From: Lineus longissimus
Lineage: Eukaryota; Nemertea; Pilidiophora; Heteronemertea; Lineidae
Assembly: GCF_910592395.1 (NCBI RefSeq)
Contig: NC_088315.1
Coordinates: forward strand, 1,118,501-1,182,500
Direction of reading: 5' to 3'
DNA: 64,000 nucleotides
The notes below the pieces were generated by a model. The model was not told the origin of the DNA. It was given only the letters and a program-made list of their open reading frames with translations, and searched no databases. Shown piece after piece: positions 1 through 64,000 of this stretch. A program made the translations under genes and the position numbers. Every line of letters begins with the position of its first letter. Position 1 is the first letter of the stretch.

Positions 1-674
1 TCAAAGTACAAGTTCTAAACTGACCAGTGAGACCACATTTTCTTAAATATATTATCAAAAAGCATATTTCTGTGATGGCCTGACTCTGTAGATTAAGAAT
101 CAACCACAGATTGAGAATTAATTCCACTTTGGTCCATCCCAGCCATGTATTTACCACAACTTGACATTTTGATAAGCTCTATGTGACTGTGCCACACTTC
201 CGGTCGTGGATGAATACAGGTCTCTGCCCATAAAAGTAAGTCACTCTATTGCAAATTACTTCCCACTAACAAGTTGAGGTGTGCCCACAAGTTGCTCGGC
301 AATCAAAATGGATTGATACGACGAACACCAGAGTTCAAAGGCGAGAAAGGATTCACTTTTTGCCCACATCAACGCATCATTCATTGAAATCGCTGTTGAT
401 CGAGGAGCGACACGTGGCCATCGGAGTGACTAGGGAGATGAGAGCTGGCGATTCAGTCCATGCCTGTTCGAACAGGCCACCATTCCTCTCCTACACTGCT
501 TTGGAGTCTTTGGTAAACGTGGATGAGATCATCAGTGGGTGGCGACTTCTTCCTAGATTTTCTGAAGACAGAAAATAGAATTCAATTCAATACAGTACAT
601 GATTGTGGCAGAGCAAGGGACAAGGATGTGACGTGACAAGATCGAAGAGCAAGACCAGCGTGAATCTACACGAC
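1..674. other. Intergenic, no gene supported
   Basis: Open frames here are short, begin without context and resemble nothing I recognise. No convincing splice pairs or RNA gene seen. Confidence 0.5.
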
Positions 675-835
675 ACACTATGGACTAGTGGCTCAGACCC
701 TCAACTAGAGGTCAAAAGGTCCCTGGTTCGAATCCTACTGTCGGTGAGAGACTCAGGCAGGTCTCTTAGACACTTGCCTCACTACCCAGATGTATAAATG
801 GGTTCTGGCGCTGGGCATATGGACAAATGGGACAG
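675..835 (+). repeat. tRNA-derived SINE-like element
   Basis: A perfect RNA polymerase III B box, GGTTCGAATCC, lies at 725-735, preceded by an A-box-like TGGCTCAGACC at 689-699. The tail at about 775-810 (CTCACTACCCAGATGTATAAATGGG when read in pieces) resembles the post-tRNA body seen in invertebrate SINEs. The A-to-B spacing fits a tRNA head. It is a SINE rather than a tRNA gene because no acceptor-stem pairing closes the cloverleaf. Exact ends are not resolved. Confidence 0.6.
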
Positions 836-2660
836 CATTTTTTCCTTCTTTTTTTGTTACTAACAGGATTGTGTGCAGCCCAGGCTTCAATCTCTTCATC
901 TATCTGGGCCCTCGACGATGGCACCTTTGGTCCTTCCTTTTCCAACAAGTGTCTGAAACAGTGAAAACAAAAACACAGTGGAAATCATTGACGGCGTTGT
1001 AGGTTAGACACTGCTGCTCAAATGATTTGAAATATTCTCCTCACAACCCAAAGAAGAAAACCTAGGTGGCTTTTTCGTTATGCATTTCTTTGCAGTGAAT
1101 TAACGAGTAAACATCGTCTCTCAGACACTTGGGAAACGCATCTGAGAGCATCTCAGTTTCAAAATTTTCCTGCTGGAGACCCCCAGACCTCCCTTCGTGG
1201 GTGAGCGCCTACTGCGCTTTCATGTGATTGTGAGGGCGAGCCCTCACCATATTCAGGCTTCGCCCTCAACGGGGCCCCCTCTATCCAGCTGTGCTGGATC
1301 CACTCCCTTATTTGATGGTGACCTACCATTGTTGTCCAGCCACCAGTCAGACAAGGATCCCCTTTTGCGATTTGTTGCTACTTCTGGCTGTACCAGGGCT
1401 ACTTTTTGCTGGGTCACTGGATGTACCAAGTCATGCCCGCTGAAACAACGAGTGATCATATCAACATTGTTGTGGCGATACTCTACACCATCCCTTCGCA
1501 ATTCCCACAGCCCGTGATCACTGTTCACTAAAAGATTTGAGAAACAAGTCGTCACAATTCCGTTGGCGTCATATGCAATTTGAATTGCAGCAGACGTCGC
1601 GGTTTAACATAAGTTGTGTACCGGTGCTACCGAATACGCTGCATGACACAAGGGCCTTAACATCACAGTAGAAAAGAATCATATTGAATTTGGCTAAATC
1701 ACAGGGCTCAGCCAGGCCTCTGAATCTGATATCATGATGGGGGGCGGGCGAGGGGGTTGGTCCAGCAGCGGCTGGCAGCGGACATTTGTCTTGACTCTTG
1801 CTTAGCGCTGCTACAGCTTAAAGTGCTGTGGTACAGTCTAGAAGCAGTGTCATCATTGGCGAAATGGACCAAAGTTTGTGAGGGGCTGAGTTTCGTCCAA
1901 AAATAGATCTGTTTACACAGTCACTACGGCAATGGCGTATTGCAGGTACACGTCAACGGGTCATTTATTGTCGGACGTCAGTTCGCCAAGAAAACCAAAG
2001 GAATCGAAGGATTCATTGAACTCATCAACACATCATTAGTTTTCAGTGAAGTGCAACTGTATTCCTAGGTAAATCACTTTGGTATATAGAGAGTAAGATT
2101 ACAATTAACTCACGTTAAAGTTTGATTCCGGGGAGGTAGCGTTGTCAGTACGTTGGTTTAGGGGCGCAATAACCTAGCTTATAGCGAGCAATTAGTACAC
2201 TAAGATTTCAGTGATTAACATAATAGTTGCAAGTATTTGGCATTTTAGACTCATAATTCGTGCTACAATAACTACGTTGTAAACATAATGTTCAAAATTG
2301 ATTCATGAAAAAGTTGTTAGGGCAATATCAAGCAAGCAGTAATGGAAAAAAGTGTAATTCCATTAACTGAATATTGTTTTTAGACACTATAACATTTTAG
2401 GCCTACTTTTCCGTAAACCACGAGAACAATGTATGTGAAAAAAACAACACATATAAGTGAGGCGCCGAGTATACAGTAATTGTAAGGTAAAGAAAAGCTC
2501 GGTCTCTAAAGTCTGGAGGTCCGGAGTCCGTAAATGTGACGGTCACGAGAGTGGCTCGTTCTTACGGATAGATCGAGAGGGCGGGCGCTGGGGTTCCGCC
2601 GACGGTGCTCGCATGCATTAGTCGTATCCCCGAAACCTTTACAACGCGAACAAAGCTGGT
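836..2660. other. Intergenic, GC-richer patch at 1160-1560
   Basis: No gene is supported. Around 1195-1555 both strands are open for about 100 codons; the minus-strand reading (1555 to 1253) is fairly protein-like, but I recognise no family and see no clear splice partners. It may be a decayed transposon piece. 2510-2660 is GC-rich and leads into the first minisatellite array. Confidence 0.4.
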
Positions 2661-2666
2661 GGCATC

Positions 2667-3125
2667 CCTGACGGTATAGGAATTGACGGTGAGGTAACAA
2701 AAAAACTCGTGGCATATCGGATGCGCATCCGATGACGGTAAAGAAATTGACGGTAAAGGATCTCGTGGCATATCGGATGCGCATCCGAAGACGGTAAGGG
2801 AATTGACGGTGAAGGATCTCGTGGCATATCGGATGCGCATCCGATGACGGTAAAGGATCTCGTGGCATATCGGATGCGCATCCGAAGACGGTAAGGGAAT
2901 GGACGGTGAAGGATCTCGTGGCATATCGGATGCGCATCCGAAGACGGTAAGGGAATTGACGGTGAAGGATCTCGTGGCATATCGGATGCGCATCCGAAGA
3001 CGGTAAGGGAATTGACGGTAAGGGAATTGACGGTGAAGGATCTCGTGGCGTATCGGATCCGAAGACGGTAAGGGAATTGACGGTGAAGGATCTCGTGGCA
3101 TATCGGATGCGCATCCGATGACGGT
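2667..3125. repeat. 56-bp minisatellite array, copy 1
   Basis: About eight tandem units of roughly 56 bp, some shortened, each holding GGATCTCGTGGCATATCGGA and one or two GACGGTAA-type blocks. Every full unit contains an uninterrupted palindrome, TCGGATGCGCATCCGA, which in some units extends to the 18-mer ATCGGATGCGCATCCGAT. Two unit subtypes occur (CGAAGACGGTAAGGG and CGATGACGGTAAAGA). The array ends in GATGACGGTTTTATA followed by an AT microsatellite (3126-3160). A closely similar array, in the same orientation and with the same end, lies at 6590-7113. Long open frames across the array on the minus strand are a by-product of the repeat. Confidence 0.9.
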
Positions 3126-3213
3126 TTTATATACATATATATATATTATATAAATTTTAGTTTTACACTATTATGTAAGTGCAAGCTCTAGTGAGCTCAC
3201 ACAACTGTTTGAC

Positions 3214-4283
3214 AGTCCTGGCTCCTCCATCGTGCTGACAACATGATGAGAGAGATGAGACAGTCACAGCCAGGCAAAAAAAGTCTTGGCTGCTCTGCCA
3301 AGTTGTCAACATGGTGAGAGAGATGAGGAAGTCACAGCCAGGCCGAATCAGTCCTGGCTGCTCCACCGCGTTGACAACATGATGAGAGAGATGAGACAGT
3401 TACAGCCATTGGCTGCTCTGCCAAGTTGTCAACATGGTGAGAGTGATGAGGAAGTCACAGCCAGGCCGAATCAGTCCTGGCTGCTCCACCGTGTTGACAA
3501 CATGATGAGAGAGATGAGGAAGTCACAACCAGGCCGAATCAGTCCTGGCTGCTCCACCGCGTTGACAACATGATGCGAGTGATGAGACAGTCACAGCCAG
3601 GCCGCATCAATCTTCGCCGCACTGCCTAGTTGTTAATAAGGCGAGAGAGATGGGACAGTCAGAGCCAGGCCGAATCAGTTCTGGCTGCTCCACCGTGTTG
3701 ACAATAATTATGGTGAGAGAGATGAGACAGTCACAGCCAGGCCAAATCAGTCTTGGCTGCTCTGCCAAGTTGTCAACATGGTGAAAGAGATGAGGCAGTC
3801 ACAGCCAGGCCGAATCAGTCCTGGCTGCTCCACCGTGTTGACAACATGATGAGAGAGATGAGGAAGTCACAACCAGGCCGAATCAGTCCTGGCTGCTCCA
3901 CCGTGTTGACAACATGATGAGAGTGATGAGACAGTCACAGCCAGGCCGCATCAATCTTCGCCGCACTGCCTAGTTGTTAATATGGTGAGAGAGATGAGAG
4001 ACAGTCACAGCCAGGCCAAATCAGTCTTGGCTGCTCTGCCAAGTTGTCTATATGGTGAGAGAGATGAGACAGTCACAGCCAGGCGGCATCAGTCTTCGCC
4101 GCACTGCCTAGTTGTTAATATGGTGAGAGAGATGAGACAGTCACAGCCAGGCCAAATAAGTCTTGGCTGCTCTGCCAAGTTGTCGACATGGTGAGATAGA
4201 TGAGGAAGTCACAGCCAGGCCGAATCAGTCCTGGCTGCTCCACCGTGTTGACAACATGATGAGAGAGATGAGATAGTCACAGC
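3214..4283. repeat. 68-bp minisatellite array
   Basis: Around fifteen tandem units of about 68 bp. Units contain GTCACAGCCAGGCCGAATCA, then TGGCTGCTCCACCGTGTTGA, then CAACATGATGAGAGAGATGA with local variants (for example GCTCTGCCAAGTTGTCAACA and the CGCCGCACTGCCTAGTTGTT variant). The variants alternate, which points to higher-order amplification. Open frames on either strand carry no protein signature. Confidence 0.9.
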
Positions 4284-4465
4284 CACAGTACTTCGATCGT
4301 TTCTCCTCCGCACGTGCTAGGACGTGTCTGTCGGAGCTGACAGCTATCTCGATGATTAGGACATCCTTTTCCTTCTCATAGAAGACGAGCATGTCGGGGT
4401 GCCGGTGTTTTATAGCCGGGCCCGTGGGGACTCGCGAGTCCCAGAGCAATCTCAGCTTCTTTCCA
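4284..4465 (-). mobile_element. Retroelement-derived ORF fragment
   Basis: On the minus strand an open segment reads LLWDSRVPTG, then HRHPDMLVFYEKEKDVLIIE, then IAVSSD and an EEKRSKY stretch. This order (R/K-PD, an acidic/basic spacer, hydrophobic IIE(I/V)AV, then an EEK...KY helix) is typical of the short region downstream of reverse transcriptase in several non-LTR elements. It is cut off by the adjoining 68-bp array, whose sequence continues in frame, so only about 55 codons survive. There is no RT domain in the window. The family cannot be fixed from this scrap. Confidence 0.5.
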
Positions 4466-4497
4466 GAGTACGAGTGGTCATTGGAACCGGTGTAATG

Positions 4498-4545
4498 TTT
4501 TTGAGTGTTTCTGTTTTTGAGTGTTTCTGTTTTTGAGTGTTTCCC
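4498..4545. repeat. 16-bp repeat, three copies
   Basis: TTTTTGAGTGTTTCTG occurs three times head to tail; the last copy ends in CCCC. It directly follows the retroelement scrap. Confidence 0.8.
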
Positions 4546-5559
4546 CTCATTGTTTGGGAACGCTCAAAAATAGATTGACAAGTTTTTCTGTGTATCCCCC
4601 CATTGAAAAGTCGTGGTCTCTCTAGCTGCCTATTGTTTGGAAACACTGACACATGGGAAACAACCACAGATGTTACACCGGCTTCTCAAGACCACATACC
4701 GATGGTATCCATCAATATGTGTCTCCTTGACTGATGTAAACAGTACCGGTACCATTATATAGAGGATGTAGGGGCATGCAATGGCTGTATGGGAGGATAG
4801 GTCATGCCCCAGACATCAACAATCGGTGATCCTCAATATTGGTCACCATGGCATGCATGCATGCATATCTTAGAATAAATTAACTATGTTGCATATACAT
4901 GGCTGTATAGCAAAATAGTCAAAATTAGCAAAGATATGCACATGTCACTGTGCTACGAGTATTTGGTCAGCAGGCGTTCGTCTATTACGCGATCACGACC
5001 ACTTCAAAACGTTGAGCAGATAAACGAAAGTTTGATACCTAACTAATTTCTGAAAGATCAATATTTTGGTTTTGCTAATGTGCCTTCACTAATATGTTCT
5101 TTCGTTTTCATCTCAAGAAATATCAACCTGAAAGTGATCTTGATTTTATCGATAGATATCTATTACACCAATTAATATTCTTATGTAAGAGTTTTTTAAA
5201 TATATTTGTCATAACAATTTTACAATACCCAAAATATGGGTCATACCAGCAGACCACAGGCCTAGTCTACATATAGGCCCCTACTATAAATCAGATACTT
5301 GGTCGTGGTCAATTGGACAGATTACCACTCGGAAGAGATTGCCCCCATGTTTATTAGAAATGTCTTTAGGACCGACTGACTGATGAGACTGCCCATATGA
5401 TTATTGGAGATGTCTCTTGGACAAATTTCTCTTCGAGTAATTTCTAATTGAGGAGCCAGCACAATTAAATACTCCATTGGCATGTGTGATGTTATCATCA
5501 GTATCTTTGTCACAATTCTGTATCCACTTTCATCTCGGTTGTGTTGGCATTTGTTTCAG
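4546..5559. other. Intergenic, no gene supported
   Basis: AT-rich sequence with a short GCATGCATGCATGC run near 4851-4864. No coding signal apart from the sulfatase relic that follows. Confidence 0.5.
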
Positions 5560-5720
5560 GTATCGCACATTCCCAGAAACCCAATGTTCTGTTGATTGTT
5601 GTGGATGATTTGAGACCAGCTATTGGCTGCTAGTGCTACGGCTAAAAATCAAACGAGGACTGACAACGAATTTGAGGGCTTCTTTCCAAAATTACACTGC
5701 AGATAAATTGATCAAGTAAA
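5560..5720 (+). pseudogene. Sulfatase (iduronate-2-sulfatase-like) exon relic
   Basis: After a clear acceptor (TTTGTTTCAG, ending 5559) the phase-1 frame reads AHSQKPNVLLIVVDDLRPAI, then GC, then TAG at 5631-5633. The run KPNVLLIVVDDLRP is the N-terminal strand of the sulfatase fold; in active enzymes the DD pair binds calcium. The DLRPxxGCYG form matches the iduronate-2-sulfatase branch. The stop lies in a 6-bp block just before the expected Tyr-Gly. About 60 bp further on, CTGCAG is followed by a phase-1 reading D-K-L-I-K and a stop, matching the next expected residues of the family. No active-site Cys exon or other sulfatase exon is visible downstream, so I call a broken remnant. The second piece is less certain than the first. 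Confidence 0.6.
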
Positions 5721-5914
5721 GTATTTTTATGTAGATATTGACGTCATTTTGGTGGCACGTTTAAGATGACTGTGGTCCCAAGTAGTACTCAAGTTGTACT
5801 TAAAGAGTTGTCAGGTAGATATTGTGTACTGCCAGTCTCGTGAGATCAGATAACCAGCTGGCAGAGGTTGGTTGTTCCATTGTCCGTCCCCGCCCCCCCC
5901 CCCCACTCCCCTTA

Positions 5915-6445
5915 TTTAGGGGGTACATAGGCTTGTTCCCAAGTTTTAAAATCACCCCCTAATGGAAGGAAACAGCATTTTTTTGTACCCCCTATTTGCG
6001 GGCTTTTGTGAGGAAATTGACCCCCTATTTGAAGGAAGGATTTGATCTTACCCCCCTAATTGAAGGGAGTCTTGGATCCCTACCCCGAGGATTGTGTTTG
6101 ATACCTTGGTGATAGCAGCTGTGTTTCCTCTTCATCATCATCAAGGGCTTCCTGAGCAACATGTCTAAGGTGGGTCTGCACTTCTGGAGCAGCAAAGTTC
6201 ACATCCCCATCAGGATCTTCATGGAAATGCATAACGTGTTCCTGAACATCATCTCCTTGCTGCTGAGGATCCTCAGAAGACCCAGGGAAGGAAAACATGA
6301 GAAAATATACCCCTATTTTCAGTTTTTGAAGGGAAAATAGCAGTAATAACACCCCTATTTTATTGATTTTTCGGGGATTTTTCCCCGAAACAAGAGTGAA
6401 AATTAACCCCCTTTTCCCGAAAAATCGGGAACGCGCCTGCGGCCC
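5915..6445. repeat. Degenerate repeat with an embedded acidic ORF
   Basis: Imperfect motifs of the form CCCCCTATTTGAAGGAAGG recur at 5915-6080 and again at 6305-6445, so they bracket a central segment. The centre, on the minus strand (about 6290 to 6100), is open and acidic (HFHEDPDGDVNF, ALDDDEEETQLLSPR) and ends at a good donor, AAG|GTATCA. This looks like a decayed mobile element carrying a captured or native exon. I do not recognise the protein. Confidence 0.35.
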
Positions 6446-6589
6446 CCTTGACTATGGAGGTGGGGGGGGGGGCGGGTGTCCGTCCTTGTGAGATGATTAC
6501 CACGGTACAACCAAATCAGTTGTCTTGTACAGCTAAATGACCATTTGAAGTTGTGTCAATGACTTCCCAACCTGACCAGATAACCAGCT

Positions 6590-7113
6590 GCGCATCCGAC
6601 ATGCGCATCCGATGACGGTAAAGAAATTGACGGTAAAGGATCTCGTGGCATATCAGATGCGCATCCGAAGACGGTAAGGGAATTGACGGTGAAGGATCAC
6701 GTGGCATATCGGATGCGCATCCGATGACGGTAAAGAAATTGACGGTAAAGGATCTCGTGGCATATCGGATGCGCATCCGAAGACGGTAAGGGAATTGACG
6801 GTGAAGGATCTCGTGGCATATCGGATGCGCATCCGATGACGGTAATTGACGGTAAAGGATCTCGTGGCATATCGGATGCGCATCCGAAGACGGTAAGGGA
6901 ATTGACGGTGAAGGATCTCGTGGCATATCGGATGCGCATCCGATGACGGTAATTGACGGTAAAGGATCTCGTGGCATATCGGATGCGCATCCGAAGACGG
7001 TAAGGGAATTGACGGTGAAGGATCTCATGGCATATCGGATGCGCATCCGAAGACGGTAAGGGAATTGACGGTAAAGGATCTCGTGGCATATCGGATGCGC
7101 ATCCGATGACGGT
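6590..7113. repeat. 56-bp minisatellite array, copy 2
   Basis: About nine units of the same repeat as at 2667-3125, same orientation, same palindrome (TCGGATGCGCATCCGA), same two subtypes and the same terminal GATGACGGTTTTATA followed by an AT-rich tail. Two units carry a shortened GGTAATTGACGGTAAAGG spacer. The array stops about 180 bp before the GLEBS exon. Confidence 0.9.
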
Positions 7114-7295
7114 TTTATAGATATATATATGTAGTCAGGGTGACTGCGCAGGCTGCCGCTGATGCTGAGAGATCCTCATAGGTGAGGACGTCGTCCTGTT
7201 TAGCCAAAGATCATCAAGACTGTTCTGCTTTTGGCATGTCTTAGCTTGTTCAGCAATCGACTGTTTTGCGGTTTACAACTTTCTTTCCTTTTCAG

Positions 7296-7561
7296 CCCAA
7301 TTTGGCACAGTGGTCAGATTTCGTCCAGTCCCAGGCACAGACACCGTGTTGGAGAACGGAGTCAGCCAATCTATCGCGACAAGACACCAGTGCATCGCCG
7401 CGATGCAGGAATACGAGTCCAAATCACCGGAGGAGTTACGCTTTGAGGATTATAAGCTGAATCGAAAGTGTTCGCCGTTTTCTAATCTGGCTAATGCTTT
7501 CTTGGACTTTAGATTGTTTAGTGAGGCTGCAGCTGACCCAACTATTGTGGAACTGAATTGA
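7296..7561 (+). CDS. Nup98-like GLEBS (Rae1-binding) exon, solo
   Basis: A pyrimidine-rich acceptor ending TTTTCAG at 7295 opens a phase-1 exon that reads QFGTVVRFRPVPGTDT, then NGVSQSIATRHQCIAAMQEY, then ESKSPEELRFEDYKLNRK. This matches the GLEBS segment of nucleoporin Nup98, the hairpin that docks the mRNA-export factor Rae1/Gle2; the paired acidic residues EE and the LRxEDY stretch are all kept. In Nup98 this motif is embedded in GLFG repeats, but here the frame runs about 30 further unrelated codons to TGA (7559-7561), with AATAAATAAATAA about 155 bp later. No GLFG codons are seen on either side; a minisatellite lies immediately upstream. It may be the last exon of a short Rae1-binding gene, an alternative Nup98 end, or a duplicated relic. 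Family call is strong; gene status is open. Confidence 0.7.
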
Positions 7562-7715
7562 TCAGAAATTCGGTACGCATACCGGCGAAGAAGACCCCTG
7601 AACCCGAACTTTACAAACTGAAGTACACACTGTGTCGTACTTTGTCGTGTACTTTGTCGTGTACACTTTTGAATTTTGTTTCCACTCTGGTTACTTTCCA
7701 TGTACATTGTATGTG

Positions 7716-7725
7716 AATAAATAAA
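7716..7725 (+). promoter_or_regulatory. Polyadenylation signal after GLEBS exon
   Basis: Overlapping AATAAA hexamers (AATAAATAAATAA) 155 bp after the stop codon, placed where the 3' end of a transcript from the GLEBS exon would be expected. Confidence 0.5.
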
Positions 7726-7866
7726 TAATTCTCGTCGCCAAAACACGTCACCAAATCTGATGTATGCCATTGGTCAGTTTTTTGACAACCCACTTGTCCT
7801 TATCGTGATAGACCAAGGCCTTCGATATTAAGAACCATGGCTCACTTTAATTGATTGGATACAAAA

Positions 7867-9840
7867 ATGTTTCTGCGGCGGGCGCTTCGTTTCTCCATAA
7901 AGGCCGGGATCAACAACCATGGGCGTGGTCTCCGGGCCCTCACACAACTTGCTGGCCGACCGGGCATAGTTGACGAGGAAACGTTCAGGTATCCTAAACA
8001 CTTAGGAAGTTACCGAGATGATTTACCATTCGGGATTAACGGCGACGGCGTAGAGAAGACGAACCTGGAGTCTTATTCTCGCGACATCCGTCCGAAATTA
8101 GACCAGTTGCTTCTAAAGCACGGGGGTGTCATTTTCAAGGGGCTACCATTGGATTCCAGTATTGAGTTTTCCCGGTTCATTCGGGCCCTTGGCTACGATG
8201 GTATGGATTATGTTGGTGGTGTGGCCTCGCGTTTGAAGATTGCCGAAGGAGTCATTGAAGCCAGTACGTACGAAGAACATGAAGACACGATGGAACCTCA
8301 CTGCGAGATGGCCTACTTCTCCGTATTTCCTCATCTCGTTAGTATCAATACTAGTTCGGCATTCAAAGATTTCCGAAAGGAGAAAATGGAGTTGCATTAT
8401 ACTCATTCACTCACTCCTGCAACTTGACAACTCCTTACAATGTAGTATGTGGTTTCAAATTGTTGCTACTGGAGGAAAAGTTGGCAAATTGTCTAAATGA
8501 CGTTTCGATTACGATTTTATCTGAGACTAACTCACACTTGTCCATGTCATAACTAACCTTTGTGCTTTATATGCCTCGGGCCACATTTTGTCTTTATGTT
8601 TTCTGTTTCAGTTTTTCCTCTATTGTGAAGTCGCCCCATCAGCGGGTTGCGGGGGAGAATGCGGGGTGACAGACCAGAGGGAAGTGCTCCTGAAACTGGA
8701 CCCAGAGGTGGTGGAAAAGTTCAAGAAAAAGGGCGTACGGTACCATCGCTGCTTGACGAATAGAGACACCCCCAACCCTCTTCATGGCTATGGCTCTTGG
8801 CAGTCGGTAAGGACATTATTTCTAAAGGACGAGTGTCCGGGACCGAAAAGATTATATCGGTCGCTCTAGGCTCTGGGACCTGCATCTCAATCTGTCATTA
8901 AACAGGACGAAAACATTGATTTCTGATACAAGGAATTCTCTAAAAATAACATGTTGTGGTCAAGGTAGATCATTGATCTGTAAGGTCAATTGATAAGACC
9001 CGCTCCGGCAAAGGAAGACGCGCTTGTCCGACAAATGACTTTTACAGGAAAAATGTCTATAAGTTTTATGAAAGGAACCTTGAAACAGTACATTCGTACT
9101 TTTTGTGTCATAGTATTTTTTTGAAATGATATGGCCTACCGGCTCGTTGTTCAGAGAAAAGAAGTAATTTCAAGACGATCCATTAAATCGTACATTGTCT
9201 TATTTTCATTCTAGTCCCTGAGAACCGACGATCGCAAGGAAGCCGAGAGGAAACTGGCGGAAGCTGGTCATCGCCCTGATCAGTACCATTGGAACGAGGA
9301 TGGCTCTCTGAGATTTTGGACTACATCCCAAGTGCTGGTACCACATTACAAAACAGGTACAGTACACGTGAGCATCATACTCGCATAAGGACCGATTCAA
9401 CTGGAGCGTTTCCTCCCTTGGTCGGTGCGGCAGCAGATTGTCAAAAATGAGCCAAACATGTCTCGTGAATGTAACCCTAATACATGTACATGTAATATCA
9501 ATCTTTTGTTTCAGGCGAGATGATGTGGTTCAACCAGGTCGACAGCATGAATTGGACCTACTTTAAAAGCAAGACAGGCAAACTCTACGACCTGCTTAAG
9601 AATGAAGACCCTGCCATGTCTCCCTTCACAACATACTACGGAGACGGCACAGACATAGAACCCGATGTTCTACAGCACATCAGAGAAGTACAGTGGCGGT
9701 GTACCGTCGCCGAACAGCCGCAACAGGGAAATGTCCTAGCGTTGGACAATATGAGAGTTGCACACAGCAAGTTTGGTTACAAGGGTCCGAGGACGATGCG
9801 GGTTGCACTTGCGCGTTGGGCGGACAGCGATTCGAAATAG
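7867..9840 (+). CDS. TauD/clavaminate synthase-like 2-oxoglutarate dioxygenase
   Basis: Four coding exons, 7867-8337, 8612-8806, 9215-9356 and 9515-9840, join in frame (phases 0, 0, 1) to give 377 residues ending in TAG. All introns are GT-AG. The ATG at 7867 is the first after an in-frame stop at 7852. The basic, Asp/Glu-free start (MFLRRALRFS) suggests mitochondrial import. The protein is a TauD-superfamily Fe(II)/2-oxoglutarate oxygenase: the proximal metal pair is H145-x-E147 in EPHCEMAYF, the distal His is about residue 353 in DNMRVAHSKFGYKGPR, and the Arg for the 2-oxoglutarate carboxylate follows in GPRTMR. The HxE form and EMAY context are closer to clavaminate-synthase-like proteins than to gamma-butyrobetaine or trimethyllysine hydroxylases. 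Substrate is unknown. All catalytic residues are present, so it should be active. Confidence 0.9.
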
Positions 9841-11654
9841 GACTCTGCGTCAAACAACATGCCAGTGACTGTCGCGGAGAGGTGGTTGGTCGAGGGTGTG
9901 TCAATATCGACAGGTTGTGCCCGTATATAACTCAGTGTACATGTATATTGCTGCTACTATCGTAATCTATAGTTCAGTTTGTAGTATTATCCACTCCAGA
10001 AGAATCTGCCGGCGGAAACAGAACAGTGTGGTCTTGTCGGATCTCTTTCTCCGACAAATCTGAACATCAAATCCTTTCGATTATAGTCAGGAATAGATCA
10101 GCGCAACTTTCCTTTTGTTTAATGATTGGCTGATCGCCACCCCATGTATCACCAGAAACAAGGGAGTGTCGGATCAGATCTTCAAGAAACTACCATAAAC
10201 TGGTGTTTAGGTCGAATGTTGAAGTTGGCCTACATTATGTAGGCCCACTTCAAGATTCGAGTGATGCAATCCATAACTTGGCAAAGGAATGTTTGATAAG
10301 GAGTTGACATCTTAATCGAGATGAACCAGGATTTAGACTAAAGTCCAAATCACGCTATTGTGATTCCGGGCGCCTTCGATTTATAAGACAATGGCATATT
10401 TTGATACTATTGGTAACGATCCAAACGATGTACGACATGTACATGTACAACGATACACTCTGAGAGCATGATCATGGTAGAAGAAGACGGGAATTTTTAT
10501 GGCTTCGCGGCGTGACCGGGTGGACCAGAATTTAGTCCGGTCTCTTGGTTCGTAAGACAAGTCCCGGGTAGGGGCAAACTAATATATTTCCGTTCGTCGT
10601 AATACATGAAGCTGTAGTGTACATACTGGAAGATTGTAGCGATTCAATAAAAATGACGAGATTCAAGAATTAACAATGGTAAACATTAGATGACGGGGAA
10701 TTGACCAATGTGGACCGGATTCAACCTGAATTACCCCAATTCTACTTCTCTTCAGATATAAGACAATAACAATTCAAATATAGGCGTACTCGAAAATTAC
10801 ATCTAATCATTTGAGCAAGATCAACCGGACAGGATTTGATCTCATGACCGCCATGGACTGGGATTTGACCTCGTATCGTACCGTGTCAAGTAGGCCTAAT
10901 ATACTCGTAACAGGATCACATCAACAGCAAACCGAAATCAGCGCCTCTAGTGTAAAGTGTCAGTTTTGAGAAATCATTCAATTCAAAATTCACGGCAAAA
11001 ATAAAATTTCCATTGGCGCCCAATCGGATTTGGACACAAAACGCTCAAGAAGGCATGACAGTGAAATGGTGGTTCTGAATTGTCCTAATAGGTAACCGGT
11101 GTGTAGCCACTATTTCCCAGAAATGCATCCTCTTGCAATGAAACAGGGCCTACAGCATGTAAGCCCTATCCTCCTCAAGCATTTTTCGGAGAATGTATGT
11201 ATCGAGTGAAATGGGCATCTTTTAACCGTACCAATCTGCCACCAGCAGACGCGACGCGTGGCTTGTTATCGATCCATGGGGGATGCTATACTTTATATAA
11301 CTGCTGTAGCCGCCATGACTGCAGCCAGCGCTGTATGACCATACACAGCTGATACAGCTGATGATGTGTGCATGGAGCCACATGCTTAGGTGATTCTAGC
11401 AGAGGTACCGGTAATTGATGTTCGGGTGAGTAACCAGCCTAGTATCTGGACATGTTGATGTGTGCGAAGTTCGGCATGTGAACACAAATCTGATATGCAG
11501 GTTGAGCTTCAATATTTACTACGATCCGGATGGGTAAACACTCATTGATAGGTTTGTTTGAGAAAGATAGGAATCAATCGAATATAGCACAGCGTTCTTT
11601 TTGATATATGTAGTTTATCATTTCGAGGGAGAAGCCTAGCAATAGCCTACTAGG
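9841..11654. other. 3' flank of dioxygenase gene, intergenic
   Basis: No gene supported. A possible distal polyadenylation signal AATAAA lies at 10646-10651, about 800 bp after the dioxygenase stop. Palindromic TACATGTACATGTA-type runs occur near 9481 and 10435. No ORF of note. Confidence 0.5.
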
Positions 11655-12268
11655 CCTTTTTACACGGTGCTGGTTCAAGACAACCCTCCAGAACCGTCAC
11701 GAGGCGTGTTCGGTTCAGGACGGTTCATTTCGCTTTTACACGGGGACGGTTCGACGATCTGGCCTCGATCCGGCTCCAGGCCGGTTCGTCACTAACATCG
11801 TCAATTGGTGGCGCTGATCAATCCTGCTGGCGGTGGAGCTACGAAAATATCACAACAACAAATAATACAAAATGGTTTACGATGGCGCCGGTGAGATGCT
11901 GAGTTTTTGCTTTGTACACAGCATTTGTATGGAAAGAAAGCTCTTGCTCTCGATAAATTGAAGATTTCACAGCAGTTTCTTTCCGCGGAAAATTTCATGC
12001 CAGGAACACGGCAGCTATTCCCGCGAATGACGTCACGCGAGTACCGTGTGCAAACCGGCTCGGAGCCGGTTCGCTTTTACACGCATAAATAAACCCTCCT
12101 CCACCGGCCTACACCGGCCTGCACCGACCCGAGACCGGCGATCGGAACCCGCCTCGGACCAGGAGGGTTCAGGACGGTAGGTTCGCTTTTACACGAGGGA
12201 AAATAAACCGGCTGGTACCTGAACTAGTCTCGATCCGGCTTGAACCCGCACCGTGTAAAAACGCTATT
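11655..12268. mobile_element. MITE-like TIR element, about 610 bp
   Basis: The left end begins TTTTTACACGGTGC and continues TGGTTCAA; the right end is its reverse complement with one mismatch over about 22 bp (TTGAACC, then GCACCGTGTAAAAA). Inside, GGTTC(G/A) and CGCTTTTACACG motifs recur near 11700-11770 and 12060-12200, giving subterminal repeats. It encodes no transposase and is much more GC-rich than its flanks. The target-site duplication is not clear, so the superfamily cannot be named. Confidence 0.75.
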
Positions 12269-13660
12269 GATTGATGGTAAGTGCGTGTATTGTAATTGCC
12301 GTCTATGATCTAGGCCTATATACATTTGTGTACTCTTAATATCTTTGACAGTGCATTTAGACTACATAATGCAGTGCAGTGGGCCTACGTTTAGTTTATC
12401 ACTGCAGTGTATGCGCATATGTATTCACAGGCCATCGTATATCATCAAATGATAGATAAAGCAGGTCATAATGAAGAATGACTTTTGCCTAACATTTTGG
12501 ATGAACGAGTGTTATGTTAGTAACGCAGCTCGGATCAAATTTCAGTTGTAATCAGCGCCTCTAGTATCAAGATTGCAAATCTGGATGATGTGAACCTCAC
12601 TTGATTACCATGGTAACAGCATAAGAAACTGGCTCTAGGAAAATCTTCTGCCGACTTAACATAACCATATTTCTACCCAGTCAAGCCAACTTAAGAATTT
12701 AGTATGAAGCCCGTGGCAGCCGAGATGGTTTCCCTAATGAAAGGTCTTGGTGGGGTATCTACCCGTCGATACACTTGTTTTTTTCAAAGACTCTAAAAAA
12801 GGCAAAGTACACCGTATGGTGCTTTTGTCGTCAATGACATAATCCCTAACAAGGCGATTTTCGCTGAGAGTCTATACATGTAGCATCAGATGAACACATG
12901 AAACAATAATATGAATAATTGGTCACCTCCATGTGCCATTATTGACCAGCATACAGCTGGGCATGGTCCACATAATGCCGCTGTCATCAACAATTCCATC
13001 TTAAATCATCGGAATCGTTATACAAACTTCAAATTAGCTCTACAAAATAAAATAACGAGCATCGGATCCCAGTGATGAGACGATTCATATTGTGCACTTT
13101 TTTCCCGACCGCAGGCTACCCTTTTCACCAGGGGTTGATATATAGCGAAAGGCGCAGTTAATTGAAAACCACCGGTGGGTTGCATAAGGAAAGTGCTCGA
13201 CCCCCGACTTCAATAGACTCGTTGACCAGTCGGCGCTGACCAGAGGGTCGTGAGGTTCCATGGACTACGACTTCAGTAGCCTAGAAGGGCTTAACTATTC
13301 GTTGAAATAGTGAATTTATCCTTTATTTCATGCAATTCAAGGTCTGTGGTACACTTCGACCTGCCTGCACGACGGTTAATGTACTAAAGTTAGTACCCCG
13401 GCATGTTGATAATGAAAGGTGAGGCCATTATTTGCCAATAATGAGAGCGTATTAGATTACTACATAATTTATGTAAGATGGCTTGCAGCTGTCACAGAGC
13501 GACACCAGCTGACCGCGCGACAGGCCCACATCTCTCATATACGCGTATCTTGGTTTAGTCGATTAAGGCCTTGGCATGAAATGAGGAGTCCAGTCCAGCA
13601 GTCCAGTCCAGCAGTTAAGAAGTGGCGTTCATACCTGTACACAGGTAGGCATCCACAACG
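12269..13660. other. Intergenic, nothing recognised
   Basis: No coding, RNA or repeat signal that I can support. Confidence 0.4.
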
Positions 13661-13665
13661 CAGGG

Positions 13666-13882
13666 CTAATATAATCCGGGAGGGGAGCGACTTTTATTCA
13701 ACATGCTGGGTACAACATATGGGGTACAATGATTTGAATATGTTGTGGGATATAGTACGCCTACCTTAAACTTAAGAATGTGGTTTTCTTGGTCAGGTAG
13801 ACGTACTCTATCCCACAACATATTCAAATCATTTGTACCCTGCATGTTGAATAAGAGTCGCTCCCCTCCCGGACTATATAAG
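13666..13882. repeat. Long inverted repeat (foldback hairpin)
   Basis: A left arm at about 13666-13765 (including GGGAGGGGAGCGACTTTTAT and GATTTGAATATGTTGTGGGA) is matched by an inverted right arm at about 13795-13882 with a few mismatches and one small deletion. The spacer is about 30 bp. The RNA of either strand would form a long stable hairpin. It looks like a foldback MITE; the ORF across the left arm (13419-13769) is not coding in my view. Confidence 0.8.
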
Positions 13883-14588
13883 CTTTTTTCCGAGGTTTCG
13901 CGGGGAGGCGCATTATGACTGTAGCGCCGGGGTTAGTGAAACTCGGGCCAATTATTTCTTACTCATCGGACGGAAGGTTATCTAGCCCGATGCAACTGAT
14001 AGCTTCTCTGACAACAGAGGCGAGTCACCGTGCTCGTCTTTTATCAATCCTCCCTTTCCATGTTGCACATTAATTGTGCGCGGATTTCCAGTGACCGCTT
14101 GTAAGATCTGTTTAGATACGCTTGTAGCCAACTGCCAATGATCGGTGGCATTGTCATTGACCCTTCGCGCATTTGGCAACAGCTTATTTATTCTCACATA
14201 GTTGAAACATCTGCTGACCCATCCAGAGGTCAGGTTTTTTGGATACTCCTACCACGTATACAAAATACGTTTGAAATATTGAGAGGCGGAGTATATTGAG
14301 AATCACTCTGGTGGCGGCTGACCTGGCCTTGAGGACCAGGATTATAGTGACGCTGAAGTATTTATACCGTAACCCTTTTCCCAAACTGCTCTCGCCATAT
14401 CTGTACCAGCACACCCAATGTTGAAGAGATCAAGCCCATCATCAGCTGCATGTCGATACAAGTTTTGGAGTCTCTTGGACTTACAGTATGTAGTTCGAAG
14501 AAAGCGACGGAGTGTTCAGAATGTCTCCACCTTGATGTTCCACAGTCGGCTGATCCATGTTCTGTGATTTCTATCATTTCAGATCAAG
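13883..14588. other. 5' flank of fukutin-like gene
   Basis: No gene supported; probably holds the promoter and 5' UTR of the gene starting at 14589. No canonical TATA box that I would defend. Confidence 0.4.
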
Positions 14589-15978
14589 ATGAAGACCCCT
14601 CACCACATCAAAGAGTCGCTGGTGGTCTTTATCTTATGGGCAGTGGTGACGTACATACTGTGTGTATACTGGAGTAGACAGCGACCTGTCATCGTGATCA
14701 TCAATGAAAGTAAGTCGAATCAACCCACCTTCGTTCGTCTGCAGTGTTTAAATGTCGCCCCCAGGTGGAAGAAAGAAATCATGGCCGAATTACAGTCATT
14801 TCAGAGTCAGAGCGATGAGAGTGGTAGATACTACAAGTAGTTCGATACCAACCCACATTGTTCAATCGAAAGGGACAATAGGTAATGTAGAAACTCTTTT
14901 GTATTAGGCCTGTGTGTGCGAGTCAGTGCGTGCCGGCGTGAGTCAGTGCGTGCCCTTGATAATGCGTCTGTATTCTTCACGATATATCTACATGTACCTT
15001 CTTCTTTCAGGTTTTTATATAAAGTCGGGGTTCAAGCACCAGCCACGGGCGCAGTCAAAAGCTAGCGAGGCCGAGCCGTGGCGGCATGGAGCTTCAACAA
15101 AAGAAGAGAAAAGTGTTCACCCGTTTCCCTTCTTCGAGGAAAACGTGACGGACTGCCATCGATCAGCGATTGGAGTAAACAAGCCACGTGGTACCAACGG
15201 CAAGGGTGTGGGGTATGGGCGCCAGTGGCCGTTGATGCGATGCAGTGGTCACACGAGTGTAACGGAGACCTTGTGCAAAGTCCTCGCAATGCAACTCCAG
15301 GAGTGCGAACGTCAGCAGCTGCTTCAAATTGTGGACGCCTTTCAACAGTTTGCGAAATCGAAACAGTTGGTGTATTTCATGGGGAAGAAAATGTTATTAG
15401 GATCTTGGCGCCATCACGGTCTCATCCCGTATGAACGAGATTTGACGATATTTGTTAGCAGTAAAAACAAAATGGACGTTATCAAACATTTCTCTGGATT
15501 AAATGCTCTCAAGATGAAAAACCTTGACACGAGCTCACTAAGACTTTCCCCGAAATCACCTATTCGTCTCCACAACACAACATATGTAGACATTCTGTTT
15601 TTCGAAGAAAATGGAACACATGTTTTTCATATGTCATCAAATGATACCTCGTACCTCATAAAGAAAACCCTTGTCTTCCCAACTCACATGAGGCCTTTTG
15701 GTCCTTTTGACCTTTCAGCTCCCAAATCGTCTGCTGTGATTCTGTTCGAATTATTTGGTGATGCTGACATGTGTGGAAGCTATAGTGCCAAAGTGCCGTG
15801 CTCGGATCTTAAAGGTTATGTCGCATTCGTTTTCCGACGCGTAGCGGAGTTCATGGGGCCAATCGAAGAGAGGCTGGGCTGGGGTAATCTTAGTTTACAG
15901 TTTGAATTTCCGAGAGAAGACATTCACTCTGTTTCAGTCAACCCTTTCACATTGAAATTGCCGAAACATAGCAATTGA
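14589..15978 (+). CDS. Fukutin/LicD-like type II membrane protein
   Basis: Two coding exons, 14589-14709 and 15011-15978, join in phase 1 to 362 residues. The donor is AAA|GTAAGT and the acceptor TTCTTTCAG. Exon 1 encodes a short N-terminus and a signal anchor (about residues 10-28, SLVVFILWAVVTYILCVYW), giving the type II Golgi/ER topology of ribitol-phosphate transferases. A spacer leads to the LicD-like core at about residues 150-260: YFMGKKMLLGSWRHHGLIPY then ERDLTIFV, where LicD proteins have a G-T-x-L-G-x-x-R-x-x-x-(F/L)-I-P-(W/Y) motif and an Asp cluster. A second conserved strand (TYVDILFFEE) follows. The usual acidic D-D-D-I-D cluster is reduced to E-R-D-L-T, so catalysis may be altered or lost. 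It is shorter than vertebrate fukutin or FKRP, about 460-500 residues. A LicD-like family member is likely; orthology to fukutin itself is not established. Confidence 0.75.
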
Positions 15979-17367
15979 AACTGATCTAGATTCAAAGTGT
16001 GTGTATGTATCAAATCGAACGCGATAGCATATTTCCTTAAGGCTGTCCTTAGGAAATGAGATGAGAGTACGAATCTTGACCAAAAATGCTGTGTCGGCGT
16101 GGTTTAGCCGGTTGTTGGGTGTCTCTTTCACTTAAGCCTTTTTTACACTGTATTGCATGTAATATAGGTCTTATGTACCCGCCAATCAGCTATAGCTGTA
16201 ATTAGCGTCTAGATAGTATCTTTGAAACACCGTGAATATGCATTATGGTGGGTCGGGAGGCTACAGGTAAGAGCCGCGTTGGTCGGATTATGATAGACGA
16301 TTCATTGGATTGGGAGCGACATTATCACTATCAGGTACCAGACTTGAAACCTTGAGCACCCCGCAAAAGAGAGATTTGTGTCTCCTCGACGAGCAGTGGT
16401 CCCCAGCCTGAACAGACGCAGACGGGATATGCGTAGTGCTCACTATTGCTTTGTTTGTATTAGGACCGATGACCAGGAGAGGTATTCCTTCCTCGCTGAA
16501 CATTTCCCTCTTCCAAGGACAACGAGCACATCTATGTCATTCTCTGATACATGTACATATTGTCACGGTTACCGGTAATTCTGATGCCGTACGATACTCA
16601 AAGGGGCATTGAATATTGACTTATACGATTTCTCAGTGCACGGTGCCAACATGTAAAACTGTTACCCGTATTACAGTGCCTGGGTTTTGTAAAAAAGTTT
16701 ACGTTCCAGCATTTTGTTCGAGTATAGTTTTTGAGTTGTTTTCACCATGTTTACTCCGATCTTTATCAGAAACAACAAAATATTGTTTATCATTCAGGAT
16801 GTTTATCATTTTTGTCTGACACTTCTTGTGTGTGTTTTTCCGAGTAACGGCGTTGTGTATGTCAATGAACAAAAGAAACCCAGCTAACTACTTTTACAAA
16901 TAAACCGTACTGTACCACATGTCTCTCAATATCAACAACATGTTTTGATGAGCAGCAATCTCGATCTATAGTTTTGTTTGTGGAGGCGACAAACGCCCTT
17001 GAATTTTTGCTTGTCTCAACATAATAAAACACCACAGACACTTGGTTGTTTTTGTTTTGTTGCTAAAAACCAACAAGATTCGTTGGTAAATAAATTCGGT
17101 ACATACTGATCAGAAAATCCATTTGATTCAATGGGGGTGTCAACCGGATTGAGACATTTGCGGGTGATACATTTAACAAGACTGCACAACATTTTAGGCG
17201 AGAAAATGAAGCAGGTTCTGTCGGATGAAATGGTGGACTGCAGGCAAAGTTTATAGAGATTTTGTTCGATTCTGCCCAACGGTTCTGTCAACTGAGCGGG
17301 AGATGCAACCAGGCTGCCCTGCATCGTCATCATTAACATCCATGTAGCTAAGAGTCGACGGCGAACT
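15979..17367. other. 3' UTR/intergenic after fukutin-like gene
   Basis: A polyadenylation signal AATAAA lies at 16899-16904 and another at about 17020. On the minus strand, 17378 to 17016, a 120-codon frame starts with a signal-peptide-like stretch (RRRLLATWMLMM) and has several Cys residues. It overlaps the predicted first exon of the next gene, and I do not call it. Confidence 0.4.
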
Positions 17368-18735
17368 ATGACGTACAAATACGTCTATGGATCTCCATCC
17401 CCGGGGAAGGGTTTTTCCTACCAGCACTTCACTGCCTACAGTGTCACCCTTGAACAACCAGGATCGGAGTTTGGAGTCAAATCTCTACTCCATTGTGTAG
17501 TGATTTGTGCCGTTTTGGTGAAATGTAAAGTGGCGCGATTTTTTGCCCCGACCTTTACGTGCCGAGTGCAAATCTTAAAATATTACTGCATCGCAAAGTT
17601 CCGGAGGTCGCATCAACCCAATTTGTTTATGAAAGGTAGGGCAATGTTCGTGTGTGAAGGTTATCTATACTCATGTGTTATTTTAGTATTCTCTTTGTGT
17701 TTGTCTCTCTACTCCATTTCTTCCTGAATAGATTACACAGGCAGAGAATCCTACACCAAGGCGAGGTTGGTAATCGGAGGAGCTGCCCTGAAGCTGCCGA
17801 AACCTGGCGACGAACTGACAGTTGCCGAGGCTTTCTATTTCCTCGATAGTCAACGTGCCATGATTGTTTATCACACCAACTCGACAGTTATTGGTTTGGT
17901 TTTCAAACTGCTTTGCAGCCAAACGAAGAAAAAGTATGTTCATATAAAAACTGTCAAGAGTGATAAATATGCAGGAAATGGAATTCTTAAGTTTGTGAAA
18001 AGTCCGCCCTTGATTGGAAAATGGGGAGCTGATGCTGTTTTTATTACTATTGGGGTCGTGGGGAAAAGGCGTAGGTGGTCTTTTATCTACGTCTCAGGAA
18101 AGGAACATTTGGGCAACGTACAAAAGGAGCATGATCAGTATTTTTCGACCGTTAAAAAGCTGTTATTTACCCCAGCCAAAAATGGGGCATACTGTTGTCA
18201 AATGATGACCTCGCAATCGGGTAGATCAGTTAGCCTCATCTTTGAAATAGCTTATTATGACGTTATTATACGCCTGCTGGGAAATGGCGAATCAGTTTTG
18301 TTCGTGAAGCACAGACAACTTGCGATCAGACCTCTGTCCGAGTCTGAATCATATTGCTCAAACATGTTCATACACGAAGGCACCGCGATCATTATTGGGC
18401 TACATCGCTATTACAGGAAATTACAAATAATTCGATACTGGCCGAATGGTCGTATCTTTTCTGATTTACTACTGGAACGGCCCGGACGCCTGTATGGGTC
18501 GCTTTGGACAGTACTGGACGAGACGCGACAACGAGTCGTGGTCGTATCGGCATTAGGTGTAATCCTCGAGATGTGGTGGTCTGAAGGCCAAATCAAATTT
18601 GCCGAGTTTCGTTGTCGTCTTCAGAAAAGACAATTAACAAGAAAAAGACTTAGCTTTTTCATTGACGAGGATGCTTGGTTGTTATGGTGGTCATTGGGCG
18701 ACCAGCAGAGTTTCCAGGCTTACCTTCCCGTGTAG
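17368..18735 (+). CDS. Unrecognised 423-residue protein, two exons
   Basis: Exon 17368-17635 (donor AAAG|GTAGGG, phase 1) joins exon 17732-18735 (acceptor CCTGAATAG) in frame, giving 423 residues. The second exon is the firm part: 334 codons of well-mixed protein-like sequence. I recognise no family. Its C-terminal half has repeated strand-like blocks (ESVLFVKHRQLAIRPL; TAIIIGLHRYYRKLQIIRYW; RQRVVVVSALGVILEMWW) spaced about 45 residues, as in beta-propellers, but no WD, kelch or NHL signature is clear. The first exon is basic and Cys-containing and less certain; an alternative upstream exon is possible. It lies head to tail behind the fukutin-like gene. A polyadenylation signal AATAAA lies at 19096-19101. 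Confidence 0.55.
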
Positions 18736-19830
18736 CGGGCGGGGTCAGAGGGGCCCCTTTACAATCATTAGGGATAAACTGTGGCTATTGAGACAGAGTT
18801 GAAAGAGGAAACTGAACGACTGGAGAGAAGTACAATATGAACAGCTTTTATACCACCCCTATAGAACGGGATTACTGACGGAGGTCCTAACTTCACTCTC
18901 GTATCGAAATGGAAGAAAGCACTGATTTATATATAGTATTATGAAGTTTGGCATTTACGTCCTTCATCTGTAATCAAGACCTGTCGGTACAACGTGATAT
19001 CCATACCGTATATCGACATGGCCGTCTCCGATCCCCTATCCCCAAAGCAGCAATATGGCCCGTAAAAATGATCAATGTTTGCTGAATGAACTGCCAATAA
19101 AGGTATTCCCGTGTGATGATGAGGTAGACATTGGCTATGAGTTTTATGAGATGTTCCGCGCATTTCGGGCGACGATCGTGCCAGCGTAATATGATGATGC
19201 ACTGGGGTATTGCCCTGCACGGTACACGCTCGTTTAAAGCGCCAACGGGCGACTTTTGTCTACAAAATGATCTCGTTTCAGTGCCCGTAAAATCCGTAAT
19301 CGCTGTATTTAATATTGATTGCAGGGTTGCTGTGGTCACCGCTTCTGGTCGCAGGCACCTCCGTTAACCACCGCGAACGAGCGATTTCTTTCGTATAAGA
19401 TTGTGGTCGCGCAGCGATTTAATCGCTCGTTTGCGGGACGCTTTAGTTATACTGACTAAGAGGATCCAAGTCTTGCCAACACAAAACCCGTCCCCCCCCC
19501 CATGTTTCACTTTGGTGATATCGACCTACTGATATTACGTTTCATCAAAGTGATATCATCTATTGATGCTGCGACTATACATGTAACTTCGGAAACTGAG
19601 GCGAGGCGACGTAGCACAGATCATCCAGGGTCGCCCCAATGACAGGTCAACGGAACACGACTAGTTGATTAACATTTCAGATGTCGTTTTTGCCGGAGTA
19701 ACATTTTCTAGAAATGAAACATATTACCTTGCATAACGATATTCGAAAATGTGGAAAATGTCAAAGTAATCCAGAGCACGTCATGCCGACGGCAGGGGAA
19801 GGGGAAAGACAAGTCGCAGTCTATCTACAA
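18736..19830. other. 3' flank, intergenic
   Basis: Contains the polyadenylation signal at 19096-19101. Both strands show frames of 80-120 codons at 18939-19367 that lack any recognisable motif. A C-rich run lies near 19491-19501. Confidence 0.4.
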
Positions 19831-19949
19831 TAGTGAGGTTTTACAACCACCAGGTTAGGCCCTACGACGACGTTATCTATTGTGTGAGTTCCCCGAACAA
19901 TAGATAAACGTCGTAGTAGGGCCTAACCGGGTGGTTGCGAAACCTCACT
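19831..19949. repeat. Short foldback hairpin element
   Basis: TAGTGAGGTTT at the left and AAACCTCACTA at the right are the ends of arms of about 53 bp with few mismatches (shared core GGTTAGGCCCTAC, ATCTATTG), separated by a loop of about 12 bp. The compact, closed palindrome fits a MITE or foldback element. Confidence 0.8.
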
Positions 19950-20018
19950 AAGCAGTGGCGGACGTAAAGGAAAGACTGGTGTTTGAAGGTCGCCAGTGAT
20001 TGGAGATTGTTTACTTAA

Positions 20019-20592
20019 AGCTGACATGTATGCATAAAACCCTGGCGAAAGCACGAATGCCCGTCCGCCATGTTTCAAAACGCCCTCAGTAGATATGATG
20101 ACTACCATCCGGCCGCAGTGGCGCTACCGTATTCACCAACAGAGCACTGAATGTGGTGGACAGATATGAGCATCACATCGGACCTCTCACTACCAATGTT
20201 TGAAATCGAATGCCACCTCATCAGACAGTTCCTCACTATACGCATGGTTTTAATACTAGCAACGCGGGAAATTGTTTTGCATCTTTAAAACTCGAAAAAT
20301 AGCTGCGTGCTCTTATAATCACAGGGTGTCATGTTCATCTCCTAGTGATGTTTCTTATGAATACACTTTGCCAATATTGTACAAGGGCAAATTTTAAAGG
20401 CCACTTTGAAACTGAAAATGGTACAGAATGGCTCCAAACACCCTTCTGTCAAGTTTGCATGTGAAATGAAAAACTGAAATAATATGTTTGTTTCTACCAA
20501 TCGCTTCATGGCATAGTGGGTAAGATGGTAAGGATGATGTGGCCAATGTTCCGAGTTCGAAACCGCCCGAGGAAAATTTTTCCTTTTTTCTT
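20019..20592 (+). repeat. tRNA-like composite repeat, copy 1
   Basis: About 575 bp sharing high identity with 36659-37262 in the same orientation (for example GGCCGCAGTGGCGCTACCGT and GAAATTGTTTTGCATCTTTA in both). Near its 3' end is a tRNA-like unit: A box TGGCATAGTGGG at 20509-20520 and B-box-like GTTCGAAACC at 20555-20564, followed by a T-rich tract resembling a polymerase III terminator. The tRNA-like part is at the right end instead of the left, so this is not a simple SINE. Confidence 0.75.
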
Positions 20593-21219
20593 TTCACGAA
20601 AAGGAAAGTACATGTAACATCAAGGCTCTCTTTATAGATTCCGCTACCGAGTAATCCAAACAAGCTGTATTGATATCACGGTGCGCGATGACTACGGTTG
20701 GTGACCTCTCGTGAAGTACTTCAGAATATGATCTATTTTTATGGCATTCAGAAAACATGGACTCCTTGACTTTAGAACACTTTGTGGCATTGATTAACAG
20801 TTAAGATATTAGACAGCCAAATAGATAATCCAGCGTATTTTGTTTTGTTGACGTGATGACCATACATGTACGTCCGCTTGCTCATACTCAAGCACATACA
20901 ATACAATGTACACGCTGACGTGTTTCTCCTCTTCTTCTGTACGAAAATGATGCTGAGTCGTCACGTCAGAAAGTTACTAGTTTCAAATTCAAATATAAAG
21001 ATTGATGGAACTAACATGCCTTTAACTTGAAGAAGAAGGTCACTCGATCAATAACGTGTCAATCACCAATATTTTTGATTCAATTTGACCCTCTTCCTTT
21101 TTAATCAATACTAGAGTAATAAAATCGGAAGTATATGATTTTCCGTGGAAGAAACGCCTTCTCTTGAGAAATAGATCGCAGTTGACTTTAACTCAAGGAT
21201 AATTCTTGCTCGCTACCGA
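20593..21219. other. 5' flank of mosaic lectin gene
   Basis: AT-rich; presumably holds the promoter and 5' UTR. TATAAAG at about 20993 is 220 bp ahead of the ATG and could be a TATA box, but nothing else supports it. Confidence 0.35.
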
Positions 21220-22323
21220 ATGACTTCTAGTGATATTTCCCTCTTGCTATTGACATTTGCAATTGGGACTGGTAAGTACATCCCTCTGTGATCCCAACAT
21301 GCTGTAAAAACATGGCAGATAGCATTCTGCATGGAAGAACTTCAACGCCCGTGTGAAAAAAAAATGCACATGTGCATAACATTGAAAAAAGAGTGATTGC
21401 TGTCAAGGTTCCTCAGGCACGTCCGAACATCAGTCATGTGACGAGCTATCCTGACGCCTCAATGGTCGTTGCTTTAACGTTGATAGAATACAAAGAATGT
21501 CCGATGGTTTCCAAACCATGCAGTGCAGAAACCACTGTTCTCGTTGACAACCAGCAATGATTGTCAACATTTCCTTTAAGCAAGGGCATGTCAATCAGGA
21601 TGGGTTTCCACCGACCAATCATGTTACCTACTTTCGAAGACCGAAGCCACCTGGGAGGAGGCGAGAGCAGCATGCTTCCAGCTGGATGCTAATCTGGTGG
21701 TCATTGACAATCCCGTGGAGTTCGCCCAGCTTTCTGCAATATTGAATCAACGCGGAGACCACGCACCAAGATGGCTTGGAGGATATTTCTTGCCACGTCT
21801 TCAACCGTGTATGTCTTCTTCTTCGTGTCCTTCCTTTATATTTTGTCCTTTAAAATGTTAATCTATCACCAGCAGTCATGTGATTCGTCGTAAATATGGT
21901 ACCAAGATTGATGATGTGTTGACTGCTTCTGGTCTTTGATGACCTATTCATCGATTTCACCTCGTGGTTTTCTCGTCGGTTACCTTCACAAAGAGCCAGT
22001 GTATGTACATCCGGGCATCAAGCTTCTATCGGTCTGTTCAAAAGCAAGATGGCGGCAAGATCGATTTGATGAATATTAGTTGGCTTAGTTCCTTAAAAAT
22101 CTCAAATTAGCCTAATAGATCTATCCCTCTATACTGATTCCAGATTGGTTCTGGGATGATGGTTCAATAATCCCCCGACAGCAGTACTGGACAAGACACA
22201 AACCACCTCACCACAGCACCGTACAGGGCAGGTGTGTTTCTCTTGCCTCCCGCCAGGATAGGAGGCTGGACAATGATGGCTGCCTGGTGAAGAAGAAATA
22301 TGTGTGTGAGAGAAATGGTCATT
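21220..22323 (+). CDS. Mosaic gene exons 1-3: signal peptide and C-type lectin 1
   Basis: Exon 1 encodes a 17-residue hydrophobic leader (SLLLLTFAIG). Exons 2 and 3 encode a C-type lectin domain, about residues 18-153: ACQSGWVSTDQSCYLL, TWEEARAACF, LVVIDN, WLGGYF, then WFWDDG and a terminal KKKYVCERN. The Cys pattern of the long form is kept. The EPN or QPD sugar-binding motif is missing from the loop between WFWDDG and the late Cys, so calcium-dependent sugar binding of the standard type is doubtful. The exon 2 donor is CCGT|GTATGT, not the nearer GTGTAT; only it preserves phase. Confidence 0.85.
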
Positions 22324-25300
22324 GTGAGTGTCTAGTCGCCGTCCTATTCAGTCGTTTTCTTCTTCTTGTCCATATCGGTACACATCTGATGAATGCTTCT
22401 AATGCATAGAGACCATAGAGGCATAAATCTACCACCTGATTACCACAGTGACCAGCGTGTGATTATGATAGCGAATGACGGATGTCGGAGCATGTCGGAT
22501 GTGCAGTTCTGCTCTGTGCTCTACGCATCTGGGAATAAGATTTCGGTAGACCATTTCAGTGACTTTCTTTTAACATCAACAATAAATCACGTCATATCGT
22601 GTGTTTTTTGTAACTTCTGGTTAACAATGTAAGAGCGGGTAAGATGAAAGAAAAATCTTGACATGGTCAAAACCTCCATGACCCACTTACCTACATACCT
22701 TCTGTCACAGTATCCTCCTTTGAATTTCATTGCCCCTTTACAGATCAATACCTGACCTGGTGCAACGGAGACGCAGCCGTGAAACTTACCTGCCCTCACA
22801 ACCAAGTTATCAAGATCGTTAGCTGGAAAGTTGCTCCCTCCAAATACCACAAGAGCTGCAAGGTTTATGATCAAGCCACTGCGTATCATAATAAGCCGAC
22901 CCAAGGATTCAGAGATGTCGTGGCCTTGTGCAACATGAAGAATTCATGCACGTTCAAGTTTTGGTTCGTTGAGATGTGGCGCCCATCGGATGTGTGTTAC
23001 CCTTCTATGTCATATGTTACGTATGGCTGCCATGATGCTATAGGTAAGGCAGTATCTATTGACAACATCGATTCAACTGGAATGTTGGATCGACTGGATT
23101 GCACTTCGAATCCCAATCGGGCTTGTCTCCGACCGTGAATAGCATGGCCATCATCATTTAATTGTACATTGCTATACAACGGGTTTTTTCAGAGTGCCCG
23201 CCACTGCCTCAACACGGCGAGCCAACCAAATGGCACGCCTACAACGGCCACTGTTACGGATCTCACACGCAACACTTGCCCTACCCTGAGAGTGAGAGAA
23301 TATGTAAGACGTATCCAGGTGGTCATCTGTTCTCACTTTATTGGGAGGAGGAGTTTATGGAACTGAGGCAGAATGATGTGTAAGTGAAACATTGTCTATT
23401 CAATAGCTGTAAGACATGTTCCAAAGAACAAGATTCGAAAGAATTCAATAGATTTTTCCCGATGGTTTCCATCTGTATTATTGTCATCACAACTCAACAT
23501 TGGTTGCTTTTGTTTGTAGTATGTGATGCATTATATTTGACCACTTGGCAATGGTGATAATGGTAATGGCAATTACAGCTTAGAATTGCAGTCCAAGGGA
23601 AGGCCTCTCTGAGCTCTTAACATCTTCAGCGAGAACACTGAATACGGTTTCTACGAGTGCTTCATGGTGTCGTTACGAGCTCTTTTATTTTTTCCATTAG
23701 GTTGTATGGTGTCGGTTATGGTGACAGACTCGGGATACGGTTCAACCCTTCGAACAGGGAATACACATACGCCGACGGCCACTTGATTCTCTTCCATGAC
23801 TGGATATTCACCGGCCTGACTGGCTACTTGCTGAGCCCAGGGTACGGCAAAGGGACTTGTTTCTACAGACCGCGAGAGGTGACCAAGGGTGTGCAGATGG
23901 AAATGTGCGCCGACCCAAATGTTTTCATTTGTAAAGTTCCCAATCAAGGTAAGTCAAAAACTGAACCAAACGTCTGTGGTCTGCTGAAGCTAATTGAATT
24001 GTTGGTAAGATAAAGAGCTGTGAGTAAGAGCTGTTTTCAAATATTTGTCGCGGTTTCCAGTTTCCGAACACGCTTCTGAACACCGAATTCAAATCATTAG
24101 CTATGCTTTCGACCTTTCATTGCAGCATGCATCAACCCAGTAGGCCTGCAAGATCCAAACCTTGTCCCAAACACCGCCATTACAGCCTCGACCTACGTGG
24201 ACGACGCGCATGCGCCTCAGTTTGCTCGCCTGAATGGCCAATCAGCGTGGTGCGCACGCAGCGCGGGAAAATCGGTGGACTCGGTTGATTTCCTGCAAAT
24301 CGACCTTGGACATCTTTCACGTCTCTTTGGCGTGATGACACAGGGTTTGGGCAGTTACTGGGTGACCAAATACCAGGTCCACGCCTCCATTGATATGACA
24401 ACTTGGCAACCGATCAGATACCAATGGGGTGATCGGGATTTTCCCGGCAACAGGGACGGCTCGATCATCTTGACGAACTACTTCCGATGGATTACTTTGG
24501 GGCGTTACGTTAGAATAGTTGTTAAAGGATGGCAAGGCATGCCATCATTGAGAGCGGAACTACTGGCCTGTAGAGGTAGGACCATCAACAGTTATTTTCA
24601 TAAAACTGATTATGTAATGTACACTTACAAAGTTTACCACTGCCACCCCCTTGGATGAGACGAACATTTCATTCTCTCTGACATTCGCCTCTTTCGGCAA
24701 GCCAGAATGTGGGACTTCCACACACCAAACAAAAACCCTGTAAGCTATCATAGCCTTTGGTTTCTGAGCCGAACGAGCAAATACATGTTTATGGACAGTG
24801 GCGAACGGAAAGGATTTCCTGCGGAGTCTTGGCAAGTCTGTTCGTCACCAATGAGGAGGCGTCTTCGGCTTTATTCTATGAAATTCACACGTTTTTTCCT
24901 TTTCGACCTCTAGTCGATGGTGGTTGGTCACAATGGAATCAGTGGGGTCCCTGCTCTTCATCTTGTGGCAGAGGAAGACAGCAGCGGTCAAGGTCATGCA
25001 GTAATCCACCAGCGCTGTATGGAGGGACTATTTGCAAAGGTGTGGCAGTTGAAGACAGGACATGTTCACCACAACCTTGCCCAGGTAATAAGGCCTTTAT
25101 ACCCAAGCACGAAGTCAACTCGAATAGTTGCTTTAAAAGATCTATTAAAGAAGATCTTTTTATTTCCAATCTAACTCAACATCTTGTTTAAACACAGACG
25201 AAGAAAGCCACGTGACCTTAAGTGTCACGGTTTTTTTATATTCAGCGACATTTACGCTGGCAGATACTACTCTTACAGCAAATTATTATTGGCGTCAGCT

Positions 25301-28300
25301 TAAAACTTATCGCAAGAACACTGGACCTAAATCTTTCAGTGAATGGTATGTGGAGTAGCTGGAGTCCGTGGGGACCGTGTTCAGCGTTTTGCGGTGAAGG
25401 GAACCGCACTCGGACAAGGCGATGTGACGACCCTGGACCCGCTCACAGCGGCCATGCATGCCGCGGCCAGAGGAGTGAACAGGAGAAGTGCATCAGGAGT
25501 AACTGTCTCGAAGGTGTGCCATCTTGTCCTTTTCTTCTGTCAGCCGTTTTCCTCTTTTATATAACAGTACGGACATTTATTCCCTGCGGATTTTCTTACC
25601 TGGAAAGCACAGAAGAGATCGTTGCGCCATCCTGCCCTAGAAGGGTCAGCGGTCTTAAGGGTTGCACCTTAAGTATGTTTTGACAGTACCATGTTCTGTA
25701 TGTGCTCATTATCATGTGACAATACTTTCAGGTGAACTTGTCGAGCATTTCACAGGATGCTTCAAGGAAAACCTGACGACAATAAAATTTGATGAGCAAC
25801 TTATGAATGTGACATCGCGACCACAGTGCATTGCGGCGTGCATGAACCAAAGCCAATCAGATTGCACGGGGATCTCTTTTCAAGATGGCGACGATCCGAT
25901 ATGTTTGATATCAACGTCGAGTTTGACTGTAGGAAACGGAAGTTCAAAAGTTACCCATGAACGGTCTGACCAGGAAGCCTCAACCATGGACAGGGTTTGT
26001 TTCTCAGATCTACTCACTGAGACCTGGTGGCGTATCCGTCAAACACTGGAGGACGGCAGGACTACTGTGTAAGTAATACAATGGCGGCCGGTGACATTCA
26101 TCCTGCATACCCTCAGAGACACAGTGTAGACGTCTCTGTTGGCAAACACTCTCTTTACTCATATAAAGACAGGTCGTTTCTGCTCTAATCAATTTAACAC
26201 TTTCTCCCTGGAACATAATTTCCTTTCAAACCGACCGACTGAAGCTTTAACATTTCTCAGGACGTTTTCAATTGCTGTTTGTTGTAGAGATCTCAGCGCT
26301 CGCCGTCTTGGGTCTGCCACCCACCAGCTTCAGGTTGAATTGTTGGATGGTCTTCCCTTTGTCACGACTCTGTAAGTATGCATGCAGAATATATGATACC
26401 AGTCTTGTTGTGTAGTGAACAAGTTAGTTTATTGAAGGGGGAGGGGCAATGTCATTTCCTTCTACTTCGAAAGAACGTACTTGTATAAAGGAAAACCATG
26501 GAAAGTGGCACTTAACATTGATGTATGTCAATCCCGCCCTCCCTATATGCCGAGTGTCCCTCCTAAGTTCAGTCATGCTGCCTCTGTCAGGACTATCACA
26601 AAACTGATGGCTAATATACAGGAATACATGTACTTCGGTAATAATAGATTCGTAGGTTTATTACATTTCAATTTGTTTTCAGAGATCTGAGCTGGAATTC
26701 CCTCCAAAGTTTGCAGGAGGATCAGTTCAGAGGAGTTGAAAACTTGGTGGAACTGTGAGTAAATAGCTGAAATTATAGCTTCATGATATTCTACATTTGT
26801 TAAATGCAAACCCGAAAGATTCGCTTCAATCAATTCGCTATCGTTGTCTCTTGACAAAAGTGCCTTAAAAAGCAGATCTTTAAGCATATTCACCGGCAAA
26901 AACAGGAATTCCTAGTTAAGAATCTTGTCTTTTTCCAGAGACCTTCACGGCAACCAGTTGTCAGTGTTACCAGAGAACGTCTTCAGTAAGCTCATCCATC
27001 TTGGGTCATTGTGAGTATGCAATATCAGCCTTCACAACCTTCCCCTAACCTAAGTTACATGTGCACTATGTGGGTTGTAATCATTTCCATTGGCGTCACC
27101 CCCAAATCGTACTCTACCATTAAGCACCTGCTCAGAAAGGATCCCTATAGCATATCAACGTCTCTCAACTGTATCTCTTTCGTTCTTCAGAAATCTTCGT
27201 GACAATAACTGGCGACACATCGACTCAACTCTTCATTACAAGCCACTTGCTCAACCACCTGTTCTCCGAAACATTGCAATGTGAGTATGTCATTAAAATC
27301 CACATCTAACATATTCTGCCGAATCACATCTCAATCGGTTGGTATGGTAGATATAAGGCAGAACCGTTGCCCATGACTTGATTCTGGTTCAAGTCCGCTT
27401 GCCGGTGCTTATAGTTATCTTGCAAATGGAGCAAGGCGTAGGTTCCGTCTAGAATCTGCTTTCCGCAATCAGTAACGTCAGAGGGCGACGAGAGGTCGTA
27501 CAAGCATGCTTACTGCTTGACATCCATTTGGCTGGGTTTTATCTACCGAAATAACCTCAAATGAAAATTTCAAAACGGAGCTGAAATAGATGAACTGGAG
27601 CATTGACAAAACCATTTCACCCCGTTTTTTGCAGAGAAAAAGACAACGTTCTCGTCAACTTTGACAACCCGAACGACTTCCACTCGAACAATGATTACCA
27701 AGAATGTGGATGTGCGCATTACGCAATCGACACGACCGCTTCTGAGCATGTCATCATCCGGGAACTTTACTATGACCTTGGGAAGCTCAATGACTACCTG
27801 AATACTCCGAGTGTCAAGAAGGTCTCCATCTTCGCGCAGACGGTAGTGCTGAAGCAGACGATACCAGTGTCTGTGCACTTCGACTTGGAGATTGTCACGA
27901 GGGAATTTTGGATGGACGCTCAAGCTGCTTTTCAGTTTGATTTTCATTTTGTTGATACGAAGTTGCATGGATGTGATGTGTGGTTCAGTAGGAGCAGCCT
28001 ACAGACCGGATCGCTTACCACAGTCAGGTGATTATGTCAGAGGTTAAGACAAATATCATCTCGCCATCAGAGAGCTGGATAACAGAAAAAGCAGAAGCTG
28101 TACCGTAACGCAGTCATGGTATCCATAATCTCCTTCGTGGTAGTTCACTTTTCCTACTGACAGAATTGCCTCTCACACCTGCTAATATCGATTCCGCCTA
28201 CACTCCATTCCGTATCCTAGAATCAAATTGTGACCATTTTTACTTCTAGGTACAGATATAAGACCACATACACCGTCTACATTGAGGCAATGACTATACA

Positions 28301-31300
28301 TGCGCCTTTCACTTGTCATCCAGACTTCGGAACCATAGATGATGCAATACCAGGTCCAGATCATCACCAACTGATGACGTCAACATACTGCGCCCGCCAG
28401 CTAATGGAAAGTGTCGAAAAGAAGCTGAAAACCATCCGATCCAGTTTACCTTGGAAAGTGATGACCTACGTCAAGGCCGTAACATCACAGGTCAGGTTAT
28501 CACATCATGAGAATCTGAATCAATCAGCAGCAGTTGCGAACTTGGCAACAGATCAGCTGATCGACTGGGAAACCGCCAGAGCGAAGAATATTCGAACTGT
28601 CCCGTACCTTTCTTCTCAGGCGCTGAAAGAGCATCTGGGGCTGGTGAAGGACTTGCTGGAAACCTTTGACAGAGAATGGAAACATCTTGAAAATGCGCAG
28701 CTTCACCTGGATTCCAGGTTGATTGCTGCTAAAATCATCATTGGTAAGTTTGTTTGTAAGATGCATTGAAATGACCATTACTAGTAATCAGCACCTTATG
28801 CATCGACGAACGAAAACTGCCCACGTCAAAGGGTCACCCGCGATGTAACTTAAGTTCAACAGTTTTTTGCGGGAAAACCTTATCATGGATTTTCTTCCCG
28901 GATTTTCAACTTCACTAACGACCACCCCCGTAACGTGATCATTCAACCTCGGTCCCATGAGTGGTCGTGTAACCGGGGTTCCACTGTATCTGACTTTCCA
29001 TTCGTTTTCAAACCTCCAGGCAAATCCAAACTATCGCTAGTAGAGAGGGAGATGGACTACAATGCTACTGTTAACCAGTTCCAAATCTCAGTGAAGACTC
29101 TAGCGAAGATACGCAGCCAATATTACTTCAGCGTGAAAGTATTCATCGACGCAAAGGGCGTCTTTGAGGAAGCATTGCAACGCCTTAAGGTCACACAGAT
29201 CATTGAGACGATTTTTAACTTTGGGAAAGCGGTATGTCTATAAGGTTAAGTTTGATTAATTTTCTTGTCTCGATACCATTCGTCGGTGTTGGTTGGCCAA
29301 GGCCAGGTGGCCTACTACATGATAGATTCTGAAGCATGAGCAGTCATGATACCAAGGTTTTGATTGGGCGAAGGTTGCTGGGATGAAATGAGCTGATCAC
29401 GAATATGGCTGCCATATTTGAGTGACATCATCGACCTGAACACAAACCCCGGCTTTAAAAGATTCAATCATAATCAAAGTATAAATTGCTGATAATTTCT
29501 TTTTAGCTTGCAGCTGCTGCATCTGTAGGGATGGCTGGAAATCCAGCCGGAGCTATAAAGCAGGTCGTCTTGGCCATCGTCACTCTCATAAAGGACATGG
29601 TGAAGCTGATGAACAAATTGGAAAAGCTTTTCAGGTAGGACATCTCACAGCACTGATAGGTAAAACGTTTTAGGAAATGACGATGGTTGGCGATAACCGA
29701 ATTGGCAATCTACTTATACCCATGCAGGAATCGACATTATGCTTTTTACTTCTGCTTATTTAGTAGATGATTATTTCACGAGCATGACCAACATTTCTTT
29801 CCTCTTGTAGAATAACAGACCTGTTGGCTCGAGATGTCAGGAATATCGACCCGAAGATCTACGTGGATTATGCTGACATTGAAGAGATGGCAGAGTTATC
29901 AACGAAAGTCATCGTCTGGAAGACGATGCGAACCACAGCTGAAAGTTTCCTAAGCGTGCAAGACTTTCAACATGTGAAAGGTAGGCACCGACGAAGACCA
30001 ATACCCATTGCAGCTGTGAAAAGCTCCCGATTAGATTGATGTGCCTCTTTTTGAAGCTTAAATACTGTGAGATACAGAGTTTTCAGGTTCAAAAGTGTCA
30101 TTACTCATATTTTATATCTTGTTAAATATACCTATTATGACAACAGAAAACGGCTTACAATAACTAATTATGAGACACTGTAGTTAGTGCATCGCCAGTC
30201 ATTTGCCGAATGGTCTTCCTCATCGCCGCCTTACCTTCTACACGAAACAAACTTTTTAGGAATGATCACTGCTTGATCGGCAGTGTACATGTTGGAGGGC
30301 TGCACCATGGGAAGCTGAGTCTTAAAATTCCTAAAAACACCATTTTAAAATTCAATACACCCTTTGTTGTGTCTTTTATAGGTTATGGGCAATACAGGAA
30401 ATCGCTGCTGGAGGTTGCCCAGTGGGGTGAAGCCCTCAGCCGCGAGGCCATCAAGCACGCAAGACTATCTACACTGGTTATAAGCAAAAGATACCAAGTT
30501 GCTCTCCTGAATTCGGAGTGGAAAAAACTACAACTCGTCTACCAGCACGCGCAAAAGAGTCACGCCATCACCTCAGAATTACTGTTGCAGACCAAATTTG
30601 AGGCGTTTAATTACCAGTTGCTTGCCATCGATAGTTTGGAGACGTATTGTAAGAGCCACTTCTATTACTATATGAAAGAGTGTAGTACAACCATAAGACC
30701 GAGATTAGCAGATTCACTCAACAGCATTGCAATAAAGATCCAACAAGCGAAGCTGTTGCAATTCACGGTAAGACATATTTTCTGGAAATTGATGTGAAAC
30801 TGAATGATATCAGGATTACTGAATACTGTTAGATAAATGTTTTTAGGGTCAATACATTAGGGCTTTCACGTTATATCTTCAGTGAGAAATCATTACTTGT
30901 TGGCAACAGATTGGCACTAAAATCCCTTGTTATACCTCGCTGTACGTCAACAGCTAATATCAATCGACCTCATATCACCTTGCCTTTATTCTCATTTGAA
31001 AATACACTCTTCGATAGACTGCTTTTTACTTGTTTCTTCGCGTCACGAAAGAAAGTCACTAACACAATTCATAATTGTAGGTTTTGTCCGGGATGACTTG
31101 CCCCGTCCAGAGCACCAATCTACGCGTATCGTTGGTAGACCAGGTTCCACCAGACCAGTGCAACAGCAAGATATGCCCGGTCAAGCAACTCAAGGAGAAC
31201 CGCGAAACACTCTTTGAAATTCGCCTTGATCGTCCCGAGTTTGCCAAATATCAGGTGAGCACACTGCACACCTTACCCTTGTGCATACTGGCGACGAATG

Positions 31301-32382
31301 ACGCCGATTCTCTGGCGACTACTCCATGTACGGGCGGTTCGAATGAGTCCATGACTCAACCATGTTGTGACTTTAGTAGTTCTTTCGGGAACTAGAGTTG
31401 TGCTACAAAAACTTTTATCGGCAAAGCCTCCTGCCACGAATGGCACACCACAGAAAAGAGCTTTGTATTGCATTTTTTGTTTGGCCATGGCTGCAGCTGT
31501 TCCTGTGTATCCTACGACTGGTTTCATTTTCATCATTATCTTTTTCACTTTAACACTATTTGGCTAAATGCTTCGAATCTCCGTGGCAAACGTCCTTCAT
31601 TATAATTCATGTGTTCATCAACTACATTCTCCTTCAGCGAATCCGAATCCGAGAAATTCGCATCTTCCTACCAGGTGTCATGATAAACAACACTAGACAG
31701 GAGCTGAACATCCGTATCTCCAACGACGGCGCCTTCCAAGACCGTTACCGCGGCAGCAACTATAGCTTCATGAGCATGCCGAGGAGTTTGACCATTAGGT
31801 ATAGGATTGGTGCTGGTACGTATCTCAGATGAGGGTCCCATTGCATCTTCATCCTGATGTTTCACCAAGAACCGATTGTGCGAATCGTCTCCGCATATAC
31901 ATGCGTCGAAAGCTGGCAGAATAACGATGCTGTTGAATTTTAAATGGCTGGCTGTTCTGCTCTGTAGGAACATAATGCTTCAGGAACATAATGCTTCAGT
32001 TCCAAGTTCTTTCATAGAGACCTAGTTCTCGTAAGAGAAGGTAACGAAGCCCAGGAAGGACGCCATTCATTATTATTTCCTCTCCTTAATTACAGGCTCG
32101 TTTCTTGAACCTGGATGCATTGACGGATCTCATGCGCGATACTTCTCTGAAATGCCACCATTTTCAACATGGACGATCATCGTTGCTAAGGATTCCAACC
32201 CTGACCTTGACCTTTCGAATGTCACAGGGATTGACATCTTCTTCCTGGCGTATGCGACCAGAGCGGACCAGTGCGCGAATTTCCGCGGTTCTGGGCGAAA
32301 GCGTCTGCACTCTCCGGGACAATCTCATGACGACTTGGGCGAGAGTACTATTTCACCAGAATGTAAAAGAGATTTTTATTAA
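21220..32382 (+). CDS. Secreted mosaic: lectins, discoidin, TSP1, LRR, helical rear
   Basis: Twenty-three exons join in one frame: 21220-21271, 21581-21808, 22144-22323, 22744-23043, 23193-23379, 23701-23948, 24126-24575, 24914-25084, 25340-25513, 25732-26068, 26288-26371, 26683-26754, 26939-27010, 27191-27280, 27635-28027, 28250-28743, 29020-29231, 29507-29634, 29811-29980, 30382-30767, 31081-31254, 31638-31815, 32096-32382. The total is 5067 nt, 1688 residues plus TAA. Every intron is GT-AG and phases match at each junction. Order: signal peptide; C-type lectin; SUEL lectin; C-type lectin; F5/8C; TSP1 twice; PAN-like module; four LRRs; then about 800 unassigned residues that are beta-rich, helical, then beta-rich. 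No internal membrane anchor is evident after the signal peptide, so it is probably secreted. A polyadenylation signal lies at 32646. I know no described protein with this full order. Block entries below give details. Confidence 0.85.
22744..23043 (+). CDS. Mosaic gene exon 4: SUEL-type (galactose/rhamnose) lectin domain
   Basis: One phase 1-1 exon encodes residues 154-253. It follows the SUEL/rhamnose-binding lectin layout: WCNGDAAVKLTCPHNQVIKI at the start, a central variable loop, VALCNMKNSCTF, then an aromatic-rich strand and a closing VTYGC. Six of the expected Cys positions can be seen, but the sugar-contacting loop is divergent. Known members bind galactose or rhamnose or act as adhesion modules. 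Confidence 0.7.
23193..23948 (+). CDS. Mosaic gene exons 5-6: C-type lectin domain 2
   Basis: Residues 254-398. ECPPLPQHG precedes WHAYNGHCYGS and a helix with ESERICKTYPGGHLFSLYWE, then a long loop and a C-terminal NVFICKVPNQ. It is a divergent C-type lectin-like domain; canonical EPN/QPD and WND motifs are absent. The exon split inside the domain is phase 2, unlike the phase 1 split in the first C-type lectin, so the two did not arise by simple recent duplication. Confidence 0.7.
24126..24575 (+). CDS. Mosaic gene exon 7: F5/8C (discoidin) domain
   Basis: A single 450-bp phase 1-1 exon encodes residues 399-548. It starts ACINPVGLQD and ends ELLACR, the two Cys that close the domain. Typical features: ITASTYVD, LNGQSAWCAR, FLQIDLG, VTKYQVHASID, then GRYVRIVVKGW near the end. 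These modules bind lipid head groups, glycans or cell-surface proteins through three loops. Confidence 0.9.
24914..25513 (+). CDS. Mosaic gene exons 8-9: two thrombospondin type 1 repeats
   Basis: Residues 549-605 and 606-663. Repeat one contains WSQWNQWGPCSSSCGRG and ends TCSPQPCP; repeat two contains WSSWSPWGPCSAFCGEG and ends CIRSNC. Both have six Cys and the W-x-x-W-x-x-W ladder that is C-mannosylated in known proteins. Repeat one also has an S-x-x-C-G site of the type that is O-fucosylated; repeat two has A-F-C-G and lacks it. Each is one phase 1-1 exon (171 and 174 bp), the standard shuffling unit. Confidence 0.9.
25732..26068 (+). CDS. Mosaic gene exon 10: PAN/WSC-like cysteine module
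   Basis: Residues about 664-775. Contains FTGCFKEN, then PQCIAACMNQ, DCTGISFQDG and a late VCFSD; spacing of the Cys and the C-x-x-x-C helix are like PAN/apple or WSC modules. Assignment rests on Cys spacing only. The exon ends in phase 2 and starts the phase-2 run of the LRR exons. Confidence 0.5.
26288..27280 (+). CDS. Mosaic gene exons 11-14: four leucine-rich repeats
   Basis: Four phase 2-2 exons of 84, 72, 72 and 90 bp, each one repeat of about 24 residues, at residues 776-881. Cores: DLSARRLG; LDLSWNSLQSL with FRGVENLVEL; LDLHGNQLSVLPENVF; LNLRDNNWRHID. One exon per repeat is the classic arrangement for typical LRRs. No Cys-rich LRR caps are visible, so the solenoid probably packs directly on its neighbours. 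Confidence 0.85.
27340..27405 (+). repeat. tRNA-like SINE head in intron
   Basis: B box GGTTCAAGTCC at 27386-27396 with an A-box-like GGTATGGTAGA at about 27341-27351. It lies in the intron between LRR exon 14 and exon 15. No full cloverleaf was found, so a SINE relic is more likely than a tRNA gene. Confidence 0.35.
27635..30767 (+). CDS. Mosaic gene exons 15-20: beta segment and long helical region
   Basis: Residues about 882-1476. Exon 15 (27635-28027) is strand-like, with VSIFAQTVVL and FDLEIVTREFW, resembling ladder-type beta structure. Exons 16-20 read as long amphipathic helices, for example CARQLMESVEKKLKTIRSSL and SLLEVAQWGEALSREAIKHA. At the junction of exons 17 and 18 (about residues 1236-1285) an Ala/Gly-rich, uncharged turn sits between two hydrophobic helical stretches, a hairpin able to insert in a membrane. 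In alpha-helical pore formers such as the ClyA/Hbl class a similar hairpin is flanked by long helices. I see no sequence identity that proves such a relation; an ordinary coiled-coil stalk is the alternative. Confidence 0.6.
31081..32382 (+). CDS. Mosaic gene exons 21-23: beta-rich C-terminal domain
   Basis: Residues about 1477-1688. Contains CNSKICPVKQ, then IREIRIFLPGV and strands ending SLTIRYRIGA, then FSTWTIIVAKDSNPDLDLSN and IDIFFLAY close to the end. The alternating hydrophobic pattern suggests a beta-sandwich; I cannot assign a family. Exon 22 begins with repeated RIR. The stop is TAA at 32380-32382. Confidence 0.65.
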
Positions 32383-32645
32383 CCATTCAGTAGTCGATTT
32401 TTTTCCCTAAGAACTGTGTTGACACTGCTTCAGAGCCAGCTGTAGATAAACCCATAGACATTTGTAAGGTTACCGGCAGCATCACGTTGAAAAGTCTCTT
32501 AGCGAGGTGTAAACGTCCATGTAAAAGTTGATGAGAAAGTTGGCTTGACGAAGTGCACCATCTATTTATATTGGTGGATATCTGGGCATTATCCGAGTAT
32601 CTTTTTATATGTTTCTTAAACCATGTAAAAGCAATGTGTGATGAT

Positions 32646-32651
32646 AATAAA
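32646..32651 (+). promoter_or_regulatory. Polyadenylation signal of mosaic gene
   Basis: AATAAA, 264 bp after the stop codon, followed by a T-rich stretch. This gives a plausible 3' end for the gene. Confidence 0.6.
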
Positions 32652-33627
32652 GCGGTTTTTTTTGCAAATGCATGCATTATTCTGTGTCTGTGTTGGCAAC
32701 ATGTTGCACCCACATCCACGGAGCCTTCTGATCTTCGGCGACATCTATTATTAGACCAACATGTGCGCTTGCAGCCATACAAGGCCTTATTTGGACATGT
32801 GAGAAGTAGGCCATTACTAACTGGGCCAATGATGACGAAATTTATGACTCCACCAATCAGAGTGCGTGTGCACTATTAAATGATTTCGCATAGGGCAATG
32901 TCAATGATCACTGTGCTTCGTGTTAGAAGCGTCTTTATTTCATTTTTCATGCGATCCAGTGAACTCATGGAAACCTGTGACGGACCAGACTGGTTTAATC
33001 AAGCCGTGATAGCAGAGGTAATGGTTAAATATCAAATATCAAATCATTTACTCCGTAAAAATAGGTTCTACAAGAGGTTTAAATGCATTGTATTTGAGAA
33101 AGGCGACGAACGATAGGCCTTTATACCGGGCAGATACGCCCCTGCACAACCTAGGACCAGGAAAAATAATTCTTTACAATAGGTTTTCACGGTCAAAGAC
33201 GCCAGACAATGCCACTCATGCCATTGTCTGTTGTTAGTGGCCGTGAAGGTCTATTCTAAACGTGGTTTGTTTCCCTGACGTTGGTAGTAGAGGTGAAACT
33301 GACGAGGCCTAAGATGAAAATTATGAACTATAGCTGCATGAGCAGACGATATGATCTGTCTATCACCATGAAATGTGAATTGCTTGAAACCACTCACCAA
33401 CTGATATTGTTCGTTGCATCCAGGAAAGATGGCGATACTGTCGTTTAATACAGCGTGCAAAAACCATTTCGCCCCTAACGGCACTGGCCAGTCTGATCAT
33501 GCAAAATTAAAGGTATATTCTTTTGATCTAAAATAACTTCCAAAATATTATGATATTTACCAATATTTTCACCATGATATGATGATTTTTGTTTCAGGAA
33601 CCAAATGACATGATTTCAGGTCCTTTT
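32652..33627. other. Intergenic, weak exon-like scraps
   Basis: No gene supported. A short open stretch at about 32950-33018 ends at AGAG|GTAATG, and an imperfect hairpin based on GACAATG/CATTGTC lies at 33185-33250. I do not recognise a protein. Confidence 0.4.
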
Positions 33628-33796
33628 CGATTTGTTCAGGTGGGCCTCCTTTTCAATTTGTTCAGGTGGGGACCCCTTTTCAACTTGTTCAGGTTGGCCC
33701 CCATTTTAATTTGTTCCGGTAGGCCCCCTTTTCAATTTTTCAGGTGCACCCCTTTTCAATTTTTCAGGTATACCCACTTTTCAATTTTTCAGGTGA
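33628..33796. repeat. Degenerate 26-27 bp minisatellite
   Basis: About seven imperfect units of the type CCCCTTTTCAATTTGTTCAGG, separated by GTGG- or TAGG-type variants. The open frame across it is a repeat artefact. Confidence 0.8.
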
Positions 33797-34746
33797 GCGT
33801 TAACTAGTTAGCACTTGCTGGCTTCCTGAACCTTCTTATCAGGATTTGAGGTCACTGTTGACATTCTGAATATCTTGGCTCTGGTAACCACGCTGGTACT
33901 CTTCTCTTAAGCACGTTCAGTAGCCCCTTTCGTGTTATGACTTTCATCTTCATTTGGGTTGATAGCCCTCATGTCTCTCCTTGGAGGAATACTCTTGCTC
34001 AATATCCTCAGCTAACATCCATCTCTTTCAATCTCTCTATGAACCATCTTGGTTCTTCCCTATCGGTCCTATCACTGCAGTTTCCCGAGATGCTGTTCAC
34101 AGCATAGGGCTGCTGTTTGATCCAGGTTTGTGGATGCGCTTGCAACCTAGTCAGCCAAACCTCTCTTAATTCCGCCATGTGGTTACAGAACAGTTCCTAT
34201 ATCTTTTTCGAACAGTTAATTTTTTACACCCGGCGCGGCACATCTTGCATTGACGTCGAAAGGCTCATGATTGGTACTTCACCCACTCTTCACTTCCTTA
34301 TATTTTCGAACTAAAAAAACAATTGAATAACTCTCACACTATCTGAGTGCTCAGACAGGTGGTCTCCCAGTAATGACATTATTTACAGCTCGACACACAA
34401 GAAGCCTTCAACGAGCTTTAACAAATCGTAAAGGTTGTTTGCAAATATCCAATAATATAGAAATTCAAGGAAAAGGTGTTACAGCTAAAACGAATCTTCT
34501 GGGTCGGGATCTTCTTGTTTTTGACAACATAAAGGAGATAGAGTGAGGATGTCTGACAAAGCTCCATTTTTCCAGAAACGTCAAAAGGATTCACGTTTAG
34601 CGTTGTTTGATCGATATACGTCACATATAGTAAAAAAAAAGGTGGTGGTATGAATCTTTTTGGAGAAGGGAATATTTCAAGGTTTCAATGTCTACTATTG
34701 CGAGCTTGCTTTTTGTTGCAGACTAGCTTTCTACCAGGTTAAACTC
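33797..34746. other. Intergenic, possible decayed element
   Basis: On the minus strand from 34178 an ATG opens a 56-codon frame (MAELREVWLTRLQ...EPRWFIERLKEMDVS) that reads like protein but matches nothing I recognise. Otherwise AT-rich and featureless. Confidence 0.3.
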
Positions 34747-34829
34747 GCATGCAGGTGATCCGTCGTATCGTTCTCATGCAGGTGATCCGTCGTATCGCAT
34801 GCAGGTGATCCGTCGTATCGTTCTCATAC
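34747..34829. repeat. 29-bp repeat, three copies
   Basis: GCAGGTGATCCGTCGTATCG occurs three times, with a TTCTCAT spacer in two of the three units. Confidence 0.85.
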
Positions 34830-34906
34830 GCGTACGGCAACTTAAGATGTCGCTTATGCCCTGTCGCTTATCCACAAGCGCATAGACTGTGGGGCCAATT
34901 CGTACT

Positions 34907-35400
34907 TAATTGACGCACAATGGTAGATCAACGCATAATGGTAGATCAATGTATAAGACTGTTCGACGCATAATGGTAGATCAACGCATAATGGTAGATC
35001 ATTGCATAAGACTGTTCGACGCATAATGGTAGATCAACGCATAATGGTAGATCAACGCATAATGGTAGATCAACGCATAATGGTAGATCAACGCATAATG
35101 GTAGATCAACGCATAATGGTAGATCAACGCATAATGGTAGATCAACGCATAATGGTAGATCAACGCATAATGGTAGATCAACGCATAATGGTAGATCAAC
35201 GCATAATGGTAGATCAACGCATAATGGTAGATCAACGCATAATGGTAGATCAACGCATAATGGTAGATCAACGCATAATGGTAGATCAACGCATAATGGT
35301 AGATCAATGCATAAGACTGTTCGACGCATAATGGTAGATCAACGCATAACGCTGTGAGGTCGAATCGTGCTAGACGTAGAATGGTAGATCAACGCATAAC
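34907..35400. repeat. 18-bp minisatellite
   Basis: CGCATAATGGTAGATCAA repeated. A run of about sixteen perfect or near-perfect copies spans 35018-35309, flanked by copies broken up by a GCATAAGACTGTTCGA insert, a higher-order unit. Since 18 is a multiple of three and no stop codon falls in several frames, long repetitive open frames appear on both strands (DQRIMV on plus; ALIYHY and CVDLPL on minus). Confidence 0.95.
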
Positions 35401-36658
35401 ACTATGAGCCCTTATCGTGCTTCAGGTATTAACAAATGACATGGACACAGAATGCAAGTCTTTCTAAAAAAATGATAAATCTATGACGAAAAACGTCTAT
35501 ATTCTTATACGTTTACAAATCGTGCCTGTATGTGGCTCGCAGCTTGTATACCCTTGTTTCACCAGACTGTCATTCGAGTAGTTTTCGTCTTTTCGACGGT
35601 GTGGCGCCTGAAAACGACGCAGGCGTTCTGTAAATGTTGCCAGAGCGTTTGTAGTTCAGTTAGCCCTACATGTAGTCCTCTTTGCGACAGCTTGCTTCAT
35701 GGTGGCATGGCCACCTATAACATGTATACGTTATAATACCTAACCACTCAGAAGTGTCTCAAGCACTACTCACAGTTTCTCTCAAATAGTCCACAAGTTA
35801 ATATGATAATTCACATCGAGTAAAAAGGCATCTGTAACCGAAATAAATAGGCGTGATATAAGTACCCCTAGTTTGGGCACTTGGAAATTTCCTGTTTGAC
35901 TATCTAAGTTGTTGGTTGTTTTCACATTGACAAGCATGACATAGCTCAATTGTCCAAAAAGGCTGTGGGAAAATACACATCGTTTTCAAGGTTTTTTCTT
36001 GCATGTTCACTCTTTTGCTTTGTTACTTTTAAACGCCGTCAGTGGCTTATTAATAGTTTGTCATTGCCTTTCTGCGTAAAAATTAACTTTTGGAGTGATT
36101 CAGAAAAAGGTGCCAGGGATGTTGCAGTGGCATGAATGTCGTGGCAGGCCAAACCAGGCATGTCACGCCAGTCACGGTTAAAAGGTTTGAACAAGTTTTC
36201 TGTCCGCGTAAACAAAACGACCACCTCGATAATATCAGACTGAGCTTGAGTGCACCGTTTTTTCTGCACCAAATCCCTCATTGAAAAATATGATCTTAGC
36301 GCTATTACACACTTATTATAAGTATATGAATACACAATCGTACATGTACACTCGGGATCGCAAAAACACTTTATCTTCTACTGCTTTAGACTAACAATTT
36401 ACATTCCGACAGTCTAATCTGAATGTCTTTTCCCGGCGGCAGGAGGAAAACATCCTCTGTCTGTCTTGGTCAGATTATCTCAAGTGTTGGCGAAACAAAC
36501 GAGAGCTATGTTTCTGAACAGCGCGCCTAGCTATCTCGTAAATGTGCGTGTTTCGTTCTCTTTAAGATGATTGTGTACCCCACACCTAGTTTAGATCGGT
36601 TTCTGTTAAAGTCGCCCAATCTGCAGTAATGATACTACAAAGACTACTTTTTTAGTTA
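35401..36658. other. Intergenic, nothing recognised
   Basis: AT-rich, with short random frames only. Confidence 0.4.
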
Positions 36659-37262
36659 CAGCTGACATGCATGCATAAAAACCCTGACGGCCAAGTTAGA
36701 AAACACTATCGCCGTCGGCCATGTTTTGAACGACCGGTCAGCCATTATTTCAAGCGCCCTCGGATATGATAGACGATCAGCAGGCCGCAGTGGCGCTACC
36801 GTATTCACCAACAGAACACTCCATGGATGTGGAGCACAGATATGAGCTTTAGATCCGACCTCACACTACCAATGTTCGAAATCGAATGCCACCTCATCAA
36901 ACAGTTCCTCAATATACGCATGGTTTTGATACTAGCAAAGCAGGAAATTGTTTTGCATCTTTAAAACTCGAAAAATAGCCGCGTGCTCTTATGATCATCA
37001 CAGGGTGTCATGTTCATCTCCTGATGATATATCTTATGAATTCACTTTGCCAATATTATAAAAGGGCAAATTTTAAAGGCCACTTTGAAACTGAAAAGGT
37101 ACAGATGGCACAAGAGACGCCATTCTGTCAAGCGTGTGAAATTAAGAACTGAAAAATATGTCCATCACCTACATCGGTTTCATGGCATCGTGGGTAAGAC
37201 GGTAAGGACCAAGTGTCGAAAGTTCCGAGTTCGAAACCGCTAGAGGAATATTTTTAATTTTT
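36659..37262 (+). repeat. tRNA-like composite repeat, copy 2
   Basis: Partner of 20019-20592, same orientation. It has the A box TGGCATCGTGGG at 37183-37194 and B-box-like GTTCGAAACC at 37229-37238, followed by a T-rich tract. It carries a small insertion at about 36680-36760 relative to copy 1. Confidence 0.75.
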
Positions 37263-40200
37263 CACAGGAGAGCGTCTCTGTGACCTGTCTCGTCAATGAA
37301 CTTGTAAGAAAAGAACAGTCTTTCCTCAAATCTGTTTGATACTGTCTATTAACTTACCTTTTACAGGCCAGTTTAATGTTCATAGGCCTTTCACCAAGTG
37401 CTATCGAATTAAGCGGGGAGAAGAGCCTTGGGCGGGACGGCCAAACGTAATCCTAATGTATTCATAGGCCTCTTTGCCGGTGCGAGAAGCCGCTCGGTGA
37501 CGACATGTTGTGGTCTCGTCCTTCACCGGGCTTCCCCTCTATGAGGCCAGTTAATAGAAAATACATTTTTACCGATGAGTATGTACGTTGAATGACATGA
37601 AACTCTGATTGACAAAATGTCAAAATCAAGTGCTTGAATTTGCACGGATTGTAGTATCAATGACACGTTAATGGCCCTTACAACATTCTACCCCCACTTA
37701 AGCTGAAAATGCTACCTCCTAAAGGTATTAGGCGTAATAGAACCAAAATCTGTCATCTAGCAGATCCCATGCACAATGAGATCAAAGGCTGACCAATGAT
37801 CTCCAAAACTATTTTACTATCGCCGCAATCCGTTGTCAAAACTCCATTTTATTCTGACTAAAATTATTTCTGGCTTTATATTGCGTCCCTTTGTCGGTTT
37901 CCACTACAAGCAGTGTCATTTGCGAAGGAAAGAAAAACAGCCCCAAGTTACAGGCCCTTTACTTCGATTCATTCGCTGGTCCGCCAGCGGCAGAGATTGT
38001 CACCGTATTGTCTCCCATACATGCCCAGGTGACGCATAGTCTCCTTTTTACTTTGACAACTCGAATCCAGGATATCCGTTTCTCATGAAGCTGCAGAAGC
38101 TGCTGACCGAAAAAATTCCGCGAGTTTACCCGAGGGGTAGATTTCACCAAAAACAACAAAAAAGTGTTAAGTGGTGAGCGAATCTCTTCAATGACGCGCC
38201 GCGCAACATTTCGGGGAGGGGTATTTATAAATAAAGCAAAGCATGGCTACGACTTGGTGAATGTTGTTTTAACCTGCTGGCATTGAAATCGCATTCGATT
38301 CCGTCCCATTTGCCACACTCATTAAGGGAACACTTCCGCGGTCTTCTTCCCTAATCGGTTGTTTTTCCAAAGTCCTAGCCTTTATCCACAAATACCAATA
38401 CACCAAAACGGCCATTAAGTCCTCTAGTATTTAACCAGTTAATTAATATCGTTTTATGATGCCATGCCTCTTTGTAGAGGAACAACCCGAAGCGCTTATT
38501 TTGTGGATCAAGACGAAATGAAAGCTAACTGACGAACAACAAGGCGAGATTCCTCCCTAAATGGAATTATGCCATAGTTGGATGAGGAATGACAAAACTG
38601 GGTAATCTACCAGAACGTAACAAGGAAGGGGAGCGCTGAGGTAGCTTCTGGCTCGTGGTTGTTGACCGGAGCTCGCGTAAGGATACGTAACGCTGAAGCT
38701 TGTCTGTCGCGATGGGGCTTCGTCTTGGGCAACCTTGGACAAGACCCGCGCTCTTCGGTGTTACGATGGGCCAATTGCTTCAGGATGAATTAGGAAGGAT
38801 TTTCGTGACGCAACCGAGAAGTAAATAACCTGTCCGGACACACCTTTCCAGAAATTGGGCGCTGAGTGTCCGAAATAGTGATGTCATAACTATAGGCCTA
38901 TAGGAAACTATAGGCCTTATGGTGGAGGGACAAAGGAGATAGTCATGGTTGACCAACACACTTGAATGCCTTTGATGACGGACAAGGGGGAAAAAGTTAG
39001 TTCCAATGCAAGCCACCAATTTCGGGAAGCATGTATACGAGGTGATTTTTAAGTGTTGCCTTAATCGATTCCAAGTCTTGGTCAGTGTCATCGATCCGCT
39101 CAGTTATCTAAGTGTATTGACCATATTGCCATTATTGGTACACAGATTATGGTAATGACCACACAGAGATCTCATGTGACTGTCAATCCAAAGAAGACAC
39201 CTTATTACTGCAATGCACATGCGCGTTGCTCTACAAACACTTTCGGAGGCGAATGAGATCGATTTGTGAAAGTGCCATTTAATTACCTTCAATGAAGAAC
39301 CAATTCGTTCATTTATAGTAGTATTATTAATCATTTTAGTGTTTTTGGAATATCAAGAGGCTTTAGTTGGAGCCGAAGGCCTGCTTTTTCATAATTCATT
39401 ATTTATTTCAAGATAGGACGAGCTGTTGCACCTCGTTAAACGCATTCGAATCAATAAGTTCGGTTAAGGTTAGCAGAATCACTGCGATGGAACAATGGAA
39501 TAAATGATGTTTGTTTGTTGAGCAACCCCTCATGTTGGGGTACTAGACCAAAGTAATGGACAAACTCAAAGCCCCTTCGTCATCAGGCAACTGACCTCGA
39601 TCGATCGGGCATTGCCAACAATAAACCTTTGAACAAATTTCGATAACATTTTCCCATAAAAAACGCTTAAACTATTAATTAAAACTACCCATTTGCCCGT
39701 GGACATACTGCTAATGAATTGATGGAAAGTTCATAACCAGCCTTTGGTCATAAAAAATCATTGACACCGTCATCTGCCAAGACAATGCAGGTAATTAGCT
39801 TTAAGGGATATCAACTGTAAAACTCACTGAGTTTATTGGGTGAACACTTAAACATTTATTCAGAGCTGCTTATGTGATATCAATGTGCCCGAGGCACATA
39901 TAAACCAATTAGTACGTAGTTGTTTATCTGATAACAAACTGAACTTTGTTCTTGTAAGCAAAATGCAAATAATTGTACGAAAATTAGGCGATTTTTTAAT
40001 GGCAATTTTTTCAAGAGAGGAGAGTTTAGGATATATCTTGTTTTAAGGCATAATGATGCCGTTAAATAATACACAAGGGGCAGCCTACAAATTAAAGGTG
40101 ATAATTCAAAGCTGAACGGCTAACATTACTGAGCAAATGATACAGGCAGGGACGGTTGTAGAAACTTTTTCCCACTAACCCTGGTATTAGCTAATGCCAG

Positions 40201-42204
40201 GCTCTCATGCTCCTTGTCAAATCAATACCTGGATTTAACCAATTCAAAAGAGGACGTGACAAATGTCATTCGCCATGATGTGACTGGCATAGGAATAAAA
40301 TTATGCTCGTTAAAAACCCAGCGTTACGACTTGACACCACGTTTAGTAAAGAAGTGATTTTTGTGCAACTGGGCTCAGGAAAGTAAACGTGGCCGTTGAA
40401 AGTCAGTCAACCAACATCACCAACTCAAACATGGCATGTTGTCACCGAGACCGGGGACAAGTACAAGCTTAAACAGCCTTGAAAACCTTGCCGTGAACAA
40501 GATCTCCTTCAATATTTGCAAGTTGGCGAGTAATCAGGCAAACACGTGTTGCCTTTCAAAATATCATGGAACTCCGAGTCCGTAAAAAATTGTAATGAAA
40601 TCCTCCTACAACCTGCCCCCGTCCCCCTCAGGACCATGGCATTAGAATGCAAAATTGAATTAGCCTATGACCATGGGGGTATAACTTGGGATATACTCCA
40701 TGAAAAGTCCCTCAAGTTTGAATACTAATGGTCTACATTAGGACCGTAGGCAAACAAACCTGTTTTTTTTCTTGGGAATCTTTGAAAGGTCCTACGGGCA
40801 GAAGTCCGTTCGAAAAAGACTGCCCTTTGATAAGATACGCTTGTCCATTGATAGAGAATGAAGCGAACATTTCGACTTGATAATTTTTGTAAAGGAGTTT
40901 GGCCTTTGGTAAGAGATGTCGCATGGCATAAGTTATCATGACCTTAGCACCTGGTTCAAAAAGAAGAGAAACAACAGGTTGCGTCTTTGTCCTAGGTTGT
41001 GCTATGAAGATTTCCAAGCCTGACATCTTTGAAACTTGGAAAGTCCGTTGGAAAATACCTCTACACTATCATGACTAAGATCATAAACTAATCTCCAAGG
41101 GAACTAAATGTTCTTCCGCCGGGAAAGGACAACATAAGGTCACCTCTGGTGCCTACTTCCTTGTCCAGCCCGTCTCTAATAATTCCATCAATCTTTAAAG
41201 ATTGGCGCCTTTCTTCGCTTTCCCACGATATCCGTATTTATTAACGATTACTCTCTCTTTACATTTAATATAATCTCAACCTCAGGCGGATCGGCAACCG
41301 CTAAACTAATTGTATATTAAACACTTCTATATAAATGACATATGAATACATTGCAAATTGTCACAACTCGAAAAACGATCAAATTTCACAGGTTGAAAAA
41401 TCACGAATATCACAAAAAGAAACGGGCACCTTTTGTGCCTTGCTATACAAATAGAAATACAGTGTGTCATATTTTATATTTGCTTTTAAACATCCCCTTT
41501 TTGACCTGTTCCAAGGAAGACAGCTGGTTTGTGACCAAGTAGAGGCCGGGATCTATCTCTTCCAAGGCCCAGGGCTCTTCGCGGTGGATTTGCTATTTTC
41601 ATAGCAAACAGACCGATAGGCGAGAAAATACATTTCAACAAATCGGAACATGGGAACCAAAAGTGCCACTGTATCTAGAGCCGCGATGGCCACAAGCCTG
41701 TTTGCACTGGCGTTAAATTTACTGTATTATTGTATTGTTGGCGTAACAGAATGATGGGAAACGATCTCCTTTTTGTTCATATAACATCGTAATATAGAAC
41801 ACTGGCCAAGGGGGCTGGGTCTCTACCAACAAACTTGGAGCGGGTACCATCATTTTACAGGAAAAAGCAACATAAATACTAGCACTTACCTCCGGCAATG
41901 GTTTTTATTAATGGCTATTAAATTTGAGGTGTCGAGTTTGATTTCTGCAGGTTACAGCTTAAACCTGTGGGAGCATCTGATGTCCAATTATTTCACACAA
42001 CAATACTAAGTTTACCTAAATAGACATCCATAGGCGGCATCATTTAAGTAAAACAGGAAAACGTTAAAAGGCCAGTAATCGAGGGTGGGGAGGGGGATGG
42101 TCATTATTTCAGATGCCACTTCTTCCATCTCTTTTTCTCGATGAGATTCTGATTCCCAGAAAGATATGAACCTGTCATGTCAGCCCCTAATCGATTAGCC
42201 TTAC
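37263..42204. other. Gene-poor stretch
   Basis: Frames of 60-103 codons occur on both strands (for example 39091-38780 and 41026-40733, minus) but none has a domain, plausible splice pair or recognised motif. 37380-37560 has a GC-richer patch. If the region regulates the Dbx gene, conserved noncoding elements would be expected, but none can be proved from one sequence. Confidence 0.4.
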
Positions 42205-42422
42205 CTCGCCCCTCGTCTGACTGCATCCGCCCATCGGTCCCTATCCAGGCTTGATCCAGCTGTTACCGCGTCCATCACAGCATGTGATAAATAACCCTTT
42301 AGATGACGATCCCATTGTGGCGTGTGGAACAAATCATTACCATTATAGAGAAACACGTCTTTCTCATCGGCACCCGAGAAGGCTTGATCATCCAAACATG
42401 AATGTAGTCGATAGTCAGACAT
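42205..42422 (-). CDS. Candidate first coding exon, unknown protein
   Basis: On the minus strand an ATG at 42422 opens 72 codons (SDYRLHSCLDDQAFSGADEK, then LFHTPQWDRHLKGYLSHAVM, then DRDRWADAVRRGA) that end at a strong donor, GAG|GTAAGG, at 42205/42204. Composition is polar and protein-like. No partner exon or family is recognised, so it may be chance. Confidence 0.3.
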
Positions 42423-44569
42423 GAAATTGTTGAATTTTGATGAAGTCTCTAAGTGCCAGCTTGTCTTGGCGTGTTATTACTCATTTCGTAGGCTGGCTGC
42501 AATTAGAGTTAGAAATATTGATATGTTCTATATGCTTGTCTCACGCCCATCCAACCAAGTTAACGTTATGGGTTTACGTGAGATCAAAGTGATATGCAGT
42601 ATTCTGAAGGAGGGCCTCTGGGTCTTGAATGAAGGGATGATCCGTCTGAATCATTATTCCAAACTATATATTTGTAACACCCCCAGTCCCAATTGATATT
42701 ATAGCCTCATTTGGCTACACTGATTGATGCAAATAACGGTATTACTAATCTAACCATCATTCAGTTAGAAGTATAAGCTACGAGAATGGAGTTATAACAT
42801 CGATGCCGAATGGAAAAATGTTTGTATGGATTCCATCCACTGGCAGTTACACAAAATGCAAGACAACTACGAGAGGCTTTTCTATGCAGTATTCTTGAAA
42901 TACCTCTTTTTCTGTTGAAATATTGAAAATTCGATTTTGCAGTATTGGATATTGGGAAGTAAGTAAATTCATTGTTCAGTTCTATTTTGTTTTTATTTGA
43001 ATTTACTAGTAATCTAGCCTACGCTTAATATGTCTTAATCAAGTGCTCAATACACAAAGTTGATTAAACTCAATGATCTTTTTGAAAAAAGACTATGATG
43101 CTATCAAAAAATACCCCTACAAGGAAGAGGAAGGAAGTAGGTCACAGGCATGAAGGCGGAGGGAAAGAGCTCTATTGAGGGACAGGTCGGCATGTAGTCT
43201 CTATAAGGGCAGCCTCATGGGCCAGACAAGAGCTCTTCAACAGTTAATTGATTTATAGCGCATAAAAGTATAGATTGGATTCTGCATTCTTCATGTATCT
43301 TGATATAACTTGTAACGAATTGTATACTTGAACTTACGATGATATTACAGCAAGACACGCTTTCACTGCCCTCCTTGAATCATTCATGTATACTGACTCA
43401 TCGAGCTAGATCAGCCTGATGATAATCGGGTAGTGCCCTTTCAGGAGCAAAAGAGAAAAAAATTAATGCATTTTCCCAATGATGTGAAGAATGCAAGTCT
43501 TTATGATTTAGTAATACATGTACAAAGAGTATCTGGTGTTATGATTTAGAAAATAAAACTGCATAGAAAGTCGAATTGGTTTCTCTTGAATATTCTTTCT
43601 TCAAGGTTATATTTAGATAGTTTTGTGGAGTTTGGCAAATGGAGCATTATTGATGATGATAAAACCCTGATTCTGACGGTGATGATGATTTAGCTGCTTT
43701 TTGTTGAAGTTATATGTTCATGTTTACACTAATATACTAGGGTTCAACGAATGCAAGATTACACCATTACTTTGTTGATACGTGAAAAGAAACAGGGACC
43801 AATTTAAGCAGTTTATATCTTTCATTTGCAAGATTTCTTCCCATAGACCGCAAAAAGAAGCAAACAGACCGGATTAACCACATTGAATTAGTATGAATTC
43901 ACTGTCAGATTTACTCTGGAACCATTACATAGAACTATACTTCATCCCCTTTAACACCAGATCATATCCCAGTCTCTTTCATTGAATCCTGTTACATCAT
44001 ACATTAATAATAGATGTCATTTCTATTAGAAAAGATACATATCTCTATACTACCAGCACCCGAGGGGAAGCTCCAAATAACAGCCTCAGGCACGGAAGAT
44101 AACGCTAACAAATAATACCAATTTCTGCAATAAAGCATCGATGGATGTACGTTGTTCGGTTGACGAGAAAATGATACAAAAGATTAGAATGACGCGAAAA
44201 AGTTACGAATATCGAGTAAAAAGTTATAAATGGCGCGTAAAAAGTTACGAAATATGAATACTAATCATGTCTGTCACACAATGGTTAAGCTGTGGCCACA
44301 ATTGGTTACATTGATACCATTATCGTAGGCCCTCCGGTCATGACTCGTATATGGGAGATATCAGCAGGAAGATAAACGTAAACAAATTAAAAACACTCCA
44401 CATGAATGTATAGGTTCATTAGCTTGGATTTTCATTTAGATTTTTACTAACCTCTTACCTCGTACTATTCTGGTCCAAAATCTCAGTGAAGAAAATTGGC
44501 TTGAAACATTTTGTGTTTTTTTATGAATGCCAATGTTTAGTTAAAAATAATATCAACGGGACTTCGCAA
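42423..44569. other. Gene-poor AT-rich sequence
   Basis: No gene supported. Three degenerate 25-bp units of the type CGCGTAAAAAGTTACGAA lie at about 44188-44252. Confidence 0.4.
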
Positions 44570-44760
44570 ATGTTTGACCACGTCGCTGGTGGAGGAATCC
44601 GGGCTAGGTTAATAGAAACGGCGTCGAGATGCAGGCAAGGTGCTGCAGAATGTCGCCCAGGGGGGCAGTCTCAGTTGGATCCACCTGTTACACTAAGGAA
44701 CAGATCACAGCGCATGCGCAGCTAACTGTTTAACATGGCTGCTGCCTGGAGGGAGCAGGA
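44570..44760 (+). promoter_or_regulatory. Promoter-like GC-rich patch with NRF1-type site
   Basis: A GC-rich island in AT-rich surroundings. It contains GCGCATGCGCAGC at about 44710-44722, matching the NRF1 palindrome, and then AACATGGCTGCTGCC, similar to a YY1-type start-site motif. A 20-codon frame begins at that ATG. A second NRF1-type palindrome, GCGCATGCGCACC, lies at about 45404-45416. Such pairs mark housekeeping-type promoters; no downstream gene is visible. Confidence 0.3.
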
Positions 44761-47700
44761 GATGAACGCAAAGTGCAGCCTTATCCATTCATGTTGATAA
44801 TGAAATAAAGTAAATAGGTTTTTTGATGAAGTGAAAAGATACTTAAGTATGTAAAGAGTAAATGTAAATCTGTATAGAACTGATGCAATGCCCTAAGCTC
44901 TTTTTGTTTCCATCGAGATTCAAATTGAGTTTCAACGAAAATGGTGTATGTTTAATTTTCAATATTTGCAAAAGTTTTTAATGTTAAAGATGATAACACT
45001 TTGTTTGAAAACGTTTTCAATGATATAACGAAGATTCCGTTACACTAATAGGAAGGTAAACATTTGATATAAAGGTAGTATTATATGGTACTATTCTGCT
45101 AATGTACCCTTTCATTGTAATTATAAACCACCTTGCGCAAAGTGTATTATAAGTACTTTGATTAAAATTGTCTCCTTAAATTGTTAAGTTCCTCAGATTT
45201 CAATTGTTTAGAAACTTTCGGCCAACTTGGGCCAACTTGATGACAGGATGGTCGAAAGACCTGAAATGAAAAATGTAATGTAGGGCATATGAACTCGTTC
45301 GCTAAGCTTATGCGTTTTTGCCGAGGCTTTCTAAACAGAAAAGTGGAGAAATGTGGCTGTATCAACATGCAGACTGATTACTGAAAACGCCACCGCTACA
45401 CCAGCGCATGCGCACCACTAACATATGTTTCTTAGATACGGCGATCAGAGAATGATCAAGCGACCAAAGAAGAAATATCTCGACTTACAAGGTTCTAAGA
45501 TCTCAGAGCCCTTCATTTGCCTAAGAAGTAGTTAAGATGGGAATTTTGGACTTGGTGAGCCAAGATGAAGATTAGGAGTTCGTTCATCTGAGTGATGAAA
45601 GCCACCAGAATCCATAGAAAATGGCCGGGGAAACTTTCAGAAGAAAATGACAGCATTTCGCTTAGAATGATAGAACGGTGCATTGGTCTGTGATGTAATC
45701 GCTACAGACGTTTATGACAGGCCTTCAGATCTATCATGGTGGTAACGCATATTCGATACCGCCATACAAAGCCACTATTAATCACACTAACCGAGCTTAT
45801 TAGGCACAATAAATTTCCGATTTTCCGTCAAGAGATTCATCCGCTCGATTTGTGCTGCCATATGACGGTAAAGCAGCCACGCGGAAACTCTTCTGCTTCA
45901 TAAATAGGCCTGTTAAACAGTTACGCTTTTAGCATGCTGCGTATGAATCTCCCATCAATTTGATTGGTTGACGTTTGGCCAATTTGCGCAGCCGAATGGG
46001 CTGCGGGTATTGGTGTTATGTCCATCCGTGACCTAACCAACCGAAAGCGCGGCTCCACCAGGACTTGAAACCTGAATATGAAAAGCATAAACAAGTAAAA
46101 ATGAGGTCAATATAGAAATCGTGAGCATTGGCAAACAATTTGTAATAACGGTATGGTATTGGCACTCCATCTTTCAGATTGCGGCCATCGGGCTGTCATA
46201 AGGCCAAATTGCTCGACTGACGGTTTCTTGATTACTGAGCAAAATGACAAATGAAATCTTAAGTCATAACAAAAATACTTTCTAAAAGATTGGCGGACCC
46301 CGAAAATGAGTTGTTAACGTGAGAGTCCTGATGTAGCAGCGAGAATATGTTTGAAAGAAGGTGAGCATAAGCGTGGGAGGTGATGAGTTTAGACTCGTCA
46401 AAACAGAATGAGCCTTTTTGGAGTCAACATCTTCCACGAGACTCGAGCAGTAATTTGATATTCGATGTTTCCAATCTAATGCTAATAGTGAATTCAATGC
46501 ACTACCATCAATGAACGGTAAAACATGAGTTATTACCCTCAGAATATCATCATTTGTTGATATGGAACAATCGACTTTCTAATTGTATCATAATTAGATT
46601 CAAATATTTGCTTATCAATCCGGGACCTTCCTCCCGGATATCCCGACTGGCTTCCGTTTGCTGTATGCCATGCGTACCGGAAGTCACCACTTTATATCAA
46701 TGGTATCCGAGCAACAGACGGCGTTCATTTGTGTGTCGTCTGCGTTTGTTTTAAACGGCTATCTAACCTCGGTCCGAAGCGACCGTTACCTCCTCTTCAC
46801 TTCTGTGCATTCAGTGTATTGTCATAGGTAGTTTTGACCTGAAACGAGATTTATCGGGTGCTGTGAATGGGCCAGTTGACACGCCGCTGGCGTCAGATCG
46901 GGTGACACGGCTGCATGGGCGCCGCAAACTCGACTGCCAAGTGTGCAAATAATCGCCTGATTTGTTCAGAGATTTTATATTTCCTCTGCTCTTCATCACA
47001 CAAGCTGATAGATGATCACATTGATAAAGGTCACCTCCTCCGCAATCACTGATGACACTTTTCCCATTGAATGCCAGGCATTGTAGTCTTTCCTAACATC
47101 TCTATTAAAGTGCTATTTTCCTGCAAATTTTTTCTCAACTACCTAATTAAGTTGGCAGTAAAAATGATGCCCCCTACCTTTGATTACTTCAACAATAGAT
47201 ATATGTATATTAAACTAACAATGACCCCTGTTGTGGTGACATTGTCATCCATGTATATTGCACAAAGAACTCCAGTGTGTTTTATCAGTACATGTATATG
47301 TATCTTTCACTCATGTTAACAATTATATGATTTTTCACTATTTCAATGTTTACACTCTGTATCGCTAATTTCTCATTAAGTGCATTAATGAAATGAGTGT
47401 TCTGACATTTATAAGAAGTCTTTAAGTGGGCTCAATCGAATTTATCAACTGAACTTTCTAGAATCTCACATTGCCAGCAGCAGTAGGAATTTCACAAAAA
47501 TCACGGGATATCACTTCTCATTCGAATTCATATCGAGTTGAAGCTTAGACTGGGATTTATTTATTTTATTCATTCAGTCAATGTTAAATCAGATTTTTTA
47601 TTGGTGTAATAAATCATGCTATGGGGCGATGAAAAAACCAATAACTTGTATTTGATTTAGTTTCTTTGCTCACTTGTTTACGAATTAATCATTTATATTT

Positions 47701-50700
47701 TAAGTGCAATTGATTTTGTAATTGGCTTCAAAGTGTTAACTTATGTCTCGAATTTCATAACTAATAAATAAGACTAGCCCTGGATATCGGATCTTGACAC
47801 TTTGAAGTTCATCTACAAAATCTATATCCATTGGCTGTAAGAATAATTTGCTTGTGTGTACACATTGGCGCTTGGGGGGGGGGGGGGGGTGAATAGTGAA
47901 AAGTTCCCATTCCTCTATAACCTATATCTTGGCTTGATGCTTCATCTCCACTTGACGCTATAACGATGGCGGTCATGCATGTTGATCTGAGTGGAGAATC
48001 TTACCTGCATTATACGTGCTCCATTGATTTCTCTATTCTTTACGACTCGCGTTATTAAAACATAAAAAACATCGATGATGAAATTAGCAATGCAATCTCC
48101 TCTTTATCCAGACTGTTGAATCCGTGCGAATATTTATTGTCATTTCATGTGGCATTATCAGTCACTGGCAACACGTGGTCAGAGATCTCAAAAGCCATCG
48201 ATATTGTGTTTATATCGGGACATTATAGCGTTACTAAATGCATGCAATTTCCCGATTTGATAACTAAGGTTTGCTGGGATAAGGGGACAAAAGGTAATGA
48301 GGCGAGTTTAATCATCAGCGAAAACGTGCTACAATATGTTGATGGCATGATTAGTTATTGGGTTTCATTATGGATTTTTGAACAAAAGGTGAGCAGTGCC
48401 TTCCATAGCGAAATAAAACAAAAAGGGAGATAAGGACTGTATATATAGTGTTTCTAGGCATTCATGCTCTTTGATGACGGTTTCTATTGGTTCGACCTGC
48501 TGATTACGGAAAGAGCTATTTTCAGTAGATGGAACAGATAGGGCAAATGGTAATGCAAATACTGCCTAGTGGTCTATTCGGCTTCTTTCTACCAAAGTTA
48601 ATGAGACAGATTCATCAAAGCTCTTTGCCACGCTTAGTTTGACGTTTGGTCTTGTCTCGTTTCCTCCGACTCAGACACACATCGGAAAAAACAGAACCCC
48701 ACGACTAGGGCAGTGATCTTGGAAGGTTTAATCTGACGCCAGATTGCCTAAATTCCTACATTGTATATATTTCTACAAACGCATTCGGAATCACGTGTAC
48801 GTCATTGGAGTTGTATCGTTGAGATTCTTTAAAAAGATGCTATTCAGATCTGTCGAGTAGGTCCCTAGGTTATTAGCAAAGCTAGACTAACAGCTTGAAA
48901 AAAAGGCACTGCAAGGTATTTGGAATAACATCGCTGAATCACCTATCATGCCGGTTGATATCATTCTTTAAAAATAAGATCATATTGTGCGACTCCAGAC
49001 TGATACAATTGGAAATATCAATGGTTCAGTATGTTAGAGTTTAATCCTTAGAATTTGATAAAGGCATATTGGAATGAAATAAGTAAGATCAATTATTGTC
49101 ATGTTCCAATTGTTGTCGGAACCTGAAACTTGATTAAAACTTAATGAAATGCAAGCATTGTTGATGACACATTCTGAAGAATAAAAAATCTTTATGTCAC
49201 GTTTTTCAATGTGTTCAAGACTCTTGTATGCTATAACATAGTGCATCATTGATGATCATAACACCAGACATTGACATGATATACGTCAACTGATATGCTC
49301 TACGTCGCTGAAGCTGGTGTCTGCGATATAACAGAGGTCGCGCATCATTTACGGCTCCCCATCTCCGACTTCAACTTTGAGAGTGAATTACAATGCCGAA
49401 TGACAACTTTGATTTAACTGAACGGCTCACTAACGTGTGTCTTGCACGGTTATATTTGAAAGTCCGGATCGGACCTGTGCATGAGGCGGACGTCATGAAG
49501 TCATTATTCAAGTCGAGGGGAGGTCTGTCAAACATCACAGCATAGTCACGAGCATAGTCCACGTTCTTCCTTCCTTCCTTCGATAAGTCTCTCCTACCTG
49601 ATGATCAGTGTACAAAGCAAGACAACTGATGTCAAAATCAGACACAAGAAGAAACTGTTTAAATCATTCATATTTATTATAAAGTTGCCTATAATATGCA
49701 ATGTACACATTTACATCCCAGTGTATAAACCAACTTATACATACAATAAGGAGTTGACAGCATTTGTCTCATCTTAATAAGTGATGACTTTTTTCAGAGG
49801 ATGCGATTTTCCCTTAAAACTCTTTTTTGTTTGAAAAGGAGTCATGAAACTACTTGCCATTAGAGAGTGTTAACCTTTTCTGTTTCTGAGAGTTCAGATC
49901 GGTCGACTCCGATCACTACGTCTGGGTGGACCAATCAATGCCTTTGTTACATTCATGACTCCGTCCCATTTTTTTGCGTAGAGAGAAGACTTGAGAGATT
50001 TCTTTCTTCAAATGATAACTCATATAAAGCAGATGTTGAAGTGGCCTCAATAACACTTCAGTCATCAGAAATATCTTTGAACGAGATGTAAATTGGCGAG
50101 GAATTAAATGGATGTTTCGACATCTGAGATTTCATAATAGATTGAAAGAGAAGTTGTGAGTACAGCTCCTTATTTACTTTGCTGGTTGCAGTGCATATCA
50201 TCTCTGATGCAGTTCAATGATTGGAGTCCAAAATGTAATGTTATGTTACTCAGATACCAGGTTACCCATAATCTACCTGAGGTCCACTGAAACTGTACGA
50301 TCAATCAATGGAAGTTTACCTAGGTCATTTAAAACTCCGAATTCCCAATTTTAAGCATTTCTTGAACAATCAGCAGGAGATTTGTTATAATTTCATCTAT
50401 GATTTCAACTTTATTTGAGAACTAGGGAATACTATGCCATAGGATATCTGCTTTTGCTCCGAAAAAGCTAGCGTAGCCAGTTGAGACGCTGTGCTGTGGC
50501 GTGTATCAGATGTTGTACAATATCTTCATCACATGTATAATCTTGGCTGTGACTCAGATCACAAAACCAAGTTTTAGGGCATTATACAATTGGAATTGTT
50601 TCTAAACATGTAAGGAAGTACAAATGAAACTTTTATATTTCAATGTGATTCTTTCCCTTGTCTATCCCAGCATTTGCGACATATATGTTTGATTCGAAAG

Positions 50701-51119
50701 AGATATGATAAAACGATAATACATCTTTCGACAGCTGTGTGTGATTTGACAACCGTAGATTTGGGCTTCGTAAAATGCACATCCACAGATTATGACGTAT
50801 CAATACATACATACTTACAAGAAAAAAATGTTTTTCTTTGTGGCAATATCACTCACTCCAAAAAGGAAAAGAATGCAAAAATGTTTACATTCATTTAACC
50901 ATTTTAAATTGAAACAATGTAAATGGTTCAGATTCATATTTGGTTTTTGATACATTGAAATCAGACATTTTACATGTAAAGAGCATATTTGGTAGTAGAT
51001 GATAATTGTTGACCGGAACAAATACGACATGCAACAATCAGGTTAAAATAATAAATAGAGTTGGTCCATGTATGACGTATTATGTGACTTGTAAATTGGA
51101 TTGAAGCCTATGGTCACAT
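44761..51119. other. Gene-poor AT-rich sequence
   Basis: Short random frames only. A run of 16 G lies at 47874-47889. The longest frame, 48116-48433, starts at a non-ATG codon and has no recognisable motif. Confidence 0.4.
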
Positions 51120-51765
51120 ACTTGTACAATTTAATATGTTTACATATTATGAAAGGTGTGGTAACATACAATGTACTAGTAATACATGTTCACATGCAGT
51201 TTGATACATGGTCACATACAATGTACTAGTAATACATGTTCACATGCAGTGCAGGTCACATACAATGTACTAGTAATACATGTTCACATGCAGTTTGATA
51301 CATGGTCACATACAATGTACTAGTAATACATGTTCACATGCAGTTTGATACATGGTCACATACAATGTACTAGTAATACATGTTCACATGCAGTTTGATA
51401 CATGGTCACATACAATGTACTAGTAATACATGTTCACATGCAGTTTGATACATGGTCACATACAATGTACTAGTAATACATGTTCACATGCAGTTTGATA
51501 CATGGTCACATACGATGCACTAGTAATACATGTTCACATGCAGTTTGATACATGGTCACATACAATGTACTAGTAATACGTGTTCACATGCAGTTTGATA
51601 CATGGTCACATACAATGTACTAGTAATACATGTTCACATGCAGTTTGATACATGGTCACATACAATGTACTAGTAATACATGTTCACATGCAGTTTGATA
51701 CATGGTCACATACAATGTACTTGTAATACATGTTCACATGCAGTGCAGGTCACAAACAATGCTGT
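51120..51765. repeat. 50-bp satellite array
   Basis: About twelve units of 50 bp built from GGTCACATACAATGTACTAG, TAATACATGTTCACATGCAG and TTTGATACAT. Units are nearly identical in the middle; an early unit is shortened at CAGTGCAGGTCAC and the same shortened form ends the array. Degenerate GGTCACATA motifs continue to about 51910. Confidence 0.95.
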
Positions 51766-54700
51766 GTATGGTCACATAAAATGTAGCGTATCAACAAAGA
51801 CCAAGTAACGTATATGGTCACATAAATTGTAAATTTTCTACACATAAATTGTAATCTTTCTTCACATACATTGTAACCTATGGTCATGGTCATGTACAGT
51901 CACGTACAATGTAAACTGCCTCTTTTTGGAAGATTTGTAATTAGTAGAATGTAACGCAAATTTAATTGTAAAACAAGATATGAAAAATTCAATTTAGAGG
52001 GGAGCAGCTCTCAGATTAGTTTTTCTTATATCACTTAGATAATCTTGCACACTGACTAATGTTTGAATAATAACTCCTAGAGGATACCCAGGGCATAGTA
52101 AGTTGACCCCCCCCGCCTTTTCGAATGACTATTATCAAAGCCAAATATGAAAGTGTGCTCGTGGTTTATAGACTCTTCTCTACTTGGGGTTTGTTGCCCC
52201 ATAAAGTTCAAAATGCTTCTGACAGTCGAAGAACTCAAGATAGTGAGAAAACTGACACATAACTTAACTGGTCATAAATGTAACTCACTGTTTTAATTCG
52301 TAAAACTATCTAGGATCTAGGACAGATTTGCCGCGGACAAAATTAACATGAACTCATGGACATGTGATCATAGCTATGACGAATTTCCCATTTAAAATCA
52401 TCACCGTGCATATGAGCAGTCCTGAAGATGGACAAATAACATAATTTGTAGACCGAACCCGTAACACACTTATTGAAAAAAGGTTTTTCTACATGATTTG
52501 ATCTAAGCTAAGATACATATTATTTGATTGAATGATGAATAACGGAGACAAAATTATTTGAAGAACAACGCCAATAACATGACTATAAAACCAGTTTAGA
52601 GAACAACGCCCCCGCCAAAAAGGCTGGTTCTGTTAGAAAATAGCTGTATCCAATTGAAGTGGCGAATACCTTTGAGACCTGTTGACAGCACTGGAAATCG
52701 TAGTGAAGATGCTTGGTTTGGCAGTTTATAAGGGAAGGTGGTTAGAGTGGTATTCCGGGGGATTTGGTGATAAGGTTAGGTTGGGTTAACTAACAACTAC
52801 TACCACAACAGTGATTCGTTAAGTGAGCATGAATCTAAATAGTCCTAAAGGCCAACATTTAGAATGGTTTTTACAGTTCTGCTCGTGGTAGCTTCTTTGG
52901 ATAAATCTGATTCAGTTTTAACTCTAGGTCCAATTGGAGTTTTTTTTAATGATATCCATAAATGATACACAAGCGCAATATTATCTGTAACAGAGACGAA
53001 TATAATTTTTTTAACACCAATGTAATTAATACAAGTTTTCTGTTCTTAATGACATGTTTGTTAGGGCAGGCATGGTTTCAATTTTTTTTTAATTGAGCCA
53101 CTGTCAGCATTTCATAATCACTATATTTCACATTCATAGTAATACCATTTGTTTGTGACGCTTTTGATATTGTCAATGTATTTCAAAGTTCTATTCTACG
53201 CGCTGAAACATTGCAAAGTGAGACATTACGAATTTGTATGTGCTGACAGAGTCTTTCAAATAAATTTATTTGAAAAAATGTGGTGCTGAGAAGGATTTTC
53301 GGACTCTGATCTTTATATGTTTTATTTCCACTAAATGTGTCAAAGGAAACTTAGCCATCTGTTCGATGCAAAATACCATAGAGTCTGAAAAATAGTGTTA
53401 GACATGTAATATTTATCACTTCTAATGTCTGAAATGTATTTATAGACAGTAAGCTAGGTTTTCAAACCGCTGTCTAGAAACTTCTCGAAGCCTATTTTCC
53501 TCCAATCCTAAAGGCCCACATTTCAAATGGCTCGCATTGTTATGCTTTATTTGTATTATTCAGTTATTGTTCAATTCAGGCGAGCACCGTCAAGGGAAGA
53601 GAAGAATTTATAGCTAAGGATACAGTTGTGTATTGTTCGCTACTTTTGATCGACTGATTTTTATTTTTACTAACTTGTGTGGCTGAAAAGAAGGGTGCAG
53701 TTGTGTTGTATGGCTTCGTCATCCATCACTATCACATTGGTTTGAAGTGTGTCAGAGCAAATGTCGCTTTGCTACAATTCCAGAACAGAAACAATGGCTG
53801 ATTATATCAGAACAATTCATATTAACGGAAGTGCAAGACTTTTAGATGGCCATACCTGCTATTTCATATAACATTTGTCTCAAAGAATACATAAAAAGTG
53901 TCACAACAAAGCCCAGTATACAGACAGATCATTGGATATAGTTTCTGGAAAAACTGTATATTTTCGGACGAAATAATCATTTATTGATAAAGCCATTAAT
54001 AAGTGATGCCGTCCTTGCCCACGTCTGATGGTTTAGCTGATAGAATTGTCACATAAGTCGAAATACTGTTTGGGTTTTCGTCGCTCTTGTCTCCAAAACA
54101 CGAATGTTCTTTACGACCCCACCACATTCTGTGAATAACACTTCAGGCAACTCCATTCACATTTTCTTAAAGACCCATATAGGAGTAATTTGATTTCGCT
54201 CCCATTATTTTCGTAATGGTTAAATAAACTGCAAATTATCATATTTTCTTTGCGAATCCCCAAAACAAACAGAGGAAACAATAAGATTAAACCTAGTGGC
54301 TTCCTTTGTACGTAGCGTTGGTTCTTGATACCTTTAGAAAATATACTGTATAAACCCTACTTAGCGATTATGAAATGCACTTCGTATGCATTACCACACT
54401 TAAAACCATGATTGTGGTATTACTAAGAAATACAAGGCATTGTTGCTTGGGTCAACAAATACATTGGATCAGCCACACTATTTAGGATTTTTACCACTTT
54501 TTTATTATGGAAAGAATGCAATAACTGGTGAGACCTGTGGTGTTTTCGGGTGCAGATTTCCAAGTTCATCAAGGACCTCTCTTCAGACAGACAGACATAC
54601 ATATGTTAAGATATGCATTGCTTGCTACAGACGTGCTTGTATACAGCATCACAAAATGGCGGAAAACTCAGTACATAAGCAAAAAGACACTTTACGATAA

Positions 54701-57700
54701 CTTATAATAACTGGTGTAGCTTTTTCAGATATGGCGCAAAACTCGTTTTGATCCCCGACCCTTGTCGACTGATCCCTGATGTAGAAGAAGGGCCGATTAT
54801 GAAATGCATTTTAAAACAGTCGTAGCCTAATTATTTGTCATGAAAAATGACTGAAGGTTACAATTGCCACATGTTTAAACAACTGACAACTAGAAGCACT
54901 AGACTTTGCTACTATCCCCACTACACCTAACTTGAGGAAAATACAGTAATTAGCCATTGTTTATATACCCATAAATAGAGACAATATACAGCGAAGGAGA
55001 ATGACAGCTTTAATGTAGAGATACCGAAATTGCAAATTAGTGGTCGTTCATACATCTTATTAATTTGAGTATATATCATACGAGACAATAAGCATTGGAT
55101 TAAGTCTGGAGCTAGTTTACATGGTACTAGGTCAATTGGCCAGTCACGCTGGAATAGCAATAAACTGGACGTTGACTTAAAGCAATCTTTGTGACATTGT
55201 TATATAAGTGCACGCAAGTAAATATATCCATCGCAAACTCCAAAACTTGACATGTACCTTTCAACTACTACATTTATCTCCACAAAAGTGTATTTGGTCT
55301 CTTTTAGCTCTTTCACTAGTGGGTTTCGACATCATCCTGGAAATTATGGATAAACCCTGATACTTCAGATTTTAATCAATAAAGGACATCTTAGTTGACT
55401 TAATGCACTGGTACTAAACGTTCGACACTAAAAAGATTATATAATAACTGTCTAGACACTGAGTGATTGACTTTGGGCGAAAGATGGGTAAATGGAAGGC
55501 ACGCTAAGAGGTTTGGATACACGCTCATTTCAAAGCAAGAGTTTTATTGCTGATGAGTACTATTGGTTTAAGCTGTCGAACTTTGAATTGATGTTGTGAG
55601 ATCAGGTCACTTCTCTATTCCCTTGCATTTCCGACAACTTGATCATCTAGTTATATTTTTGTTTCTCTCTGGACAAAAGCATAATCGCTTGGCTAGAAAT
55701 TACACGAGTATCACATACCATACAGTGCTTTAAATTCTGTCAAATGTGTAAATCGACGGTTTTTAGCCTTATTGGCAAGGAATTCCATCACTTTCAGAGC
55801 AAGATTCCAATTCTGTGATCCTTGGCACATGTGTATGTAGCGCATGGTTTTTCGGGACGACTAACCTTGTATTGTACAAGATAGATTTTGAAAAATGATA
55901 TAAAATCATTACAGACAGAATACCAACAATAGGAAAAAAAAATATATACCAGTATGAGTTAATATGATAATAACGAACGATGCTCTCGGCATTTCCAGTT
56001 GTTATATCAGACACTGAAGTCGGAACATCACTGGGTCATCACTTTTATGCGCTTGCCTCTTTTCCGAAACGGACGCATTTGGTCGAGGACGAATAAAAAA
56101 TCTAAGTATTGGAACCAATGTAACGTTGCTCACTTTACAATTACATTGTGCCGATAAAAAGCTGTAAAGATTTAACATTTTATGCGCTCTCTTCATTACA
56201 CCAACGTAATGTCCACCTAGTTGCAAAAATATATCAAAAACCACTTTTATTTAGCAGTAAGATATGCAAGGCGAGACTTCATTGTTCTTGACGTGTGTAC
56301 AGTTTTTCACCAATTATTATTATGCAGTTTGTGAACTGTAAGGTCTGTATATCATCGATTCTTCCACTTAACTTTGACATGACCTGTGATAGTCTCTACT
56401 AACGAGGTATACACATGTGCAAATGGTACATTAGAAAAGGGAGAGGAGAAACGTGCAAGAGATTTGAGGGTAAAAGCAAATATTTATAATTAAACGTTTA
56501 TACGCCTTTTACATATACGTAAGAGTTCATTAACAAATGGCATGTTATATGTATATCTAACTGAGAACAATTAGTAAAAACACCAATATTTAATTTCATT
56601 ACTAATTCAGACCATTATGCAAAATAGAGAAGTATACAGGCAAGATTCAAAAGTGTACATGTTCGATAATAAAACGTTGACTTTACACATATACTGTTTA
56701 TTATTGAGAGAACAGAAAGTGTTTGATTCAGGTTATCATATCAATAAAACAGTAACATCGAAATTAAATGACAGATGCATAAGAGAAGATAAAGAATTCA
56801 ATGTCCTAGGACTAGTGCATAATAGTTTGAATATAATATGACTTTTGAATAACCTGTACGTGTGACGAGTTAGTGTAAAACATTGCTAGGTACTATGTGT
56901 CACAAATTTACTTCGCACTGTACCGATTTATTGAAAAACAGAACTCGCAGAAGGAAAACATTGGTATTCTCCCCTATTTCCACACCGACAAGGTAGATGG
57001 ATATAATAGGAAAACCTCAGCTCATTAATGATTGATCATCAGTAAATGATCCATCGTATAAGCATTTCGGAATGTTAGGGAAAACCCCTCGAATCATATG
57101 ATTAACGCTAAGAGAACAGATGAAGTTTATGCATGTCATAAGCTCAGGTTGAACCTTACTGTATGAAATTATGATCCAAAGGCATGTTTTGATATTTGAA
57201 AGTCAACAATTGCTGTAAAAATTGCGTTTGGATCAAAAGTAAATCTGAAGCATTTTATTAAGGCAGGCTTGTTTGATACCATGTCATAAGATGAAATCAG
57301 TTTTCCTTCATACGAGGTATATACAAATACGCTTCGTGAAATCAACGGAGTAGGCCTACTACAAAGTGAGAAATACAAAAACGTACAGATACGCAAATAC
57401 ATCCGTACACGAACGTACAATTTTATCTCCGGATATACATGTATATATCATGAAAGGGCTATCAGGCAAGAATACATGTCTTGACACTTTTCGTTGAAAA
57501 CCTCTCATACCCAAGTAAGAAAAGCGTAAAGACTTGTCAACATTGTATATAACCAAAAGTCGTAGTCAGTTTTGGATGTAACATTATAACAACAATACAT
57601 GTAGAATATGCGCTTTGAAGGTGTCATCACATCATACTGCTTTGTATAAAACTAAGCATATTTGGGTGGAGCGATAGGGCTCATTATACATTAATGAATA

Positions 57701-60028
57701 TGCAAAAAGCTATAGGCATCTTAAAGATAATCGCTGAATTACAAATGCGTTGTTGTTAACCGGTAAATTTTCACGGCCATTTGCTTTCAGGCAAATAATT
57801 TTGGGTTAGAAAAACTGAAATTTTGCAATTCACCAAAATTAGTTGTAATCATTCATATTAATCATGTATTGTATTTTGATTTTTTTTGCAAATCGCAAAA
57901 CAAAACAGACGTGAAAATTTACAGACGTAGAGATTGGATTAGGTGGTGGGTAAGAGGGAAATAAATGTGCACGCCAATAATAAGTGGACTGATATCATTT
58001 TAAATAAGAAAATAGATCTGAAGCAACAAAAATGTATAGATAGACAGCGATAAGTCACAAGAGTAAAGTTAGCAGAACAACATCTAAGAGTCCAATAGAA
58101 TATGTCTTTGGGTATTTATCAGTCGTGGAGACTGCAGTTACTTGTCTTCACTGGGTATTGGCAATATTGCATGAACTCGCGTACTTGAAGTAAGGTAACC
58201 ATTTTGATATCATGATGACAGTGCAGTTGCTGCATTTCGCGTTCATCACCAATTCCTTTGAAGGAAGTTTGAGATTGCTTGATTATGATTGCATCAAGAG
58301 AACATTTTGTGACATGGAGATGACACCAGCGATTACAATTTAGATCAAATCTTAGCCTAGAATTAGCACATGTCTTGGAATCTGTCGATGCATTGCACAC
58401 ATTACAGGCAATACGTAGTATCATATAAAAGGAAGTATATACCTGAAAACAAATTCGAAGGTACATGTTTATCTAGTGTCATTAGCTCGGGAAATATCTC
58501 TGATTTTCACCTAATTAATTCTCATTTCATCATCAACGTCTGATCACTATTCTCCTCAGAAAGAACGACCCTGCTATGAAATACATGAAATAAGGTCTCA
58601 GTCACAGTGTTTATTAAGATAGTTTGCTTACCACACCCTGTTATAAAATTTAGTGTGGTAAGAAGGGTGTTGCCTACTCGTGTGCATCATGTTCTAAGAT
58701 ATGTGCATTAAGCTATTGCCCTGGTAGTTTCGACGGTTTATTGTAAAGTGCCATTTTTTCCCAAACGAACCCGATTCGACAAAATAAAACGCGAGATTTT
58801 TTTACAAATTGGGAAATCCAAATTAATTTCAGAATTCCTCTTGATAAATATTGTGATATTTTGCTAAATAGGTGCACAAGCTTACAGGATGACAGTACTT
58901 CAGATGCCCGATTAAAACTCCCCTGCAGCTTTGAAAGGAATACTAAGGATAACATATGGATTTTGTGACACATCAGGTGCATTTATACTTTTGTAATAGT
59001 GCTATTTACGGCAAAACAAAAAGTTTGGCTTTGTTTTAGTAAGGAGTGTAATGGAACAGGGAGGCTTTGTCACACGAAACTCATCCTGACTGGAATTGCC
59101 TATCCTAAAATACTTTGTTGATAAATATATTTAGGGTTGGTTGCTTGTTTTATTTTGAGAGTATGCGATTAACGTCGATAAAACACACAAGACATGTCTC
59201 CTTAGCAATAAACGCATTGGGAATGCCTACTGTATTCAACAGCAAAAGTGCTGGTGTTTAAAACGCGAAAAGAGAATGCCTCGTTAGATTGTAAAGAGCT
59301 TAAGGGTGCAACATGAACCGAAGGAGTTTCAGTGCTTGATATGTACAGTACTACATTCATGGCAGAAATGTTTACTAATGGATAGATATGATAATAATTC
59401 AACAGAGCAGCTCCTCGAGTGGTAGCTTGTGTATTCGTTGAGAACCAATGGTGCAAATACTGAAAATCACCAACAAAATAAAAACACAAAGAGCATTGAT
59501 TTAAACTGAAATCTTGCAGTCATTGTATCAGAGATTTCATTGAACTGATATCAAATGCTCCTTGTATGCTTTGAACGTTGTTTGTCTAAGGGTTTGTTGT
59601 CGTCTTGTACTCGTTTCTGATCACTTGTAGTGAAGAAATCAAATAACAGAATGCATTGAAGTCAGCCAAGATAGTGCAGTTGCGTCTCTCTGCTCGAAGT
59701 TGACCTCGATTAAAAATCACAGTTTATACATTGATTATTGTTGTGTTTACAGCAGCGGCATCGCAGACTCTGTGGCTTCGGAAGATATAAGTAAAAAGAA
59801 AATAATGTTGACTGTAAAGTGGCCTAAACAAAGCCTTGCACGAGTTCAACTCATAAATAAAGCAGTCACTGAAATGTGTAGAAATAGAGTTGTCCAGGGT
59901 TAAAGGCATCACTTTATATTGGTGATTCAAAAAGACACAAGATAGGTATGATGATGTATTCATGACACGTCAAAATAACCGGATACAGCCCTGAAACCAA
60001 CTGGTCAACCCGAAGTGAGCAAGTCCTT
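51766..60028. other. Gene-poor sequence 3' of Dbx
   Basis: AT-rich with many short frames, none supported. The 105-115 codon frames (for example 58466-58119, minus) have no motif or splice context. Confidence 0.4.
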
Positions 60029-60034
60029 TTTATT
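60029..60034 (-). promoter_or_regulatory. Candidate polyadenylation signal of Dbx
   Basis: TTTATT on plus reads AATAAA on minus, 313 bp after the Dbx stop codon. Confidence 0.4.
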
Positions 60035-60346
60035 ATAGATGCTTAAATTGGCGTGGCCCATTGTGACATTCAAGGAGAACTCGGTTGGCAAGTAAGTATT
60101 ATAGACGACTGGATTACATGTAGGCAGAATGTCCCAAAATATACCACTAGCTTTAAATTTTCATCGGATGTGGCCTAGACTCACGCAAAGTTGCTTTTAT
60201 CGCATGCCACCAGTTCTCAGTACTTTGGCTGTATACTAGAAGGATCTGGACTTTCCACATATATCTGGTATTCTCCGTTGTGAACAATTAACTTACTGCA
60301 TCTCTATTTACATATTTGTACAGTTCTGATGACGTAGCACGCATAA

Positions 60347-60652
60347 CTAAGACACGTTTATCTCAATATCGTCGTCGTCATCATTATCTGAATCGTCAGA
60401 CATCATTGGCATGTGATCGGTAAAATTTGGCGAACCGAGTCCACTTGACTGAGGACTACCCATTGGTGATCGTTCATTGTCCATGATCGTTTCATCAGAG
60501 TCCTTCCTCGGGTCAAGCACCGTATCGCTGAGGTCGGGGTTCTGGTTGCCTTTGCCAGGCAGTGTTGACTCTCTTGTTCCGCCCGAAGATAACAGTTCTC
60601 TTTCCTTTGAGTTTCTCCATTTCATTCGCCGGTTTTGGAACCAGATTTTAAC
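60347..60652 (-). CDS. Dbx: Dbx homeobox protein, last coding exon
   Basis: On the minus strand an acceptor (TTTTAG, ending 60653) opens a 101-codon exon beginning VKIWFQNRRMKWRNSKEREL, then LSSGG, and ending at TAG (60349-60347). VKIWFQNRRMKW is the end of homeodomain helix 3, starting at homeodomain position 45, where many ANTP-class genes have an intron. The WRNSKERELLSSGG run just after the homeodomain is diagnostic of Dbx. The tail has Ser/Pro/Gly-rich sequence and a conserved acidic end (DNDDDDDIEINVS), as in vertebrate Dbx proteins. Dbx is a nuclear transcription factor, largely a repressor, that patterns interneurons of the nerve cord. Exons for the N-terminus and the rest of the homeodomain are not in the window. 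Confidence 0.9.
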   Translation of the reverse strand, partial: VKIWFQNRRMKWRNSKERELLSSGGTRESTLPGKGNQNPDLSDTVLDPRKDSDETIMDNERSPMGSPQSSGLGSPNFTDHMPMMSDDSDNDDDDDIEINVS

Positions 60653-63600
60653 CTAAAATTATAGAAAGCGAGAACAATATAAACAACTGTATCATCATCA
60701 TTTTGTGATATAACCGCATTGTTGGGGGGGTTTTTTGGGGGGGAGGGGGGTTTTCGTTCACATTTAATCCATCCTCGCCTGAACGCATCTTGGTGGGAGT
60801 GAGACAGCTGCAAAATAAAAAAATAAAAAAAACACAATGCAAAAAATGAAAGTTGCTAAAATCATACTGGTAAGGTGTGTCAGGGATGCTTTAAAAATGG
60901 ACAAATCCAGCGTATATTCGATGATTAATATCATATGATAACAATTATATTTTCCTATCAGCAACAGCTGCTTCTATTAAGGTCCGAGTATGATACGAAA
61001 TGAACTATATTATTGTCTTTATCTGTTAAAATGGTATTGGAAAAATTGGGATTTAGTACACCACCAATAATAATATTCTCCCTGTCAGGCAAGATCAAGT
61101 TCAAATTTCTATGAAATTTTATGTTATCAAGAATGACCGATTTGATTGATGCTGATGATAAGAACAGTTCCTTTCAGTGACAGGTCTAAAACCTACCAAT
61201 AAAATACAAAATCTTGACATCAGTACAGTAACCATTTGTTAGTGACATTGATTGAAGTCCTCAGATCAAGCGTTTATTGACTTTGGTCAAAATGCTTAAC
61301 CATATCAACTGTAATCGACCGATAAGGCATGAACTGGTGATGTTATAAAGTTTCAAATGTTCAATTAGTTGACCGTTGACGCATGTGCATGGATATTTAT
61401 AAGATGATTATTGTTTTAGGCTATCACTCAATGAGTGTTAATGTTTTATGTGTCATTCTAGTATCAATTTCAATGCATACCCATGCCCACTCTAGATGAT
61501 ACTGATAGGTCAGAATCCTGCAATGTCTTTTTCTTGCTAACGCCAACACAGAGACGAGTTTTAATCACTTGCTCGAAGCTGGTGATCTTGTCTTCCAATT
61601 GGAATTAATATGCAATTAGAACTTCTCTTTGGAATGGAATCAATGTCAAAATTCTCATTCAATTGATTATGTTAATCGATGATATGGTTAACAACACAGA
61701 AATCGCATTTTATTTTTGTTGCTTTCCCTGAAAAACATTCTATAGAAAGTAAATAGAACCCTTGAATTTTCAGAATTATCTTCATGCTAAACATAGACTA
61801 TTTATATATTGCTAGATGAATATAATGACATTTCTGCGACAACAAAAAATAACCGATAGTCAAATATATTTGGTACAAGAGCTTGATTAACAGATTAATA
61901 ATGCACGGTCCTAAAGAATGCTATAAAACAATGATAAATCTATCAAAGATGGGAAAAAAGAAGGTTTTTTTTAACCATAAATTGTGCTTCTCGAACTTTC
62001 TTTGTCCGTTCTTTCACGATTATCGATGCAATACATGTTGAGATTTCGCCTAAAGTGTTATCAATGGGAGATGTATTGTACATGTATGATGATGCAATAG
62101 ATCTAAAATGACAGGTAGATAATTAATACTTTATAGAGACGCCCAATATGTGTTTTTTTCTGGACATGTATGAAATAGTGTGGATTGCTTCTAATGGAAG
62201 AATTTGTTTTTTCGGGGTGTTTTTAAACAAAAAGACATGTTCTATATATAGTCTATTGGTATTTGAAGTGTCCTGTTGTTTAATAAAATAATTTACTGAA
62301 ATCAAAAGTCGTCATTTGTTTGGCTGCTAAGTATTTAATCAAGATAAGATTAATTAGGTTTTCTAAACGAATTTATTCCAACAACCGTAAAGAAACTGCA
62401 TGTGACTTAAACCCACTCTCATTTGGACTGTGTATCACAGTTGTTTCCATGACGACAAATTAAGATATTTCAAAAATGCTTCGATGTCATAAAATTTCTT
62501 TGAAAGAATCTCGGAACAATCTACCTTAGTAAATATTTAAACTATCAACACATCAAATAATATACTAACAACATACAAAAGGCGTTTCATTAATTCGTAA
62601 TAGCTACATATTTCTTCTGTTCTGTATCACTTGGAAAAAAATATAGTGAAAGCTACAAAAGGTACAATTGTAGGTCTAGTTTTCTCATCACTCTGCCTTG
62701 GTTACTTGTGCATGTACATTGATGAACTTTTCCACAAGAGAACATACAAGATACATGGCCTACATGTACTTCTGCTGAAATGAACTAGTTTGCACCCGGC
62801 TTTGCTTCATCTTCAGCTTGATCGATTTAATCCTTTACATATTCATTGAGTCGAATACCCTCGAGGTCAAATTTGTTGAGGCTATTTAAAGTATATTCAC
62901 ATTCCTATACTAATGAAACAGTAGGCTTATTGAAGGTTATTGTTGTTGAAGTGTAAAGCGTACAACTGTTACCGTGAACTATTTAAGGCTCAACCTGCAT
63001 ATCAAAGAATATCTTCTAAGACACAGGCAATGGCCCGAATTAGCCCCTGCATCGATCCATGCCCAATGATGCAATTACTTGTTAATTGCCACTTCGCCGC
63101 TCTAAAAGAATCTCTGAAGTGAGAAAGACAGTCATGATAGCAACTAGTTTACTTGATAGGCATGATGAGGATGCCATCACTCTGAAAATGGTTAAACTGT
63201 CTATAGGTTTGTCCTCACCCAACCACCTTGGCTACCCCGGTCAGTTATGTTGGTTTTTGATGACCCGTATGTCAACATCATCATTGTAACCTTTACCAGC
63301 GTCGTGTGAAAATGCCACGCTTTTGGGTAGACATTTTAAAGTTCAAGTTTCCCAGAAGCTATCTGGTTTTGTTTGGTCTATTTACCAATGGAGTACCAGG
63401 ATTTCCCCATGGGGAGAAGGCAGACGCTCGTGAGACGAGACCCCTGGTAAAAGCGCTAAAATAAACAGGCATATTTACTGAGGAGCATTTCTGAGACTGT
63501 GATGGCGCTATTTTAGAGGGGACCGCATGTTAGACGAAACTCGACGCCAAATTGGAGAATCTACAAACATAATTAACGAAATGATGCCAAGGAAATTCGA

Positions 63601-64000
63601 TGTCGTTGAGCTCCGAGATGGCCGCATAGGTCGCATTCGCATTTGCTTGTGGGGTAAAGGGCTGTGTTACTAAAATCGTCCATATCGAATTGCAACGCCA
63701 GTTTGAAATAATCGGATCATATGACATTGCAATTCAATCCTTTCATGATGAGGTGCATGTATACTGTATCATTTCAATTTAATTGAGTGCTATGCTTTAA
63801 CGCAACTGCAATAACCATTGGTTAAGCTGCTTTGTGATAAAACAATGAGGCTAGTGTCTGTCAATTTTACATCTCCCATCACCTAGGGCATGAGCAGCTA
63901 GACTTATAATGCCAGTATATGACTGTCTAGTTTTTAATGTCATTTCAGTTATTCTCTTGCCTCTAACTAAACAAAGTGAGGCCATTTTGAATTTGACCGG
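60653..64000 (-). other. Dbx: Dbx intron (incomplete)
   Basis: No exon encoding the first 44 homeodomain residues was found on the minus strand, so at least 3.3 kb of intron lies here. The sequence is AT-rich with many TAATTA-like cores (potential homeodomain sites) near 61600-61700. A G-rich tract at 60724-60750 is listed separately. Confidence 0.6.
60724..60750 (+). other. G-rich tract, potential G-quadruplex
   Basis: Runs of 7, 7 and 6 G (60724-60730, 60737-60743, 60745-60750) separated by T6 and a single A. The tract is on the strand opposite to Dbx, so Dbx pre-mRNA is C-rich about 70 nt before its last acceptor. Confidence 0.7.

Follow-up and report, generated by a model that had tools for sequence, protein, structure and literature searches.

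In the toxin XaxAB, the transmembrane pore is built by subunit B, which subunit A activates, as the available part of PMC6086661 describes it. Lectins joined to pore-forming parts also occur in animal proteins, and the accessible accounts of the molluscan proteins perivitellin-2 and MytiLec-2/-3 assign a MACPF pore part to the former, which has lectin and pore chains, and an aerolysin-like one to the latter. In the nemertean Lineus ruber, the C-type lectins c-lectin1-39 combine a C-type lectin-like domain (CTLD) with other domains, including leucine-rich repeats (LRRs), according to the available text of PMC9835746. Here, we describe a gene on chromosome 8 of Lineus longissimus, lying in a window of 64,000 nucleotides (the whole stretch of DNA that was analyzed), whose product places a long row of recognition modules before a rear of about 800 residues. 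The fronts of the molluscan proteins are far simpler than that of this protein, in which Pfam finds no MACPF domain. The same module order is possible in c-lectin1-39, the comparison being one with the text of that paper and not with its architecture figure. F5/8C and TSP1 domains are shared with coadhesin-like proteins, a name that at this locus covers residues 242–664 only. The nearest known counterpart of the rear outside the worm is a partner protein of Vibrio and Pseudoalteromonas, which has in common with it an N-terminal beta motif, a helical block carrying a hydrophobic hairpin, and a C-terminal P-T-P-F-(S/T)-x-W beta domain; unlike the worm protein, it lacks the lectin/TSP1/PAN/LRR front and is paired with a gene for subunit A. 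That pairing is what recalls XaxAB and YaxAB, along with the long helices with a hydrophobic tip that we propose for the rear, whereas the worm rear has no match to subunit B (NF033927) and has beta regions at both ends. No paper titled or summarized as being on this protein was present among the matches listed, a weak sign that it is undescribed.

The gene spans 21220–32382 on the forward strand, on which all of the features given below also lie. The preliminary description had proposed 23 exons in a single frame of 1688 residues, and an independent rebuild returned the same exons, with all 22 introns GT-AG and the frame closed by a stop. In every exon the in-frame codon score is above the intron mean (−0.30), and in 22 of the 23 it is also above those of both other frames, the exception being exon 8; the short exon 1, at −0.14, falls within the intron range (maximum −0.06). 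Since this score was trained on residues 242 onward, exons 1–4 are the sole mainly independent test, and exons 2–4 clearly pass it. Residues 242–664 and 688–1688 are letter-identical to two NCBI proteins, P0003 and P0001, respectively. Introns at module edges are in phase 1 up to exon 10, and a candidate polyadenylation signal for the full gene (AATAAA, 32646–32651) lies 3′ of the stop.

The order of modules given in the preliminary description was likewise recovered by Pfam scans and phmmer. Exon 1 (21220–21271) holds the start codon and, by hydropathy, a signal-like N-terminus (residues 1–17), with a hydrophobic 19-mer at residues 6–24 (mean 1.22). Exons 2–3 (21581–22323) encode the first CTLD (residues 18–153), where the Lectin_C match (E 1.7e-13, residues 39–150) points to a carbohydrate-binding type of module. 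Exon 4 (22744–23043, phase 1-1) encodes a SUEL-like domain (residues 154–253; SUEL_Lectin E 0.0057, below the cut-off), and exons 5–6 (23193–23948) a second CTLD (residues 254–398), which has no Pfam match and was recognized by phmmer to solved CTLDs (E 4e-5). These are followed by an F5/8 type C domain in exon 7 (24126–24575, residues 399–548; Pfam E 1.4e-18) and by two TSP1 repeats, one in exon 8 (24914–25084, residues 549–605; TSP1_spondin, best stretch 554–604) and one in exon 9 (25340–25513, residues 606–663; TSP_1, best stretch 611–661), with TSP_1 matching over two stretches at E 2.1e-20. The PAN domain of exon 10 (25732–26068, residues 664–775) matches PAN_1 at E 0.0078 in a long piece and, taken alone, at E 1.3e-4 (22.2 bits against a cut-off of 21.4). 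LRRs fill exons 11–14 (26288–27280, residues 776–881; LRR_8 E 4.2e-11, residues 801–858), which are of phase 2-2, and lead into the rear. On these scores, the SUEL and second CTLD calls are weak though plausible, and the other front modules are sound. In the worm's own genome, the SUEL–CTLD2–F5/8C part had no match but itself (11 candidates scored).

A split of the region into two genes, which the preliminary description had set against its own single frame, does appear in the NCBI annotation, where two truncated models meet in exon 10. The upstream one, P0003 (454 aa, named ‘coadhesin-like’), starts late in the SUEL-like exon, and the downstream one, P0001 (LOC135492704, 1001 aa), starts at residue 688, within the PAN domain; both begin at an internal Met and are without the signal-like exon. 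P0003 uses a donor 53 nt into intron 9, so that exon 9 is extended (25514–25566), then takes the full model's exon-10 acceptor, and runs out of frame to a stop in exon 10. The donor after 25566 scores −0.5, against 6.9 on the same scale for the one after 25513 (5.7 leave-one-out), and even an unused site after 25697 scores higher, at 7.4. Because of this weak donor and of a P0001 start inside the PAN domain, we take the split for an artefact of annotation or the sign of a short isoform, the latter possibly made beside the full-length product. An AATAAA within exon 10 (25781–25786), a few bases 3′ of the P0003 stop, counts against this reading, as it could end a short product. The locus might yield two products, one that is secreted, carries the lectin and TSP1 modules and ends in exon 10, and another with PAN, LRRs and the rear, as the separate NCBI entries have it. 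The occurrence of the rear module without a Pfam-recognized front in P0002, and the absence, by pattern scan only, of CTLD, F5/8C and TSP1 signatures in the stretches upstream of three worm paralogues, would fit such an arrangement. We consider it improbable, as neither model has a signal-like start, P0003 itself splices exon 9 into exon 10, and one frame is held across all 23 exons by the main splice.

The rear comprises 806 residues without a Pfam family (best match E 0.033), in agreement with the preliminary description, which had left it unassigned. Its N-terminal beta region (exon 15, 27635–28027, residues 882–1012) matches the worm paralogues by BLASTP from module residue 22. The helical block (exons 16–20, 28250–30767, residues 1013–1476), which matches the bacterial partner family by hhalign, contains a hydrophobic hairpin at residues of about 1236–1285 (29193–29617, split by intron 17), which has the highest hydropathy in the whole worm protein. 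The C-terminal beta domain (exons 21–23, 31081–32382, residues 1477–1688) includes a P-F-S-T-W motif and the stop, and is 35% identical to P0002 over 136 residues. Three further copies of the module are present in the worm, giving four in total, and two of the three have LDLa exons upstream. AlphaFold models of P0001 and P0002, made from two-row alignments, have a mean pLDDT of about 32, so the fold of the rear is not established and the order of helices and strands served merely as a hint. In the PDB, neither the rear nor a 9-sequence family profile matches a solved pore former, the best match of the profile being a Fes kinase coiled coil (E 0.015). Protein homologue searches matched the two self models, P0002, and an anemone protein for the TSP1 part; as they required shared exact 5-mers, with 7994, 590 and 3699 candidates scored, absence from them means little. 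Several other candidate identities were dropped. A Tc toxin A-component C-terminus for the beta domain gave no Pfam or PDB match at E up to 10, the fungal STAND ‘Goodbye’ domain (PF17109) over the hairpin reached 16.7 bits against a cut-off of 24.8 and was not among the P0002 matches, and VPS13_VAB, PROCT and DUF948 were rejected as sub-threshold.

The relationship that gives this rear a context is with a bacterial protein of 782–799 residues, to which it aligned by hhalign over 506 columns (E 1.3e-23) and, with the three worm paralogues added, over 515 columns (E 1.6e-31); the paralogues alone also reached it (prob 96.4, E 1.3e-9). The helical block by itself matched the partner family at prob 96.7 and E 4.3e-10, and the beta domain found Vibrio and Pseudoalteromonas plasmids by tblastn (E 2e-10 to 4e-7); tblastn of plasmids with the helical block gave no match. 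The parts of the worm and bacterial proteins are collinear, at about 21% identity, and the exon 15 motif KVSIFAQT...IVTR aligns with the bacterial KIVVFADT...IFAR. Could so distant a match reflect coiled coils or composition instead of descent? The helical block does fail single-sequence BLASTP on its own, at 23.9 bits, a score reached by 7 of 200 shuffles and surpassed by the reversed sequence (26.6), and module residues 1–190, taken by themselves, show no significant similarity to the bacterial proteins (17.7 bits), so these two links rest on profiles and alignment. Against an artefact stand the collinear order, the beta domain, which scores 65.5 bits by itself against a maximum of 29.6 among 200 shuffles of the whole rear, and the reversed or shuffled hhalign controls, all 21 of which were weaker than the like-for-like real comparison (best control E 1.2e-4 for the whole rear, 0.024 for the helical block and 2e-6 for the beta domain). 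The artefact reading is already largely refuted, and we give it hardly any credence; homology of the rear to the bacterial protein is well supported by these comparisons. Scanning prokaryote and viral contigs for patterns had confirmed no relative, and the plasmid matches found later by tblastn suggest that those scans were too insensitive; the bacterial partner had no match in phages.

Where the bacterial relatives lie is informative. The full-length partner was found in 6 of 72,556 plasmid records, and the identical six, representing about three lineages of Vibrio and Pseudoalteromonas, hold an alpha-xenorhabdolysin subunit A gene, which adjoins by coordinates and has the partner just downstream in each of them. 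The gap between the two genes is 87, 129, 127 and 89 nt at four loci. The neighbour encodes 407–412 residues and scores 276–287 bits to NF033928 (cut-off 125; three loci scanned), a family above its cut-off in all four records tested and in none of 14 control genomes; among solved structures, it is closest to Cry6Aa (4e-17) and then, weakly, to YaxA (0.003) and XaxA (0.026). The classical B subunit NF033927 was absent from all four bacterial records searched for it, and NCBIfam scans gave no match to it in P0001, P0002 or three bacterial partners. Subunit A and its 800-residue partner have no detectable sequence in common, nor does the partner match lectin, TSP1, PAN or LRR families in Pfam. 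A seventh record, outside the matches of the plasmid subunit A search, comes from the cyanobacterium Gloeothece verrucosa (WP_013335057.1, 1673 residues), where the module follows a MACPF domain that is at the cut-off (E 3e-4). It is like the worm rear in its helical block and C-terminal beta domain, and unlike the worm protein in being bacterial with a MACPF-like N-terminus; the similarity is weak and was detected with the bacterial-partner profile (E 1.5e-11), the worm protein alone (prob 6.7) and the three paralogues (prob 2.2) not being significant. The top hydrophobic peak of the helical block falls at a common alignment position in eight of nine relatives, and the Gloeothece protein is without it.

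Because its rear is related to proteins made beside pore-toxin genes, the worm protein may be a lectin-guided membrane attacker. The preliminary description had proposed that the front delivers a C-terminal effector; this gains support from the bacterial members of the family to which the rear belongs, as they adjoin subunit A genes, the activity itself being a prediction. We put at about even the chance that this is a secreted, lectin-aimed membrane-attack protein. In such a protein, the exon-shuffled front, with two CTLDs, the SUEL-like domain, F5/8C, two TSP1 repeats, PAN and LRRs, would dock on a glycan- or lipid-bearing surface, the rear of about 800 residues, with its hairpin-bearing helical block and beta domain, would oligomerize, and it would then insert in the membrane like the partner in a bi-component alpha-pore-forming toxin. 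The proposal presumes that the bacterial partner acts as the pore-forming B subunit, that membrane activity persists in the worm protein, that the front modules aim the rear, that front and rear are on a single transcript, and that the use is in defence and not development.

TSP1, F5/8C, SUEL and LRR modules are common among adhesive proteins. A homologous rear could be a rod-like scaffold of helices and beta structure that multimerizes or anchors the lectin front and forms no pore, and the protein an opsonin or matrix adhesin, a reading with which the adhesive character of the front, the ‘coadhesin-like’ name, and the lack of a match to pore-former structures agree; the role of the bacterial partner is, moreover, deduced solely from gene position. 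We think this rather unlikely, with a chance nearer one in five than one in two, as a soluble scaffold has no need of the hydrophobic peak kept in most of the family, and as the family occurs in two bacterial settings next to pore-former genes or to a MACPF-like domain. The same pore mechanism might also serve a toxin of the mucus or proboscis, turned on prey and predators and not on microbes; accessible accounts describe many protein toxins in nemertean mucus and proboscis. This we regard as a minor possibility, since the multi-module front resembles recognition proteins, none of the terms xenorhabdolysin, C-type lectin, coadhesin or hemolysin occurs in the available part of the toxin paper PMC10674772, and the C-type lectins of L. 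ruber with variable domains are discussed as possibly immune in the available text of PMC9835746.

If the worm protein is a membrane attacker of the bi-component kind, the worm may encode its own activating A-like subunit. Its genome has three matches to NF033928, none above the cut-off, and weak matches occur in 4 of 14 control genomes too. Two of the three are 423-residue open frames on contig C7 with a hydrophobic hairpin, which match at E 1e-9 and 2e-8 by hmmscan but also match coiled-coil families; no pore former is among their PDB matches, and hhalign to bacterial subunit A gives prob 5.5 and E 0.007, with the best control little worse at 0.025. The third match (C9, L011) was set aside as apparently low-complexity. 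We offer only tentatively, and with the odds against it, the wider scenario in which animals captured a bacterial bi-component toxin partner, duplicated it to four copies, and put one behind eight recognition modules as a one-chain, self-aiming membrane attacker, for which an A-like subunit of the worm may exist.

These comparisons turn an orphan rear of 800 residues into a testable family, whose module neighbours alpha-xenorhabdolysin A in marine bacteria and in a cyanobacterium follows a MACPF-like domain; in an animal, a lectin/TSP1/LRR front precedes it in one gene and LDLa exons lie near it in others. The locus is also flagged as one at which the NCBI annotation consists of two truncated models. 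If the module does form pores, it would represent a further route from toxin parts to aimed animal effectors, in this case with an unusually rich aiming part.

The rear of the mosaic protein (residues 882-1688), left unassigned in the preliminary description, falls into no Pfam family and, at E up to 1, matches no solved structure, but relatives have now been found, among them worm paralogues and proteins of bacterial plasmids. The first was P0002, an unnamed protein of 1146 residues, which shares 35% identity with the C-terminal beta domain across a stretch of 136 residues. That domain also matches six of 72,556 plasmid records by tblastn (E 2e-10 to 4e-7), four from Vibrio and two from Pseudoalteromonas. 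In the four loci opened, the bacterial partner is 782-799 residues long and starts 87, 129, 127 and 89 nt downstream of a gene for 407-412 residues on the same strand. NCBIfam identifies the latter as alpha-xenorhabdolysin subunit A: it scores 276-287 bits in three scanned loci, where 125 is the cut-off, and exceeds the cut-off in all four records tested. Among solved structures, Cry6Aa matches it best (4e-17), followed by YaxA (0.003) and XaxA (0.026). Full-length partner and subunit A occur together in the identical six records and are adjacent by coordinates in every one. Because scores are identical for three of the Vibrio records, and the pair of Pseudoalteromonas partner proteins is 99.6% alike, the six records represent about three independent lineages. 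The known B subunit was absent from all four partner-bearing records searched.

The strength of this relationship differs along the rear. In single-sequence BLASTP against the bacterial partner, the whole rear scored 74.3 bits, and 200 shuffles of it gave no more than 29.6. The beta domain scored 65.5 and the first 190 residues 17.7; the helical block alone scored 23.9, a value reached by 7 of 200 shuffles. A profile of the worm protein and P0002 matched the partner profile over 506 columns (probability 99.6, E 1.3e-23), the helical block alone giving 4.3e-10; three worm paralogues improved the match to 1.6e-31 when added and gave 1.3e-9 by themselves. The 21 profile controls, reversed, block-shuffled or column-shuffled, were far weaker. 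Their best E was 1.2e-4 with the whole rear and 0.024 with the helical block; with the beta domain it was 2e-6, and shuffle blocks of 20 columns retain real pieces of motif there. From these comparisons, the homology of the beta domain is direct at the sequence level, that of the helical block follows by profile and collinearity, and that of the N-terminal beta region rests on a common motif and the worm paralogues.

Rebuilding the gene model from raw sequence recovered the 23 exons and single 1688-residue frame proposed earlier, from 21220 to the stop at 32382 on the plus strand, with 22 GT-AG introns and an AATAAA following at 32646. The NCBI annotation of Lineus longissimus favors a split into two genes, as it carries two models with exon 10 in common: P0003 ("coadhesin-like") and P0001 (LOC135492704, "uncharacterized"), identical letter for letter to residues 242-664 and 688-1688, respectively. 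P0003 begins close to the end of the SUEL-like exon and P0001 at a Met within the PAN domain, and the signal-like exon is absent from both. P0003 lengthens exon 9 by 53 nt via a donor after 25566, which scores -0.5 versus 6.9 for that at 25513 on one scale (5.7 with its own exon excluded from the scoring model); a site after 25697, used by no model, scores 7.4. It then enters exon 10 at the identical acceptor, out of frame, and stops 14 residues later. Against the split, the straightforward exon 9-10 splice preserves the reading frame and makes the PAN domain complete, in a model with a hydrophobic N-terminus, and the locus is most likely one gene. Since an AATAAA lies at 25781, a few bases past the P0003 stop, a genuine short product is possible, which may be an isoform beside the full-length one. 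A further open stretch at 22450-22545, between exons 3 and 4 and preceded by AG, was omitted from the model; by eye its phase does not suit the main donor of exon 3, and it may be an alternative exon.

Much of the front proposed earlier was borne out by Pfam, namely Lectin_C (E 1.7e-13), F5/8C (1.4e-18), two copies of TSP1 (2.1e-20) and LRR_8 (4.2e-11). The remaining modules are weaker: PAN reached 22.2 bits against a cut-off of 21.4 when scanned alone and 16.5, below it, in a long piece, SUEL stayed below its cut-off (17.4 against 31.4), and the sole match of the second C-type lectin domain was to solved domains of that type by phmmer (4e-5). Phase-1 introns coincide with module borders as far as exon 10, with phase 2-2 for the LRR exons; module borders at same-phase introns are the usual sign of exon shuffling. 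By eye, no EPN/QPD-type calcium site was seen in either C-type lectin domain, so sugar binding cannot be assumed.

The rear module is found in other settings. Searched against the worm genome, in which the window occupies C8:1118501-1182500, it matched its own gene in nine exon stretches and three other loci, on contigs C1, C10 and C4 (L027, L028 and L029), with 21-24% identity in main open frames of 476-585 residues, a stretch over which the mosaic gene has several exons. LDLa exons lie upstream of the C10 and C4 paralogues (3.2e-9 and 7.4e-7), and related genes thus probably carry other fronts. A plasmid protein of 1673 residues from the cyanobacterium Gloeothece (WP_013335057.1; L032:4207-9228) has a MACPF-like part, at 21.5 bits exactly on its cut-off, and then a similar helical and beta module; it is matched by the bacterial partner profile (E 1.5e-11) and the worm-plus-P0002 profile (1.1e-9), and not significantly by the worm protein alone (probability 6.7) or the three paralogues alone (2.2). 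On contig C7, two near-identical 423-residue open frames (19859062-19859829 and 19879051-19879671; L009, L010, L030, L031) have long coiled helices flanking a strongly hydrophobic hairpin. They match alpha-xenorhabdolysin A below its cut-off (E 1e-9 and 2e-8) and MakA at about 1e-5, and profile comparison did not confirm them as A (probability 5.5); they are a possible animal alpha-pore-former.

Elsewhere in the window, a frame at 7855-8427, in a gene upstream of the mosaic, matches TauD/TfdA dioxygenases (E 8e-8), and one of 356 residues at 14908-15978, with no Pfam match at 0.1, resembles by eye a LicD/fukutin-type transferase and may be one. One 56-base tandem repeat, at both 2706-3125 and 6601-7113, shares sequence with the long, overlapping open frames read on the minus strand in these places and probably accounts for them. 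Further arrays lie at 34913-35349 (18-base unit, 24.4 copies) and 51159-51744 (50-base unit, 11.8 copies, 96% match).

In XaxAB, according to PMC6086661, B is activated by A and makes the pore, and neither inserts alone. The bacterial partner adjoins the subunit A gene as B would, yet has no match to the B subunit model (NCBIfam); from gene position, we infer that it may take B's place, in which case the worm protein would act as a B-like pore part that its front modules aim. Two AlphaFold models, with pLDDT near 32 and so usable for the order of elements alone, both predict long helices followed by a seven- or eight-stranded domain. In eight of nine relatives, the 19-mer with the greatest hydrophobicity in the helical block falls at alignment columns 691-719, Gloeothece being the exception. 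A lectin joined to a pore part, like the layout proposed here, is already a known kind of animal protein (perivitellin-2, MytiLec-2/-3), and C-type lectins of Lineus ruber have variable added domains, LRR included (PMC9835746). No title or summary among the open-licence papers surveyed describes this module order or the rear module in animals, so the variant would be new and the kind known. At its core is a module family for which those titles and summaries likewise give no description.
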